Assembly (NCBI GenBank): GCA_030949565.1
Contig: JAUZSK010000014.1
Location: 1-64,000, forward strand
Length of the DNA stretch: 64,000 nucleotides
Source of the DNA: Enterobacterales bacterium
GTDB lineage: Bacteria; Pseudomonadota; Gammaproteobacteria; Enterobacterales; Kangiellaceae
Direction of reading: 5' to 3'
The notes beneath the pieces were generated by a model. The model saw only the letters and a list, made by a program, of their open reading frames with translations, was not told where the DNA came from and did no database searches. Position numbers and translations under genes: made by a program. Below are positions 1 through 64,000 of the stretch, in pieces (position 1 is the first letter of the stretch; each line of letters opens with the position of its first letter).

Positions 1-1166
1 GAAATCCAGAAGGTATCCTCCTAGAATAGCGTTTTTTTTGAGGCTTGGTGATGAAATTAATTATTTTTGCAGGACGGAAGGCGTTTTGTTTGAATATCGC
101 TTAATTATCCGAATTTCAGGCGAGGTTCAATCTCTTAGGTGCTAAGAAAGGCATTACGATGATGGATTTTACTTTTTGTGTTGTTAAATCATTAATTTCC
201 GGCAGGTTTTAAAGCCTTTTAACCATTTTTCTTTAATTCTTCAGCTTTTTGCTGCAATAAAATTAGTTTACCAACGAAATAACCTTGATGCGTCCCAAAG
301 TGTTGTACTTGTCCGAGCCATTGATTGGGTTGTAGATTGAGATGAGCGAGGGTGGACTTGATATGGGCAGGCATTTTTGATTTCTTGGGGTAGGCTATGG
401 ATTTTCCGCACCATTCCACCAGCTCGATATAATCTTTCAGTTTCAAAACCATAGAGCGGTTTTTAATTTCACCGGAAAGGCTTTTGACGGCTTGATTAAG
501 TTGCTCTTCCGTCATGTTTTTAACTCGTTTTTGAATACTGGTATGGTCGCTTTCTTCCAGCGTTTTAGTCATGTTGGCACGGATGGGGTTTAAGTCGACA
601 TAAGCCATGCAGGTTAGTAGCGCGGCTTCATCTAATAATGCTTGTGACTTAAATCTAGACTCCCAGAAATGACCGCTGACAAAATCCTCTTTATTACTCC
701 TTTTGCAATGGGCTCATTGATTCGGCTCATGAGCCAAGATAGGCTACCGAGCCTGTTTCTAATGGTCTTTAGCTGTTTCTGGTTATTGATAATGGCTTGA
801 AGCCTTAACTCCCGTTGCTGTTGATACTTGGGTTTATCCAGCTTACCAGGATAAGCCTTTAGCCATCGCTCCGCGACCTCTAAATCAGTCCATTGATTGG
901 GCGCTTTTGGGTCAAAGTAAACGACAAGGTGATAGTGGTTGCTCATAACCGCATAAGCATAAACCTCAATGGCAAATACATTCGCCAGCTCTAATATTCG
1001 GTTTTCAATCCACTGCCTTCTATGTTCATAACTTCTGCCCGGTTTCTTTATCTTTACCGCACAGAAAAGTTCGCCGAACGCAACGGCTCATCAGGTGATA
1101 ATAACCCGCGTTTTCATCATCTATTAATTCACTGCGCTTGATTGCCATGCTCCATCCTTGAAGAAA
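1..1166 (-). repeat. RAYT-bearing element, long copy
   Basis: This stretch contains the RAYT gene plus about 218 bases beyond its stop codon. Both ends reappear in a 358-bp copy at 45529-45886: the left part (from GAAATC at the window start) and the right part (ending CCTTGAAGAAA) align to it with scattered mismatches. The similarity stops just past the start codon of the gene, near 1166, which marks one probable edge. The other edge may lie to the left of the window. No terminal inverted repeats or target duplications were seen. Confidence 0.6.
219..1148 (-). pseudogene. REP-associated tyrosine transposase (RAYT, Y1_Tnp family), two frameshifts
   Basis: RAYTs are single-strand HUH-type nucleases related to IS200/IS605 TnpA that act on REP palindromes. 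Reading from an ATG at 1148 gives the family start (MAIKRSELIDDENAGYYHLM). The HUH-like motif SNHYHLVV lies near 946, then GHFWESRFKSQALLDE, then YVDLNPIRA near 600. The frame breaks twice: one extra G in the run 1038-1040 and one missing base at the T run 701-704. Correcting both gives 309 residues, a normal RAYT length. Because indels of this kind also split essential genes in the window, the gene may really be intact. Family assignment is firm; whether it is alive is not. Confidence 0.8.
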
Positions 1167-1485
1167 ATTCCATAAAGCCAATAATAACAGCAATCAGCCA
1201 TTCAATTTGTAAGCCATTTCTGCAATGCGTGTAGGAAATTGACCTGGATTGTTGTAGGATATTAGCCATAAAAATAATGGACAGGCAGCTTTGGTTTGAT
1301 CGAATTGAGCCAATATTTTACGCTAAGTCATTGATTTTATGGTCAGAGCGAGATCTACAGCCGTATTTTAAGAAACTGATGTAATGATTCAGTGTTGATT
1401 TTCTGGGAAATAACCATTTAAAAGTGACAAATGCTCTAGCTTAGCCTAAAATATAGACTAAGCTTAGCTAAGTCCAGAGGTTAAT
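1149..1485. other. Intergenic region between RAYT gene and toxin-antitoxin operon
   Basis: No open frame with coding character was found. The left end is the edge of the RAYT element. The right end holds the presumed promoter/operator of the toxin-antitoxin operon, with repeated TTAG/CTAAG boxes from about 1436 to 1472. Nothing else was recognised. Confidence 0.5.
1436..1472 (+). promoter_or_regulatory. Candidate autoregulatory operator of the Phd/PIN operon
   Basis: A perfect 10-bp palindrome CTAAGCTTAG lies at 1458-1467, about 20 bases before the antitoxin ATG. Related half-sites (CTAGCTTAG at 1437, GCTAAG just after) flank it. Phd/YefM antitoxins repress their own promoters by binding such palindromes; that this one does so is inference. 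The antitoxin RBS AGAGG follows at 1476-1480. Confidence 0.4.
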
Positions 1486-1719
1486 ATGCAGGTAAATATG
1501 CATGAAGCGAAAAGTCAATTATCAAAACTCGGTGAAAAAGCGTGGCAAGGTGAAAAGGTTGTTATTGCCAAAGCGGGTAAGCCTTATCTTGATTTAACGC
1601 CACACCGTGCTCAGAAAACTCCGAGAAAACCCGGTCGTTTAAAAGGGCAAATTATCATGAGTGACGATTTTGATAATACACCTGAAGATTTAATCGCTCT
1701 TTTCGAGGGTGATTTGTGA
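1486..1719 (+). CDS. Type II antitoxin, Phd/YefM family
   Basis: A 77-residue protein with the Phd/YefM opening (MQVNMHEAKSQLSKL), where the N-terminal half forms the DNA-binding dimer and the acidic C-terminal tail (DDFDNTPEDL) wraps the toxin. It would neutralise the PIN ribonuclease encoded next and repress the operon. The RBS AGAGG sits five bases before ATG. Its TGA stop overlaps the GTG start of the toxin in the four bases GTGA, a typical coupled arrangement. The family is clear; the target is unknown. Confidence 0.85.
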   Translation: MQVNMHEAKSQLSKLGEKAWQGEKVVIAKAGKPYLDLTPHRAQKTPRKPGRLKGQIIMSDDFDNTPEDLIALFEGDL

Positions 1720-2099
1720 AACACCTTCTACTCGATACCCATGCTATTTTATGGTGGTTATCTGATGCACCACAACTCGGTGAATTGGCAAGAAAAACCA
1801 TCGCAGACCCACAAAATCTCGTTTACGTAAGTGCCGCGAGTATTTGGGAAATGTCGATTAAAAGCGCAATGGGTAAATTAAAAGTATCGGATGATTTGGA
1901 TAGTATTATCGAAGAAGAAGGTTTTATACCGCTTCCCATTAGCCTTTATCATGGAAAACAAGCTGGGCGTTTACCTAAACATCATCATGATCCATTTGAT
2001 CGAATGCTTATCGCGCAAGCACAAGCTGAAGGATTACAGTTGGTTACCAAAGATAAACAAATTGCACTTTATGGCATCGATCTTTTGAGGATTAAGTGA
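1716..2099 (+). CDS. Type II toxin, PIN-domain ribonuclease (VapC-like)
   Basis: A 127-residue PIN domain. Visible acidic metal-site residues are Asp in LLLDTHAILWW (residues 4-14), Glu in SIWEMSIKSA (about 45), Asp in DPFDRMLIAQA (about 92-95) and Asp in LVTKDKQI near the C-terminus. The LLLDTHAxLW opening is typical of the PIN toxins paired with Phd-type antitoxins. Such toxins cleave tRNA or rRNA with Mg2+. Starts at GTG inside the antitoxin stop. All active-site residues are present, so it is probably functional. Substrate unknown. Confidence 0.87.
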   Translation: MKHLLLDTHAILWWLSDAPQLGELARKTIADPQNLVYVSAASIWEMSIKSAMGKLKVSDDLDSIIEEEGFIPLPISLYHGKQAGRLPKHHHDPFDRMLIAQAQAEGLQLVTKDKQIALYGIDLLRIK

Positions 2100-2208
2100 C
2101 GAATATGCTAATAGATGGTATGAGTCAGTCTGGTTTGTTCATTGACATTGTATCTCATGAGTGTTGCAGTGATTTACTCCTCGGTAATCGCTGTTAGACT
2201 TATAAATA

Positions 2209-2255
2209 CCGCATAGATTGCCAGTCCAATTGACAATCTAAGCGGTTTTGATTTT
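2209..2255 (+). terminator. Rho-independent terminator after the toxin-antitoxin operon
   Basis: CCGC-A-TAGATTG pairs with CAATCTA-A-GCGG across an 11-base loop with one A-A mismatch, followed by TTTTGATTTT. It lies about 110 bases beyond the toxin stop. It also lies just past the end of uvrA on the other strand. Confidence 0.6.
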
Positions 2256-2299
2256 GTCTACCAAGCAAATGAAATGATAGATTAAACCTCATACTTTAA

Positions 2300-5142
2300 T
2301 TATTTCACTGCTGCTTGATCTAAAACCTGTTTCAAAAATTTTCCGGTAAAGGATTTTTTATTTTTCACCACTGTTTCCGGTGTTCCTTGGGCAATGATTT
2401 GCCCACCTTTACTGCCGCCTTCAGGCCCGAGGTCAATGATCCAATCTGCGGTTTTGATCACATCTAAATTGTGTTCGATGACAACCACGGTATTGCCGTG
2501 ATCTCTTAATCGGTGCAGAACGGCTAGTAGTTGTTTGACATCGTGAAAATGTAATCCGGTTGTGGGTTCATCCAAAATATACAGAGTTTTTCCGGTGTCT
2601 CTCTTACTGAGTTCTTTGGATAATTTGACTCGCTGAGCTTCACCACCGGATAAAGTGGTTGCTGCTTGCCCTAGGCAAATATAAGAAAGACCGACATCGA
2701 TAAGCGTTTGTAATTTACGCGCAACTGCTGGGATCGCATCAAAAAAATCGCGGGCATCTTCTACAGTCATTTCTAATATTTGATGGATATTTTTATCCTT
2801 GTAGGTGATTTCTAAAGTCTCTCGATTGTATCGTTTACTTTTGCAAACATCGCAAGCAACATACATGTCTGGCAAAAGTGCATTTCCACTTTTATTACGC
2901 CATCACCTTGGCAGGCTTCACAGCGCCCGCCTTTCACATTAAAACTAAAGCGACCGGGTTTATAGCCGCGGGTTCTTGACTCTTGAGTGGCGGCCAGCAG
3001 TTCTCTGATAGGAGTAAAAATACCGGTATAGGTGGCAGGGTTGGAACGAGGTGTTCGTCCAATGGGCGCCTGGTTAATATCGACCACTTTATCGAAATGT
3101 TCCATGCCGGTATAACTTTTGTAAGCTGATGGGGTTAAACTAGTGGCGCGATTTAAATCGGTGGCTGCAATGGGGTAAAGTGTATTATTGATTAAACTGG
3201 ATTTTCCGGAACCTGAAACGCCTGTAATGCAGGTGAAAATTCCGATAGGGAGTTTTAAATCGACTGACTGTAAGTTGTTACCCGTAGCACCTTTTAATTC
3301 AAAAAAATGATTGTTTTTAGCCGCTATTCGTTTTTCAGGCAGATGTATTTTCTCCCTTCCAGATAAATATTTAGCGGTTAACGATTGCTTGTTTTTTAAA
3401 ATATCTTTGAGCTTGCCTTCGGCGATGACTTGACCACCATGAACGCCTGCACCTGGCCCAATATCCAAAATATGATCAGCGCTACGGATTGCTTCTTCAT
3501 CGTGTTCTACCACGATAACGGTGTTACCGAGATCACGCAGATGACGCAATGTTTTGAGTAAGCGTTCATTATCCCTTTGATGTAAACCGATGGAAGGTTC
3601 ATCAAGCACATACATGACACCTACAAGCCCTGCACCAATTTGACTGGCAAGTCTGATCCGCTGAGCTTCACCGCCGGATAGTGTGTCAGCGCTGCGCTCC
3701 AAGGATAAATATTCTAAACCGACGTTGACCAAAAATTCTAATCGGTCGCGTATTTCTTTAAGGATTTTGTCGGCGATTTTTCCACGCTTGCCGGGAAGTT
3801 TTAATTGGCTAAAAAAATCATAGGCTTGATCAATGGGTAATGCTGTGAGTTGAGGTAGGTTCTTCTTTTTGATAAAAACTGATCGAGCTGATAGGGTTAG
3901 CCTTGTACCTTTACAGGAAGGGCAGGCTTGTTTGGTCATGTATTTTTGTAATTCTTCTCGTACCGCCATGGATTCGGTTTCATGGTAGCGTCTTTGCATA
4001 TTAGGGATAATACCTTCAAAACGATGTACACGCTTCATCATATCGCCACGGTCATTGGAATAGACAAATTCTATTTGAGTTTTACCGCTGCCATAAAGGA
4101 TGGTTTTTTGAACCTTTTTAGTTAGCTTTTTAAATGGTTTTTCGATATCAAAGGCATAATGTTTGGCTAAGGATTTGAGCATGTGAAAATAATAAACACT
4201 GCGTCTGTCCCAGCCGCGAATAGCACCGCCAGCGAGAGAAACGTCAGAATTAACAACAATACGGTCGGGATCAAAAAACTGATCAACCCCTAAACCATCG
4301 CAGGTATCACAAGCTCCTGCTGGATTATTAAAAGAAAATAACCGAGGTTCTAATTCAGTTAAACTATAGCCACACTGTGGACAAGCAAATTTGGCTGAAA
4401 AAGTAATTTCTTGTTGTTTATCTTTAATCTCCATTGGTGCAATTTTGGCGATACCATCGGCCAGTTCTAAAGCCGTTTCAAAAGATTCGGCTAATCGCTG
4501 CTTCATATCTTTACGAACTTTGAATCGATCCACGACCACTTCAATGGTGTGTTTTTTGTGAAGTTCGAGTTTAGGCGCTTCACTCAGCTCGTAAGTTTTG
4601 CCGTTGATACGGGCACGAATAAAACCCTTCACCTGTAACTCATCAAATAAGTTTTGGTGTTCTCCTTTGCGATTATTCACCACTGGCGCAAGCAGTAAAA
4701 GCTTGCTGCCTTCTTCGAGTGCGAGGGTATGGTCAACCATTTGGCTAATGGTTTGAGCTTTTAATGGCACATTATGGTCGGGGCAAAAAGGTTCACCTAC
4801 TCTGGCGAAAAGCAATCGTAAATAGTCGTAAATTTCAGTAATGGTACCCACCGTGGATCGTGGATTGTGCGAGGTGGATTTTTGTTCAATGGAAATCGCC
4901 GGTGACAATCCTTCTATATGTTCGACATCAGGCTTCTCCATCAGCGATAAAAACTGCCGTGCATAGGCCGACAAGGATTCAACATAGCGCCTTTGCCCTT
5001 CGGCATATAAAGTGTCAAAGGCTAAGGATGATTTACCTGAACCAGAAAGTCCCGTGATGACGGTGAGCTTGTCGCGAGGGATTTTTACACTAATATTCTT
5101 TAAATTGTGGGTTTTTGCACCCCTTACTTCTATGTGATTCAT
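2300..5142 (-). CDS. uvrA: Excinuclease ABC subunit A, one apparent frameshift
   Basis: DNA-damage recognition ATPase of nucleotide excision repair, cytoplasmic, working with UvrB. It starts at ATG 5142 ([16 protein letters not shown]); the upstream in-frame extension is not conserved. Visible: N-terminal Walker [17 protein letters not shown], first zinc-finger cysteines (CPQCG...CDTCDG), ABC signature [16 protein letters not shown], second Walker [11 protein letters not shown], zinc finger [11 protein letters not shown]...CDVCKS and second signature [11 protein letters not shown]. The frame breaks between EMHF and PDMYVACD: the run of four A at 2874-2877 needs five. Correction gives 947 residues, close to the usual 940. 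All domains remain, so a sequencing error is more likely than a null allele. No canonical CTGT-N8-ACAG LexA box was seen upstream. Confidence 0.95.
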
Positions 5143-5228
5143 AAGTGATCTTGTATAATGGACGCCAAAATGATGAGATCGAAGGATCGGACTCGCTATA
5201 ATAACGCGATAAGGGCCATCAGCGCAAA

Positions 5229-6617
5229 ATGAATAGCCAAACAAAAGCAACACAATCCCATAAAATGAATGCTGAAGAACGTCGAGCGGCAATTACTCTT
5301 AGCAGCGTGTTTGCTTTACGAATGTTGGGACTCTTTATGTTGCTTCCGGTATTTAGCTTGGCCGGACAATCGCTTAAGGGCTATACGCCTGCATTAATAG
5401 GTCTAGCCATCGGTGCCTATGGTCTTACTCAAGCTATTTTTCAGATTCCCTTTGGTTGGTTATCCGATCGCTACGGTCGCAAACCAATTATTTTATTTGG
5501 TTTGGTGTTGTTTTTTATCGGCAGTCTGGTTGCAGGTTTAAGTGATCATATATATGGCGTGATTGCCGGTCGTCTGTTGCAAGGTTGCGGCGCTATCGCC
5601 AGTGCAATCATGGCATTAGCCGCCGATCTATCCCGTGACGAGCAACGCACCAAAATAATGGCGAGTATTGGAATGAGTATTGGTGCCGCTTTTGCGGTGG
5701 CGATGATTATCGGACCGGGATTGACCCATTGGCTTGGTTTGCAAGGGTTATTTTTTGTAATCGCAGGTTTTGCGATTTTAGCCATGCTGGTGATCTACTT
5801 TTTAACTCCCAATCCTCAAAATCAATATGTACAGCGGGATAATATTGCCAGTCATGGTCAATTTTCGCGGATTTTTAAAGATGGGCAGTTAATGCGATTA
5901 AATTACGGCATTTTTACTTTGCATTTTTTACTAACCTCTTTTTTTGTGGCCTTTCCTACTCGATTAATTTCGCTGGATGTTAAAATGGTTGATCATAGCT
6001 GGGTATATCTTGTGACCATGGCAGCAGCGGTGATATTAATGCTTCCGTTAATTATTTTCGCCGAGAAAAAGCGCCAACACGCCCGCATCATGTTGTTGGC
6101 CGTTTTATTAATCGCTTTAGTTGAATTTAGTTTTGGCATGGTGCATTTCGCATTACCCTTGGTAGTGGTGGCGATGATTATCTTTTTTACTGGGTTTAAT
6201 CTATTGGAAGCTTTGCTTCCCTCAATGATTTCGCGTATCGCGCCGTTATCAGGCAAAGGCACCGCACTTGGTGTGTATTCTACTAGCCAATTTTTAGGCG
6301 CTTTCTTAGGTGGCCCAATTGCGGGGCTTATTATGCAATACAAGGGAATGGACGGCATTTATCTCATCGGCTCACTTATCGCTTTGAGCTGGGCGGTACT
6401 TTTATTAGGGCTAAAAAATCCACCGGTGTTAACCGCTTACACCTTAACCATGCCGGATGTGGCTGAAGCGGCTTTTCCTTCTTTGATTGATGAAATAAAA
6501 GCGATTGAAGGGGTTTCTGAAGCGGTTGCCCTACCAGAAGCTGGCGCGGTCTATTTAAAAGTGGATAAACGCATTTTAGATAACGAAAGCTTAGCTAAAT
6601 TTAGCAAAAAGCATTAA
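5229..6617 (+). CDS. MFS transporter with C-terminal YAM-like domain (YajR type)
   Basis: A 462-residue inner-membrane transporter with about 12 hydrophobic segments. The MFS loop motif after TM2 is present ([11 protein letters not shown], residues 77-87), as is [12 protein letters not shown] in TM4. After TM12 there is a soluble tail of about 60 residues ([20 protein letters not shown]...) that resembles the ferredoxin-like YAM domain of YajR. Divergent from uvrA with an 86-bp gap; a TATAAT lies at 5197-5202. uvrA-MFS-ssb order is common in gammaproteobacteria. Substrate unknown; drug/proton antiport is only a family-level guess. Confidence 0.85.
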
Positions 6618-6722
6618 ACTAGACTTATTCTACTGCGCTCGAAGATTCTATAGCCCGTTACTTAGCGGGTATGAGCGAGTTTCAACAACTTAAAGATTAA
6701 AAATAAAGATTAGGAGTCGATT

Positions 6723-7307
6723 ATGGCGAGCCGAGGCATCAACAAAGTTATTCTGGTTGGCAATTTAGGACAAGATCCAGAAGTCCGTTATGCGGCTAAT
6801 GGTGCGGCAATTACCACCATTAGTATTGCAACCAGTGAAAGTTGGAAAGATAAAAACACCGGTCAAATGCAAGATAAAACTGAATGGCATCGGGTGGTCT
6901 TTTTTGGCAAGCTCGCAGAAATTGCGGGAGAGTACCTTAGAAAAGGTTCTCAAGTATATGTCGAGGGCAAATTAACCACTCGCAAATGGCAGGATAAAAC
7001 CTCTGGTCAAGATCGCTATACCACTGAAGTGGTGGTGGACAGCTTTAACGGTGTTATGCAAATGCTTGGTGGTAAAAATGAAGGCGGTGCTAACATGGGG
7101 ATGGGTGGTTCGAATATGGGCGGAGGTGCTAATATGGGCGGCGCAGCGCCAGCTAATTATTCAGCTCCCGCATCTGCTCCGCAGAATCAACAAAATCATC
7201 AGTCGCAGCCACAACAAGCGCCACAGTCAGCACCGCAGCAAGCGCCTCCACAGCAGGCACCTAGTAGTGATTTTAATAACGATTTTGATGACGACATCCC
7301 GTTTTAA
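6723..7307 (+). CDS. ssb: Single-stranded DNA-binding protein
   Basis: A 194-residue SSB. The OB fold occupies residues 1-110 ([52 protein letters not shown]). A linker rich in Gly/Met/Asn and then Gln/Pro (about 115-180) follows, and the protein ends in the acidic tip DFDDDIPF, which docks repair and replication partners. Start ATG follows AGGAG at 6713-6717. It binds ssDNA as a tetramer in replication, recombination and repair. The gene stands alone; no LexA box was recognised in the 105 bp upstream. Confidence 0.97.
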
Positions 7308-7335
7308 ACCGACACCTACTAGAGGTGCTAGGCTG

Positions 7336-7362
7336 GTCATTCCCGCACAGGCGGGAAACCAT
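7336..7362. repeat. REP-like palindrome
   Basis: TTCCCGC-ACAG-GCGGGAA is a perfect 7-bp inverted repeat inside GGTCATTCCCGC...GCGGGAAACC, 30 bases after the ssb stop. A diverged relative is at 44564-44586. Elements of this shape are dispersed in many gammaproteobacterial genomes and could be substrates of the RAYT at the window start, which is inference. Confidence 0.55.
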
Positions 7363-7407
7363 AGGATCTGATGAGTTTCTATTTAGTTGAAGCTGTGATG
7401 TGTGTTT

Positions 7408-7812
7408 TTAATTTTTAAAAATTCCCAGCTTTTCTAAAATCGGGCTTTTGCGGTTGTTCATATGATTCAGTAGTTCGGTGCGAGCGCTTTGTGCTGTAAG
7501 CCCTTTGTCTATGAGCGTTTTAATCACCTTGTCAAACGCTTTGCGTCGCATTTCACCTTGTTTGGATTGGTCACGACGGTCGCCAAAATGATCGAGGATC
7601 GGTTTACCACAGTGACAGTTCCTAATCAGTTTTAGGTAAACTTGACCTTGCTCATCTCGGCATTCACTTAAATTAGGCGCTTTTTGATAAGCAACACTCT
7701 TTTCTATATAGTCTTTTTCATTTTCAAAGCGAGTACCGCATTGGCTGCATTCTTTGGGAAAAGATGCGTCCTCCAGTGCTTTGAGGTTTCTAAATAACTT
7801 GGGAGTATCCAT
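7408..7812 (-). CDS. Conserved-looking small protein with two Cys pairs, function unknown
   Basis: A 134-residue cytoplasmic protein without signal or membrane segment. Four cysteines in two pairs (CSQCG near residue 21-25 and CHCG near 68-71) suggest one zinc-ribbon-like site; a fifth lies in SECRDEQG. The C-terminal half is basic and helical (GEMRRKAFDKVIKTLIDKG). I do not recognise the family. It is isolated between ssb and the peroxiredoxin gene on the opposite strand to ssb. A zinc-binding accessory or nucleic-acid-binding role is possible but not supported by a specific motif. Confidence 0.65.
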   Translation of the reverse strand: MDTPKLFRNLKALEDASFPKECSQCGTRFENEKDYIEKSVAYQKAPNLSECRDEQGQVYLKLIRNCHCGKPILDHFGDRRDQSKQGEMRRKAFDKVIKTLIDKGLTAQSARTELLNHMNNRKSPILEKLGIFKN

Positions 7813-7918
7813 AATCCTAGGTGAAAGCTAGCCTACAAAAATTACAAGGATAAATAATTATAGTGATAAAATTAAGTTTTGTTGTTTGTTTAAACTTAAT
7901 GTAAAAAATCAAAGATAT

Positions 7919-8443
7919 TTAATTACCTGTAGTTTTATTCAGCGCGGCTAATGTTTCCAATAACTCCTTGGAATGAGTTGCGGGATCAACATCTTCAAAA
8001 TGTTTAACAATGATCCCTTTGTTATCGAGGATGAAAGTTTGGCGGCTGGGATGTGGCCATGGGAAGTAGCTATGCACATCCATTGCCTTGGCTAAATTGT
8101 GGTCCACGTCGGCAAGTAGAGAAAATTTAAGTTGGTAAGTCTTAGCAAAATCAACATGTGATTCCACATCATCATAGCTTACACCAACAATTTCGGCATT
8201 TTGTATCACAAATTTTTGATAATCATCGGCAAAATTCTGTGCTTCGACAGTACAGCCTGGCGTTCTATCCTTGGGATAAAAATACATAACGACCCACTTG
8301 GCTTTAAAATCTTGATTGGTTTTAATTTGGCCTGATTGATCTTTCAGTTTAAATTGGGCAAAGGGACGACCTTGCCATTGATTGGTCGCTGCATGCAGTG
8401 TAAAAATTCCGGTGAATAGGAGTATTTTAGCTAATAGTTTCAT
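7919..8443 (-). CDS. Secreted peroxiredoxin, BCP/PrxQ type, 1-Cys
   Basis: A 174-residue AhpC/TSA-family protein. A signal peptide (MKLLAKILLFTGIFTLHAA) predicts periplasmic location, unlike cytoplasmic Bcp. The peroxidatic cysteine lies in YPKDRTPGCTVEAQNFAD. In Bcp the resolving cysteine is five residues later (TPGCTxEACNF); here that position is Gln, and no other cysteine is present after the signal, so the enzyme must be 1-Cys and needs an external thiol. It reduces peroxides. Downstream thrombox features (SRQTFILDNKGIIVKHF) are intact. Confidence 0.85.
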   Translation of the reverse strand: MKLLAKILLFTGIFTLHAATNQWQGRPFAQFKLKDQSGQIKTNQDFKAKWVVMYFYPKDRTPGCTVEAQNFADDYQKFVIQNAEIVGVSYDDVESHVDFAKTYQLKFSLLADVDHNLAKAMDVHSYFPWPHPSRQTFILDNKGIIVKHFEDVDPATHSKELLETLAALNKTTGN

Positions 8444-8653
8444 TTTGAACGCCCTTAGAGTGATTAATTGGAATCAAATTAGCAAATTCTGCGCTGTAAG
8501 TCTGCTGTTTTCGTGAGTAATTGTACATGGATGCTCATAGGTTTGGTTAAATATTTAATGATTGATTGGTTTTTGGTCTAGAATTAAAGGGATGCAGGGG
8601 AGTATTCGGTTTTCATAAACTGATAATAGGGTGACCAAGGAAAGCGCTTAAAT

Positions 8654-10282
8654 ATGATCCGCCGACAACTATTAGAAATCTATTTACTGCTTGCTTTGAT
8701 TTTTCTGCTGGCTTTTTGGCTGGTGTTGGATTTCACTTCTAACGCATCGCAAATGTCTTCTCTCTACAACACGAAAACGCTGCTGATTGTTGGTTCTGCG
8801 CTAGTGGTTATCGGTTGTTACGCTTTTTGTCGATTGCGCTGGATCATGAGATTAGAAGATTACGCGTGGCATCTACTGGCTTCAGAGGGGCATTTCCCGA
8901 TTAAGACCAAGCATACCTTCGATAATGTGATTAGCCACGCCCTGAATCAATTAATTCTCAATAATAGCCAACTCACCAAAGAAAAGTTAGATCTAGCCGA
9001 GCAGATTCGCAAGACTTCTTATATTGATAGCACCACGGAACTTGGCAATCAGTTATTTTTTAAAGCCGAACTTCAAGTAAGGCTACATAACCACGATGAA
9101 GCGGAATCGGGTCTGGTGGCTATTTTATCTTTCGTTGATGATTTAAATCAGCAACAGCGTCAGCTTAGTGATGACCAAGAAGTCAAAATAGCTTCTATTT
9201 TAAAGTCCTTTGTTGAAAATAATGATATGGCAGTGGTCGCAAGGCTTAAAGAGTCGGAATTTGGCTTAATTTTGCCTAATTTTACAGCTGATCAAACCGA
9301 TCAATTTTGTCGTCGCCTAATCGACCGCTTGACTAAAGGCGTGTTTGGTAGCACCGCAGACGTTGAGCATTTTATTGATATTGGGATCTCGACCTACAAA
9401 CAGGGTTTTGGTTATTACAACATCATGGCTGAAGCCGATATGGCGTTGCGCAATGCTCAGCTACAAGGTTGCAATAATTGGTTTATCTATGGTGAGCCTT
9501 TAGCCCGTAACAAATCCAAAGGAAGCTTGCGTTGGCGTAGCTTTTTACAAGGTGTGTTGCAACGACAAGAAATTATCCTTTTTACCCAGCAACTGCACTA
9601 CTTCTCCGATCAAGCCTTCGATCATCAAGAGATTTTAGCCAGAATACCCGATGGCCAGAGTATTTTGGATGCCAATACTTTTATCGCTATGGCCAATCAG
9701 TGTGGTTTGGCTGCTGAATTTGACCGGCAAATTATTGAAAACTTACTGGATTACTTGCTGTACCAGCAAAACAGTGATCAAAAACCTTTGTATACGGTAA
9801 ATTTACTTAGCGCCAGCTTATTAGATCCAATTTTTAGCCAATGGTTAGTGAATCGTTTAAAAAATCATCCACAAATTGCTAAACAGCTGGTTTTTGAGGT
9901 ATCAGAAAGTCGATTAAGTCGTTGTGTGGATGAATTTAGACCTTTGATGGAACAGTTGCATCAACTAGGGATCCGCTGGTGCGTGGAACATTTTGGTTCA
10001 CCGGATCGAGATTGGAGTTATTTAGGGGCTATTCCAGTGGATATGATTAAGGTTGATCGTCGGATCATTAATAATATTGCGAATGAATCGGAGCAACAAC
10101 TACTGTTAAGTTCGATTCTTGCTTCATTTGCACCAAGAAAAATGCTTATTTTTGCTGAAGGTGTTGAAAAAGAGCAGGATGCGGAATATCTTAGAAAACA
10201 TCATTTAGCCGGCGCTCAAGGTTATTTCTACTCCCAGCCCCAAAAGTTGAAATTTGATAAAAAGCAGTTGAAGGCGGTTTAA
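8654..10282 (+). CDS. Membrane-anchored degenerate GGDEF-EAL protein (CsrD/MshH-like)
   Basis: A 542-residue protein with two N-terminal membrane helices (residues 8-26 and 43-62), a HAMP-like linker, a GGDEF-like domain (about 120-275) and an EAL-like domain (about 290-530). The GGDEF signature is replaced by KESEF (RLKESEFGLILPN). In the EAL domain the signature is EIL, the metal-binding ExxE-type position reads EVSES, DDFG reads EHFG, while KVD and EGVE remain. Synthesis and hydrolysis of c-di-GMP are therefore unlikely. This architecture matches CsrD, which directs RNase E decay of CsrB/C RNAs; a c-di-GMP receptor such as LapD is the alternative. Promoter not identified. Confidence 0.7.
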   Translation: MIRRQLLEIYLLLALIFLLAFWLVLDFTSNASQMSSLYNTKTLLIVGSALVVIGCYAFCRLRWIMRLEDYAWHLLASEGHFPIKTKHTFDNVISHALNQLILNNSQLTKEKLDLAEQIRKTSYIDSTTELGNQLFFKAELQVRLHNHDEAESGLVAILSFVDDLNQQQRQLSDDQEVKIASILKSFVENNDMAVVARLKESEFGLILPNFTADQTDQFCRRLIDRLTKGVFGSTADVEHFIDIGISTYKQGFGYYNIMAEADMALRNAQLQGCNNWFIYGEPLARNKSKGSLRWRSFLQGVLQRQEIILFTQQLHYFSDQAFDHQEILARIPDGQSILDANTFIAMANQCGLAAEFDRQIIENLLDYLLYQQNSDQKPLYTVNLLSASLLDPIFSQWLVNRLKNHPQIAKQLVFEVSESRLSRCVDEFRPLMEQLHQLGIRWCVEHFGSPDRDWSYLGAIPVDMIKVDRRIINNIANESEQQLLLSSILASFAPRKMLIFAEGVEKEQDAEYLRKHHLAGAQGYFYSQPQKLKFDKKQLKAV

Positions 10283-10633
10283 TTAAACTTTAATTAACCT
10301 AGGTTAGTCGACTAATTGCTTTTTATTGGTGACTATTGGATATCGCAAAAGCCGATAAATCTAACAAAATTTCTTAAAATCAGCAACAACAAAGATCCAA
10401 AAGTGTGACCTTGGTCCAAAAAAAATGCCCGATCATCGTGATTTTGGTTGATTTTTACTCAAATTACGCTAAAATCTATCTTGTTCTTGAGATATTTTGA
10501 CTTTTTTATCTCTAAAACGAGATGAACCGTGGGAATTTTAATCCTGTGCTTTCGTTATATTCTATAATTGTACGTAGCATTGTTTGATTAGACTGACTTT
10601 AGTTTAAGTTGGTAGAAAGTTACCCGTCAATGA
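10283..10633. other. Gene-free region before the small Arg-rich protein
   Basis: AT-rich, with no coding frame. It contains a candidate sigma-70 promoter TTGATT-16-TAAAAT at 10448-10475 and a lone TATAAT at 10563-10568. If the first is used, the small gene at 10634 has a leader of about 150 bases; no riboswitch-like structure was recognised in it. Confidence 0.4.
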
Positions 10634-10870
10634 ATGACAACAGAGGATCCGATTGTGGATAACACTGACAAAGATACCCATTTTGAGATGATTAACGGCG
10701 AACGTACCTATATAGGTCCAGAACGTCGTCTCGAACGTCGCCGTGAACAAGGTCACGAAAGGGTGGAGCGCTTGTTAATAAACTTTGGTCTTGATCGTCG
10801 CTTAAGTACCGATCGTCGTCGCAAAGACACTTCTTGGTTTTTGACTTCTCAAAAAGTGGCTAATATGTAA
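10634..10870 (+). CDS. Small Arg-rich protein, unknown function
   Basis: A 78-residue acidic-then-basic protein. The first 25 residues are acidic and the rest is rich in Arg/Glu, with two similar segments GPERRLERRRE (about 31-41) and LDRRLSTDRRRKD (about 54-66). No signal peptide or membrane segment. It has its own promoter candidates and a strong terminator, which supports a real gene. ATG 10634 overlaps another out-of-frame ATG four bases earlier. I do not recognise the family; the repeated ERR/DRR pattern suggests RNA or protein binding but nothing more can be said. Confidence 0.6.
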   Translation: MTTEDPIVDNTDKDTHFEMINGERTYIGPERRLERRREQGHERVERLLINFGLDRRLSTDRRRKDTSWFLTSQKVANM

Positions 10871-10948
10871 TTTAGCATAGCGAGTTGCCGTTATGAGATA
10901 AAGATCTCCGGTGCTCGGACCCAATCTAATAAGCAAAATTTTTACACT

Positions 10949-10973
10949 AACCGATTTAATCATCGGTTTTTTT
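10949..10973 (+). terminator. Rho-independent terminator
   Basis: AACCGAT and ATCGGTT form a 7-bp stem with a six-base loop followed by a run of T, about 80 bases after the stop of the small Arg-rich protein gene. Confidence 0.8.
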
Positions 10974-11082
10974 ATGCCTGTTATGTTTGCCTCGATATTT
11001 TAGTCGCGTAAACATCAGCTTTGGATAATCATCCGGCTATTGGTTATCATGGGTCAACATCACATCTGTAGAAACCGATCAT

Positions 11083-12093
11083 ATGACTGATTTACATAAA
11101 AATAACCCACTTAGGATTCATACAGCAGATACTGTTGGTGAGCCATTAGTTTGGAAGCCCTCGCAGTCTAAAATCGCAAGTCACCTAGACTCTAAGCCAA
11201 CCAGTAGGACGCTTACAGAAACTTTAAATATTAGATTGCCTTCACCAATTCAGACGATTAGAAACTCTATTATTCAAAAAGCGGGGGTAACCTTAGATAT
11301 AAAAAGAGATGATTTAATACACCCAATTATATCCGGCAATAAATGGCGTAAACTACAGGGGCTCGTTTCGCAAATTATTAACCAGAATACAATCAAGATA
11401 GCCACCATGGGCGGACGCTACTCTAACTATTTACATGCCTTGGCCTACGCTAGTCATCAATTCAATTGGCAGTGTGACTTTTATGTTAGAGGCTATCCGC
11501 AGCAGGTGCTTACCCCGACGCTTAAAGATATCACTCAATGGGGCTGTCAAATCCATTTTGTCGATCGCCAAACCTTTAAAGCCATGAGACATAAACCACC
11601 CCGACTAGATGAGCCAGCTCTGTGGTTACCAGAAGGAGGATTAAACCCAATCAGTTTGCAAGGATTTGCACAGATATTTAATGAGTTGGAGACTGTCTAT
11701 GACACTATCATTATTGCATCAGCCACTGGTACTAGCGTTGCTGGGCTGGTTAAAGGTTGTAATGATGCTGGGTTAAAAACGAAAATAATAGGTATTTCAG
11801 TACTCAATAATCATTCTGAACAGTTGCAAAATATTACCGATTTGTTAAGCAATCCATCGCCCAATTGGAAGCTTTTGGCAGGTTACGAGTTCGGAGGTTT
11901 TGCTAAGTCTAAACCTGAGCTATCTCAGTTTATTGAGCAGTTTGAGCAAGAGTTTGGTTTACCCTTGGAAAGTCTTTATAGCGGTAAGTCATTCTATGCA
12001 ACTTTGGATCTGATAAGTAAAGGCTACTTCCCAACTCAAAGTCGAATTTTGCTAATTCACTGTGGTGGTTTGCAAGGGAAACGTAAGCCATGA
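11083..12093 (+). CDS. PLP-dependent ACC deaminase / D-cysteine desulfhydrase family enzyme
   Basis: A 336-residue fold-type II PLP enzyme. The pyridoxal lysine lies in SGNKWRKLQG (about residue 87), followed by the substrate-binding MGGRYSNYLHALAYAS and the phosphate-binding loop SATGTSVAGLVKG. Family members deaminate 1-aminocyclopropane-1-carboxylate or release H2S, ammonia and pyruvate from D-cysteine; the sequence alone does not decide. There is an unconserved-looking N-terminal stretch of about 60 residues with several internal Met-free positions, so the ATG at 11083 was kept although its RBS is weak. Stands alone. Confidence 0.8.
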   Translation: MTDLHKNNPLRIHTADTVGEPLVWKPSQSKIASHLDSKPTSRTLTETLNIRLPSPIQTIRNSIIQKAGVTLDIKRDDLIHPIISGNKWRKLQGLVSQIINQNTIKIATMGGRYSNYLHALAYASHQFNWQCDFYVRGYPQQVLTPTLKDITQWGCQIHFVDRQTFKAMRHKPPRLDEPALWLPEGGLNPISLQGFAQIFNELETVYDTIIIASATGTSVAGLVKGCNDAGLKTKIIGISVLNNHSEQLQNITDLLSNPSPNWKLLAGYEFGGFAKSKPELSQFIEQFEQEFGLPLESLYSGKSFYATLDLISKGYFPTQSRILLIHCGGLQGKRKP

Positions 12094-12291
12094 GGACTTT
12101 ATATGGTGATAAATTTAGCCGCTTTTCACTGGCTATATTCATCGGTGGTTAGCTATAGCTTTTGTAATTTATTACCACTTATAATGTGTTCTATATATGT
12201 GTCAGTATAATACTGCTTGATGCCTTGTCATCACTCCTAATTAAGGATGTTTATTATTAATATTTTAAATTTAAATAAGGAAATCATAAAA

Positions 12292-12879
12292 ATGATAAAA
12301 AATAAGTTGTTATTAGCCGCGTTTGTGATAGGTCTTTCTTGTAATGTTTCAGCCGTCGAACCTTCATTTGACAAGGCTGAGATTGGGTATATGGATTATA
12401 GCTTTGATTCCCCTTTTTCCATTTCGGAAAAATTAACCGGGTACGAGGTGAAATTAAGCCACAGTTTGAATGATAATTGGTATGTTGCGGGATCCTATAC
12501 TAGCGTTTCAAAAGATGTATCAAGTTTTGAGACTGTTGATTTAAATGTCTATGATATTGGTTTGGGTTATCGCTTGCCTATCTCAGAAAATATATTTGGT
12601 TTCGGCGAATTGGATTATCTAGGTAGTGATTTATCCTCAAATAATTTTGGCGGCTCAACTAGCGATGGTCGTCAAGCAAAGTTAGGAATTAAGGCTATGT
12701 TTACGGATAACCTGGAGTTTACTTTAGCGTTAGAAAATATTACGGACGGCGGAGTTAGCACCAATTATACGGTTATAGGCGGAGCCCTAAATTTGAATGA
12801 TAATATGGCCTTTTACTTTGATTATAAAAGTGAAAGCGAGCTAAATCGAAGCGCAATTGGCTTTAGGTTTAATTTTTAG
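12292..12879 (+). CDS. Small outer-membrane beta-barrel protein
   Basis: A 195-residue exported protein. Start at 12292 is preferred over 12247 because AAGGA lies ten bases upstream and a clean signal peptide follows (MIKNKLLLAAFVIGLSCNVSA). The mature part shows alternating polar/hydrophobic strands (NWYVAGSYTSVSKD, VYDIGLGYRLPI, MAFYFDYKSESE) and ends in aromatic GFRFNF, the BAM recognition signature. This suggests an eight-strand OmpA/OmpX-like barrel. Function unknown. A terminator follows immediately. Confidence 0.75.
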   Translation: MIKNKLLLAAFVIGLSCNVSAVEPSFDKAEIGYMDYSFDSPFSISEKLTGYEVKLSHSLNDNWYVAGSYTSVSKDVSSFETVDLNVYDIGLGYRLPISENIFGFGELDYLGSDLSSNNFGGSTSDGRQAKLGIKAMFTDNLEFTLALENITDGGVSTNYTVIGGALNLNDNMAFYFDYKSESELNRSAIGFRFNF

Positions 12880-12916
12880 CCTTAAAAAGAACAAGTTTTA
12901 TTAATAATCCTTATTC

Positions 12917-12943
12917 AAAGCCCAGATAATCTGGGCTTTTTTT
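12917..12943 (+). terminator. Rho-independent terminator
   Basis: AAAGCCCAG and CTGGGCTTT form a perfect 9-bp stem with a five-base loop, then a T run; 38 bases after the beta-barrel gene. Confidence 0.9.
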
Positions 12944-13002
12944 GAATTGTTATTTTATTTAGTTTAAAGTGGATCTACATTCAAGAATAAAGGAATCAGT
13001 CA

Positions 13003-14292
13003 ATGCATTTCAAACGTTTTTTCTACGTCTTCGGTTTTAGCTGTTTTATAAGCCTTGTCAGCGCTCAAGACTACGTCATTCATGCGGGGGCATTGATCGA
13101 TGTGGTTAATTTGAAAGTATTAAAAAATCAAAGTATCCATATTTCGGGCAATAAAATAGTCGCTATTGAAAAAGGTTTTACGCCTAACAAAGATCAACAG
13201 ATTCTAATCGACTTATCCAACCAGACGCTAATGCCTGGTTTAATGGATATGCATGTGCATTTATCCGGTGAATTTAACAAAACCTCCTACAATGAACGAT
13301 TTGTGATGTCGCCTGTCGATTTTGGTATTCGCAGTACTTTATTTGCTAAACGCACCTTATTGGCAGGCTTTACAACGGTCCGCGACTTAGGTGATTTATC
13401 ACCGGGTGTGACAGTCGCTCTTAGAAAGTCCATCAATAAAGGTTATGTCATCGGTCCGAGAATCTATGCGGCCGGGAAAAGTATCGCCACCACCGGAGGT
13501 CATGCAGACCCAACCAATGGTTTCAAACCGAGTTTAATGGGCGACCCAGGGCCTAAAGAAGGCGTTATCAATGGTCCTCAAGATGCCTTTAAAGCCATCA
13601 GGCAAAGATACAAAGAAGGCTCAGATGTGATTAAATTAACCGTCACAGGAGGCGTTTTAAGCTTGGCTAAAAGTGGCTCAAATCCACAATTTACACAAGC
13701 AGAATTAAATGCAGTGGTACGGGCTGCCAAAGATTATGATTTTGTGGTGGCGGTGCACGCACATGGCGCCGAGGGGATGAAACGTGCGGTGCTAGCAGGA
13801 GTGGATTCGGTGGAGCATGGTACCTATATGACGTCTGAAGTGATGAAATTAATGAAGAAAAAAGGCACCTACTATGTACCCACGATTACAGCGGGTAAAT
13901 GGGTCGGTGAAAAGGCCGCAATTAATGGATATTATCCCGCCATCGTGCAACCAAAAGCTGCCGCTATTGGACCTCAAATTCAAAAGACCTTTGCTAAAGC
14001 CTACAAAAAAGGCGTTAAAATCGCCTTTGGCACAGATGCGGGCGTATTTCCTCATGGTTTAAACGGCAGAGAATTTAAGTATATGAATGAAGCTGGAATG
14101 CCAGCCATTGAAACCATTCAATCAGCAACCATTACTGCGGCTAAGTTACTTAAGATTGATAATCAATTAGGCAGTCTCAGCGTTGGAAAATTGGCAGATT
14201 TGGTTGCTGTAAAAGGAGACCCACTAAAAGACATGAGTCTAATGGAGACTATTAGTTTTGTAATGAAAGATGGTGTTATCGTTAAACAATAA
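13003..14292 (+). CDS. Exported metal-dependent amidohydrolase (Xaa-Pro dipeptidase/imidazolonepropionase-like)
   Basis: A 429-residue amidohydrolase-superfamily protein with signal peptide ([21 protein letters not shown]). Metal ligands visible: HVH in [11 protein letters not shown] (about 83-87), the bridging-lysine region [10 protein letters not shown] (about 207-216), HAHG (about 250-253), EHGTY (about 270) and Asp in FGTDAG (about 346). The C-terminal sandwich strand [16 protein letters not shown] is typical. Relatives hydrolyse N-acyl or X-Pro peptides or cyclic amides in the periplasm. Specific substrate cannot be read from sequence. RBS AGGAA upstream; the gene is alone. Confidence 0.85.
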
Positions 14293-14353
14293 TTGATTCG
14301 GTAACGCCTCTTTCAAAAACACTATCCGGTTTAAACAGTATTATTGCTCTCGA

Positions 14354-15271
14354 TCAGTGGCCAGTAAAGGTTTCACCTGCTTCCACTTTGAAATCAAGAT
14401 GGTTTTGCCTAGGGGGGAGTGGACAGGTGGCAAAAGCAGTAATGGCACAAGGTGGATTATAGGCATAATTGAAATCGATAACCGTTGTGTCGCCTTGTTT
14501 AGGCCAATTCACATCAAGAAATCGACCCGCTCCATAGGTGGTTTGTTGACTGGTTTCATCTACAAACATCAATGCCATCGGTTCATCTTTACCGTAGGAA
14601 ACGGCTTCTAACTGGTAGATTTTTCCTTGCCAGGTAAATTCTAATAAACCGGCTGAATCATTGTTTCTAACCGTGTTATAGACGGTGGCAATGCTGATTG
14701 TTTTGTCTTTTGTAGCGGGGATTAATTTAGCTATAACCCTTAACTTCGGGTTATAGGGATAAAAAAGGGTGCCTCTAAAGTGCGCAATGGATTGATTGAG
14801 CTTATTTTTAAGCCTGATGGCGTAGCCTTTTTCCCGCTTAATAATATAAAAAGAGTAGCTGCCAAATAGCACCTGAGTTTCATTCGGTATTAATTTAGCC
14901 TGCTCGGTGATTTTTCCATTTATTTTTACCTGATCGCTTTTGACCGTAAAGTCTATATCATCACCATTGACAGTTATTACGCCGATCTCTGGCGGTGAAC
15001 CATTCGGGAAAATATGTAGGTTATTAGACAGCGAACCAAGGCTATTTGTTCCTGATTGAAGCCAAAAAAGCCCTGCCAGTGATAACCATCCTGAGTCCGA
15101 ACGCCGCCCTTTATCATATTTCTCGACCCATTGATTCCAGTTTGAAAAATTTGCAGACTGTAGTGTCTCTCTATTTGAATTGCTTGGAGTGGTTGTGCAA
15201 ACCGGAAAGCATCCTACGAGGCTAACAAGTATTAATAATAATATCAAAACTGAAACGGGACGATTTAGCAT
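14354..15271 (-). CDS. DUF1684 lipoprotein
   Basis: A 305-residue lipoprotein. The signal ends in a lipobox (LILVSLVGC, Cys at about 21). The DUF1684 hallmarks are present: SGWLSLAGLFWL near residues 60-71, FRGTLFYPYNP in the middle and the strongly conserved end VIDFNYAYNPPCAITAFATC followed by PLPPRQNHL. The domain is widespread in bacteria, but its function is not established. It faces the amidohydrolase gene convergently with only 61 bases between. No operon partner. Confidence 0.85.
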   Translation of the reverse strand: MLNRPVSVLILLLILVSLVGCFPVCTTTPSNSNRETLQSANFSNWNQWVEKYDKGRRSDSGWLSLAGLFWLQSGTNSLGSLSNNLHIFPNGSPPEIGVITVNGDDIDFTVKSDQVKINGKITEQAKLIPNETQVLFGSYSFYIIKREKGYAIRLKNKLNQSIAHFRGTLFYPYNPKLRVIAKLIPATKDKTISIATVYNTVRNNDSAGLLEFTWQGKIYQLEAVSYGKDEPMALMFVDETSQQTTYGAGRFLDVNWPKQGDTTVIDFNYAYNPPCAITAFATCPLPPRQNHLDFKVEAGETFTGH

Positions 15272-15505
15272 AGTATCGACATCCTTAAAATCTATAAATA
15301 GCGAGTAATAATAAAGCTGTTTTTAATAGCTGTAAGTAATTATAAAGGAATTAAGGATTAAATTGAATTAATAGGTTAAGTTGTCAAGCATATCGCCGAT
15401 GAGGATATAGTCAGGTGAGATAAAAGCTGTTAATATGAGCCGAAATATTCAATTGCTGTTTTGACAATAGTCGGTATAACTGATTGAAAGTACTGGGAGA
15501 ATAAA

Positions 15506-17425
15506 ATGAGAATAAGCAAAAACCGAGCTAATGCTAGTTTTTTGAAGCGCATGACTTGCTTGCTGGCTCTGAGTTTGTTTGGAAACTATTCGGCGGCTTC
15601 CGGTAGTGAAGATGACTCTGATCATATTATTAAAGAGGTTCGAGTCGAATTTGGCGGATTAAACCAGATTATTTTAAGCGGTGATTTTTGGGATCTCGAT
15701 GAGCTTATATATATCCAACTAGGTCAAGATACCCAAGCTTTACAGATCCTTTCTCAGTCTGGCTCTGAAATTATCGTCGATTGTCCAGGCGATTGTGCTG
15801 CTGGAGATTACCTGTTAACACTTTCTGAGTTGGATGAAGATGATAATGATATCGAGCTGATGGATTCATATCATTTAACCATCGGTGCGGTTGGTCCCGC
15901 TGGACTAGTCGGGGAGCAAGGAACTCAAGGCTTGACTGGTCCGGCTGGCCCGATTGGTTCACAAGGCATTCAAGGTCCGCAGGGTTTAACGGGTGCTACC
16001 GGTCCAATCGGCCCACAAGGACCTCAGGGTCTAACGGGGTGGTTACCGGTCCACATCGGCCCAGCAAGGACCTCAGGGGTCCTCAACGGGCGCTCAAGGT
16101 TTAAAAGGTGATCCGGGCGTTGCAGGTGCAAAAGGGCCTGCTGGATTACCGGGCGAAACGGGAATGCAAGGTCCGCAGGGTTTAACGGGTGCTACCGGGC
16201 CAATCGGCCCACAAGGACCTCAGGGTCTAACGGGCGCTCAAGGTTTAAAAGGTGATCCGGGCGTTGCAGGTGCAAAAGGGCCAGCCGGCTTACCGGGCGA
16301 AACGGGAATGCAAGGTCCTCAGGGTTTAACGGGTGCTACCGGTCCAATTGGTCCACAAGGACCTCAGGGTCTAACGGGCGCTCAAGGTTTAAAAGGCGAT
16401 CCGGGCGTTGCAGGTGCAAAAGGGCCCGCCGGCTTACCGGGCGAAACGGGAATGCAAGGTCCTCAGGGTTTAACGGGAGCTACCGGTCCAATCGGCCCAC
16501 AAGGTCCGCAGGGTCTAACGGGCGCTCAAGGTTTAAAAGGTGATCCGGGCGTTGCAGGTGCAAACGGGCCCGCCGGCTTGCCGGGCGAAACGGGAATGCA
16601 AGGTCCTCAGGGTTTAACGGGTGCTACCGGTCCAATTGGTCCACAAGGACCTCAGGGCTTAAAAGGCGATCAAGGGGCTGTCGGGCCCCGAGGTCTGCAG
16701 GGACTAAAAGGAAATACAGGCTTTACAGGTCCTGCTGGGCCTCAAGGCTTAAAAGGCGATAAGGGATTTACCGGCGCGCAAGGTCTGCAAGGGCCTCAAG
16801 GCTTAAAAGGCGATAAGGGATTTACCGGCGCGCAAGGTCTGCAAGGGCCTCAAGGCTTAAAAGGCGATAAGGGATTTACCGGCGCGCAAGGTCTGCAAGG
16901 GCCTCAAGGCTTAAAAGGCGATCGCAGGCGTTGCCGGTGCACAAGGACCAGCAGGAGCAACAGGACCAACAGGACCACAAGGTCCGGCCGGAGCCGATGC
17001 TATTTTCAATCGAGCTTATGTGTCGGGGCAGTTGGAGTCGGACATTGATGCGGGGATCATTCCAGGAAGAACACTCAGTTTTAACAAAGACATTAATTCG
17101 CACTAATCTTAGGATTAGCTATACCGATAATTTTAGAGTGGCACCTTTTGCAAATTCAACGGCTACTGCGAGTGCATGTAGTTGGGAAATCCTAGTAGAC
17201 GACGTTTCTTGTGGTTCAGGAGCTTTGATTTATAGTTCTTATTCACAGGGAACGCAACCACTCTATATCCATTCTAGCAGTACCTTCGTTGGTTATTGTC
17301 CTAACATACCGAGTGGTACTCATACGCTCTCCGTGCGGGTGGGCCTTACAGCGAATATTGATCCTTCTGATTGCTATACGGGGTGGAAGTCAACCTTTAT
17401 GCTTGAAGTTGAAGAGGCAAAATAA
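15506..17425 (+). CDS. Secreted collagen-like protein with tandem Gly-X-Y repeats; three apparent frame breaks
   Basis: A signal peptide (residues 1-30) leads into an IPT/TIG-like beta domain (about 45-130, [19 protein letters not shown]...), then about 340 residues of uninterrupted Gly-X-Y triplets, then a C-terminal domain with four cysteines ([34 protein letters not shown]...GYCPN...DCYTGWKS). The frame breaks at 16033-16098 (about seven extra bases relative to the next repeat), at 16924 (one extra G) and near 17097 (one extra T). Removing nine bases gives 636 residues and a continuous reading. Such proteins form trimeric surface or extracellular fibres. Surface anchoring is not visible. 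The C-terminal domain is probably a trimerisation or binding head, by inference. Confidence 0.8.
16164..16627. repeat. 144-bp tandem repeats encoding 16 Gly-X-Y triplets
   Basis: The unit starts at METGMQ-type codons: the ATG of [10 protein letters not shown] recurs at 16164, 16308, 16452 and 16596, exactly 144 bp apart, with few substitutions. Each unit encodes 48 residues, including [19 protein letters not shown]. Near-identity between units shows recent amplification or homogenisation. A partial, corrupted unit precedes the first at about 15984-16163. Confidence 0.92.
16746..16917. repeat. 54-bp tandem repeats encoding six Gly-X-Y triplets
   Basis: GGCTTAAAAGGCGATAAGGG recurs at 16746, 16800 and 16854 with a fourth partial start at 16908, spaced 54 bp. 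The unit encodes [18 protein letters not shown] and the three copies are identical. This is a second, independent amplification within the same collagen-like gene. Confidence 0.92.
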
Positions 17426-17462
17426 TCATAATTTTAAATACCTTTAAACCTTTAAACAGGCA

Positions 17463-17499
17463 ATAGAAAACCTCTAGATGAGGTTTTCTATATTTTATA
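17463..17499 (+). terminator. Strong rho-independent terminator
   Basis: ATAGAAAACCTC and GAGGTTTTCTAT form a 12-bp perfect stem with a five-base loop, followed by ATTTTAT, 38 bases beyond the collagen-like gene. The symmetric stem could also stop transcripts from the right. Confidence 0.85.
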
Positions 17500-17529
17500 A
17501 TGAGCAATCCACTTTGTTTAGGGTGTAAT

Positions 17530-18435
17530 TCACAGTGTATAGCGGATGGCTTTTTTAGCGAGCTTGCTTTGGCTTGTACAGTTTTTAATATCTTGAATAG
17601 AAAAGACTTGAATCAAATCTAGATTATTTTCAAAATTCTTAAAGACTAGGGTAATGTGTTCATTTTTTTTCAAAGAGCGCATTGTTCTACCATAGTCACA
17701 CAGCGTAGTTAAAATTAAATCTGATTTATGTTGGTTGCTTTTTTTGATTGCGGTTTGTTTTTTTTGAGTATATTGGTCGATTTTTTTCTTATAAGTTTCC
17801 ATTTTATTTGCTAAAGCCGCCATCTTTTTTTCAAGCGCTTGTTTGTTTTTTCTGACCTTTTTTGAGTCATCTTTTTCTCTTCTAGCTTGCCGTTCTAGCT
17901 CTCTAACGCTTCTTTGAAGCTCTCTAATTTCTTCACGTTTTTGCCTTTGTGCATCACGCAAAGCTTGCATCGCTTCTTGTTCTAACTCGTAGGCGCCAGC
18001 ATTCTTTTCCCAGTCTCCATCTGGCATAGGCACTTTAGGAAAAGAGGGAAGACTAGGCGCAGTTACAACCACTGGCTCATTATTAAAAATATCCGCTGTG
18101 ACCGATTCAACTAGAGCGCTGACTTCATCTCCAAAGGCTCCCCAGTCAGCAGAAGCAACAAAATAGGAGGGTTTAAAACTAAAACTAAACACCATTCCCT
18201 GATTAGCTAGATAGGTAGACTCGACACCTCGTCGAGCGGAAATAAACGAACGATGGCGACGTGATTTTTTTGCCTCGCTCAGTGATGTTTCAAAAATACC
18301 TGTCATTATGGTTAGTTCTTTCTTCGTTCTGCTGTAGTCCACGGCCGATAAATGAAAGGATAGCAACGAAGAACAAGCAATTACTACTAAGATGGCTATT
18401 TTTCGTGAGTTTGATTTGTTACCTAATTGATTCAT
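17530..18435 (-). CDS. Exported coiled-coil protein, third gene of the ECF sigma operon
   Basis: About 301 residues from ATG 18435 (MNQLGNKSNSRK); in-frame starts further up exist but precede the signal. A signal or anchor helix follows (IAILVVIACSSLLSFHLSA). Residues about 150-245 are a long charged coiled coil (QALRDAQRQKREEIRELQRS...KKIDQYTQKKQTAIKK). The C-terminal part has two cysteines (TTLCDYGRTMR, DIKNCTSQ) that could pair. I do not recognise the family. It lies 80 bases after the anti-sigma gene on the same strand, so it may be a periplasmic sensor or effector of that regulon; that is inference. Confidence 0.7.
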   Translation of the reverse strand: MNQLGNKSNSRKIAILVVIACSSLLSFHLSAVDYSRTKKELTIMTGIFETSLSEAKKSRRHRSFISARRGVESTYLANQGMVFSFSFKPSYFVASADWGAFGDEVSALVESVTADIFNNEPVVVTAPSLPSFPKVPMPDGDWEKNAGAYELEQEAMQALRDAQRQKREEIRELQRSVRELERQARREKDDSKKVRKNKQALEKKMAALANKMETYKKKIDQYTQKKQTAIKKSNQHKSDLILTTLCDYGRTMRSLKKNEHITLVFKNFENNLDLIQVFSIQDIKNCTSQSKLAKKAIRYTL

Positions 18436-18515
18436 GATGGTTACTCGCATTGTTTTGAAAGTTAAAAAGCATTTTGTCTTATAGCTATAGTCGGTCGTTG
18501 CAATCAAAAAGTTTT

Positions 18516-19190
18516 CTAGTGCTCTAGTTTTGATTGAGAAACATGATCGATGAGTTGGTTGATTGCTTGATTATTTTCGATTTGGTTATCAGCGATAAAG
18601 GATAATTGCCTATCCACTAGCTGCTGATCTTGGTAGCGTTGAGACTGCCAACCGGTCATCACAAAACGAATATCTTGCTGTCTTTCGATACGGTTTTTTT
18701 CCAACCATTCCGCTAACCTTAATCGCGCGATGCTATCTTGTTGCTTGATGGCTAGTTGCATTTTTTGGTCAAATAAATAATTTTGTTTTTGCTGATATTC
18801 TGCTAGCTGTTTTTGTACCATTTTCTCAACAATTTGTTGAGATTGATTGTCTCCAAAAGCGATGTTCTGCCCATTTGCGCTGTAATTGATATTAAGCTGA
18901 AATAGAACCATTAATATGGCTAGGCTTGAAGTGGCTAAGGCACTCCAGCTTAACCAATGACTAGCCGCTTGGTGAGACCGAGCAACATATTCCGTGCGAT
19001 GCCAAGGCACAACCTTTTGTATTTGCCAATCATTTGCCGCTTGCAATAGTTTCTGGCTTTGTTCGACTATGTTTTGGCATTTAGAACAAGTTTTACAGCT
19101 ATGCTGGAATCGCTTGTTAAGCTGAGGCTTCAGCGCTTGCTCTAAATAGTCATCGATATGCTCTATCACAAATTGATGATCACATGACAT
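18516..19190 (-). CDS. Membrane anti-sigma factor with zinc-finger-like N-terminus
   Basis: A 224-residue protein. The N-terminal HSCKTCSKC region (about 30-38), with upstream His, resembles the ZAS anti-sigma fold. A single membrane helix (WSALATSSLAILMVLFQL, about 82-99) is followed by a Gln-rich periplasmic helical region that ends the protein. Its start overlaps the sigma-factor stop by 11 bases, the usual sigma/anti-sigma coupling. It should hold the ECF sigma factor at the membrane. The periplasmic part is long and coiled-coil-like, so signal input is probably protein contact. Confidence 0.75.
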   Translation of the reverse strand: MSCDHQFVIEHIDDYLEQALKPQLNKRFQHSCKTCSKCQNIVEQSQKLLQAANDWQIQKVVPWHRTEYVARSHQAASHWLSWSALATSSLAILMVLFQLNINYSANGQNIAFGDNQSQQIVEKMVQKQLAEYQQKQNYLFDQKMQLAIKQQDSIARLRLAEWLEKNRIERQQDIRFVMTGWQSQRYQDQQLVDRQLSFIADNQIENNQAINQLIDHVSQSKLEH

Positions 19191-19773
19191 TTTTTATCTC
19201 CGAATCATTTTTTAAACTGGTTAATGCAGCATAAAAACGTGTTTTTATGGTACTAACAGAAGTGTTGGTTTGCTGGCTAATTTGTTCAAACGTGAAATGT
19301 TGAAAAAACTTTAATTCAATAACCAGTTGTTGCTCCTGTGACAGACAACTCAACATGGCCAGAATGTTTTGGTTTTTGCTGTGTCTTTCATGGTAGCTCG
19401 CGGGATCTTGGTGTGCCGGAACAAAACCTTGATTTGCTTGCGAGTTGTTACTGTTAAAACACTCGTCGCTAACTTCACTTGCATTGTGCAACGGGTTTCT
19501 ACCCCGACGTCGTAAAAAGTCGGTTGTTTTATTAGCCGCAATGCGCATCATCCAGCCTTTAAATTGCCCACTGCCACGGTAACTAGGAAGGTTGCGATAG
19601 ACAGCCAAAAAGACTTCCTGCATTAAGTCCATCGCATCTGAGTGTTGAAATGTCATACGCAAACAATAGTTGAAAATCAGATTTTCATAACGCTTGACCA
19701 ATTTAACCCAGCTTCTTTGTGAGCCTGCTAATGCTTTGTTTATAAGCTTTTCATCCTTATTAATGTTTAGCAT
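19180..19773 (-). CDS. ECF-family RNA polymerase sigma factor (RpoE-like)
   Basis: A 197-residue ECF sigma. Region 2 is clear (LVKRYENLIFNYCLRMT, DAMDLMQEVFLAVYRNLPSY, FKGWMMRIAANKTTDFLRRR) and so is region 4 (LSQEQQLVIELKFFQHFTFEQISQQTNTSVSTIKTRFYAAL, given here in two parts of the helix-turn-helix). The inter-region linker is longer than in E. coli RpoE. First gene of a three-gene operon with its anti-sigma and a coiled-coil protein. Upstream on the same strand AAACTT followed 17 bases later by ACTTAA might be an autoregulated ECF promoter; weak evidence. Confidence 0.9.
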   Translation of the reverse strand: MLNINKDEKLINKALAGSQRSWVKLVKRYENLIFNYCLRMTFQHSDAMDLMQEVFLAVYRNLPSYRGSGQFKGWMMRIAANKTTDFLRRRGRNPLHNASEVSDECFNSNNSQANQGFVPAHQDPASYHERHSKNQNILAMLSCLSQEQQLVIELKFFQHFTFEQISQQTNTSVSTIKTRFYAALTSLKNDSEIKNVM

Positions 19774-19957
19774 CTATGGTCTCTTTTAATTGTTGTGTGT
19801 TAAACACTGATTAAGTCGCTAAGGATAAGAAAAAAGTTTGCTTGATGGGGTGTTTTACGGTTTTGTGGTTTAAAAAAAGCAATTTTTAATACTAATTTCA
19901 AAGATCAATAATTATCTCGAACTTCGATAATATCGGCTTTCTGCCTCCTTGTTAAAT

Positions 19958-19978
19958 ACCGTCCATCCATGGACATAA
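19958..19978. repeat. 21-bp dispersed repeat, copy 1
   Basis: Contains the core GTCCATGGATGGAC (complement strand here). An exact 21-base match in the opposite orientation is at 47996-48016. Both copies sit a few bases outside a gene end, here beyond the stop of the MFS gene at 19987. Confidence 0.7.
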
Positions 19979-19986
19979 CCTAGAAC

Positions 19987-21159
19987 CTAGATTGTTGCTC
20001 TCTCTCTAATCCGAGCAATCTCTAGCTCAATATCCACTCTTTGTGCTAAACACAAGGATAAAAATGCAAAACCTGCACCCAAATAAAATACAAGCGCCGG
20101 ATTAGTTAGCCACAAAATGCCAAATAAAACCGGTATGACCACTGCTGCGATATGGTTAATAGTAAAGCTGACACCGGACGAAGATGCGATATCCTTTGGA
20201 TCCGCGATTTTTTGGAAAAAGGTTTTTAGCGCAATTGCTAGGGCGAAAAATAAATGATCAACCACGTAAAGTGCGGCAGCGAACATAGCATCGTCCACCA
20301 AGGCATAACCAATAAAAACCAGAATAAGGCCACTATATTCGATAGTGAGAGCTTTCCTTTCTCCGATTCGTCCAATCCAGCGCCCAATCTTTGGTGCTAT
20401 ATAAAGGTTGGCTAGGTGGTTTATCATAAACAGACTGGCAATATTGGCAGCAGAATAACCAAACTTCTCAACCATCATAAAGCCAGCGAAAACCATAAAT
20501 ATCTGGCGTCTTGCACCGCTAAAAAAAGTCAGTAAATAGTAAAGCCAATAAATTTTTCTAAAGATTAACTTTTTGTGCTGTTCCACTGGGTTTTCAAAAC
20601 GGGGAAAATTGAGCCAAAGCCATATAACGGCTAATAATCCTAGTCCGCCGAAAATCATATAGGCTTGCCAATATTCAATGCTAAACAAGCTAAATAATAG
20701 CCAAACGACGGCATAGGTAAATAGTGACGCAATGGCTTTAACTGAAATAAGTTGTCCAAGCACCGCTGGCGCTTCATCTCGTTTTAACCATTGTAAACTT
20801 AATGAGTTATTAATGGTTTCAAAATAGTGGAAACCAATGGACATTATCACGGTGGTGACATATAAGCCTATTTCAAAGGGAAATAGACCGGTTAATGCTA
20901 CACCGATAGAAAGTAGTGCCAAAGCTAACAAAGCAAAAGTCTGTTCGCGTAAAATTAACAGTACGAACACCGCACTAAAGGCTAAAAAACCAGGGATCTC
21001 GCGGAAACTTTGCAATAAACCTATTTCAACCCCAGTAAATGCGGCTTTTTCTATGACAAAGTTATTTAATAGGGCTGTCCAAGCAGAAAATACGAGGGTG
21101 ACTAGCGCAACACTCACAATTAGAAATACTTTCTTGGTTTTTAGATCTTGTGGCAGCAT
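19987..21159 (-). CDS. MFS transporter
   Basis: A 390-residue protein with 11-12 hydrophobic helices in two halves. The loop after TM2 is atypical and lacks the classical GxxxDRxGRR motif, while the second half has PKIGRWIGRIGERKALTIEY, the equivalent cytoplasmic loop. Substrate unknown. It is encoded alone, divergent from the SPFH gene. The start (MLPQDLKTKKVFLIV) gives a short cytoplasmic N-terminus, as expected. Confidence 0.8.
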   Translation of the reverse strand: MLPQDLKTKKVFLIVSVALVTLVFSAWTALLNNFVIEKAAFTGVEIGLLQSFREIPGFLAFSAVFVLLILREQTFALLALALLSIGVALTGLFPFEIGLYVTTVIMSIGFHYFETINNSLSLQWLKRDEAPAVLGQLISVKAIASLFTYAVVWLLFSLFSIEYWQAYMIFGGLGLLAVIWLWLNFPRFENPVEQHKKLIFRKIYWLYYLLTFFSGARRQIFMVFAGFMMVEKFGYSAANIASLFMINHLANLYIAPKIGRWIGRIGERKALTIEYSGLILVFIGYALVDDAMFAAALYVVDHLFFALAIALKTFFQKIADPKDIASSSGVSFTINHIAAVVIPVLFGILWLTNPALVFYLGAGFAFLSLCLAQRVDIELEIARIRERATI

Positions 21160-21322
21160 GGTTGGTGGTTATAGAGAAGAGGGCAAAGCAGAATAGCGAG
21201 ACTGGTGTTTTATGTCCAGTATTTGTCAGTTCATTTAGTTATAGCGGATCTTAATTTTTGTCTTCAAGAAAGAGTCATAGCGAGATTCCAATCAAATAAC
21301 TCAAACTATAAACACTAGTCAT

Positions 21323-21345
21323 AATGATATCTATATGATATCATT
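21323..21345. promoter_or_regulatory. Perfect palindrome, candidate Arc-family operator
   Basis: AATGATATC-TATAT-GATATCATT is a perfect 9-bp inverted repeat with a five-base spacer. It lies 45 bases before the SPFH start and just upstream of its RBS. The operon's second gene encodes a ribbon-helix-helix protein of the Arc type, a class that binds short palindromic operators, so autoregulation is the simplest reading. No second copy was noticed in the window. Confidence 0.6.
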
Positions 21346-21389
21346 AAAGCATCTAAGTAGGTTTGTTTTATTATTATCAGGAGCTAAAT

Positions 21390-22268
21390 ATGAGCCAAGA
21401 CAAGAAGAATTATCAAGAAAAGGTTATCAATTCCCCCAACGGCATCCTAGTGTTGTTACTCCTATTTATTCTGCAAATTAGCACGGTGATTGTTACTTTC
21501 CAACTGGCTAGAGGGGGTTCTCTTATGGCTTTGTTTGGTATTTTGGGCATTATTTTTGTGTTTATCTGCTGGTTTGGGTTTTTTATGGTTAACCCCAATC
21601 AAGGTCGTGTTTTACAATTATTTGGAAAGTATGTCGGAACAGTTAAAAATACGGGTTTGCGCTGGGCTAATCCCTTCTATTCGAAATCACGAGTCTCTCT
21701 AAAAGTTAGAAATTTTGAAAGTGGCCGGTTAAAAGTCAATGATATGAATGGGAATCCAATTGAAATAGCTGCAGTCATTGTGTGGGAGGTGGTCGATACC
21801 GCAGAGGCAATTTTTCAGGTTGATGATTATGAAGATTTTGTCAATATTCAAAGTGAGGCGGCTCTACGAAATCTAGCCACAAGTTATCCCTACGATAATC
21901 ATGAAGCCGAAATATCTTTGCGTAGCCACCCTACAGAAATTTCCAAAGCACTAAGAGCCGAGGTTCAAGATCGGCTAGAGAAAGCCGGTGTTCATGTCAT
22001 TGAATCGCGAATTAGTCACCTCGCTTATGCTCCAGAAATTGCTAGCGCCATGTTAAAAAGGCAGCAGGCTATGGCGATTATTGCCGCCAGAAAAACCATT
22101 GTTGAAGGTGCGGTCGGTATGGTCGGTATGGCATTAGACAAGCTGTCGGAGCAGAAAATCGTTGAATTAGATGACGAGCGTAAGGCGGCGATGGTGAGTA
22201 ACTTGCTGGTGGTCTTATGTAGCGATGAATCAGCATCGCCTGTGGTTAATGCAGGAAGTTTATACTAA
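21390..22268 (+). CDS. SPFH/band-7 membrane protein
   Basis: A 292-residue protein starting at ATG 21390 after AGGAG at 21379-21383. Two hydrophobic N-terminal helices (about 24-42 and 48-66) precede the SPFH domain ([53 protein letters not shown]...) and a helical region ([20 protein letters not shown]). Stomatin/prohibitin relatives form membrane microdomain cages that regulate proteases or channels. Next gene on the same strand encodes an Arc-like repressor; no NfeD protease partner is present. This SPFH-plus-RHH pairing is the notable context. Confidence 0.85.
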
Positions 22269-22488
22269 CTACTAAAGAGTAATTAGTTTAGGCTTGTTTT
22301 TGATTGAGATATTGTTTAAAAAATGCCGAGTTTATTCTCGTCTAGACCCAAGATTAAGCTTTAAGTAATCGAATCTTTACTATAACATTTGCTAATGCTG
22401 GTGTTGTGTAACCTTAAATGTATTTGTAGTCTTTTGGCTAATTGACGGTTAAAGAGGGCATCGCTGGCGCAGCCCATTGGAGTTAATT

Positions 22489-22704
22489 GTGACAAAAAAA
22501 GCATACCCTCTAAGGATTAATGAAAAAATACTCAACGCCATTCAGCGGTGGGCAGCAGATGAATTGCGCAGTGTTAATTCACAAATAGAATACCTACTTC
22601 GCGACGCCTTACGCAAAGATGGTAGGACTGAAAAGCTAGAGGTTGATCCGGTATTAATAGAAGATGATGACAAAGAAACTCGCCAACCACCTAGAGTTGA
22701 CTAA
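22489..22704 (+). CDS. Arc-family ribbon-helix-helix DNA-binding protein
   Basis: A 71-residue protein. GTG 22489 is chosen because GGAG at 22479-22482 is six bases upstream; a TTG four codons earlier overlaps that RBS. The RHH fold is clear: beta strand [11 protein letters not shown], helix [14 protein letters not shown], turn SVNSQ, helix [12 protein letters not shown]. This is the pattern of Arc/Mnt repressors (xxxRIxxELxxxIxxxAxxxxRSxNsEI). The tail is acidic and unstructured. It lies 220 bases after the SPFH gene and probably controls the pair. Confidence 0.8.
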
Positions 22705-22968
22705 GGTCGTTGATATCAAATAGTCCTATTTAAGTGACTGCCTGTAGGCTACTGAAAAAAACGAGCTAGTGTAAATGTGTGGAGCGTCACTGTTTGTTTG
22801 TTGCAGAAAGCGATACAATTCATCTTCAAATACATCTGAAAATTAAGTGGTGCCTGTCGCAGTATTGAAAAGATACTTCATTGGAACTATAAAAATTGCC
22901 GGTTTCAAATATTTTGAGCATCAGGTAAAATAATATTAATTATAATAATCATAAATTAGGGAAATAAA

Positions 22969-24318
22969 ATGGTAGATCCGATCAGCTATGTTTTTAGCAA
23001 TAATGCCGTTGGCTTTGGTATTCTCACATTGATATTGGGGTTTGTTTTTTATACTAGCCATAGTGAACATCCCTATTTTAAAACTTTTTATAAGTTTGTT
23101 CCAACCATCTTGGTTTGCTACTTTTTACCTTCCTTGTTGCACTCCTTTTATATTGTACCTTTTGACTATGATTGCAGTGAAGTGCTTTCGGGGCAGCTAG
23201 ATGCCGGAAGCAAGGTATTGCAACAATGTCAGCAACTGGCTAATCCGCAAGATGCAAAAATACCAGCCATAGGGGCCAATATTTATTATGTTGCGTCGCG
23301 CTTTTTATTGCCTGCCAGTTTAGTTTTATTAACTTTAAGTATCGATTTTAAAAAAATACGAGCGCTAGGTTGGAAAGCCATTGTCATGTTTTTAACCGGT
23401 ACTTTTGGTATTGTGATCGGTGGGCCTATCGCACTGATGATTATGTCGGTAATTAATCCCGATGTCGTATCTGGCGATGTGTGGCGAGGTATGACAACCA
23501 TCGCCGGTAGCTGGATTGGTGGCGGCGCTAATCAAGCCGCAATGAAAGAAATTTATGAAGTATCGGGTGAGCTCTTTTCAAGTATGATAGCGGTGGACGT
23601 CATTATCGCTAATATTTGGATGGCAGTATTGCTCTATATGGCAGCCAACGCGAAAGCGATAGATGCCAAAACAGGTGCCGATACCAGTGCGATTGAAGAT
23701 CTTAAACTTTCGGTAGAAAAATTCAATCGAGAAAATGCGCGCAACCCGGAAGTGAAGGATTTAATTTTAATCATTGCCATCGCTTTTGGTGCAACGGCAT
23801 TTGGGCATATTGTCGCCGATACGCTTGCACCTTATATTGCGACTCATTGGCCGGCAGCCAAAGATTATTCTTTAACCAGCAAATTTTTCTGGTTAATTGT
23901 TACAGTCACCACTTTAGGCTTGATTTTTTCGAATACTCGATTACGCAATTTTGAAGCAGTGGGTGCATCCAAAGTAGGGACTGTATTTATCTATTTATTA
24001 GTTGCCTCCATCGGATTACATATGGATATTACCGCCATCGCTAAAAGTCCTTGGCTCTTTGTTGTGGGCGCAATATGGATGACGGTTCATGCGGGGTTAA
24101 TGTTACTGGTGGCAAAATGGATAAAAGCGCCGCTGTTTTACATGGCTGTCGCTAGTCAAGCGAATGTTGGAGGTGCGGCTTCAGCCCCGGTGGTTGCTTC
24201 GGCATTTCATCCTTCGTTAGCACCGGTTGGCGTTTTATTGGCGGTGTTAGGTTACGCTCTTGGTACCTATGCTGCTTGGTTTTGTGGTCAGATCTTACAA
24301 ACGGTCGCTGGTTTTTAG
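22969..24318 (+). CDS. DUF819 family membrane protein
   Basis: A 449-residue integral membrane protein with about 11 hydrophobic segments and a central charged loop (about 225-265). Family motifs are visible: IAGSWIGGGANQAAMKE (about 178-194) in the first half and ASQANVGGAASAPVVASAFH (about 400-419) in the second, an inverted-repeat arrangement seen in DUF819/YjcL transporters. Function is not established for the family; a sodium- or proton-coupled carrier is likely. RBS AGGGA lies before ATG. Alone; no catabolic neighbours. Confidence 0.85.
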   Translation: MVDPISYVFSNNAVGFGILTLILGFVFYTSHSEHPYFKTFYKFVPTILVCYFLPSLLHSFYIVPFDYDCSEVLSGQLDAGSKVLQQCQQLANPQDAKIPAIGANIYYVASRFLLPASLVLLTLSIDFKKIRALGWKAIVMFLTGTFGIVIGGPIALMIMSVINPDVVSGDVWRGMTTIAGSWIGGGANQAAMKEIYEVSGELFSSMIAVDVIIANIWMAVLLYMAANAKAIDAKTGADTSAIEDLKLSVEKFNRENARNPEVKDLILIIAIAFGATAFGHIVADTLAPYIATHWPAAKDYSLTSKFFWLIVTVTTLGLIFSNTRLRNFEAVGASKVGTVFIYLLVASIGLHMDITAIAKSPWLFVVGAIWMTVHAGLMLLVAKWIKAPLFYMAVASQANVGGAASAPVVASAFHPSLAPVGVLLAVLGYALGTYAAWFCGQILQTVAGF

Positions 24319-24571
24319 CTGATTGGGCGGTTTTAGCTCAATTGGGGGCAAAATGAGTGTGATATCATCATTGATCCTTTAAAAAGCGATTTTCATTCGG
24401 TGAAATTGCCGCTATTATAGGCTGTTGATTGAAACAGTGGTCTCATTGATTGATGCTAGTGAAATAAATCACCGATTAGAGGTACTTTTTGAGATCTGAT
24501 TGAAGACTAGAGCTAGCATTCAATAAAAAATCAGCTAAAATAAATAAAGAATATAGGAAACCATTCAATTC

Positions 24572-25724
24572 ATGCTGAAAATTCAATTTAAAGATCGTCG
24601 TAAGCCTGCCATGTGGTTGGTAGATTCTTCTATACGTATCGGTAGTGACCCCAAGTGTGATCTACAGATTGATGAAGCGTCAGTTGATCCGGTGCACTGT
24701 GAATTACTGGTGGATCAAGATGTAATAACTCTTACCTGCCTGTCAAAAAAACGAAGTGTGTTTGTGAATGAAATACCTGTGGTCAGCTCTCAAACGCTGA
24801 AAGCTTGGGATATTATCCGTGTTGGAGCGTCTGATCTTGAAGTGATTGATCCCTTATCACAGGATAAAAGACCCGCTGCCAACAGTGAATCCAATAAAAC
24901 CATCATTCGGCCGGCTGTTTCTGACTGGATGCTAAAAGCTAATACGGTACCCTTTGTTGGGCAATTTTTTTCCTATCAGTTCAGGTTTTATTATCGGACG
25001 TGATGAAAGTGCTGATATAGTGATCCCACTTAGTTTTATTTCTCGAAGTCATGCTAAATTAATTATTAAACAGGGCGTGTTAACGGTTGAAGATACTAAG
25101 TCCTCGAACGGAACCTTTGTTAACGGTACGCGTGTTAAAACCGAAGAGTTATCCAATGGAGACGATCTCAGACTTGATGAATTTTCATTTACAATCATTG
25201 GTCCAGAAAAAGCTAAAAGCAAGTCGGCTACCGCTATGCGCGGTAAAAAACAATCCACCGAAAAAAACAAACTTAGCCCGAGTCAGACCAACCAGAAATC
25301 AGAGTTAGCCAGTTCTAAGGTTTTTTTACATGACATTGATAACAAATCTACCGGTAAAGTTTACGAAATTATTAGAAAGGAAAACCATTTGAGCAAAATG
25401 CTTGGTCATCACCTTTCAAGAAGTGAGATGAGCGTGTCAGCTCGCCATGTTTATTTGATTGAATCTGATGTTGGTTGGGAAGTGCTTAATAATGGTGCTG
25501 CAGACGGTCTGTTGGTTAATAACAGTATGCTAATAAAAGCGGTGTTACAAGATGGTGATGAGTTAACCGTTGGTGGAACCTTGTTAAAGTTTCAATCTAT
25601 CGGCGATACGCCGCGTAATTATTACCGACCAAATAAAAGTAATAGCGCCTTTTCTAAAGGGGTTGTTTTATTCGCTAGTGTTTTGGTTCTGATCGCCGTC
25701 GGTTTTGGATTAGGCTGGTTCTAA
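24572..25724 (+). CDS. Triple FHA-domain membrane protein, one apparent frameshift
   Basis: Frame break at the T run 24965-24971 (seven T, six expected); removing one gives 383 residues and reads smoothly through FVGQFFPISSGFIIGRDESA. FHA1 is residues about 1-90 (IRIGSDPKCDLQIDEASVDP). FHA2 is about 130-210 with all phosphothreonine-pocket motifs (GRDESADIVIP, SRSHAKL, SSNGTFVNG). FHA3 is about 255-350 and is degenerate. A single C-terminal membrane helix (about 360-380) makes it tail-anchored. FHA domains bind phosphothreonine; the Ser/Thr kinase gene directly opposite is the obvious partner. Neither has other recognised neighbours such as type VI secretion genes. Confidence 0.85.
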
Positions 25725-25804
25725 TTTAGATCCTATTTAATCTAGTTGTGAGCAAATGATGTTAGCTTGAATAAACGAGATTCCTCTAAAGTTGGTTTGC
25801 TTGC

Positions 25805-27520
25805 CTACTTAACAAAAACTTTTACTAGTAGAACAACTATCACCACCAGACTAATGCCCAAAGCGATACTCAGTTTTTTACTGTGGTCCACATTGGACTT
25901 TTGAGCGATGGGTGCTTTTTTCTTGATTTTTGTTTTTTTCTCTTGATGCTGTTGTTGCATAGCGGTCGTATTTTTTTCTTTTTTAGTGCCTAAGCGGGAT
26001 ATTTTTTGCAATTCAACCAGTATTTGTTGAGCTGTTGTTGGGCGGTTAACCGGATCAATGGCTAACATTTGGTCAATCAATTTTTGTAGTCTAAAGGAGG
26101 GTTTTAACCTAGTGTGGGATTTCTTACCACCGATAGCAAATCCATAAAGCATATGATGAAAAATAGCACCCATGCAGTAGATATCATATTGCTCACTATA
26201 GGCTTGTTTTGAAGGTGGGTGGTATTTCGCGATATTGGCTTGTTCATCTGCAGTGCTTCTGATTTGTCCAAAGTCACCGATTTTTATATTTTGTTGCTGG
26301 TCAAATAGGATATTTTCCGGAGATAGGTTGCAATGTTTTATATTATTTTTATGAGCGAAAGTCATGGCCGACGCAATTTGACAAGCTTGCGATAAAAACT
26401 CTGGCTCTTCCATTTCCTGTAATAGTTGGTTGGCTAAGCTGCCTCCGGAAAGATATTCACTGATCTGAATGAAGTTACCACCGCTATTGGCTGCCGCATA
26501 AATTTGTACAATATTAGGGTGCTTAATACTGCATAAAAGTCGCGCATGTTTCAATCCATCGAGGCTGGCTTTCTGCTGTTTGATTACCAGCAATTTTTGA
26601 TTGGATTTTTTCTGGAAAAGGTAAACCCGCTTTTGATGCGTTTTGCAAAGAACATCAAGCAGATCAAATGAGGCACTGAGATCTTTAGTATCGTTTTTTG
26701 CTTCTTCGATATTGGTCTTATTTAAGTGACTACCTTGCGAAATTCTAAGTAGGTGGTCCCTCACGTCGGCTAAATCAGCATAGCGTTTATCGGGCTCAGG
26801 ATGACAACATTTTTCGATTAGTTGCATTAAGTCTTTAGAGTTTTCAATTTGTGGTATATCTGAAACTAAGTTATCCGACAGCGATAAATTCTCCGCCGCG
26901 TTCAATTGAAACAGATCTTTCAGCAGCTTACCAAAGGAATAGATGTCACTGGCAATTGTGGCGTTGGCATAATTACCTTCTTGCTCTGGTGCAATATAAC
27001 CTTCAGTTCCAATAATAGTGGTTCTTGTTCGTTGGGTTTGGTCTTTGGTTTTGGTTAGTGCGATACCAAAGTCTAAAATTTTAGGATGGCCGTGTTGATC
27101 AATAATTACATTTGCTGGTTTAATATCTCGATGAATCACGTGATTTTTATGAGCGTAGGCTAAACCTTTACAAATTTGAATGGCGATATCAATTTGCTTA
27201 CCGAAGGGCAAAGTCGCTCCTGTGACTAATTGTGATAGGTCGATACCATTAATTTTTTCCATCACAAAATAGGGTTGTGAATCTTCACTGATACCCTTAT
27301 CAAAAACCTGCACGATGTTCGGATGATTTAACTGAGCAATGATAAGTGATTCTCGCTCAAAAAGATCCATCGCTTCACTGTGATCAAGTAGTGAGCGACT
27401 TAAAAATTTTATAGCAACCGGCCGATTTAGCGATATTTGAGTAGCATCGTATATTTTTGCCATGCCACCGCTGGCTAATTGCTGCTTTATTTCATATCCT
27501 GTGAGGCTAGGTAGTGGCAT
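25805..27520 (-). CDS. Membrane Ser/Thr protein kinase fused to a pseudokinase
   Basis: A 571-residue protein with two kinase domains. Domain 1 (residues 8-260) is a complete Hanks-type PknB-like kinase: glycine loop LASGGMAKIYDA, VAIK Lys38, HRDIKPAN Asp132, DFG Asp150, and GTEGYIAPEQ. Domain 2 (about 287-500) lacks a glycine loop and has HCNLSPEN (Asn398 in place of the catalytic Asp), while Lys314 and DFG 416-418 remain; it should be inactive or very weak. A basic linker and a single C-terminal membrane helix (about 548-568) follow. The convergent triple-FHA gene also encodes a tail-anchored protein, implying a shared membrane signalling pair. Confidence 0.88.
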   Translation of the reverse strand: MPLPSLTGYEIKQQLASGGMAKIYDATQISLNRPVAIKFLSRSLLDHSEAMDLFERESLIIAQLNHPNIVQVFDKGISEDSQPYFVMEKINGIDLSQLVTGATLPFGKQIDIAIQICKGLAYAHKNHVIHRDIKPANVIIDQHGHPKILDFGIALTKTKDQTQRTRTTIIGTEGYIAPEQEGNYANATIASDIYSFGKLLKDLFQLNAAENLSLSDNLVSDIPQIENSKDLMQLIEKCCHPEPDKRYADLADVRDHLLRISQGSHLNKTNIEEAKNDTKDLSASFDLLDVLCKTHQKRVYLFQKKSNQKLLVIKQQKASLDGLKHARLLCSIKHPNIVQIYAAANSGGNFIQISEYLSGGSLANQLLQEMEEPEFLSQACQIASAMTFAHKNNIKHCNLSPENILFDQQQNIKIGDFGQIRSTADEQANIAKYHPPSKQAYSEQYDIYCMGAIFHHMLYGFAIGGKKSHTRLKPSFRLQKLIDQMLAIDPVNRPTTAQQILVELQKISRLGTKKEKNTTAMQQQHQEKKTKIKKKAPIAQKSNVDHSKKLSIALGISLVVIVVLLVKVFVK

Positions 27521-27834
27521 AACTATTTGATTATATTGGTTTTTAACCTATTTTCCTTTTTAATATAGGGGGAGTGGCGATCATTAGCTTTTATTCTTTT
27601 GAATTTGCCTTAAGTTTAGATGGCTTTTGCGCTTTTTACCCAATTAATCTTGCAATCAATCGCCATCTAAAGGCTGAATAAATTGTGCTATAGTATAATG
27701 AAGCTTTAGAATGATAAGTTAGCTTGGGGTTTGCGCCAATAAACCATAGCAAGAATCGGGTTTTGATCTTAAGGCTGAAAGTCTTGACCTGCAATCTGTT
27801 CAAATAATTCCATTAGAAAGCGGCCTTTAAAACG
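27521..27834. other. Intergenic region between kinase and small exported protein
   Basis: Divergent promoter region with no coding frame. It contains a 10-bp perfect inverted repeat TTTAGATGGC/GCCATCTAAA (27615-27624 and 27662-27671) and a TATAAT at 27694-27699 directed to the right, with no convincing -35 hexamer. Confidence 0.45.
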
Positions 27835-28293
27835 ATGAAAAAATTACTGGTATTTACAATTTTGCTTACAATAATCTTGGCCGGCATTGGTTATGCTGTT
27901 TATTCGGATCCTGATTTTAAACGGCAACAAATCTTTATTTACACCCTAAAGAGCTTTGCTAAGCAGCTCAAACCGTTGGAATCTCAGTATAAACTTAAAC
28001 AAGTAATGCTACCTCAGCGTACAAGCTTTACTGTTTCTTATACCGATGCAGAGGGACAGCAGAAAATTGATATGATGATGCAAGTCGAAGCTAAACTGGT
28101 TCGGTTAAGCTACCCCAAAGAGGGTGATTTAGACGGTGAGACGATTGTATTAGAACCTGTCATCAAACAACAGAAAGTGCTATGGAAGTGTTTAAACGGT
28201 AGTTTGTTAACACGTTATCGGATTAAAGACTGCCGTCTTGGATACGCGGTTGACCTGCACCAGATAGAGGCCAAGCTGCTGCCGAACTTTTAG
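27835..28293 (+). CDS. Small membrane-anchored/exported protein with pilin-like C-terminal loop
   Basis: A 152-residue protein with an N-terminal hydrophobic helix (MKKLLVFTILLTIILAGIGYAV). The C-terminal third (ETIVLEP...KVLWKCLNGSLLTRYRIKDC) resembles the disulfide loop region of type IV pilins, where a W-x-C is followed by a second Cys near the end. The pilin prepilin-peptidase motif (GFTLxE) is absent. Function unknown. The stop overlaps the last four bases of the convergent ctlX-like gene. Confidence 0.6.
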   Translation: MKKLLVFTILLTIILAGIGYAVYSDPDFKRQQIFIYTLKSFAKQLKPLESQYKLKQVMLPQRTSFTVSYTDAEGQQKIDMMMQVEAKLVRLSYPKEGDLDGETIVLEPVIKQQKVLWKCLNGSLLTRYRIKDCRLGYAVDLHQIEAKLLPNF

Positions 28294-29255
28294 CTATTAA
28301 TTCTGCTTAGAAAATTCTCCGCTAGCATACAACGTGCGCTGCCACCACCGACTTGCTCGATTGTCTCTATGGCTAACACGGCTAAGCTGCCATGTTGTTC
28401 AAGACAATTTCTTTGTTCACGGGTAAAGCCGTTATAGGCAGCGCGAGATAAGGCAATCACCGCTTGTCCTTTGGGGTCTATCAATTGTAAAAGATTACCG
28501 CAAAAATAATGTCCCATCTGTTGCTCGCTGATAAGCAATAGATCATTCACTGAGTTTTCTAGTTGCTGAATCACAGTTTTTCGCTGCTCTTGGCTAATCA
28601 CTGAATCCGCTAGTATTGCAAAATCCTGGCCACAGGACATCACCACATTGCTATGGTAAACCGAGTTTCCGAGTTGGCTAGAGGTATTAAATTTAACTGC
28701 TTGGTAACCTATTTGTTGGCTATATTGGTCGACTGCACTACTGACACATCGTTCTGAAATAGCGGTGTATACTTGCCGCGAAGGATGGTGAAACACCAAT
28801 GCACCGGTGCCTTCCAATATTTGGTCTGGCTTTAGAATTGGTCGTAGGTCACAGGTTTCAGTCACTTGATAACCGCTCTTATTTAATTGCACTATGAGGT
28901 TATCAATCTGTATTTCATGCTGACGGTTAGGTGTTTTCATTGGAAAGATGGTGAGCTGTCCCTTTGAACTTGTCGAAAACCAATTATTAGGAAATATGGC
29001 ATCCGGTTGAGCGATGTTGGACGGTGATTTATCCAGTGTAATAATATCGATCGCCAGTTTTTGTAAAACCTTTTGTGCTTGTTCAAATTCTTGCATGGCT
29101 TTGGTTTGAATCTGTTGGTCTGATTGGCAGGGCTTTTGTTGAAAAGAGTTATCGACTGCCGTTTGTGGGTTAAAACCAAAATCAATAGGTTTTACCATAA
29201 CCACCGACGAGGCTAAGTGGGGTTGAGTATTATTTGAGTGGTTTGATTTAAGCAT
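28290..29255 (-). CDS. ctlX: Arginine-deiminase-family hydrolase, CtlX type
   Basis: A 321-residue guanidine-group-modifying (pentein) enzyme. Landmarks: VVMVKPIDFGFNP at the start, DAIFPNNWFST (about 87-97), EGTGALVFHHPSRQVYTAIS (Glu-Gly-Thr-Gly substrate loop), FNTSSQLGNSVYHSNVVMSC with His, and the C-terminal catalytic cysteine in GGGSARCMLAENFL. CtlX proteins are linked to citrulline use; others of the clade are dimethylarginine hydrolase-like. Divergent from an alanine-dehydrogenase-like gene, which suggests amino-acid catabolism; no ornithine or carbamoyl-phosphate genes are adjacent. Confidence 0.8.
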   Translation of the reverse strand: MLKSNHSNNTQPHLASSVVMVKPIDFGFNPQTAVDNSFQQKPCQSDQQIQTKAMQEFEQAQKVLQKLAIDIITLDKSPSNIAQPDAIFPNNWFSTSSKGQLTIFPMKTPNRQHEIQIDNLIVQLNKSGYQVTETCDLRPILKPDQILEGTGALVFHHPSRQVYTAISERCVSSAVDQYSQQIGYQAVKFNTSSQLGNSVYHSNVVMSCGQDFAILADSVISQEQRKTVIQQLENSVNDLLLISEQQMGHYFCGNLLQLIDPKGQAVIALSRAAYNGFTREQRNCLEQHGSLAVLAIETIEQVGGGSARCMLAENFLSRINS

Positions 29256-29543
29256 TAATAATGATTCACTATTTTGTTGCTGATCAATCGGATACTAAGA
29301 CAAATGTTGATTAAATCAAGTTGTTCTTTAGGTCACTCTATTTTACCGGATGTCATCTTGAGTTTAAACTATTTCTTACTCCAGCCTACAGGCAATAATT
29401 TCATCGACTAGTATCAAGCGGATTAAAATTGAGTATTATCAAGGACCCTTATTGAAAGTTGGAATAAGGATTAAAAGATTTAAGCAAAAATTCGTGTTAT
29501 GCTCAGATTTTAATATCGATGATTGAATCAGAGTAGAACAACC

Positions 29544-30971
29544 ATGACACAAACCTTTCTGCGTTATCCCTCCATCGCTCTTGTTAAAGAAATTGAATCA
29601 CCTGAAAATCCTGGTGGGTTAGAAAAGCGTGTCGCTTTGATACCTAGCGATGTCGGTAAATTGGTTGAAGCTGGGGTCGAAGTCTATGTTGAAAAAGGCG
29701 CTGGAAATGGTGTGGGTTTTAGTGATGAAGAATACATTAAGAATAACGCCATCATGCAATCGGCGGATCAGATATACCGCGATAAATCGTTGATTATTAA
29801 GTTTAAAGGCCCAGCGCTTTCTTCGATTGCACAAATGAACTCCGCTAGCACCTTGTTCTGCATGGCACATTTTCACTCCTATCCAGAAAGAGCAAAAATG
29901 CTACAAGATAAGCGTATCAATGTTATCGCGATGGAAGAAATACTAGAGTCACCAAAGTGTGAATCTGAAGAGCGAATTCTTGGGCGTGTGGCTATGAAGT
30001 CAGCATTAACCCCTTTTTTTAACAACAATAGTGTCGGTGGATTGCGAGTCAGAGTGATTGGCTGGAGTGAAAGACTTCGAGGCGCCATTAATCGCTGCGG
30101 TAATCGTAATCCACGGTCCTTACAAGTGATTCAACCCTCACTCACATTTGATGAGCTTGATGCTATCGGTGACGATGCTCTTTATTTTTATGATAGCCAA
30201 AGTTTTAAAGACACTAATGCTATTCTCAGTCGGTTACGCGGCTTAAAAACCCATCTATTTGATCTCACTGAATTTGAATCAACCCTAGGTCAACAAGCCA
30301 TTGCTGAATATCGAAAGGATCATCCACCGGCTCCATTTGGAATTCGTCGGATTCAATGTTTACATGAAACCGGAAGGGCCGGTGCGCGCTATGGTTTAGG
30401 GTTATTGGCCGATAGCAAGCCTTCACTAACTAGGGAAAAAACTAAAGCCGTGATCCTTGGCTATGGCAATGTGGCTCAGGGAGCACTAGATGAATTGTAT
30501 CAACAAGGGGTCAAAGCAATTCCGCTGTTAGGCCGAGCTCATACCGCCAAAGGGCGAATCGATTATTGGCTGAAAAATGCTGATATTGTGATTAATGGTG
30601 CTGAGCAATCGGCCGAGTTAAGAGGTAAGAATTTTTTAATCAGTAATTCGCATATCAAGGAATTAATTCCCAATCACTCAGTTGTTATCGATCTGGTTGG
30701 TGGCAGTCCTACCAATCGAAGCCCGGTAGAAGCGGTACTCAGTTGTAGCTTTTTAACTAAGCCTTATTTTGTTCAAGACGATGTTTTGGTTTCTTCCCTA
30801 TGGGGTTGGCCAATGATGGGCATGATGCGCGAAACTGCCATTCGTTATTCGGGGCAAATCGTTGATGTACTAATCGGCCGAGAGCTATTAATTGAAGGTT
30901 TAGGGTATTTAACACCCGGTGTTGAGCGGGCTCTAGTTTGTGGACCTTTTTCATCCCTAAACAATCAATAA
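29544..30971 (+). CDS. Alanine dehydrogenase / PNT N-domain family NAD-dependent dehydrogenase
   Basis: A 475-residue protein from ATG 29544; an upstream TTG at 29523 would add seven residues. The N-terminal AlaDH/PNT domain is seen in IALVKEIESPENPGGLEKRV, VALIPSDVGKLVEAGVEVYV and VEKGAGNGVGFSDEEY. A Rossmann loop follows late (AVILGYGNVAQGALDEL, about 305-320). An insert of about 120 residues between domains makes it longer than alanine dehydrogenase (about 370), so a saccharopine- or opine-dehydrogenase-like reaction is also possible. It probably oxidises or forms an amino acid with NAD(H). A hairpin terminator follows. Confidence 0.7.
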   Translation: MTQTFLRYPSIALVKEIESPENPGGLEKRVALIPSDVGKLVEAGVEVYVEKGAGNGVGFSDEEYIKNNAIMQSADQIYRDKSLIIKFKGPALSSIAQMNSASTLFCMAHFHSYPERAKMLQDKRINVIAMEEILESPKCESEERILGRVAMKSALTPFFNNNSVGGLRVRVIGWSERLRGAINRCGNRNPRSLQVIQPSLTFDELDAIGDDALYFYDSQSFKDTNAILSRLRGLKTHLFDLTEFESTLGQQAIAEYRKDHPPAPFGIRRIQCLHETGRAGARYGLGLLADSKPSLTREKTKAVILGYGNVAQGALDELYQQGVKAIPLLGRAHTAKGRIDYWLKNADIVINGAEQSAELRGKNFLISNSHIKELIPNHSVVIDLVGGSPTNRSPVEAVLSCSFLTKPYFVQDDVLVSSLWGWPMMGMMRETAIRYSGQIVDVLIGRELLIEGLGYLTPGVERALVCGPFSSLNNQ

Positions 30972-31000
30972 AGATCTCATCTAGTTTCATTCACAATTAT

Positions 31001-31036
31001 TAGCGAGTACGCACAAAGTGTAACTCGCTGGTTTTT
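31001..31036 (+). terminator. Hairpin terminator after the dehydrogenase gene
   Basis: AGCGAGT and ACTCGCT form a perfect 7-bp stem with a 14-base loop, followed by GGTTTTT. The long loop makes it weaker than other terminators in the window. Confidence 0.55.
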
Positions 31037-31102
31037 GAAAATTTTCTTCGCCCTTCGTTTTTTATTTTTACAGAGTAAACAGTCACTTTAACTTAATAAA
31101 TA

Positions 31103-31144
31103 TTGATCCTGATCAAGGCAAAGAAATTGATATCCTCCTATCCT
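31103..31144 (+). promoter_or_regulatory. FNR/ANR-type box with class II promoter geometry
   Basis: TTGATCCTGATCAA at 31103-31116 is a perfect match to the FNR consensus TTGAT-N4-ATCAA. A -10-like hexamer TATCCT lies at 31139-31144. If transcription starts at 31151 the box is centred at -41.5, the classic position for FNR activation. The only gene it can serve on this strand is the haem-containing barrel protein at 31293, so oxygen-limitation control is likely. Sequence and spacing are seen; activation is inferred. Confidence 0.7.
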
Positions 31145-31292
31145 AGAAATGCAAAAAAAGTGTTCTTTCGATGTCCTGCCCGCCGTTGTTTGCTACGGAC
31201 AAGCCCATCCCAAGTACTGAATTAACGAACTAAGAATGTTAATCAGCTAGGGTAGTTGTATTCTCTACTTGATTCATTCGTGGAGAGACAAA

Positions 31293-32450
31293 ATGAAAAT
31301 CAATACACTTACATTATTTGGGGCTACCTTTCTGTTAATAATAGCTTCCCTAAACGTTAAGGCTATTCCTGCATTTGCAAGAAAAACTGGCGTCGCTTGT
31401 TCTGGCTGTCATACTGCTGTTCCATCCTTAAATTCTTTTGGAAGAAAATTCAAAACCAATGGGTACCGTGTAGCAGCGGGACAACTTCCGGCGAGAAAAT
31501 TTAATGACTATCTAAACTTGGATAAATCTTTTCCGATTGCAGCCGCTTTTAGCTCGTTGCCGTATGATAAGAGCAAAAATGGAGAAACTAATGTTGCTGC
31601 GATTAATGAACTTGAATTATTTGTTGCCGGTTCATTCGGAAAAAATTGGTCAGGATTTCTAGAGTTTGCTGGAGGCCCTGGTGAGCCTGCGGGGGTAGAC
31701 CACGGTCAAATAAGTTATGCCGTTTCTCCTAAACTCAACCTACAAATTGCCTGGGGACCCACTTTTTGGAGTGATCCTTACGACACGCTGACTCATATGC
31801 GAAGGATTACAATTAGTAAAAGCTCAATTATTGGTAGCGAATTTGGCGGTGCGGATGGACCCGTGGGAGAGAATCGTTCATACATCAGCGCCAATGGTTA
31901 TTTGACCGACAAGCTTTATTATTCCGTGGGTTTTGGTAGCCAGATTGATAATGCCGCTGGTACCGATCCACAAACCACCACAGGAAGAATTGCTTTTGAT
32001 ATAACGCCAAATATAATGATAGGTGCATTTACGGTAAATGGTACTTGCACTATCGTTAGTGGCAGTAGTTTTTGCCAATTGGCTGATAGAGATTACAGCA
32101 GAAGCGGTGTTGATTTTCAAGCGGATGTCAATAATTGGAGATTCACGGGCGTTTATTTAAAGGCAACCGATGATAATGAATTAGCAACTGCATCTGAGAG
32201 CAATAAAGCGGTTACCGGTCGAATTCTGTATGCGGTAGAAGAAGATGGTCGTCCGGTTTGGGTTCCTTATCTTCAGATCGACAAGCATGAACTGTTTAAC
32301 GGTAGTGAATCGATTACTGATACTAGTTTTGGTGTGATCTATTATTTTGATGAAAATATAAAAGGTACCTTGGAATATATTGATACTGCCGGTGCGGGTA
32401 GTAGGCCGGATGATGCGAGAACGACCTTCGAGTTATCCGCTTATTTCTAG
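31293..32450 (+). CDS. Outer-membrane barrel-like protein with N-terminal c-type haem motif
   Basis: A 385-residue exported protein. ATG 31293 is chosen because GGAGA at 31282-31286 precedes it and a signal peptide follows (about 1-24, ending LNVKA). One CxxCH haem-attachment motif lies right after the signal (ARKTGVACSGCHTAVPSL). The remainder (about 60-385) is a series of amphipathic strands with Gly and aromatics (GSFGKNWSGFLEFAGG, KLYYSVGFGSQIDN, GVIYYFDENIKGTLEYI) ending in aromatic FELSAYF, so an outer-membrane barrel. A haem placed at the periplasmic mouth of a barrel suggests electron transfer to or from the outer membrane. An FNR box lies upstream. A terminator follows. Confidence 0.75.
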   Translation: MKINTLTLFGATFLLIIASLNVKAIPAFARKTGVACSGCHTAVPSLNSFGRKFKTNGYRVAAGQLPARKFNDYLNLDKSFPIAAAFSSLPYDKSKNGETNVAAINELELFVAGSFGKNWSGFLEFAGGPGEPAGVDHGQISYAVSPKLNLQIAWGPTFWSDPYDTLTHMRRITISKSSIIGSEFGGADGPVGENRSYISANGYLTDKLYYSVGFGSQIDNAAGTDPQTTTGRIAFDITPNIMIGAFTVNGTCTIVSGSSFCQLADRDYSRSGVDFQADVNNWRFTGVYLKATDDNELATASESNKAVTGRILYAVEEDGRPVWVPYLQIDKHELFNGSESITDTSFGVIYYFDENIKGTLEYIDTAGAGSRPDDARTTFELSAYF

Positions 32451-32829
32451 ATAAATATCCATTCAACAACTGAATAAGGCTGGGCTTTGCTCGGCCTTTT
32501 TTATTGGCTAAAGAATATGCTAAACACCCATTAAGTATGGGCTTGTCTGATGTTAACATCCCATTTATCCGATTCCTAAGAGAAATAATTATCATTTAAT
32601 AGCAAAAAGTTCTTTAAATTGATCCTTTTTAGAGTTATTTTGCATAGTTGGAAGATCTTTATTTTGCATCAGCGCAATCCTGAGACTCAGCGAGGTTGAT
32701 ATAAATAAGACGACTCACTGCTTCAGTGATCTTTCAACTGGTTGTTGTAGGTAATTTAAACCAGAGTTAAGGGAGTCATTAGAATAACTATTTTTAATGA
32801 CCAATTAAGCGTTCAAAAGAGGAATTGAC
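32451..32829. other. Intergenic region before the TonB receptor
   Basis: Holds the terminator of the preceding gene and an AT-rich leader. No coding frame. A Fur-like AT-rich patch (AATAATTATCATTTAAT near 32584) was examined and not accepted. Promoter of the receptor gene not identified; a RBS GAGGAA is visible at 32818-32823. Confidence 0.4.
32476..32502 (+). terminator. Rho-independent terminator
   Basis: AAGGCTGGGC and GCTCGGCCTT pair over ten positions with two G-T pairs and a TTT loop, followed by six T; 25 bases after the haem-barrel gene. Confidence 0.8.
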
Positions 32830-35734
32830 ATGATAACTGATAAAATTATAAAACCTAACAAGCTGGCCTGTATTGTTGGCCTAGTCTGTACGGGGATGTT
32901 GCCCGCACTGGCCTATTCCGCTGATCAAGATGACGGGGCGGCCAATGAGAATCGAGTGATAGTCACCGGCTCTCGGATTAGACAGGTTCAGGAAGAAGGC
33001 AATGCACCGGTAATGATCTTAACCCGTGATGAGTTAACTCAAAGCGGATTTACTTCGATAGCAGATATTTTGCAAAGATTACCAGCCGCAGGTTCGGCTC
33101 TTAATTCTCGATATAATTCCAGTGGTAATTTCGGAATGCCTTCAGATGGTGGCGGTGTTGGGGCAGGTTCGGCTGAAGTAGACCTTAGAAATCTTGGCTC
33201 TAAGCGTACCTTGGTTTTGGTTAATGGCAAACGCTGGGTCAATAACTCATCTGCCAGTGGCTTGGGGCGAGCAGTCGATTTAAATACCATTCCGATGGCG
33301 GTTATTGAGCAGATCGAGATTTTGGAAGATGGCGCCTCATCTATTTATGGTTCTGATGCTATGGCAGGCGTGGTGAACATCATTACTCGTAAAGATTTTG
33401 ATGGTATGGAAATGTCATATTATGGTGGCCAATATGATGTGGGTGATGGAAAGACTAACAATATTGAAATGTCATTTGGTTCAAGTAGTGAAAAGCATAA
33501 TTTCTTCTTTGGTCTCAGTTATCGTGATCAAGAGTCTGTTAGTGCGGCTGATCGTTCTCTCGCATCAACACCTAAACCGGGTGGGCTAGGTCGTCATGGT
33601 AGTTCAGCCACACCGGAAGGACGTTATCTTTATATCGATGCTAATGGCAATTTGGTTAATGTGACAATTAATCCAGGGGTGACTAACCCAACGTTTGATC
33701 CGAATAACCCTGGTGGACCTAATGATGATTTTCATGCTTGGAGTAATGCGGATCGGTTTAACTATGCGGCATACAATCTTTACGTAACACCTAGTACTTC
33801 TACCAATTTATTTGCCCAAGGGAACTATGAAATTGCTGAGGATACCAACTTTAACTTTACCGCTATGTACAATAAGCGAAAGTCAAAAAACCAAGCAGCT
33901 CCAGAGCCCATTTTTATAGGGCCTGAAGCGGGAACTGGCAATGCTTATGCCGATGGCGTGGTGATTGACGTAACCAACCCCTACAATCCTTTTGGTGTTA
34001 CCCTAGACTCTAGCAATTTTATTTTCGCAGGTCGTCGGCCTATTGAAAATGGTCCACGTCAGTATTTTCAGGATGTTGATACGCTACATGTTGCCGCTGG
34101 ATTAGATGGCGTATTTGAACCTTCAGGCAATCCATTTTACTGGGATGTCAATTGGTCCTGGTCTAAAAATCAAGCCAGCCAGTTGAAAACAGGCGCACTT
34201 AATGCTCGTCGCATTAATTTAGCTTTGGGTCCTGTGGCGGCTTGTAATGCTGATCCTCTATGTGTACCTTTAAATATTTTTTGGTACTGGCAGCATGACG
34301 CCAGAAATGTTGAATTATATTTCATTTGTGCAACATGATAATAGCGAAATTAACCTGCAAACCTTCTCGGCTAATATTAGTGGCGATTTAATGGAACTAC
34401 CAGCGGGACCATTAGGCTTTGCCGCGGGTATCGAGCATCGACGCGAGTCAGGAAGTTTTGATCCCGATCCTATTGCTTCTAATGGCGAAACGATGGGTAT
34501 CCCAGCATCTCCAACTTCTGGTTCAATTGCCGTGGATGAATACTATATGGAAGCGAGTATTCCACTATTGGCGGATGCCTCATTTGCTAAAGAATTGTCT
34601 TTGTCATTGGCTTTTAGAAACTCTGATTACGATCTTTCGGGCAGTGAAACCACCAGCAAGTTTGGTGTGTTGTGGCGTCCAACGGATGATTTGATGTTTA
34701 GAGGAACCATCGCACAAGGTTTTAGAGCGCCAAGTATCGCCGAGCTATTTGCCACAGGCTCTCGTTCGGATGTGACTCTTACCGATCCTTGTAGCACCAC
34801 TGACCCAGCTGTTCAAGCAACCTGTACCTCTATTTGGAGCAATATGAGCTATCCGGCTTTTAATGCCGTTAATGCCAGCCAAATCGGCGTCCGTACTGGT
34901 GGTAATATTAACCTTAAGGCGGAAACATCTGACTCTACAACCTTTGGTATGGTTTATGATGCCAGTTGGGCGGCTGAGTCTGACTGGGCTAAATCACTGG
35001 TTGTTAGCATTAATTTCTATGACCATCAGGTCGATAATGCGATCCAAGCTATCAATCCACAACTGCAATTAAATCAATGTGTTTTAGGCGGTGATCTTGC
35101 GGCTTGTAACGGTATTTCACGGGTTGGTTCAGGTACTATCAATGGTTTTGATAATGCGTTAGTCAATGCTGGAAGTATCAAAACTTCCGGTTATGATTTT
35201 ACCCTAAGCTATAAATTACCTGAAACCAGTATGGGTGATTTTGGTATCATTTGGCGTAATACCATTATTGATGAATATATTGAAAATGGTGGAGCTAATC
35301 TAGTCGGTAAAGAGTTTGGTAGTGTGCCAGACCGAGGTATACCTGAGTGGAAATATGACTTGAGTCTGAATTGGAAAAATGGCGCCATGTCAGCCAACTG
35401 GAATATTCATTGGATTGATAGTTTGGTTGAATCATGCTCTGACTTTTTGGACGATTCACCGGATAGTTTAACTAATCAAGGTCTATGTTCAAATCCTGAT
35501 ACAGCCAATAATGGTAACTCTACCAATACTCTTGATGCGACTTTTACTCATGATGTTCAAGCAAGTTATGAAACAAAATTAATGAGTAAAGAAACAACTT
35601 TCAGTGTCGGTATTCAAAATGTATTCGATCAAGATCCACCCGCTTGTACTTCTTGTGATCTGAATGGTTATGATCCAGGTGTATACCAAGCACAGGGTCG
35701 GTTCGTTTATTTCCGAGCGATGGTTAGATTGTAA
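32830..35734 (+). CDS. TonB-dependent outer-membrane receptor, one apparent frameshift
   Basis: The frame breaks at the T run 34277-34282 (six T, five expected); correction reads NIFGTGSMTPEMLNYI and gives 967 residues. Signal peptide about 1-30. The plug domain starts at about 35 (RVIVTGSRIRQ, TRDELTQSGFTSIADILQRL, VDLRNLGSKRTLVLVNGKR, SSIYGSDAMAGVVNIITRKD). The 22-strand barrel fills the rest and contains FRGTIAQGFRAPSIAELFAT and LKAETSDSTTFGMVYD; it ends in FVYFRAMVRL. The GSRI opening and Asn/Gly-rich barrel place it among receptors for carbohydrates, peptides or unknown substrates, not clear siderophore receptors. No periplasmic-binding or transporter genes are next to it. Confidence 0.92.
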
Positions 35735-35745
35735 TCACGAACTAG

Positions 35746-35777
35746 AAAAAACGGCCTTTTTTAAGGTCGTTTTTTTT
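35746..35777 (+). terminator. Rho-independent terminator
   Basis: AACGGCCTT and AAGGTCGTT pair with a G-T wobble around a TTTT loop and are followed by eight T, right after the TonB receptor gene. Its A-rich left flank would allow weak function on the other strand. Confidence 0.85.
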
Positions 35778-35827
35778 ACTATAAATATGTTAAAGTGGCG
35801 ACAAGAATAGTAAACGGAGTTTTGAGT

Positions 35828-36733
35828 ATGTCACAAGCCAACTCAGTTAAATCAATTATATTTGCACTCACCGCTAATTTTTTAATTGCCATTGCAAAAT
35901 TCACCGCAGCTTATATTACCAAGTCGGGTTCGATGTTGGCGGAAGCGATCCATTCTTTGGTGGATACCAGTAATCAATTATTATTACTACTCGGTCTGAA
36001 TCGTTCAAAACAACCCGCTTCGGAAGAGCATCCACTCGGGCAGGGTAAATCCATCTATTTTTGGTCTTTTATTGTAGCGCTTATTTTATTTTCTCTCGGT
36101 GGCGTTTATGCCATTTATGAAGGCATTCATAAATTAGAGTCACCACAGCCTATTGAAGCACCTTTTATCGCCATTGGAGTTTTATTATTTTCGATTGTTG
36201 CGGAAGGGTTTTCTTTGTGGGGATGTATCCGAGAAGTAAACAAGGTTAGAGTAGGGCGCAGTTTTATTCAGTGGTTTAAAGATAGTCGCCAGAGTGAGTT
36301 ACTGGTGGTATTCGGTGAAGATGTCGCGGCATTATTTGGATTGGTCTTTGCTTTAATTGCAATCGCTTTAACCATGATAACTGGCGACCCTATTTTTGAT
36401 GCTATTGGAACGATTGTTATCGGTAGCCTGCTAGTTTTTATTGCTATCTTTTTAGGTAAGGAGGTAAAAGCTTTATTGATTGGGCAAGGCGTTGAACCCC
36501 ATATTAAGAAACAGATGTTGCAACAGTTGATGCAGCAAAAAACCATCGATAAGGTTTTTAATTTCTTGTCCTTACAAATGGGTGATGATGTGATGGTTGC
36601 GGTGAAAGTTAAAATGACTGAAAATGTATCCGCAAGCCAATTGATTGATGATATCAATGCTTGCGAAAGTGAGTTTAAACAAGCCTATCCGCAGGTTAAG
36701 TGGTTGTTTTTTGAGCCCGACCACCGCGATTAA
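35828..36733 (+). CDS. Cation diffusion facilitator (CDF) transporter
   Basis: A 301-residue inner-membrane metal/proton antiporter. ATG 35828 is chosen: it follows ACGGAG and gives the expected short N-terminus before TM1. Six hydrophobic segments are visible. TM2 holds the metal site HSLVD (about 42-46), TM5 carries GEDVAALFG with the paired acidic residue. The C-terminal cytoplasmic domain (about 215-301) ends in WLFFEPDH, with His for regulatory metal binding. Probably zinc (or iron/manganese) efflux. Followed 20 bases later by a small anchored protein, so possibly co-transcribed. Confidence 0.87.
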   Translation: MSQANSVKSIIFALTANFLIAIAKFTAAYITKSGSMLAEAIHSLVDTSNQLLLLLGLNRSKQPASEEHPLGQGKSIYFWSFIVALILFSLGGVYAIYEGIHKLESPQPIEAPFIAIGVLLFSIVAEGFSLWGCIREVNKVRVGRSFIQWFKDSRQSELLVVFGEDVAALFGLVFALIAIALTMITGDPIFDAIGTIVIGSLLVFIAIFLGKEVKALLIGQGVEPHIKKQMLQQLMQQKTIDKVFNFLSLQMGDDVMVAVKVKMTENVSASQLIDDINACESEFKQAYPQVKWLFFEPDHRD

Positions 36734-36752
36734 TAATGCAAGGAATTAGAGT

Positions 36753-37367
36753 ATGCTAAACAAAATACTAAGCAGTCTGTTTTTTATCGCCATTGGTATC
36801 CTGATCGGATACGCCCTCTTCTCCGATCAGGGAGACGCTAGCCATAATAAATTAGCTAAAAAGATGATCGATCAGCAAGACAAAATAGACAAGCAATCAG
36901 CGCCCATTTTTAGCAAGGTAGATTCTAATTATACAGACAAGAAAATGGCAAAAAATGCAGCGCAAGTTAAGCCAACTGAGTTGAGTAAGAAAACCGAAAA
37001 AAGTACCCATGAGGATAATTCAAGCGTTAACTCAGACGCGGCGGGCGATGAGGTTTCAAATGAACAATCTCAAGACTCATACCAAAATTGGAATTATACG
37101 GCGAACCAACTCATTGATGGTCCTGTTTCTGAATTATTATTTAAAAATGATATCTGGATAGAGCAAACAAAATGCAATGATGATCAATGCCTAATTAGTG
37201 TCGCATCCGATGTGAATAATCGACGTTTCCCAGCTTCCATCAGCAATACCATGGATTTTATCTCGAAACAATCGGGATTTACTCCTGGGATAAAGTCAAT
37301 TCAGCGAGAGGATGGGCAATGGGTAGCACAAATTGTAATGTATAAACCCGGCGCACCTGTTGAATGA
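36753..37367 (+). CDS. Membrane-anchored protein of unknown function
   Basis: A 204-residue protein with one N-terminal hydrophobic helix (SLFFIAIGILIGYALF), a polar low-complexity spacer rich in Lys/Ser/Asp (about 25-115), and a small folded C-terminal domain with two cysteines four residues apart (QTKCNDDQCLISVASD, about 144-153). I do not recognise it. It follows the CDF gene by 19 bases on the same strand, which suggests co-expression. The spacer plus periplasmic domain design is that of an envelope protein. Confidence 0.65.
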   Translation: MLNKILSSLFFIAIGILIGYALFSDQGDASHNKLAKKMIDQQDKIDKQSAPIFSKVDSNYTDKKMAKNAAQVKPTELSKKTEKSTHEDNSSVNSDAAGDEVSNEQSQDSYQNWNYTANQLIDGPVSELLFKNDIWIEQTKCNDDQCLISVASDVNNRRFPASISNTMDFISKQSGFTPGIKSIQREDGQWVAQIVMYKPGAPVE

Positions 37368-37384
37368 TAGAAAACACTATTTAG

Positions 37385-38434
37385 TTATTGTTTTGCATCA
37401 CTTGCGTTGGCAAGACTTTGCAATAATTTTTCAGTGTCCTGCCAGCCAATACAAGCATCGGTGATACTTTTACCAAACACTTCAGCTTTACCATTGACCA
37501 ATTTTTGATTGCCTTGTTCAATAAAGCTTTCAACCATGACCCCAAAAATATTTTGATTACCCTTGTCAATCTGCTGACAAATATCTTCGCAGACCAACAT
37601 TTGTTTATGAAAGTCTTTTTGGCTGTTGGCATGGCTAAAATCCACCATAATATTCGGTTTTAAGCCGGCGCTCTTTAATTGCTCGGTTATTGAATCAACA
37701 CTCTCAGCATCATAGTTAGGCTTTTTGCCACCGCGCAATATGACATGACAATCAGGATTGCCGGCAGTTTCAACAATGGCAGAATGGCCAAATTTGGTCA
37801 CCGAAAGAAAATGATGTGGGCTACTGGCCGCACCGATAGCATCCACCGCAACTTTAATATTGCCATCGGTACCATTTTTAAAGCCTACTGGGCAGGATAA
37901 GCCCGATGCTAATTCACGATGTACTTGAGATTCCGTAGTACGTGCACCTATTGCTCCCCAACACATAAGATCGGCTATATATTGCGGAGTGATCATATCT
38001 AAATATTCTCCAGCCGTGGGCAATCCCTTGTTATTTATATCGACAAGTAATTTCCTTGCTAGGCGTAGACCATGATTAATCTGGCAAGAGTTATCTAATA
38101 GAGGGTCATTAATCAAGCCTTTCCAACCCACCGTGGTTCTAGGTTTTTCAAAATAGGCACGCATAACTATTTCAAGCTGATTTTTATATTTTTCACGCAG
38201 CACGACCAGCTTATCTGCATAGGCTAATGCCGCCTCTGGATCATGGATAGAGCAGGGTCCAATAATGACCAATAGCCGATTATCATCGCCTTTCAGAATA
38301 TTATGAATCGCATCACGCCCCGCAACCACCGTTTCGGTAGCTTTTGCTCCTGCGGGAAATTTTTCTAACAGTGCAATGGGAGGCAATAATTCTTTAATTC
38401 TTTGGATACGGAGATCATCGGTTTGCTGATTCAT
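37385..38434 (-). CDS. aroG: 3-deoxy-7-phosphoheptulonate synthase (DAHP synthase), class I AroFGH
   Basis: A 349-residue cytoplasmic enzyme condensing phosphoenolpyruvate and erythrose-4-phosphate, the first step of the shikimate pathway. Motifs: IIGPCSIHDPEAALAYA (metal Cys61-type), RAYFEKPRTTVGWKGLINDP, GARTTESQVHRELASGLSCP, VGFKNGTDG, HVILRGGKKPNYDA, MVDFSHANSQKD. Length equals E. coli AroF/G/H (350-356). Which feedback isoform it is cannot be decided; aroG is used for convenience. No TyrR box was recognised. Divergent from lptD. Confidence 0.93.
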   Translation of the reverse strand: MNQQTDDLRIQRIKELLPPIALLEKFPAGAKATETVVAGRDAIHNILKGDDNRLLVIIGPCSIHDPEAALAYADKLVVLREKYKNQLEIVMRAYFEKPRTTVGWKGLINDPLLDNSCQINHGLRLARKLLVDINNKGLPTAGEYLDMITPQYIADLMCWGAIGARTTESQVHRELASGLSCPVGFKNGTDGNIKVAVDAIGAASSPHHFLSVTKFGHSAIVETAGNPDCHVILRGGKKPNYDAESVDSITEQLKSAGLKPNIMVDFSHANSQKDFHKQMLVCEDICQQIDKGNQNIFGVMVESFIEQGNQKLVNGKAEVFGKSITDACIGWQDTEKLLQSLANASDAKQ

Positions 38435-38660
38435 AGGGTGACTTCTTATTCTGGCGCCGCTTTATTATTTTTAGTTAAAAATAGGCTTGATTAAAGGTAG
38501 CTTCGGCTACCTGTGTTTATAGGGGTTATTATTCTCCAAATTGACAGCTAATAGCAAATAAAATCAGCCTAACTAACTTTTAGTTATAAAATTGACTGAG
38601 TTGTGGCATAAATTCTAGTATCATAGGCTTTATTCGGTTTTATTAAGAGCATCAAGCTAA

Positions 38661-41195
38661 GTGGTAATAGGGGTTAAGTGTCGAAATCACAAAATTAGAG
38701 GCAATATCGGTAGGCTAATGCTTGTCGGTTTGCTTGGTGGTGCCTGTAATTTGCCCCTAGAGGCTCAACAAGAGGCTCAAGATGAGCCGCAACTAGCTGC
38801 TATTAGTGAGACACAGCTACCGGCTCAAGCGCCGCGGTCCCTATTATTTGAATCTCGATTTGGAATCGATGCAAGCGGTCAGGCAGATTTATCCGTTTTG
38901 CAGGTATGCCCTAGTGTAAGCAGCAAGAAACCTTCTCGATACCCAATTATTCTTCAATCTCAGCCAATCCTTGTGAATTCATTAGATAATCGCAGTAACC
39001 CCCTAGTAACCACTCGATTGAAGGCAGACAAAGTTCCTGAAAACAGCCAAAACCTAACACGGCTAGAGGGGCATGTTTCCATGCTAACCGAGAAATCATT
39101 GTTAAAAGCCGATCTTATGATTAGTGATAATCAGAAACAGACGCTAGTGGCGATTGGTAATGTTTCGGTGGAAACTAGTGAATCATTATTAACCGCTAAA
39201 AAATTTGAAGGTGATCAAAAGACCCGTCAAACAAAATTGTCGGATGTTCAATTTAACTTTTTCTCGAATAATGCGAATGGTCAAGCCGAATCCATTAAGC
39301 TAGATATAGACAATGTTGCTACCCTGAGTCAGCTTACTTTTAGCACCTGTCCGACACAGGATGAAAGCTGGCGCTTTTCGGCCGACGAGTTGAAACTAGA
39401 CCAAAACAGTGGCCGAGGTGAAGCTTGGGGTATGTGGCTTAAGGTTAAAGGAATACCCGTGTTTTATTTCCCTTACCTTAATTTTCCCATCGACGACCAG
39501 CGTAAGTCAGGGATTTTACCACCAGCTATTAGCAGTGGTGGGCGTAATGGTTTTGATCTGTCATTACCTATCTATTGGAATATTGCACCGCCAGCGGATG
39601 CCACCTTTAAATTACGCAATATCGCTAATCGAGGTACCCAAATTGGTGCTGAATTTAGATATCTAAACAAGCTCTCGGTCAATCGTTTCGCTGTCGAGTG
39701 GTTAGGTAAAGATCAATACACCCGACAATTATTACTTGAACAGCCGAATTTGGCTGATGGATTATATGGCTTAAAAGAAGATCGCTGGGCAATATCACTG
39801 AGCAATGAAAGTTATTTCAACAACCAGTGGTCGGCGTCATTCAATGCCAGTAAAGTGAGTGACCGTGACTACTTTAAGGATTTAGGTGCTGATCTCATCA
39901 ATAAACAAGGCTATAACGGCCAGTCTCAATTAGTCAGTCGCGGGCAAATTAACTATCAAGATGATATTTGGCATTTTGTGCTAATGGCCGAATCAACCCA
40001 AGCATTAAGCGGCACTGAACCTTATCGTTTATTGCCCAGCGTTATATCTGATGCTAATTATTATGATACCGATAGCGGTATTTTATGGCAGTTTGATGGC
40101 GAATTAAGCAGTTTTTCTCACTCGAATGCCAGCCTTATAGATGGTAGTAGACTTAATCTAACACCCAAGATGAGTTACCCTATTCGCCGTTCTTATGCTT
40201 GGTTAACGCCACAACTTAGTTACCAGATGTCCCAATATAATCAAAACAACCCGCTGACAGGGGACAATGTTAAGGTCAACCGAAACTTGCCTATTTTTAG
40301 TCTTGATTCGGGGCTGATATTTGACCGGAGTATAAAGTGGGGTGAAAGCTCGCTTAACCATAGTTTTGAACCCAGATTGTTTTATGCCTATGTACCTTAT
40401 CGTGAGCAATCACAAATACAGAATTTTGATACTCGTATACCCGACGCCTCTTTTCAACAACTATGGCGGGCAAACCGCTTTGTGGGGATGGATAAAATAG
40501 GCGATACTAACCACTTTTCACTGGCCGTGAGCAACCGTTTTAGCGATACTCAAAGTGGCGACCAAAGGTTGTCTTTTTCAATGGGAAGGCGTTTTTATTT
40601 AGAACAGCGTCATTTGGCGTTAACCGGCCCTGATGTTGTACAGAATGATCGTTATTCTCCATGGATGGCCGAGGTGAACTTTCAACCGAATAATAAGCTA
40701 GAAATAAGCTCTTTTATTGAGTGGAGTGATGTTTCCTTTGGGATTAATCAGCATAAAGGCACTAATTTAGCCCGAACCAGGATAAAATTTGAACCCAAGC
40801 GGGATCATATTGTCAATTTATCCCATAGAGTTAGAAATAAAGATGGCTTTTCTAATGAGGAAATCGATTTTTCTTTCGCTTGGCCGGTGAATGATAGGTG
40901 GCGTATCGTCGGAAGATGGTATAATGACCTCAAGCGTGGGCGTACAGCCGAGTCACTGATTGGTTTTGAATATGAATCCTGTTGTTGGGCTTTGAGCATT
41001 GTTTCACGACGTTATCTTGATACCCTATTAGACGCAAACGGTTTGCCTGTTGTTACCAGTAGCGGGCTGCGAAGAGAAGAGTTTAACAGTGGCATTCAAT
41101 TACAGTTTGTCTTCAAAGGCTTAGGAAGCGCCGGCCAAAATGGCGTTTCAAAGCTTTTAGAAAGTAGCATTCGAGATTATCGAATGCGTTTTTAG
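38661..41195 (+). CDS. lptD: LPS-assembly outer-membrane protein LptD
   Basis: A 844-residue precursor. GTG 38661 is preferred because it supplies the basic n-region before the signal core (GRLMLVGLLGGACNLPLEA); an ATG at 38718 lies in the middle of that core. The N-terminal jellyroll (about 110-260, KADLMISDNQKQTLVAIGNV, AKKFEGDQKT) is followed by the large beta barrel. The disulfide cysteines are present: VCPSV near 87, STCPTQDESW in the jellyroll, and the adjacent pair in YESCCWALSIVSRRYL. Ends MRF. It inserts LPS into the outer leaflet with LptE. First gene of lptD-surA-pdxA-rsmA. Confidence 0.96.
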   Translation: MVIGVKCRNHKIRGNIGRLMLVGLLGGACNLPLEAQQEAQDEPQLAAISETQLPAQAPRSLLFESRFGIDASGQADLSVLQVCPSVSSKKPSRYPIILQSQPILVNSLDNRSNPLVTTRLKADKVPENSQNLTRLEGHVSMLTEKSLLKADLMISDNQKQTLVAIGNVSVETSESLLTAKKFEGDQKTRQTKLSDVQFNFFSNNANGQAESIKLDIDNVATLSQLTFSTCPTQDESWRFSADELKLDQNSGRGEAWGMWLKVKGIPVFYFPYLNFPIDDQRKSGILPPAISSGGRNGFDLSLPIYWNIAPPADATFKLRNIANRGTQIGAEFRYLNKLSVNRFAVEWLGKDQYTRQLLLEQPNLADGLYGLKEDRWAISLSNESYFNNQWSASFNASKVSDRDYFKDLGADLINKQGYNGQSQLVSRGQINYQDDIWHFVLMAESTQALSGTEPYRLLPSVISDANYYDTDSGILWQFDGELSSFSHSNASLIDGSRLNLTPKMSYPIRRSYAWLTPQLSYQMSQYNQNNPLTGDNVKVNRNLPIFSLDSGLIFDRSIKWGESSLNHSFEPRLFYAYVPYREQSQIQNFDTRIPDASFQQLWRANRFVGMDKIGDTNHFSLAVSNRFSDTQSGDQRLSFSMGRRFYLEQRHLALTGPDVVQNDRYSPWMAEVNFQPNNKLEISSFIEWSDVSFGINQHKGTNLARTRIKFEPKRDHIVNLSHRVRNKDGFSNEEIDFSFAWPVNDRWRIVGRWYNDLKRGRTAESLIGFEYESCCWALSIVSRRYLDTLLDANGLPVVTSSGLRREEFNSGIQLQFVFKGLGSAGQNGVSKLLESSIRDYRMRF
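41167..41193 (+). terminator. Hairpin with T-tail inside the last codons of lptD
   Basis: GCATTCGA-GATTA-TCGAATGC is a perfect 8-bp stem followed by GTTTTT and overlaps the final codons of lptD. It looks like a rho-independent terminator, or an attenuator, between lptD and surA. A TATAAT at 41233-41238 could restart transcription for surA. Confidence 0.6.
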
Positions 41196-41276
41196 TCGCT
41201 TGTTTGAATAACGGCAGTCATGCTGCTTGATTTATAATTTGATAATAGAGACCTTTGCTTGCCAAGGTCTCAATAA

Positions 41277-42590
41277 ATGAGAAAATTGAAAGAAATGAAA
41301 AAAATATTAAGTAGTTGGTTAAGTTTAATGATTCTAAGTTCTAGTTTTAGCTTGATGGCTGAAGTGCAATTGCTGGATCGTATGATTGCCATTGTGGATG
41401 AAGGTGTTGTTCTAGAAAGCGAACTGGTAAGGCGCACCAATGCGGTTATTTCACAGATTAAAGCCAGAGGGCAAAAAGTCCCTTCTCTTAAATTATTACG
41501 TAATCAAGTGCTTGAAAGATTAATCATTGAATCATTACAATTGCAAACTGCCCAACGTGTAGGTGTTCGAATTGGTGATAGAGAGCTTACAGCGACTATC
41601 GAAAGAGTGGCTGAAGGTAGTAAGTTGTCGCTTGAAGAATTTAAATCAAAAATTGAAAGCGAAGGCACTGCATGGACTGTGTTTCGCGAAGATCTACGTA
41701 ATGAAATTATGATCAGTCGAGTGGTCAGTGGGATGGTTCAACGTCGGATTCAAATTAGTGAGAAAGAAATCGATAATCTAGTGGCGCAAATGGACAAAGA
41801 AGGTGAGTCTCGAACTCAATATCACCTTGGTCATATCATGCTAGCTCTTTCAGAAAATGCCACACCGGAACAAATTTCAAAACAACGAGAACAAGCAGAG
41901 AAAATAATTGCTGCGCTTCGAAAAGGGTCCAGCTTTGAAGAGTTTGCGATTGCCTTTTCTGATGCCCAAGACTCACTCGAAGGCGGTGATATGGGCTGGC
42001 GGGGATTGTCTCAATTACCAACCTTGTTTGCTGGTACTGTAAAAAATATGGATGTGAAGGATGTTAGTGAGCCCTTAAGAAGTGGCAGTGGTTTACATAT
42101 TATTTATTTAAAAGAGAAAAAGGGCGGCTTTGAAGCTCAAGTAGTGGTACAAACTCATGTTCGACATATATTGGTCTCACCCAATGCGATCACTACCGAT
42201 AAACAGGCATTTGATAAAATTAGTCTAGCTCGAGATCGAATTTTAAAAGGTGAGGACTTTGGTGATCTTGCCAAGGAAATCTCTGATGATAAATCCAATG
42301 CGGCACAAGGTGGCGATATGTCTTGGATCGACCCTGGCGTGTTTGTTAAAGAATTTAGCGCTGTGATGGATAAACTACCTCTTAATGAACTGAGCAAACC
42401 GGTTAAAACGCAGTTTGGTTGGCATCTTATTGAAGTGCTTGGTCGCAGAGATAAAGATCAAACCGAGGACAAAAAACGTGAAAGAGCTTTTAAAATTTTG
42501 TCTAACCGTAAATTTGAAGAAGAGTCACAAACTTGGATCAGTGAGTTAAAAGAGAAATCGCATATTAAAATCATTGACCAAAAAAGCTAG
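41277..42590 (+). CDS. surA: Periplasmic chaperone / peptidyl-prolyl isomerase SurA
   Basis: A 437-residue protein. The signal peptide (about 1-30) ends near LMAEVQLLDR. The SurA N-terminal chaperone domain follows (IVDEGVVLESELVRRTNAV...), then two parvulin domains (about 178-280, YHLGHIMLALSENA...GLHIIYLKEKKGG; about 292-395, THVRHILVSPNAIT...FGWHLIEVLGRR). It escorts outer-membrane proteins, LptD among them, to the BAM complex. AAGG nine bases before ATG 41277; an internal ATG at 41295 is possible. 81 bases after lptD. Confidence 0.96.
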   Translation: MRKLKEMKKILSSWLSLMILSSSFSLMAEVQLLDRMIAIVDEGVVLESELVRRTNAVISQIKARGQKVPSLKLLRNQVLERLIIESLQLQTAQRVGVRIGDRELTATIERVAEGSKLSLEEFKSKIESEGTAWTVFREDLRNEIMISRVVSGMVQRRIQISEKEIDNLVAQMDKEGESRTQYHLGHIMLALSENATPEQISKQREQAEKIIAALRKGSSFEEFAIAFSDAQDSLEGGDMGWRGLSQLPTLFAGTVKNMDVKDVSEPLRSGSGLHIIYLKEKKGGFEAQVVVQTHVRHILVSPNAITTDKQAFDKISLARDRILKGEDFGDLAKEISDDKSNAAQGGDMSWIDPGVFVKEFSAVMDKLPLNELSKPVKTQFGWHLIEVLGRRDKDQTEDKKRERAFKILSNRKFEEESQTWISELKEKSHIKIIDQKS

Positions 42591-42625
42591 AGTCAGTTGT
42601 TAGCAAGCTTCAGGGTGTATTTTCT

Positions 42626-43621
42626 TTGACTGGTCCGCTGCCAAAAATATTACTGACTATGGGTGAACCTGCCGGTATAGGGCCAGAGCTGTTGGCTAAA
42701 ATCGCGCAAAATAATTACGACGCAGAAATTTCAGTATTGGCCTCGCCAGCTTTATTGCAAGCGGTTGCTAAGGAGCTTTCGCTTGATTTGTCGCTCACTC
42801 CGGTTGATTGGAATGCGGCGCCAGAGGGGCATGTTGCCGGTCGACTTTTGATAGAGTCGGTTGAGCTGTCTGCCCCCGTGCTGGTTGGTCAACTTAACGC
42901 TGCTAATTCTCCATCCGTTCTTAGTATGTTATACCGAGCCGGTGAATTGGCTCTAACGAAACAAGTGGATGCCATCGTTACCGCGCCGGTTCATAAGGCC
43001 ATATTAAATCAAATCAACCCCAACTTTCTCGGACACACCGAATTTTTTGCTGAACAGGCAAATACCGACCAAGTTGTTATGATGTTAGCCACGGATAATC
43101 TAAGAATTGCATTAGCTACCACCCATATTCCTCTGTCCAAAGTCAGTGAAACTATCAATTCAGATTTAATTGAAAAAGTGGTGCAGATCATAGATTCTAG
43201 TTTGGCTAACCTTAATATCCATCAAGTGAAAATAGCGGTTTGTGGGATTAATCCACACGCCGGCGAAGAGGGCTTGCTTGGCACAGAAGAAAAAGACTTT
43301 CTTAACGCCACTATCAAGCAGCTTGCTAATCAAGGTATCCAGATTGAAGGGCCTTTTCCTGCCGATAGTTTATTTACACGTCAAAATCGAGAAAGGTTTG
43401 ATATTTTTCTTGCGATGTACCATGACCAAGGTTTACCAGTGGTTAAAGCCATTGGTTTTGGCCAATGTGCAAACATAACCTTGGGCTTGCCTTATATTAG
43501 AACTTCAGTTGATCACGGTACAGCGATAGACATAGCTCCAAATCGATGCGCTTCGGCCTCTAGTTTGGATTATGCTATTCGCTATGCGATACAACTAGCT
43601 AAAGGGGAAATCCCGCAATGA
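42626..43621 (+). CDS. pdxA: 4-hydroxythreonine-4-phosphate dehydrogenase
   Basis: A 331-residue enzyme of pyridoxal-phosphate synthesis. TTG start at 42626 with AGGGTG 11 bases upstream. Motifs: LLTMGEPAGIGPELLAKI, IVTAPVHKAILNQINPNFLGHTEF (metal His at the end), HAGEEGLLGTEE (metal His), AMYHDQGLPVVKAIGF (third metal His) and GTAIDIAP. Length is that of E. coli PdxA (329). Stop overlaps the rsmA start (ATGA), so translation of the two is coupled. Confidence 0.96.
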   Translation: MTGPLPKILLTMGEPAGIGPELLAKIAQNNYDAEISVLASPALLQAVAKELSLDLSLTPVDWNAAPEGHVAGRLLIESVELSAPVLVGQLNAANSPSVLSMLYRAGELALTKQVDAIVTAPVHKAILNQINPNFLGHTEFFAEQANTDQVVMMLATDNLRIALATTHIPLSKVSETINSDLIEKVVQIIDSSLANLNIHQVKIAVCGINPHAGEEGLLGTEEKDFLNATIKQLANQGIQIEGPFPADSLFTRQNRERFDIFLAMYHDQGLPVVKAIGFGQCANITLGLPYIRTSVDHGTAIDIAPNRCASASSLDYAIRYAIQLAKGEIPQ

Positions 43622-44412
43622 AAACCTTTGATCCTTCAACTCATCGAGCCAAAAAACGATTTGGACAAAATTTTTTGCAAGATCAAGGGGTGATCGACCG
43701 AATCGTATCCTGTGTTAGGGCTAAAAAGGATGATAATATTATTGAAATTGGCCCTGGGCTTGGCGCCATCACCAAACAGATTTTACCCGTCGTTGGACAG
43801 ATGAATGTGATTGAATTAGATCGAGAACTCATCCCCAAGCTTAAGTTTAATTGCGATGGGTTAGGGCAATTAACCATCAATCAAGAAGATGCTCTGGGTG
43901 TCGATTACAATCGCTTTGCGGATGCCGGACCGATGCGTATTGTGGGCAATTTGCCCTACAATATTTCGACGCCGCTGTTATTTCATTTGTTTGGTTTTCT
44001 CGACAAGATAAAAGATATGCATTTTATGTTGCAAAAAGAAGTGGTATTAAGAATGACCGCACAGCCCGGCAGTAAAACCTATGGCCGATTGAGCGTGATG
44101 ACACAAAGCGTGTGCGATTTACGCATGCTATTTCTGGTGCCTCCTGAGTCTTTTATTCCAGCACCAAAGGTGGATTCGGCCATTGTTTATTTAGCGCCGC
44201 GCAAACATCCTGTGACTATTCATGATCGTCCATTGTTCGGTCAACTAGTGAGTGAAGCCTTTAATCAGCGCCGAAAAACATTACGTAATGTGTGGCGCAA
44301 TCGAATCGAAGTTGAGAGACTTGAATCTTTGGATATTGATCCTAAACTACGCCCAGAGCAGCTAAGCCTTGAAGATTTTGTGCGAGTCGCCAATCATTTA
44401 GCTGAAAATTAG
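43618..44412 (+). CDS. rsmA: 16S rRNA dimethyladenosine transferase (KsgA/RsmA)
   Basis: A 264-residue SAM-dependent methyltransferase that dimethylates A1518 and A1519 in helix 45 of 16S rRNA. Motifs: RAKKRFGQNFLQDQGVIDRI at the N-terminus, SAM loop IEIGPGLGAITKQIL, acidic ELDRELIPKL, catalytic NLPYNISTPLLFHLFG, and FIPAPKVDSAIV; C-terminal four-helix domain with FNQRRKTLRN. Length typical. Last gene of the lptD operon here; apaG and apaH, which often follow, are absent. Confidence 0.97.
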   Translation: MKTFDPSTHRAKKRFGQNFLQDQGVIDRIVSCVRAKKDDNIIEIGPGLGAITKQILPVVGQMNVIELDRELIPKLKFNCDGLGQLTINQEDALGVDYNRFADAGPMRIVGNLPYNISTPLLFHLFGFLDKIKDMHFMLQKEVVLRMTAQPGSKTYGRLSVMTQSVCDLRMLFLVPPESFIPAPKVDSAIVYLAPRKHPVTIHDRPLFGQLVSEAFNQRRKTLRNVWRNRIEVERLESLDIDPKLRPEQLSLEDFVRVANHLAEN

Positions 44413-44563
44413 GGATTTTTGCGGTAATAAAATTCAAACCAATCGGATCATTTTATCGGCGATAGTAAGCGCAGCCTTCTTTGTAGCAAGCCGGAATACT
44501 CATTGCTTTATCCATAGGCTATCCTCTCGCCTTTTCGCCCTTTAAGTCATACTCGCTTTCTAC

Positions 44564-44586
44564 GTCATTCTCGCAGGCGGGGATCC
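44564..44586. repeat. Diverged REP-like palindrome
   Basis: GTCATTCTCGC-A-GGCGGGGATCC matches the element after ssb (7337-7360) in outline, GTCATTC[CT]CGC...AGGCGGG[AG]A[AT]CC, with a two-base shorter loop. It lies between rsmA and the second toxin-antitoxin pair. Confidence 0.45.
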
Positions 44587-44686
44587 TTCAAATCGCTCAA
44601 AACATTTGACATCAAAACATCAAGTAAGTAACATAGAGGCATCAAGTTAGATAATTCTTACAGGGCAACTAAGTGAGGGCTGCTAT

Positions 44687-44926
44687 ATGAGGACAACGTT
44701 AACCATAGAAGATGATGTCGCAACTCGTTTAATCGCAACTAAAAATCAATCACATAAGAGTCTTAAAAGCATTATTAATGAGCTACTTCGTTTAGGGTTA
44801 AATCAATTAGACGCGGTTAAAGAACCCTCAGCGACTTACGTAATATCACCTGTAAAGTTAGGTAAAAAATTGCCTAATTTAGACAATATTTCTGAAATCT
44901 TAATGCTTGATGACAAGGCTCTTTAA
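44687..44926 (+). CDS. Type II antitoxin, ribbon-helix-helix VapB type (DUF2191-like)
   Basis: A 79-residue protein with an RHH N-terminus (MRTTLTIEDDVATRLIA...SLKSIINELLRLGL) and a C-terminal toxin-binding tail (VKLGKKLPNLDNISEILML). The ending GKxLPNLDNISExL is characteristic of antitoxins paired with PIN toxins. Three bases separate its stop from the toxin ATG. Direct repeats CATCAAGT upstream (44620s and 44640s) may be operator half-sites. Unrelated in fold to the antitoxin at 1486. Confidence 0.85.
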   Translation: MRTTLTIEDDVATRLIATKNQSHKSLKSIINELLRLGLNQLDAVKEPSATYVISPVKLGKKLPNLDNISEILMLDDKAL

Positions 44927-44929
44927 TTA

Positions 44930-45355
44930 ATGCTTATAGATGCAAATATTCTTCTCTATGCCGTGATAAGTGATTATCCTCAACATTCACAAGCAAAAAC
45001 TTGGTTTGAACAACAATTAAATGGCCCTAAAAGAGTTGCACTACCTTGGCAAAATTTATTAGCCTTTGTTAGAATATCAACCAGCATTAAACTTTTTTCT
45101 CAACCCCTTTCTATTTCAAACGCTTGGCATTATGTTGAGTCTTGGATCAATTTACCAACAGTGTGGGTCCCGCAAGCTCAAATAAAGCATGCTGATATTT
45201 TGTGTAATTTATTATTAAAAAATAATATTTCTGGCAATTTGGTGAATGATACTCATTTGGCAGCATTGGCGATTGAGCATGGCCTTACCCTTTATAGTTG
45301 CGATCGGGATTTTGCGCGTTTTGAAGATTTAAATTGGGTTAATCCGATTGGTTAA
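44930..45355 (+). CDS. vapC: Type II toxin, PIN-domain ribonuclease VapC
   Basis: A 141-residue PIN ribonuclease. Metal-site acids: Asp4 in MLIDANILLYAV, a mid-domain position near LLAFVRIS where the usual Glu is not obvious, Asp in LVNDTHLAALAIEHG (about 106) and Asp in LYSCDRDFARF (about 124-126). This family (TA-associated, often TIGR00028-like) cuts tRNA or rRNA. Second, unrelated PIN toxin of the window. Probably active; the missing clear second acid should be checked by alignment. Confidence 0.85.
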   Translation: MLIDANILLYAVISDYPQHSQAKTWFEQQLNGPKRVALPWQNLLAFVRISTSIKLFSQPLSISNAWHYVESWINLPTVWVPQAQIKHADILCNLLLKNNISGNLVNDTHLAALAIEHGLTLYSCDRDFARFEDLNWVNPIG

Positions 45356-46080
45356 AGCAACGCTTCTGATAATTGAAGCATTGTTGTGACTGGAAATGAA
45401 TGGGGACACGACTTTTTTTGCTCTTCGTGAATTTTTTACCCAACGACTTACCGTGCTGTAATGATACCCCAAATACTCACCACGCTCTCATTGGCTATAT
45501 CCGCCAGCAAAAAACTAATGGAAAGGCAGAAATCAGAAGATATCTTCTTTAAATAAAGTTTTTCTGAGGTTTGGTGTTGAAATTAATTATTTGTTTAGGA
45601 TGTGAGCTATTTTGATTGAATATCGCTTAAATAGCTGAATTTCAAGCGAGGTTCTATCTCTTAGAAGCTAAGATAGGTAGTGGAAATTTATTATCTTTGG
45701 AATGGGTTTTAAATGGTTAATTTTTTTTACAGCTAGTAAAGCCTTTCAACCATTTTTTTTAGCTTTTTGCTGCAATAAAAGCAGTTTGCCGACAAAATAA
45801 CCTTGACGCGTACTAAAGTGTTGTACTTGTCCGAGCCCATTGATTAATTCACTGCGTTTGATTGCCATGCTTCATCCTTGAAGAAACAATTCTAGCTTGA
45901 TTATTACAAAATTAAATTGGTTGAATGTAGGCAGTCTCTGAAAGTGATTTAAGCGATTGACCAGTGAGTTTGTGAGAGTTTAGCTATGTGGTGGGTGTTG
46001 GTTTATTCTTTATTTCATTCAGCTTAGATTAATATTCTTGTGCTAAATTAGATAAAAACCAATAAAGGATAGCTAAGCTT
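45356..46080. other. Long gene-free region with decayed RAYT element
   Basis: No intact gene in 725 bases. Positions 45529-45886 are the internally deleted RAYT element. The 170 bases on its left and about 190 on its right show no recognisable feature apart from a likely promoter region of the lipoprotein gene starting at 46081. Confidence 0.6.
45529..45886 (-). repeat. Internally deleted derivative of the RAYT element
   Basis: The first about 310 bases match positions 1-326 of the window (downstream flank plus the last codons of the RAYT gene); the last about 45 match 1124-1166 (first codons and RBS). About 800 bases in between are missing, joined near 45842 at short TTGATT/TTAATT homology. 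Both outer ends are kept, as in a non-autonomous (MITE-like) derivative. Divergence between the copies shows the event is not recent. No coding capacity remains. Confidence 0.8.
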
Positions 46081-46647
46081 ATGAAACTTAAAATTAGTCT
46101 GTTTGCGATATTTACCTTAATTTTCGCCTCTGGATGCCGAACTCATGTGGATGGTGGTTACGACTATGGTCACCATGGTAGCGTTTCAGTTGGCGTGCAT
46201 GGCAATGCTGATGGCGCGGCGGTTGTCGGTGCTTTAATTGTCGGTGGGATTATTGGCAGTATGATCACGGAATCTGAACAAAAGAAAAAGCAGCAGGCGG
46301 AAGCCGCTGCGTTACAACAGCAAAATGAACGACAACAGAATGAAGGACAACAGAATCAGCAACCGGTATCGGTGGCTAATTTAGAGCGGGAATTGGCTAA
46401 AGCTAAACAAGCTTCAGCAAGCCCTTTGCCACCAGCTAAAGAGTCGCTTACGCAGAATACTCAAAACAGTCGAATCGAGCTGGCTGATAATAGTACTGAG
46501 ATAGAAAACTATCAACGGCAATTAGCGGAAAAGCCCAAAGCGATTCAATGGTATCAAGTCGGTAAAGATGAACGTTGTTATTTGATGAGTGTGGACAATG
46601 GTGTGACTGATATTGTGCAGTCAGTGGATTTAAAAAATTGTAATTAA
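46081..46647 (+). CDS. Lipoprotein with Gly-rich segment and Gln-rich helix, unknown function
   Basis: A 188-residue lipoprotein: signal ending in lipobox FASGC (Cys19). A His/Gly-rich stretch (DGGYDYGHHGSVSVG) is followed by a hydrophobic glycine segment (AAVVGALIVGGIIGSMI, about 49-66) like the glycine-zipper of outer-membrane lipoproteins. A Gln/Ala/Lys helix spans about 70-150. The C-terminal domain has two cysteines (ERCYLMSVDNG, DLKNC) and may be disulfide-bonded. Family not recognised. The next gene also encodes an exported protein, 73 bases further on. Confidence 0.7.
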   Translation: MKLKISLFAIFTLIFASGCRTHVDGGYDYGHHGSVSVGVHGNADGAAVVGALIVGGIIGSMITESEQKKKQQAEAAALQQQNERQQNEGQQNQQPVSVANLERELAKAKQASASPLPPAKESLTQNTQNSRIELADNSTEIENYQRQLAEKPKAIQWYQVGKDERCYLMSVDNGVTDIVQSVDLKNCN

Positions 46648-46720
46648 ATTTGGCGCATAGATTAAGCTGAATGAATGATGTCAAAATATGTAACAACTTT
46701 AACAACGAATGGAGAAAGTA

Positions 46721-47002
46721 ATGAATAAATTAACCTTAATATTCGCGATCACGGCTACTTTGAGCTCAATGCAGTTACAAGCAAAACCGGAAGCCATGAA
46801 CCACGATGCATCACGCTCTAACAATACCAACTCCAAAACTGATAATTCTAATTCTACTTCTAGTAGCAATTCTAATATTACACCACCGGTAGGTATCAAG
46901 GCGCAAGATTGGAATTCTAGTCGTTCAAATAAGACCTCTAAAACTCAGATCAAGATCATAAATGATAACAAAAAGAACAAATCTAATCAGTCCAAAGATT
47001 AA
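46721..47002 (+). CDS. Small exported Asn/Ser-rich protein, unknown function
   Basis: A 93-residue precursor from ATG 46721 after GGAGAAAG. The signal peptide (about 1-20, ending LQAKP) is followed by a disordered region almost entirely of Ser, Asn, Lys and Thr (SNNTNSKTDNSNSTSSSNSN). No cysteine and no hydrophobic core, so it is probably unstructured. Following the lipoprotein on the same strand suggests co-expression. Real gene status rests on RBS, signal peptide and context. Confidence 0.55.
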   Translation: MNKLTLIFAITATLSSMQLQAKPEAMNHDASRSNNTNSKTDNSNSTSSSNSNITPPVGIKAQDWNSSRSNKTSKTQIKIINDNKKNKSNQSKD

Positions 47003-47312
47003 AGTCAGATCAACTAGCAAAGAGCTTGTCGTAAAGCGAAATAAGCATCGCCTCTTTGCTCGTTAGCTTGATTTACCAAGTAAAAATTAGAAATCCTCGA
47101 TTCTAACTATCGCAATTTCCTGTTAAATCCTTTATAGTAACTCGTTGAAAGTGTTTTTTGCTTATAAAACCCTATAATAATTATGGGTTTAGCGTTGGTC
47201 ACAGGATTCTTCAGGATCGGCCTGACAGTAATATTATTGTAAATATCAGAAAGCAAGCTTTCATCACACACATCATTCATAACACATATAAATACATAAG
47301 TAGGAGTCGGGG
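47003..47312. other. Intergenic region before the PuuD-like gene
   Basis: No coding frame. AGCAAAGAG/CTCTTTGCT form a 9-bp stem with a 27-base loop at 47017-47061 without a T-tail. A TATAAT at 47173-47178 may be the -10 of the next gene. A RBS AGGAG precedes ATG 47313. Confidence 0.35.
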
Positions 47313-47951
47313 ATGGATATCGAATTTTTAGTTAATATGTTAACACGTTGGGGACATTTGCTGTTTGGTTTAACTTGGATTGGGTTGCTCTATTATTTCA
47401 ACTTCATTCAAGGTGGGTACTTTAAATCGGCAACTCCTGAAGCTTTAACCGATGCCAAAGCGAAATTAGCGCCTGAAGCATTATGGTGGTTCCGCTGGGG
47501 TGCGATGTTTACCTTTATTACGGGTGTGATTTTACTGTATTTTGTTGAGAAAAATCATCAAATGAACAGCTATATCACTATTGGTGCGACATTTGGTACA
47601 TTTATGTTCTTAAATGTCTGGTTAATTATTTGGCCAAACCAAAAAATCGCTTTAGGTATGGTGGAAGGTGATGGACCTGCGGCTGGAGCAAAAGCTTTAT
47701 TAGCTTCACGCACCAATACACTGTTTTCTGCGCCTATGGCTTTTTGTATGTTGGCTGGGCCTCATTATGCAGGCTATGCAAAAACGCTTGCCTCCACTTC
47801 AACTGCACTCTATACCGCGCTAGCCGTTGTTTTAATTCTTGAAGTGAATGGTATTGTTGGTAAGCAAGGACCAATTGCCAGTGTCCGCGGTGTCATTGTC
47901 AGTAGCCTCGTTTTAACCGGCGTTATAGTGGCTATTTTAGAAATGATGTAG
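47313..47951 (+). CDS. PuuD-like (urate hydroxylase N-domain) membrane protein, truncated form
   Basis: A 212-residue inner-membrane protein with about six helices. It matches the membrane domain of PuuD-type urate oxidases: RWGHLLFGLTWIGLLYYFNF, WWFRWGAMFTFITGVILLY, WLIIWPNQKIALGMVEGDG. In full PuuD a C-terminal cytochrome c domain of more than 150 residues follows; here it is absent. Without it, electron transfer would need a separate cytochrome, and no purine-catabolic gene is adjacent, so urate oxidation is uncertain. RBS AGGAG. Confidence 0.75.
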   Translation: MDIEFLVNMLTRWGHLLFGLTWIGLLYYFNFIQGGYFKSATPEALTDAKAKLAPEALWWFRWGAMFTFITGVILLYFVEKNHQMNSYITIGATFGTFMFLNVWLIIWPNQKIALGMVEGDGPAAGAKALLASRTNTLFSAPMAFCMLAGPHYAGYAKTLASTSTALYTALAVVLILEVNGIVGKQGPIASVRGVIVSSLVLTGVIVAILEMM

Positions 47952-47967
47952 TTAATTGCTCAACCCA

Positions 47968-47997
47968 TAAAAAAACCGACATCATGTCGGTTTTTTT
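47968..47997. terminator. Bidirectional rho-independent terminator between the PuuD-like gene and rpoD
   Basis: ACCGACAT/ATGTCGGT form an 8-bp stem, flanked by A-run on the left and T-run on the right, so it can stop both converging transcripts. Confidence 0.88.
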
Positions 47998-48016
47998 ATG
48001 TCCATGGATGGACGGT
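47996..48016. repeat. 21-bp dispersed repeat, copy 2
   Basis: Core GTCCATGGATGGAC; identical over 21 bases to the reverse complement of 19958-19978. It lies between the terminator and the end of rpoD. Confidence 0.7.
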
Positions 48017-48019
48017 TAG

Positions 48020-49863
48020 CTATTCGTCTAAAAAGCTACGCAGCTGATCGGAACGAGTGGGGTGTCTTAATTTACGCAAAGCTTTGGCTTCAATTTGTCT
48101 AATCCGTTCACGCGTCACGTCAAACTGCTTGCCAACTTCTTCTAGGGTATGGTCGGTGTTCATGCCAATTCCGAAGCGCATTCTAAGTACTTTGGCTTCT
48201 CTGGCAGTTAAACCCGATAACACTTCTTTAGTGGCTTCACCTAAGCTTTGAGAAGTAGCGATATCAATCGGTGAATCTTGATTGGCATCTTCAATAAAAT
48301 CACCTAAATGCGAATCTTCATCATCGCCGATGGGCGTTTCCATAGAGATCGGTTCTTTAGCGATCTTAAGCACTTTACGGATTTTATCTTCTGGCAATTC
48401 CATACGCTCAGCTAATTCATCCGGCTGCGGCTCGCGTCCCATTTCTTGTAGCATTTGTCGTGAAATACGATTCAGCTTATTAATGGTTTCGATCATGTGC
48501 ACAGGAATACGGATAGTTCTGGCTTGATCAGCGATTGAACGAGTAATTGCCTGTCTTATCCACCAGGTGGCATAGGTTGAAAATTTATAACCTCGACGAT
48601 ATTCAAACTTATCGACCGCTTTCATTAGGCCGATATTACCTTCTTGAATTAAATCTAAAAATTGCAGGCCGCGATTAGTGTATTTTTTAGCGATGGAAAT
48701 CACCGTCGAAGATTGGCTTCAACCATTTCCTTTTTAGCGCGACGTGCCTTGGCTTCACCAATCGACATTCGGCGATTAGTTTCTTTTACTTCATAAACAG
48801 TGAGCTTGCTTTCTTCTTCAATTTTGGCGATTTTATTTTGACAGCGAATAATATCTTCGGCGTATTCTTCTAAACTATCATGATAATCAGTATTTTTGGC
48901 TAATATTGAATCAATCCAATTGGTATTGGTTTCATTTCCCGGAAAGCTTCGGATAAAATCTTTACGTGGCATTTTGCCCTGCTCAGTAGCCAGACGCATG
49001 ATCAGCCGCTCTTGCGTTCTTAAACTGGTCATTCGGCGACGCATTCTGCCGCAAAGCTTGTCGAACATTTTAGGAAGAAGGCGGAATTTAAGAAATTCCT
49101 CCTTCATTGACTCGATGTGTTTAATTGCATTTTTGTGCTTGCGTCCATACTTATCGATCGCAGCAATGGATTTTTCATAATTTTTTCTCAGCGCGGTAAA
49201 GATTTCCTTGGCTAATTCAGGATCGGGACCAAGGTTTTCTTCTTCATCATCATCTTCTTCACCATCCTCATCGGCTAATTCATCTTTAGGGACCTCAGAA
49301 CCAACGTGAGCTGCGGCTTGAGCTGCTTCGGCTAAGTTGTCGGCATAACCTGTAATAATATCGGTTAATTTAATTTCTTCGGCTGCAAAGCGGTCGTACT
49401 CGTCGAGCAGACTACTGACAGTTTCAGGGTATTCTGCGATTGAGGCAAGAACTTGACGGATACCTTCTTCGATACGCTTTGCGATGACGATTTCGCCTTC
49501 ACGGGTTAGCAGCTCCACCGTACCCATTTCTCGCATATACATTCGTACGGGGTCGGTGGTTCGACCTAGTTCGCTTTCTACACTCGCCAATGCGGCGGCG
49601 GCTTCATCAGCAGCGTCTTCATCGGTCGCTGCATTTTCATTCATTAGCAAGGCATCGGCTTCTGGCGCGACTTCAAACACCTGAATACCCATGTCGTTGA
49701 TCATGCTGATAATGTCTTCAACCTGTTCAGGATCGACAATATCTGGCGGCAAATGGTCATTAACCTCAGCGTAGGTTAAATAGCCTTGCTCTTTACCACG
49801 GGCAATTAATAGTTTTAATTGTGATTGCTGCGAAGGTGCTTCTTTTGGTGCTTCATCTGACAT
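48020..49863 (-). CDS. rpoD: Housekeeping sigma factor sigma-70 (RpoD), one apparent frameshift
   Basis: Region 1.1 at residues about 15-70; region 1.2 about 95-125 ([20 protein letters not shown]); the acidic non-conserved region about 170-220; regions 2.1-2.4 ([57 protein letters not shown]); region 4.2 ([20 protein letters not shown]). The frame breaks inside [14 protein letters not shown]: one base is missing between 48704 and 48705 (CGAC-GGTG, expected CGACTGGTG). Restoring it gives 614 residues (E. coli 613). rpoD is essential, so the break is almost certainly a sequence error. Last gene of rpsU-yqeY-dnaG-rpoD, with its own promoter. Confidence 0.97.
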
Positions 49864-50006
49864 TCAAGTAAACCTTAAATCTGGGCGTAAAACATTGGCG
49901 CGGCCACATTGTTATTAGCGCATTTAAAACAAAAGTTAATTGCCTAAGACTGTTGTGGGTTTAACCACAAGAGGCCTAGCTTTGCGTAACCGGCACGGAA
50001 CGCGCA

Positions 50007-50036
50007 ATTATACACAGTCTAGGCATCGATCGGCAA
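50007..50036 (-). promoter_or_regulatory. Sigma-70 promoter for rpoD
   Basis: On the minus strand TTGCCG (50036-50031) and TATAAT (50012-50007) are separated by 18 bases. Predicted start about 50000, some 136 bases before the rpoD ATG. It allows rpoD to be expressed apart from the upstream dnaG. Confidence 0.6.
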
Positions 50037-50141
50037 CAAAGCGAACTTAATTCTTTGTAATATTTGTAATATTTGCGCTAGTTATCGGCAGATCGGGCAA
50101 CTTCTATACCCTTATTTTTTGTATTAGTAAAATTCTTGGCT

Positions 50142-51959
50142 TTAACCGCGCGTAGCTATTTGTGATTGGAGACTTTTTAGCTGCTGTTTTTCTTGCGCTG
50201 ACAGTGGTTGTAACTTAGATTTTGCAATCAAATTATCCCATTGTTCGAGTAACAAACTCTTCTCTAATTGTGCTAGAAGATCCGGTAGTTCGGCTGCAAT
50301 TTGTTCATCGTTAAGCAGTAGATCTTGGTTGGCCAGACGTTTTAAAGCCGTTTCTTCCGGTTGGTCGCGCCAATTTTCGATTAGCATACCGGTGGTAACC
50401 GCTTCATTTTGTAGGATTAGTTGACAAAGTTTGGAAAAAATTTTGGCTCCAGGGTCGTCAAGCGATTTAACCCAGTCAAGATTGGCGGCGGGCAATGCCT
50501 CAGGGTTTTGTAGTAACAGGCATATTGCCCGTCGAAAGGGGCCTTTTTGTTTGGTGGTTTCTTTATTTCTGTCCGGCGAAATACTTTTATGAGCAACATT
50601 GTTACTTTGAGGGCTATGTCGGGTGGGCACTGGGGCTTTGGATATGGCAGGTTGTTGAGCGGGCTGGTCTTTTTGCAAGATGCTTTGTATCTGCTGTTCG
50701 GAAACACCAGAAAGAAGCGATAATTGATGATCAAAGCGTGTTTTTAAAATGGGATCAACGATAGCTCGACTAAAGGGTAGCGCCAGATGGACCAGTTTAG
50801 CCGGCCCTTCAAAGGTATTCATATCGACCTGGGAGGTGAGATGCTGGATTAAAAAATCAAACAGGGTGATGGCTTCGTTGACGCCTTGATTAAAGGCATC
50901 GGTACCTATTTTTCGAACCATTGAATCGGGATCTTCACCATCTGGTAAAAACATGATCCGAATTTCGCGGGTATCTTTTAATAAGCTAAGGGCATTTTCG
51001 ATGGCCCGAATGGCGGCTTTTTTACCTGCTTTATCACCATCAAAGCAGAGCACAATAGTCGGGCAAATTCTAAATAGGCTATTTAGGTGCTCACTAGAGG
51101 TGGCAGTGCCCAGAGTTGCCGCTGCATTTTGAATACCAAACTGGGCTAGTGCGACAACGTCCATATAGCCTTCAACCACCAGTATTTTTTCAATTTTTTG
51201 CCTTTGCTGGCGCATTTCGTAGAGCCCATAAAGCTCGCTGCCCTTATGGAAAAGACGTGTTTCCGGTGAATTGAGGTATTTAGGTTCACCTTGATCGATA
51301 ATACGACCACCAAAACCAATGGTTTGACCGCGGCGGTTACGAATGGGAAACATAATTCGGTCTCTGAAGCGATCATAGACCCGGCCTTTATCATTTTTTA
51401 TTAACATTCCGCTATCGATCAGGTCTTTTTCTAGATCCTCCGATGGGATACTGAGTTGAATTAGATTTTGCCAGCCATCGGGCGCGTAGCCAATACCATA
51501 TTGTTTGGCTATTTGACCGCTTAAACCTCTTTTTTTGAGGTATTCAACGGCTATTTTAGCTTGCGGGTTGGATTTAAGTTGCTGCTGGTAATAATTAGAA
51601 ACCTGTTGCATTACCGGAAATAGGTGTTTTATAGGGTCTTGCTTAGGTGCTTGATTTTCCTCATAAACAACCTCTATCCCCATGTCTTGAGCTAAGGTCT
51701 CGACCGACTCGACAAATCCTTGACCATCGTATTCCATAATAAAACCGACGGCATTACCACTAATTCCACAGCCAAAACAGTGGAAGAACTGTTTATCGGG
51801 GCTGACTGAAAACGACGGTGTTTTCTCATTGTGGAAAGGGCAGCAAGCGGAATAGTTTTTACCTGTCTTTTTTAAAGCTAAGCGGCGCTCAATAACATCG
51901 ACAATATCTACTCTGGCGAGTAGTTCATTGACGAATGTTCGAGGAATAAAACCGGACAT
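50142..51959 (-). CDS. dnaG: DNA primase
   Basis: A 605-residue primase that makes RNA primers at the replication fork. Domains: CHC2 zinc-binding (CPFHNEKTPSFSVSPDKQFF then HCFGCGISGN, residues about 39-66), core with TOPRIM (KILVVEGYMDVVALAQFG, and CFDGDKAGKKAA with the acidic metal residues, about 258-318), then a linker about 420-470 and the C-terminal helical DnaB-interaction domain (about 475-605). Third gene of the macromolecular synthesis operon; start at 51959 gives the usual IPRTFVNELLARVDIVDVI. Confidence 0.96.
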   Translation of the reverse strand: MSGFIPRTFVNELLARVDIVDVIERRLALKKTGKNYSACCPFHNEKTPSFSVSPDKQFFHCFGCGISGNAVGFIMEYDGQGFVESVETLAQDMGIEVVYEENQAPKQDPIKHLFPVMQQVSNYYQQQLKSNPQAKIAVEYLKKRGLSGQIAKQYGIGYAPDGWQNLIQLSIPSEDLEKDLIDSGMLIKNDKGRVYDRFRDRIMFPIRNRRGQTIGFGGRIIDQGEPKYLNSPETRLFHKGSELYGLYEMRQQRQKIEKILVVEGYMDVVALAQFGIQNAAATLGTATSSEHLNSLFRICPTIVLCFDGDKAGKKAAIRAIENALSLLKDTREIRIMFLPDGEDPDSMVRKIGTDAFNQGVNEAITLFDFLIQHLTSQVDMNTFEGPAKLVHLALPFSRAIVDPILKTRFDHQLSLLSGVSEQQIQSILQKDQPAQQPAISKAPVPTRHSPQSNNVAHKSISPDRNKETTKQKGPFRRAICLLLQNPEALPAANLDWVKSLDDPGAKIFSKLCQLILQNEAVTTGMLIENWRDQPEETALKRLANQDLLLNDEQIAAELPDLLAQLEKSLLLEQWDNLIAKSKLQPLSAQEKQQLKSLQSQIATRG

Positions 51960-52134
51960 AGTAAAAAGTGAGGTTGGGTAAAAGGGCGCTCAGTCTAACA
52001 CTGTTAGCCCATAGTTTCGAGATGCGAATGGATAATCTCAAGAAATCTAATGAGAGTCATTTTAGGAGGCTAGATAGTCTATAAGTCTTGGTAAAAGCAA
52101 TTGATTTGGGGGGCGGCGGTTGTAACTTAGAGGA

Positions 52135-52581
52135 TTAGCCGAGTTTGGCTTTTATCTTGCCGCTGACTGCGCCCATATCGGCTCTACCTTGAAGCTGTGG
52201 CTTTAAAATAGCCATAACTTTACCCATATCTCGCATTGACTGAGCAGCGCTTTCCGCTAGCGCTTTATCGATGAGGTTGGCGATTTCATCATCGCTAAGG
52301 GCTTGTGGCATGTAGCCTTGCAGCGCGGTTATTTCTTGCTTTTCAATATCGGCAAGTTCTTCACGACCGGCATCTTCAAAAGCTTTAATTGAATCTCGAC
52401 GCTGTTTAATCATCTTATCTAAGATGGCTAAAATATGCTGCTCAGTTGGTTCAATTCGCTGGTCTACTTCGATTTGTTTAATTGCAGCAAGCAACATACG
52501 AATAGCCGACAAGCGCACTTTTTGTTTGTTGCGCATGGCGTCTTTCATACCGCTTTTTATTTCGGTTAACAATTCAGACAT
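52135..52581 (-). CDS. yqeY: GatB/YqeY domain protein
   Basis: A 148-residue all-helical protein (LTEIKSGMKDAMRNKQKVRL, RLSAIRMLLAAIKQIEVDQR, MRDMGKVMAILKPQLQGRAD) equal to the tail domain of GatB, the tRNA-dependent amidotransferase subunit. Free-standing YqeY probably binds tRNA or the translation machinery; function not settled. Lies between rpsU and dnaG, as in many gammaproteobacteria. Confidence 0.93.
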   Translation of the reverse strand: MSELLTEIKSGMKDAMRNKQKVRLSAIRMLLAAIKQIEVDQRIEPTEQHILAILDKMIKQRRDSIKAFEDAGREELADIEKQEITALQGYMPQALSDDEIANLIDKALAESAAQSMRDMGKVMAILKPQLQGRADMGAVSGKIKAKLG

Positions 52582-52644
52582 GGTTGACCTTGCTGGCTAT
52601 TTAAAAAATCAGATCAACGGGCTACTGAGAACCCGATGAAAAAT

Positions 52645-52860
52645 TTAGTAAAGACGTTTACGCTTGATTGAATCGCGAGAAACCTGCTTAAGGTGACGCT
52701 TAACTGCAGCGGCTTTCTTACGCTTACGAACTGATGTTGGCTTTTCGTAATGTTCGCGTTGACGAACTTCTGCAAGAACTCCGGCTTTTTCGCAAGAGCG
52801 CTTAAAGCGACGTAAAGCGATATCAAAAGGTTCGTTATCTTTAACTTTCACTGCTGGCAT
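52645..52860 (-). CDS. rpsU: 30S ribosomal protein S21
   Basis: 71 residues ([20 protein letters not shown]... ending SIKRKRLY). The shorter start at 52860 is chosen over an in-frame ATG 27 bases upstream because it gives the exact family length. Small basic protein of the 30S platform, needed for initiation near the anti-Shine-Dalgarno. First gene of rpsU-yqeY-dnaG-rpoD. Confidence 0.97.
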
Positions 52861-52957
52861 TGAATCTATCCTAGCTAATATTGGCACTTTTTGCCTTGTG
52901 TAGGCCTGTGCGACTTAAATAATGGTTGAAAAATCGTCACTATTGACGAGGGCGCAG

Positions 52958-52986
52958 ATTCTACAGCCTTTTGCTCCCTGATGCAA
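52958..52986 (-). promoter_or_regulatory. Sigma-70 promoter for rpsU operon
   Basis: On the minus strand TTGCAT and TAGAAT are spaced 17 bases apart. Predicted start about 52951, about 90 bases upstream of the rpsU ATG. Confidence 0.5.
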
Positions 52987-53037
52987 AGAAAAATAACACA
53001 AAAAGCCGTGTAAGATTCAATTATTTTTGATTAGTTT

Positions 53038-53066
53038 TTGGTTGTTCATGCCGCTCAGGGTATGAT
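53038..53066 (+). promoter_or_regulatory. Sigma-70 promoter for tsaD
   Basis: TTGGTT and TATGAT are spaced 17 bases apart, with a start expected near 53073, about 60 bases before the tsaD ATG. Divergent from the rpsU promoter. Confidence 0.45.
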
Positions 53067-53132
53067 GTGCCGTAAATTAAGGGGATCACCTAAACAATGA
53101 ACACTTAGTACAGGGTATTAATTAGAGATAAG

Positions 53133-54164
53133 ATGACAAAAATATTAGGTATTGAAACTTCCTGTGATGAAACAGGAATCGCGATTTATGATGAAAATCA
53201 AGGTATTATAGCACATCAACTATATTCTCAGGTTGAGTTGCATAGTGAGTATGGTGGTGTGGTTCCAGAATTGGCTTCGCGCGACCATGTGAGAAAAATT
53301 GTACCTTTAGTTCGTGGCGCGTTGCAGCAGGCCGGCATCCAGCCATCGGAATTATCAGCTATTGCTTATACACAAGGACCTGGTTTAATCGGCGCGCTTT
53401 TAGTGGGTGCTACCATGGGACAATCTCTGGCTTATGCTTGGAAGTTACCCTCTATTGGGGTACACCATCTTGAGGGACATTTACTGGCTCCAATGCTTGA
53501 AGCCGACAAACCAGTATTTCCTTTTTTAGCCTTGCTAGTTTCCGGCGGACATACCATGTTGGTCGATGTTATCGGATTAGGGGAGTATCAAATTATTGGT
53601 GAGTCGGTGGACGATGCTGCCGGTGAAGCTTTTGATAAAACTGCAAAAATTATGGGGTTAGCTTATCCCGGAGGCCCTAGACTAGCTCAATTAGCTGAAA
53701 AAGGCGGCGATGATCTGGTTCGTTTTCCACGACCTATGACTGATAGACCTGGTTTAGACTTTAGTTTTAGTGGTTTAAAAACCTTTGCCGCAAATCAATT
53801 TAGCGCCTGTGACAAAAGCGAACAAGCCAAAGCCAATATCGCTAAGTCCTTCCAACAAGCCGTCATCGATACCCTATCCATTAAGTGCAAGCGAGCCATT
53901 AAGCAAACCGGGCATCAAGCTCTGGTGGTATCCGGCGGAGTGAGTGCCAATCTCTACCTGCGTGAAAAATTAGCTCAGTTAATGCAAAGTATTGGCGGTA
54001 AGGTCTACTATCCTAGACATGAGTATTGTACCGATAATGGCGCCATGATTGCCTATGCCGGTTATTGTCATTTTAAAGCCGAGCAGCCTAAACCTGCTAA
54101 GCAACACCCTATTAAGGTGCATCCTCGCTGGCCATTATCAGAAGCTTTTAAAAACACTGAATGA
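53133..54164 (+). CDS. tsaD: tRNA N6-threonylcarbamoyladenosine synthase subunit TsaD
   Basis: A 343-residue ASKHA-fold enzyme that transfers threonylcarbamoyl to A37 of ANN-decoding tRNAs, with TsaB/TsaE. Motifs: [15 protein letters not shown] at the N-terminus, [12 protein letters not shown] (metal His), [36 protein letters not shown], and [14 protein letters not shown]. Length equals E. coli (337). Convergent with plsY by 11 bases. Confidence 0.97.
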
Positions 54165-54175
54165 TTATGGGTATC

Positions 54176-54769
54176 CTATTGATTGGCAATTAGGGGCTCT
54201 TTTCCCTGTAGCAGGTTTGCGATATTGGTGCGGTGTCTAATCATGACCACGGCAGACAGTGCGCAAAGCGCGACAAATAATTCGGGCTTAAAATAATACC
54301 CGAAAAAGGGTATGACAAGGCTAGTAAACAGCGATGCAATGGAAGAACGGCCTGAAATGTAGGCGGCGAGTAGCCAACTACCAATAGTGAGTATGGCAAA
54401 AGATGAAATCACTAGACTGACCACGGTCACCATGCTGGCAACACCTTTACCACCTCGAAACGAAAAATAAAGGGGAAAGCAATGGCCAATGACGGCCATA
54501 ACACCAACCCAAAGACTTGCTTCGCGGCCATAACCTAATTTATAAACAAGCACCATTGGTAACGCCGTTTTTAGAAAGTCGCCAAACAAGGTTAGAAAGC
54601 CTAACCAGCGACCGGCAATTCGATGAATATTGGTGGCACCAGGATTACCAGAACCTTGGGTTCTAGGATCGGGCAGTTTAAAGAGTCGGCAGAGGATGAT
54701 AGCCGATGAAATAGAACCAGCTAAATAGCCAAAAACCAAGCTAAAAATAAAAAAAGAGTCGATATTCAC
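54176..54769 (-). CDS. plsY: Glycerol-3-phosphate acyltransferase PlsY
   Basis: A 197-residue inner-membrane enzyme that acylates glycerol-3-phosphate from acyl-phosphate. Five hydrophobic segments. Motifs: GYLAGSISSAIILCRLF, GSGNPGATNIHR (conserved motif 1), SFRGGKGVASM (motif 2), and RHRTNIANLLQGKEP at the C-terminus. Lies between tsaD and folB, a common gammaproteobacterial order. Confidence 0.96.
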   Translation of the reverse strand: MNIDSFFIFSLVFGYLAGSISSAIILCRLFKLPDPRTQGSGNPGATNIHRIAGRWLGFLTLFGDFLKTALPMVLVYKLGYGREASLWVGVMAVIGHCFPLYFSFRGGKGVASMVTVVSLVISSFAILTIGSWLLAAYISGRSSIASLFTSLVIPFFGYYFKPELFVALCALSAVVMIRHRTNIANLLQGKEPLIANQ

Positions 54770-54874
54770 GGTTTCAAATCAATGCTTAATCCTAGGATGA
54801 TAGCTTTCTATTGTAAATCATCCTCGATACAAATAGTATGGTGAATATTGACCTAAATTAACAAAGGAAAAGCA

Positions 54875-55228
54875 GTGGATATTATTTTTATTCGCGATTT
54901 AGAGGTTGAAACGGTGATCGGCGTGTTCGATTGGGAACGAAAAATCAAGCAAAAGCTTATTTTTAATATTGAAATGGCAACTGACATCCGTCAAGCGGCC
55001 AAATCGGATGATTTAAATCACACAGTTGATTATAATGCGATTTCTAAGCAGGTTAAATCTCTCGCTGAAGCCTCTAGTTATCAATTAATTGAAGCTTTAG
55101 CGGAAGCCGTAGCAAACCTCATTATGCAAGATTTCTGTGTTCGGTGGCTCAGTATTCAGTTGGATAAGCCCGCTGCGATCCCATTTGCCCAAAGTGTTGG
55201 CGTAAAAATAGAAAGAGGGCAGCGGTAG
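54875..55228 (+). CDS. folB: Dihydroneopterin aldolase
   Basis: A 117-residue enzyme of folate synthesis. Motifs: IFIRDLEVETVIGVFDWER, TVDYNAISKQVKSLAEASSY, LIEALAEAVANLIM with catalytic Glu/Lys positions, and LDKPAAIPFAQSVGV. Stop TAG shares its last base with the GTG start of folK. Confidence 0.96.
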   Translation: MDIIFIRDLEVETVIGVFDWERKIKQKLIFNIEMATDIRQAAKSDDLNHTVDYNAISKQVKSLAEASSYQLIEALAEAVANLIMQDFCVRWLSIQLDKPAAIPFAQSVGVKIERGQR

Positions 55229-55827
55229 TGAGCCTAACCAATGAGTTAAGCCAAGCTAAGGTGGTTATAGGGATCGGCAGTAATATCGATCCCGAAAATA
55301 ATATCCTCAAGGCAAGGCAAGTACTCCAAGAGGCATTTCCATCCATTGTATTTTCATCCTTGTTTAAATGTCAGGCAATCGGTTTTAGCGGTGATGATTT
55401 TATCAATCTAGTGGCCTATTTTGAGCTAGGTGATATTTTAACATTGAGTAGCAAAACATCCACTTTGAATAATCAGCCAATAGACATGGACCATAGCTGT
55501 GAGCAACAAATGGTGGGTTTATTGTCCAAACTGTTGAAATCAATCGAGAGCTCACTGGGGCGAAAAAAAGAGCTTCAAAAATTTAGTGCACGCTGTATAG
55601 ATATAGACATTTTACTCTTAGCGGATGCCTGCATCTCCCAACCAGTCAAACTACCTAGGGATGAAATTTTGGACAATGCCTATGTTTTATGGCCACTTGC
55701 GGAGTTATTGCCGCAGATGAAACATCCAGAAAAACAACAGACTTTTGCCAAGTTATGGCAACAATTTGATTGTTCTAAGCAGAAAATAAACCTTTATGAA
55801 TCGCCTTCTTTCAAAAGTGGGGCTTGA
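55228..55827 (+). CDS. folK: 2-amino-4-hydroxy-6-hydroxymethyldihydropteridine pyrophosphokinase
   Basis: A 199-residue HPPK, GTG start overlapping the folB stop by one base. Motifs: VVIGIGSNIDPENNILKARQ, GDDFINLVAYFEL, and SARCIDIDILLLAD with the metal Asp pair. There is an insert of about 30 residues (LTLSSKTSTLNNQPIDMDHS) between the substrate loop and the SSLGRKKELQKF helix that is absent from the 159-residue E. coli enzyme. Makes the substrate for dihydropteroate synthase. Confidence 0.93.
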   Translation: MSLTNELSQAKVVIGIGSNIDPENNILKARQVLQEAFPSIVFSSLFKCQAIGFSGDDFINLVAYFELGDILTLSSKTSTLNNQPIDMDHSCEQQMVGLLSKLLKSIESSLGRKKELQKFSARCIDIDILLLADACISQPVKLPRDEILDNAYVLWPLAELLPQMKHPEKQQTFAKLWQQFDCSKQKINLYESPSFKSGA

Positions 55828-55830
55828 AAG

Positions 55831-57083
55831 ATGACAAATATAAAACCGATTTCTAAAAACAGCCTAAAAATTCCCTTCAAACGTCTCTAATCGAGCAATT
55901 TGAGTTATCACCTGAAGCGCTCGCATTAAGTGAGGCGTTACTGAATCAAATAATTAAGGCTATTGAACAGAATAATGGTTTTATCAGTTTTGCTGATTTT
56001 ATGAATCGAGCGCTTTATACGCCAGCGCTGGGTTATTATCAAAATACCTCGTACAAAATTGGCAGCAAAGGTGACTTTATCACCGCGCCAGAACTTGGTC
56101 CTTACTTTGCCTACGCCATTGGTAACAGTCTCGCTGATTTTTTTAATAGCCGTGACAATTCGGCGACAACTAACAATATTTTAGAAATTGGTGCTGGCAG
56201 TGGTGCGCTGGCATTTGATTTATTGCAACGGCTGGATCAACTCGGGGCATTGCCTGAACGCTATTTCATACTAGAGCCATCAGCTGAATTGCAAGCCCGT
56301 CAGCTAACGCGAATAAAGGGCTTGCCATCAACGCTCGCCGAACGAGTTGAATGGTTAACCGATTTACCGCAGAATTTTAATGGTGTTATGTTAGCCAATG
56401 AAGTGGTAGATGCTATTGCTTGTGAGCGCATAAAGCTAATTGATCAGCAATGGCGTCAGCTAGGCGTGGGTGCTAAAGAGGGGCGACTGGTGGAGCTTGA
56501 AGGAGAGGTTATTCAACAAACCAAACTTCCGACCTATTTGCAGTCATTAGACACTCAAACGCTGACAGATATGGGCTATATAGAAGGCTACCACACTGAA
56601 TTCAGGCCACGAATAGCAGGCTGGATTAAAAGTCTGTCACAGAGCCTTTGTCAAGGAGCGATTGTGTTAATTGACTATGGTTACAACCAGTCAGACTTTT
56701 ATCATCCACAGCGTCATCAAGGTAGTTTAAAATGCTTTATTCAACACCATAGCCATGATGATCCTTATTCATTACTGGGGCTACAGGATATTACGGCTCA
56801 TGTGGATTTTAGCCATATAGCGGAGGTTGCCGCTCAGCTAGGTTTAAGCTTGGATGGATTTACCAGTCAGGCAGGATTTTTACTTGAAAACGGTGTCACT
56901 GAATTAGCGCCACAGAAAAGTGATGGCGGTATAGAACAGTCTGTTTATCGGCAAAGTCAGCAGTTACAAAAATTGCTATTGCCCGGCCAAATGGGAGAGG
57001 TCATTAAGGTGATGCAACTTGGTAAAAATCTATCGAAATCAATTAAAGGTTTTAGCTTGCAAGATCACCGATATAAGTTATAG
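55831..57083 (+). CDS. SAM-dependent methyltransferase, COG1565 (MidA/NDUFAF7-like), one apparent frameshift
   Basis: An ATG at 55831 opens a short frame (MTNIKPISKNSLKIP) that runs into the main frame at about 55876 if one base is missing there. The joined product has 417 residues and supplies the normal N-terminal helix (SLIEQFELSPEALALSEALL) before FADFMNRALYTPALGYYQNT. Motifs: GDFITAPELGPYFAYAIGN, SAM loop ILEIGAGSGALAFDLL, MLANEVVDAI, and IVLIDYGYNQSDFYHPQRHQ. Mitochondrial NDUFAF7 methylates a complex I arginine; bacterial targets are unknown. Starts three bases after folK. Confidence 0.85.
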
Positions 57084-57198
57084 TAAGGCGTTTTTGCTGC
57101 TAGCGGATGGATCGGCAGAGCATGATCTTTTCAGGACGATATAAGAGTTTATTGTAAACAAGAATAATTTTTAACCGTTTGATATGGGGCATAACCTG

Positions 57199-57459
57199 AT
57201 GCGACAAAAATTGATACCTTTCCTACCATTTTTAGCTTTTATGCCAAATGCTTACGCGGCTGAAATGTTTGCTTGGAAAAGCTACTTAGCGGTAATCATG
57301 CTAGTTGCCTTGGGTATTGCTATCAAACTGACCTTGAATAATCCAAAGGCCGAATCAAGAGCCGCTAAAATTTTGTTAACGGGCCTCTATTTTTGGGTGA
57401 TTACCTTCGCGGAGCTTATTCTATTGGCTCTAATTTACCATTTTACTCAAACTCAATAG
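57199..57459 (+). CDS. Small membrane protein, unknown function
   Basis: 86 residues from ATG 57199 (an in-frame ATG at 57184 is equally possible; GGGGC eight bases before 57199 favours the later). Signal-like helix (KLIPFLPFLAFMPNAYA), then two helices (YLAVIMLVALGIAIKLTL, LTGLYFWVITFAELILLALI). No charged or catalytic motif. Family not recognised. Sits between the methyltransferase gene and uppP on the same strand. Confidence 0.6.
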   Translation: MRQKLIPFLPFLAFMPNAYAAEMFAWKSYLAVIMLVALGIAIKLTLNNPKAESRAAKILLTGLYFWVITFAELILLALIYHFTQTQ

Positions 57460-57539
57460 TTGAGGCGCTGTTAGTTAGCCTAGCTTGTTGACCGTTTTTG
57501 ACCACTTACCGATTCGTTGCTTGAGGAGTTTGATAAAAT

Positions 57540-58351
57540 ATGGATTGGATTCAAGTCATTTTGTTGGCTATTTTACAAGGCCTCACCGAGTTTTTACCGA
57601 TTTCGAGTTCAGCCCATCTAATATTACCCTCACAATTGTTGGGATGGGTCGAGCAAGGCTTAGCGTTTGATGTTGCGCTGCATATTGGTTCTCTTACTGC
57701 TGTATTGATTTATTTTAGAACACAGGTAGCGGAAATGATAAGGGCTTGGTTCGCCTGGGTTTTTAAAGGTCAAAAATCTGCCGAAGGGCGATTAGCTTGG
57801 GCGGTTATTTGGGGTACTTTTCCGGTCGGTATTGCGGGTATTATTTTCAGTTATTTCGATGTGGTCGAAAGTTACTTGAGAACCACTCAGGTGATTGCCG
57901 CTACCACCATTATTTTTGCCTTAGTCTTGTGGTGGGCAGACAATCGAGCAAAGGAACAAAGAGATGAAAATAGCCTAACCAGCAAAGATATTCTATTTGT
58001 CGGTTGTGCACAAGCCTTAGCCCTAGTCCCGGGTACTTCTCGCTCTGGTATAACTATGACTGCCGCTTTGATTCTTGGTCTTACGCGCTCAGCGGCGGCA
58101 AGATATTCCTTCCTGCTATCGATTCCCGCCATTATCCTTCCGGTGGTCTAAAATCCTACCAACTCTGGTCAGAATCAGCACCGGTTGATTGGAACCTATT
58201 GCTTGTTGGAGCGTTGGTATCAGCCGTTGCGGCAATATCATGTATCCATATTTTTCTGATTTTATTGGATAGAATTGGTTTTAAACCTTTTATTTTTTAT
58301 CGCCTAGCACTCGGTGTGGCTTTGATAGTTTTTATCTATATGAAAAGCTAG
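57540..58351 (+). CDS. uppP: Undecaprenyl-diphosphatase UppP, one apparent frameshift
   Basis: An integral membrane enzyme that recycles undecaprenyl pyrophosphate for peptidoglycan. The N-terminal part has ILQGLTEFLPISSSAHL; the catalytic PGTSRSGIT motif follows near residue 175. The frame breaks at about 58139 (...IPAII|L then SGGLKSYQLW); one base missing in CCTTCCGG. Correction gives 270 residues, close to E. coli 273, with the last helices intact. Probably a sequence error. Confidence 0.93.
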
Positions 58352-58448
58352 CGATTATAAAAAAAAGTAATATCGTTACACAAACCCTTACTTTTATTAG
58401 GGAATTGCGCTACTCTAGGCAAAAATTTCACTAGTAAAAGGGGTTAAA

Positions 58449-59684
58449 ATGGAAGCTAATAATATACTAATCATTGGTGGCGGGGCAGCTGGAATAAGTG
58501 TTGCCGCTAGTCTTCAACGCCATTCATCCGGTAAAAAATTATCAATTACTATCGTTGATCCTGCCGATACACATTATTATCAACCGGCATTCACCATTGT
58601 TGGCGGCGGTGTATATTCCTTTGATAAAACTCATCGCCCCATGAAAAGCTTGATCCCTAATGGGGTGACCTTGGTGTCTAAGGCCGCAACAAAAATCGAC
58701 CCAGATAATAATCAAGTGACCTTAGATGATGGTGAAACACTGGATTATGATTATCTGGTGGTTTGTCCAGGACTCGTATTAGATTGGGATGCGATTGAAG
58801 GTGCTAAGGAGGCTTTGGGCAAAAATGGAGTATGCTCTAACTACTCGCCTGACTATGTTCGTTATACTTGGGAAACTTTACAAACGCTGCAATCAGGTAG
58901 TAAGGCTGTCTTCACTCAAGCCCCCATGCCGTTTAAGTGCCCAGGTGCGCCACAAAAAATAGCCTATTTAACGGCTGACTATTTACGCGGTAAAGGCATT
59001 TTGGAACAGTGTGATGTGACCTTTGCCAATCCAGGACCGGGCATGTTTGGTGTGGCTTATTTTGCTAAACAGTTGGACAAGGTCATTGAGGGCTATGGCA
59101 TTCATAAAAAGATGCTGCATAAATTAATTAAGGTCGATGGCGATAATAAAAAGGCCACTTTTGAAGTAGTTGATGGTGATGATAAGGGTAAAGTGGTTGA
59201 AATGGAGTTTGATATGCTGCATATCACGCCCCATCAAAAAACCCCAGATTTCTTACATGGCTCTCCAATTACCAATGAGGGTGGTTGGGTTGAAGTCGAT
59301 CAAGAGTCAATGCAGCATATAAAATACCCTAATATATTCTCACTGGGTGATGCTTGTTCAACACCTAATTCAAAAACAGCTGCTGCAATACGGAAGCAAG
59401 TACCAACGGTAGTGGCCAATATTAATCATGTGATTGATGGCCAAGAGATTGAAAAATCCTATTATGGTTATGGTTCGTGCCCATTGACGACCGCACGTGG
59501 CAAAGTTTTAATGGCAGAGTTTATCTATGGTGGCAAGGTTACACCGACTCTACCTTTCTTTACCACACCCTATAAATCGACTTGGCTGATGTGGATAAGT
59601 AAAACCATTGGATTACCATTGCTTTATTGGAGTTATATGCTTAAAGGCCATCATAAGTTCTTTGAGCACTTCGATGGATTATGA
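58449..59684 (+). CDS. sqr: Sulfide:quinone oxidoreductase (SQR), FAD-dependent
   Basis: A 411-residue flavoprotein of the pyridine-nucleotide-disulfide fold. FAD loop IIGGGAAGISVAASLQR; quinone-site region DTHYYQPAFTIVGGG; redox cysteine in PFKCPGAPQKIAYLTADYL; C-terminal FAD loop NIFSLGDACSTPNSKTAAAIR, then YGYGSCPLTTARGKVLMAEF and a membrane-associated tail with STWLMWISKTIGLPLLYW. It oxidises sulfide to sulfane sulfur and passes electrons to ubiquinone at the inner membrane. SQR type II by the KCPGAP motif. A terminator follows; no sulfur-dioxygenase gene is adjacent. Confidence 0.9.
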   Translation: MEANNILIIGGGAAGISVAASLQRHSSGKKLSITIVDPADTHYYQPAFTIVGGGVYSFDKTHRPMKSLIPNGVTLVSKAATKIDPDNNQVTLDDGETLDYDYLVVCPGLVLDWDAIEGAKEALGKNGVCSNYSPDYVRYTWETLQTLQSGSKAVFTQAPMPFKCPGAPQKIAYLTADYLRGKGILEQCDVTFANPGPGMFGVAYFAKQLDKVIEGYGIHKKMLHKLIKVDGDNKKATFEVVDGDDKGKVVEMEFDMLHITPHQKTPDFLHGSPITNEGGWVEVDQESMQHIKYPNIFSLGDACSTPNSKTAAAIRKQVPTVVANINHVIDGQEIEKSYYGYGSCPLTTARGKVLMAEFIYGGKVTPTLPFFTTPYKSTWLMWISKTIGLPLLYWSYMLKGHHKFFEHFDGL

Positions 59685-59721
59685 CGCCAAAGATTAACTC
59701 TACATCCGATATAGAAACCGA

Positions 59722-59753
59722 AAAGGGCCATCAATTATTGATAGCCCTTTTTT
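59722..59753. terminator. Bidirectional terminator between sqr and cca
   Basis: AAAGGGC...GCCCTTT with an inner ATCAAT/ATTGAT stem, A-run on the left and T-run on the right. It ends both sqr and, on the other strand, cca. Confidence 0.88.
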
Positions 59754-59779
59754 ATTGTGAGGATTAAATGGCGCATTGG

Positions 59780-61030
59780 CTACTGAGCCAGCTGAGCAAG
59801 CCTATTTTCGAGTTGCTTCAAATAAATCTTTACTTGCGTGACTCGGCTTTGATGAATTTTTTCACCTATTTGTGCCCCCTGTATACCCTGTGAGATGAAC
59901 TCTCGACTGGTTACTTTTAGACATAGTTGAAATAAGTCTCTCAATATTTGTCCTTGAGGATAATCTCGATCTTCAAATCCGGTCCTGCCGCGGTAATCGG
60001 CTTCACAGCAACGAATAAATTGTTCAAATCTTTCGGGTTTACGAAAGGCATCGGTTTTTTCCATTAGCTTAACAATGGTTGTGGGTTTAAGCTGTTCTAT
60101 TTTATGTAGATGCAAATGAAATTCACTTACAATTTTGGCCAGTTGCCTAAAGGTTGTGGGTACTTTAAGTCTGTGACAAAGCGTTTCAATGATCGCTATT
60201 CCATTTTTTTCATGCCCTTTGTGGCTCGGCCACTCAGACATTGGCGTGACGCCTTTGCCGAGATCATGACAAACCGCTGCAAATCGGGTGGCTGATTCAT
60301 AACTCAATTTGGCTGCTTGCTCTAGTACCATCATGGTATGGACCCCTGTATCGATTTCTGGGTGCCACTTGGCTGGGTTGGGGATCCCCCAAAGGCAATC
60401 GATTTCGGCAAACCAATCGGTTAAGGCACTACAATCTTTAAGTGTTTGGAAATAGATCTGGGGTGACCTTTCGGTCATGGCTCTTTGGGTTTCGGTCCAA
60501 ACTCTGTCAGCGCTAATGCTTGTCAGTTCGCCGGTTTTAGCTAATTGGGTCATTAATTCAAGCGTTTCGTCTGCAATACTAAAACCAAGGTGATGATAAC
60601 GTGCCGCGAAACGGGCAACCCTTAAAATACGCAGCGGATCTTCCGCGAAGGCGGGAGACACATGGCGCAATAGCTTGGCTTCTAAATCCGCTTGGCCGCC
60701 ATAGGGATCAATGATTTGACCACTGTCATCCATTGCCATGGCATTGATGGTCAGATCGCGGCGCAAAAGGTCTTGCTCTAAAGTGATCTTGTCTGTGCTA
60801 TCAATTGTAAAACCATGATAACCTTGGGAGACCTTCCTTTCTTGACGCGCGAGAGCATATTCTTCACCGGTTTGAGGATGAAGAAACACAGGGAAATCTT
60901 TGCCGACCTGTTTGTATCCTTTGGCTAGCATGGCTTCAACCGAAGATCCGACCACCACCCAGTCATTTTCACTGGTTGGATAATTTAGCTGCTGATCTCT
61001 TACTGCGCCGCCGACTAAAAATATCTGCAT
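59780..61030 (-). CDS. cca: CCA-adding tRNA nucleotidyltransferase with HD domain
   Basis: A 416-residue enzyme that adds or repairs the 3' CCA of tRNA. Class II nucleotidyltransferase head: FLVGGAVRDQQL, ENDWVVVG (the catalytic Asp pair), RRDLTINAMAMDD, EDPLRILRVARFAARY. HD phosphohydrolase domain from about residue 225 (HPEIDTGVHTMMVL, AVCHDLGKG, HKGHE). Length equals E. coli Cca (412). Confidence 0.96.
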   Translation of the reverse strand: MQIFLVGGAVRDQQLNYPTSENDWVVVGSSVEAMLAKGYKQVGKDFPVFLHPQTGEEYALARQERKVSQGYHGFTIDSTDKITLEQDLLRRDLTINAMAMDDSGQIIDPYGGQADLEAKLLRHVSPAFAEDPLRILRVARFAARYHHLGFSIADETLELMTQLAKTGELTSISADRVWTETQRAMTERSPQIYFQTLKDCSALTDWFAEIDCLWGIPNPAKWHPEIDTGVHTMMVLEQAAKLSYESATRFAAVCHDLGKGVTPMSEWPSHKGHEKNGIAIIETLCHRLKVPTTFRQLAKIVSEFHLHLHKIEQLKPTTIVKLMEKTDAFRKPERFEQFIRCCEADYRGRTGFEDRDYPQGQILRDLFQLCLKVTSREFISQGIQGAQIGEKIHQSRVTQVKIYLKQLENRLAQLAQ

Positions 61031-61250
61031 GGTTTAAGGGTCTTTTCACACTTCGAATAAACCCTATCTTAGCATATCTATTGTATCTACCGGAAAGATG
61101 AAAGCTTATATTTGGTTTTTTAGCAGAAATTACGTTGGCTTAGGTCTTGACTTGGATGACCCTTGTCGCTCATTATGTTCTTTTACGAGAGATCCAACAT
61201 TTATCAGCCTTTCAAATTGGCAAACGAGACAATATTTAGTAAATAGACCT

Positions 61251-62940
61251 ATGTATTTAGAGCATTTTTCACTTAACGAACGTCCCTTTTCTATTTCGCC
61301 CGATCCGCGATTTCTCTTTATGAGCAATCGTTATCGAGAGGCGCTGGCACATTTAACCTATGGGGTTGAAGATGGCGGCGGGTTTGTATTGCTTACCGGA
61401 GAAGTTGGCACCGGAAAAACCACCGTTTGCCGCTGTTTGCTACAACAATTACCCGATAAAACGCGTTTAGCTTTTGTGCTTAACCCTAAACTCAATTCAT
61501 TGGAGCTTTTAGCCACCATCTGCGATGAACTAGGAATTGACTATCCCGAAAACTGTCAAAGTCTTAAGATATTAACTGACCGATTAAGTGATTATTTAGT
61601 GCAATGTTTCGACCAGGGCTTAAGTGTCGTGGTGATGATTGACGAAGCGCAAAATATTGATACAGAAGTCTTAGAGCAAATCCGATTATTGACTAACCTT
61701 GAGACTAATCAAAAGAAATTATTGCAGATTATTTTAGTCGGTCAGCCTGAATTACAAGAAAAACTAGCTCGGCGAGATCTACGCCAGTTGGCGCAGCGTA
61801 TTACCGCTCGATATCATCTAAGGCCGCTTAACTTAAAAGAAACCATCGCTTACGTGCTGCATCGTATTCGTATTGCAGGAACAAAAAAACCTTTGTTTAG
61901 TCGTTCAGCGGTTGAGCTTTTACATCAAAAAACTAATGGTATCCCGCGTTTGATTAACACCATTTGTGATAGAGCTTTGGTTGCGGCGGCTAGTCGAAAT
62001 AAATTGGCCGTTGATCAGAAATTAATGCGAGAAGCGATTGCCGATGTGATCGGCGCACCCGATTTTAAATCTCCCGTGAGACAACCGAATCAATGGCGAA
62101 AAAAATGCTCTTATGGCGATGCTTTTATTGTTAGTGCTGGGTTTTGTATACTGGCTAGGACAACAATCGGCAGAAAATAAAAGTCCAAATGAACCTCAAT
62201 CAAAACTAGGAATTATTGTAAAAGATCCGCAGACGCAAGGGTCTGCCGCGGAACAGTCTATTGCTGATTTGCAACCGAAACAAACAACAAGATTAGCGCT
62301 CAAACCGCAACTCACATCAAATGTTTCTCTGACCGAACGCATGTTAGGTAATGAGCGTTGGGATAGTAACGGACATTGGTCAATGATCGCTTTATTGTCT
62401 TTATGGCAATTAGACTATTCTCCGCTAAATGATGGGCAAGCTTGTGATTACGCAGCTAACTATGGCTTACGCTGTCATCAAGCTAAGGCTAATTGGCAAC
62501 AGCTTAGAGAATTCAACCGTCCCGCCATTTTAAAATTTTCAGCCGGTTTACAAGGGGAGTTTTGGGGGACTTTGATTAAATTAAAAGGCAGCAATGCTGA
62601 ACTTAAATTTGGTGATAGAAGTATCACTCTTGGATTGGATGAGTTGTCGACTCTGTGGACTGGTGATTACCAAATTCTTTGGCAGGCTCCGCAAGGTTAT
62701 CAAGGTGATATCTTGTTAGGGCAAAAAGGTGAGGCTGTAAAATGGCTATCAGAAAAATTGAAAATTTTACTGAATCCTAGTTTAGAAATTAGCGAACATT
62801 TTGAACAAAATTTATTAGTCAGTTTAAGCCAGTATCAAAAACAAAGAAATATTCAATCGGATGGTATTGCCGGTATTCAAACCATTTTAACCATAAACGG
62901 GGAAACTCTTGATGGCATTCCCTTATTAGTCGACTATTAA
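61251..62940 (+). CDS. exeA: ExeA/GspA AAA ATPase with transmembrane segment and C-terminal peptidoglycan-binding region, one apparent frameshift
   Basis: Starts at ATG 61251 (MYLEHFSLNERPFSISPDPR); an ORF start 51 codons upstream is not conserved. Walker A LLTGEVGTGKTTVCR, Walker B VVMIDEAQNID, arginine finger region QRITARYHLRPL (domain about 1-280). Poly-A run 62099-62105 needs one A less; the joined product, 562 residues, then has the single membrane helix (MLLLLVLGFVYWLGQQ), a C39-peptidase-like fold (HWSMIALLSLWQLDYS...) and a PG-binding domain at the end (GQKGEAVKWLSEKLKILLNP...GIAGIQTILTI). It remodels peptidoglycan for secretin assembly with GspB. Confidence 0.9.
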
Positions 62941-63036
62941 TTCTGTCGCTACATAGCTAAGCAGGGTGGCTAGCGAGTTGTTTTTATTAGGGGTTTAAAC
63001 ATTGCATACAAATATTTTAATAGGTGACGAAAATTT

Positions 63037-63726
63037 ATGTCGATACTACTTGAATCACTCGAGCAAAAAGGTAATCTAGCCGATGATGGTATCCCTAACT
63101 TAGGTGATTCTCATTTTGATGATGAAATGCTAAGTGATGAATGGCTACTTGAAAAGATTAAATTATGGCAACAGATAGCTTCTGCATTGGCTTTTTTATT
63201 ACTAATCAGTTGGGGGTATTTTTTTCTATCTCTCGCGTCAGTGGATAAACAACTCGATTTAAAGGTGATATCAAACAGCGAACCAAAATTACCCGTCAAT
63301 GCAAGTCAAAAATCCAACTTGCAGACTAGGGAACTAGCCGACCCTGCAGATCAGTTAAGCAAGCAAAACCAATTACCCAAGTCACAGCAGGCAGGGGCCA
63401 ATAAAGTCAGCTATAAACCACAGAAAATCAGTAAAAATGCAGTTTCCCCAGAGTCTAATAACAGGCTTAAGAATAATCAACGAGGAAATAAAAAATCAAA
63501 GCTTGAATCGACTAAGCTTATCAGTCTGGATTCTGCCGGACTTCCAGAAATTAACATTAGCTCGTATGCTATTTCAGACAATGTTAAAAAAAGTGTTGTG
63601 GTGATCAATGGCCAGTTTTATTCTCAAGGAGAGTTTGTAATGCCGGGCGTTAAATTGATAGCTATCAAAAAAGAAGGCATTTTGTTGGAGCATAATGGAC
63701 AACTTGAATTAAAAAAATATCCTTAA
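63037..63726 (+). CDS. gspB: General secretion pathway protein B (GspB/ExeB)
   Basis: A 229-residue bitopic inner-membrane protein. Cytoplasmic head (SILLESLEQKG, about 1-45), one membrane helix (ALAFLLLISWGYFFLSLA, about 50-68), a low-complexity spacer rich in Lys/Gln/Ser and a C-terminal T2SSB domain (about 170-229: LPEINISSYAISDNVKKSVV, VVINGQFYSQGEFVMPGVKL). Works with ExeA in secretin targeting. 96 bases after exeA. No other T2SS gene is in the window. Confidence 0.9.
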   Translation: MSILLESLEQKGNLADDGIPNLGDSHFDDEMLSDEWLLEKIKLWQQIASALAFLLLISWGYFFLSLASVDKQLDLKVISNSEPKLPVNASQKSNLQTRELADPADQLSKQNQLPKSQQAGANKVSYKPQKISKNAVSPESNNRLKNNQRGNKKSKLESTKLISLDSAGLPEINISSYAISDNVKKSVVVINGQFYSQGEFVMPGVKLIAIKKEGILLEHNGQLELKKYP

Positions 63727-63855
63727 TAAATAAAATATCAGTATAAAAAGATAAATGTTGCTTCTAAACTTAAATATTACAACTTTCTAGACATTTTATT
63801 GAACCGCTCTTAGCGGATTTAGATTGTTCCTTTGGAATTGATTTGTGCAGGTGTC

Positions 63856-64000
63856 ATGCAACTTACCGCTATATTAAAAAAAACTAAACAGTTTTTCATC
63901 AGATTGTCGATTATCGGATTTTTTGCACTGCTTTTAGATCTGATTTATCTCGATTCTCGAGTAAAGAATGCTTTTAGTCATCAAGCCTGGGATATTCCCG
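63856..64000 (+). CDS. mrcB: Penicillin-binding protein 1B, N-terminal fragment (runs off the window)
   Basis: The first 48 residues are present: a basic cytoplasmic tip, a membrane helix (IIGFFALLLDLIYLDSRV) and the conserved periplasmic start YLDSRVKNAFSHQAWDIP, matching the LDSRVRxKFxGxxW motif of PBP1b. PBP1b is the bifunctional glycosyltransferase/transpeptidase of peptidoglycan synthesis; those domains lie beyond the window. 129 bases after gspB on the same strand. Confidence 0.8.
   Translation, partial: MQLTAILKKTKQFFIRLSIIGFFALLLDLIYLDSRVKNAFSHQAWDIP

Follow-up and report, generated by a model that had tools for sequence, protein, structure and literature searches.

A divergent Cyc2-type cytochrome-porin gene preceded by a perfect FNR box in a Kangiellaceae genome

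Within the 64-kb stretch of DNA analysed here (the window), the gene at positions 31293 to 32450 is a divergent example of the established Cyc2 architecture, and its product is almost certainly a fused cytochrome-porin of the Cyc2 superfamily. The best explanation of its role, to which we assign a probability of roughly 60%, is that the protein takes electrons from a dissolved donor to periplasmic cytochromes and that FNR raises its expression at low oxygen. The first-pass annotation of this DNA had singled the gene out on the premise that known outer-membrane electron conduits combine a separate cytochrome with a porin. That premise of novelty fails, since Cyc2 is a published family of one-chain, one-haem cytochrome-porins with exactly this architecture (PMC8406198, PMC5566968), and with it falls the main reason originally given for interest in the gene. 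What is left of interest, judged from the sequence, is a distinct and deeply branching group that combines a conserved haem site with unusual control.

Architecture of the gene product

The open reading frame encodes 385 amino acids and runs on the plus strand from an ATG at 31293 to a stop codon ending at 32450, with an in-frame TTG further upstream at 31269. The features of the protein are located as follows.

31293–32450, plus strand: gene for a Cyc2-like fused monohaem cytochrome-porin of 385 amino acids, identified from sequence, homologues, an AlphaFold2 model, a tree and profile-profile comparison
31293–31364, plus strand: predicted signal peptide (residues 1–24), read from the sequence, with predicted cleavage after VKA; A24 is invariant in homologues
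31365–31469, plus strand: short cytochrome segment IPAFARKTGVACSGCHTAVPSLNSFGRKFKTNGYR at the predicted mature N-terminus, bearing the Cyc2 signature (motifs as in PMC8406198)
31398–31412, plus strand: CSGCH haem c attachment site (residues 36–40), read from the sequence and invariant in 43 homologues
31536–32447, plus strand: predicted 16-strand beta-barrel (residues 82–385) ending in a C-terminal Phe, from the AlphaFold2 model and fold matches

The signal peptide MKINTLTLFGATFLLIIASLNVKA is followed by IPAFARKTGVACSGCH, and eleven residues separate the predicted cleavage site from CSGCH, the only in-frame CxxCH among open frames of at least 100 amino acids in the window. Cyc2 proteins are marked by AXPXFAR[Q/K][T/Y], a single CXXCH followed by PXL, a length of at least 365 residues and a 16-strand barrel, and the first of these motifs, which precedes CXXCH, has been described as unique to the family (PMC8406198). 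The window protein carries the full signature, AIPAFARKT-GVA-CSGCH-TAV-PSL, behind its signal peptide: AIPAFARKT occupies residues 24–32 at the same distance from C36 as in the Mariprofundus homologue L041, and PXL lies four residues past the single CXXCH (CSGCHTAVPSL). Nine residues of this region (A24, P26, F28, A29, C36, C39, H40, P44 and L46) do not vary among the 43 aligned homologues, and the same nine, together with CxxCH, are kept in 11 of the 11 members of the closest clade, although the AXPXFAR motif itself is looser in some of them (FARSQ in L118, FAAKY in L119, FARQH in L112 and FARKN in L116).

This conservation also disposes of the notion that the gene encodes an ordinary porin with a chance CxxCH, or is an artefact of assembly. 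Frameshifts elsewhere in the assembly (in rpoD, uvrA and a TonB receptor) lend the latter some initial appeal. However, a chance motif would not be kept with its flanking residues across 43 homologues, the reading frame is intact, and the protein is identical over its full length at 63% of positions to L032 from an independent genome; we therefore regard this explanation as scarcely credible. The loss of CxxCH among homologues, which had been named beforehand as grounds for abandoning the proposal, did not occur. The wider state of the assembly is an observation in its own right: rpoD, uvrA, the TonB-dependent receptor, a gspA-like ATPase and ccmF, all expected to be whole, are split by frameshifts (window 48020–49863, 2300–5292, 32830–35734 and 61098–62940; G000:C72:73849–75616), and ccoN contains a stop, in contrast to the intact cyc2-like frame. 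These splits and the ccoN stop point to indel errors of assembly rather than to biology. A 22-nt inverted repeat, 77% complementary, lies on either side of the cyc2-like gene (31187–31208 and 32537–32558); it could be fortuitous or a remnant of a mobile element.

The remainder of the protein is predicted to form an outer-membrane barrel. AlphaFold2, supplied with 43 homologues, returned 16 strands from residues 82–94 through 374–384 (mean pLDDT 74, pTM 0.76); the N-terminal segment was modelled with three short helices, and the top Foldseek matches for this model were outer-membrane porins only. By VIA-align, the nearest solved folds were the phosphate porins OprO (4rjw; Z 24.6 over 307 residues) and OprP (2o4v; Z 24.1), tied with several other porins; unlike the window protein, OprO and OprP are without haem, and they share only 13–14% identity with it. 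A sequence search of the PDB returned the DcaP porin alone (E 0.009). OprO and OprP also served as modelling templates for the published Cyc2 of Mariprofundus PV-1 (PMC8406198), and L041, folded as a control, likewise gave 16 strands with OprP and OprO as top matches, similar N-terminal helices and the same long loop past strand 5. The proposal of a haem motif placed just past the signal peptide and ahead of a barrel-like remainder is thus borne out by the predicted 16 strands, the OprO/OprP matches and the C-terminal Phe; the soluble domain that might have emerged from structure prediction did not.

Place within the Cyc2 family

No model in Pfam or NCBIfam matches the window protein, and a TamB match at E 0.15 is noise. 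Full-length homology to Cyc2 was instead evident from profile comparison: in hhalign, a profile of the closest clade matched cluster-1 Cyc2 at 99.7% (E 6.6e-26, 368 columns) and the wider Cyc2 family at 99.8%. The barrel taken alone matched Cyc2 at 91% (E about 9e-7), which is weaker than the match of cluster 1 to the rest of the family (97.8%). Among the matches listed in a scan of the genome collection, the nearest relatives were L032 (from the metagenome-assembled genome SZUA-36) and L033 (35% identity), beyond which lay the general mass of Cyc2 proteins at about 20–25% overall. A profile built from the window protein, L032 and L033 recovered eight further full-length members at E <1e-80 among 369 genomes of the class, and the next matches came only at 1e-28.

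The resulting gammaproteobacterial clade of 11 members, the window protein included, forms one side of a branch supported at 100/100 in a tree whose references were cluster-1 Cyc2 proteins and a single Cyc2 from a rus operon (L166); L051 and L126 were left out of the second tree because of their very long branches. Cluster 1, the neutrophilic clade of Zetaproteobacteria and lucinid symbionts (here Mariprofundus, Ghiorsea and a lucinid symbiont), is set apart at 100/98 without the window protein, and a third group holds L166, beside which lie coxB, coxA, ctaA and rusticyanin; the window protein falls outside this group as well. A long branch (1.42) separates the clade from all Cyc2 proteins of demonstrated activity. 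For comparison, the published Cyc2 tree takes in 1,593 sequences.

With the Cyc2 of Mariprofundus ferrooxydans PV-1 and the rest of cluster 1, the window protein shares the signal peptide, a CxxCH just after it, AXPXFAR[QK]T with PXL, a 16-strand OprO/OprP-like barrel and full-length homology. It differs in its lower identity (about 20–25%) and separate clade, in a K instead of Q in FARKT, in CS-x-CH where CLxCH is common in Zetaproteobacteria, and in being encoded behind an FNR box in an organism that is not a known iron oxidiser. The Acidithiobacillus ferrooxidans type of Cyc2 (cluster 2, represented by L166) has the one-chain architecture and the signature region in common with it, but the window gene does not lie in a cyc2-cyc1-cox-rus operon. 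Leptospirillum Cyt572 (of the long-branched cluster 3) shares, by description, the N-terminal haem c and the barrel (PMC5566968). The resemblance to MtrAB, MtoAB, PioAB and other porin-cytochrome complexes is limited to the use of an outer-membrane barrel and haem c for the passage of electrons; those systems pair a separate decahaem cytochrome with a barrel of 26–28 strands, whereas the window protein has one haem, one chain and 16 strands. A search of the host genome for MtrB/PioB was empty, though the search lacked a working control.

The sampled relatives of the host lack the gene. It was not found in 60 of them searched with the window protein, and none of the other 294 genomes of the order has its exact motif, against 66 of 398 genomes of the phylum; plasmids gave N-terminal matches only. 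Base composition carries no signal of recent transfer (42.1% GC in the gene, 41.2% in the window). A precise empty site was not demonstrable in genomes of the same genus: G004 keeps the neighbouring CDF-aroG-lptD arrangement, to which no part of the block at 27.8–35.7 kb is adjoined. The CDF cation-efflux gene itself (window 35795–36733), which has weak similarity to FieF, lies downstream of the TonB receptor. Elsewhere, the window encodes a eukaryotic-type dimethylarginine dimethylaminohydrolase (DDAH_eukar, E 2e-80; 28290–29255), here in a bacterium, and a collagen-like Gly-x-y repeat protein of highly regular blocks that is broken by frameshifts (15506–17425).

Neighbouring cytochromes and control by oxygen

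Among the nine relatives with readable flanks, six have a c-type cytochrome gene immediately beside the cyc2-like gene, for a protein with one haem in L131 and L138, with two in L136 and with three in L132, L133 and L134. At an assumed background rate of 2%, the binomial probability of this is about 1e-6. A further c-type cytochrome gene lies two genes away from L033, while the window gene, L032, L135 and L137 have no such neighbour. The small or triheme periplasmic cytochromes encoded beside the cyc2-like genes of L131 (L131:8055–9547), L133 and L134 are candidates for direct electron partners; the host genome yielded no triheme counterpart of the L134 protein. At L138 (6466–9726) the cyc2-like gene is followed by a c-type cytochrome and then by the flavin subunit of a flavocytochrome c sulfide dehydrogenase, possibly a sulfur-linked variant. 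Regulatory and assembly genes occur in other neighbourhoods, with a Crp/Fnr-type regulator near L133; the surroundings of L032 include a two-component system, together with genes assigned from their sequence to System II cytochrome c assembly. The host genome of the window encodes CcmF, split by frameshift, and CcoN.

Signals for transcription were found on both sides of the gene.

31103–31116, no strand assigned: perfect FNR box TTGATCCTGATCAA, in a 321-bp intergenic gap, 176 bp before the ATG
31139–31144, plus strand: candidate −10 element TATCCT, picked by eye
32476–32498, plus strand: intrinsic terminator-like hairpin with a T-run (two found against 1.6 expected, and weak alone)

Under a dinucleotide model, 0.19 perfect FNR boxes are expected in the window and 0.001 in the 321-bp gap. 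A second perfect box, at 63655–63668, lies within a coding frame and is probably chance. If TATCCT were the −10 element, TTGATCCTGATCAA would be centred at −41.5, the usual activating position; a sigma-70 scan listed no promoter at TATCCT. FNR-like boxes that match at 9 of 10 positions stand 126–129 bp upstream in L113, L114 and L115. Because the perfect box is accompanied by a gene for Fnr in the host genome, above the NCBIfam cut-off, control of the window gene by FNR is plausible. The hairpin suggests a single-gene transcript, and Rfam gave no match to an RNA element, whether in the leader or in the rest of the window.

Electron donor and direction of flow

Once the protein has been exported, the Ccm system would load a single haem c onto its short N-terminal segment, and the C-terminal region would insert into the outer membrane as a 16-strand barrel with the haem as a plug at the periplasmic mouth of its pore. 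The published Cyc2 model has the haem plugging the pore in this manner, so that a dissolved partner must enter it, and the redox potential of PV-1 Cyc2 is +208 mV (PMC8406198). A small dissolved redox partner, most likely Fe(II), would accordingly come in from outside and pass an electron to the haem, which would relay it by way of periplasmic c-type cytochromes to an oxidase, for instance cbb3, with FNR raising expression as oxygen falls. The suggestion that one chain with one haem could be a minimal route for electrons is well supported by these comparisons. We consider inward transfer, with Fe(II) or a comparable dissolved donor as the source, slightly more likely than not. Fe(II) is favoured on the grounds that those family members put to the test have been shown to use it, though the function of distant homologues is considered uncertain (PMC8406198). 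Several points weigh against this main reading: the clade's long branch, the absence of a cytochrome gene beside the window gene, the lack of an L134-like triheme partner in searches of the host, and a host that does not seem to be among the known iron oxidisers.

Electrons might instead flow outward under anoxia, with periplasmic cytochromes as their source and Fe(III), or some other acceptor dissolved in the pore, as their destination. A perfect FNR box would suit anoxic induction, and Cyc2 of Acidithiobacillus ferrooxidans, for which a reverse role as Fe(III) reductase has been proposed, is up in anaerobic growth on H2 and Fe(III) (PMC7735108). However, Fe(III) is mostly insoluble at neutral pH and a single haem inside a pore cannot reach a solid, and FNR serves micro-oxic growth too, which leaves the outward direction unlikely. 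Entry of electrons from sulfide or other sulfur species, again through the fusion to periplasmic cytochromes, is hinted at by the L138 neighbourhood and by a sulfide:quinone reductase-like gene in the window (58449–59684; NF049943, 231 bits, below the curated cut-off of 525). Such a context occurs in only one of ten relatives, the cytochromes beside the others are generic, and the reductase-like gene is 26 kb away; we accordingly hold this route to be quite improbable.

The first-pass annotation had also raised a redox sensor, and a related notion is a haem-gated porin whose pore opens or closes with redox state without net electron flow. The solitary window gene with its FNR box and no cytochrome partner would fit such a device, as would the inability of one haem to bridge the membrane (PMC8406198). 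Yet relatives are linked to electron-carrier cytochromes, the protein has no signalling domain and the known members of the family are oxidases, and we give this idea slightly less credence still than the sulfur route. More speculatively, and with considerable doubt on our part, the 11-member clade could be a fourth functional branch of cytochrome-porins, regulated by oxygen through FNR, paired with assorted periplasmic cytochromes, working with a substrate that is not Fe(II) or in a reversible manner, and present in hosts with no known capacity for extracellular electron transfer.

Genes resembling cyc2 occur in many bacteria besides the recognised iron oxidisers, and caution is warranted in that the cyc2 motif alone is unsafe as a marker of iron oxidation. 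The clade described here is well defined, its haem site is fully conserved, its genes usually lie beside that of a periplasmic cytochrome and, in this genome, the gene stands behind a perfect FNR box. It thereby bears on the question of whether the one-haem pore design is a device for iron oxidation or serves a wider exchange of electrons at low oxygen.
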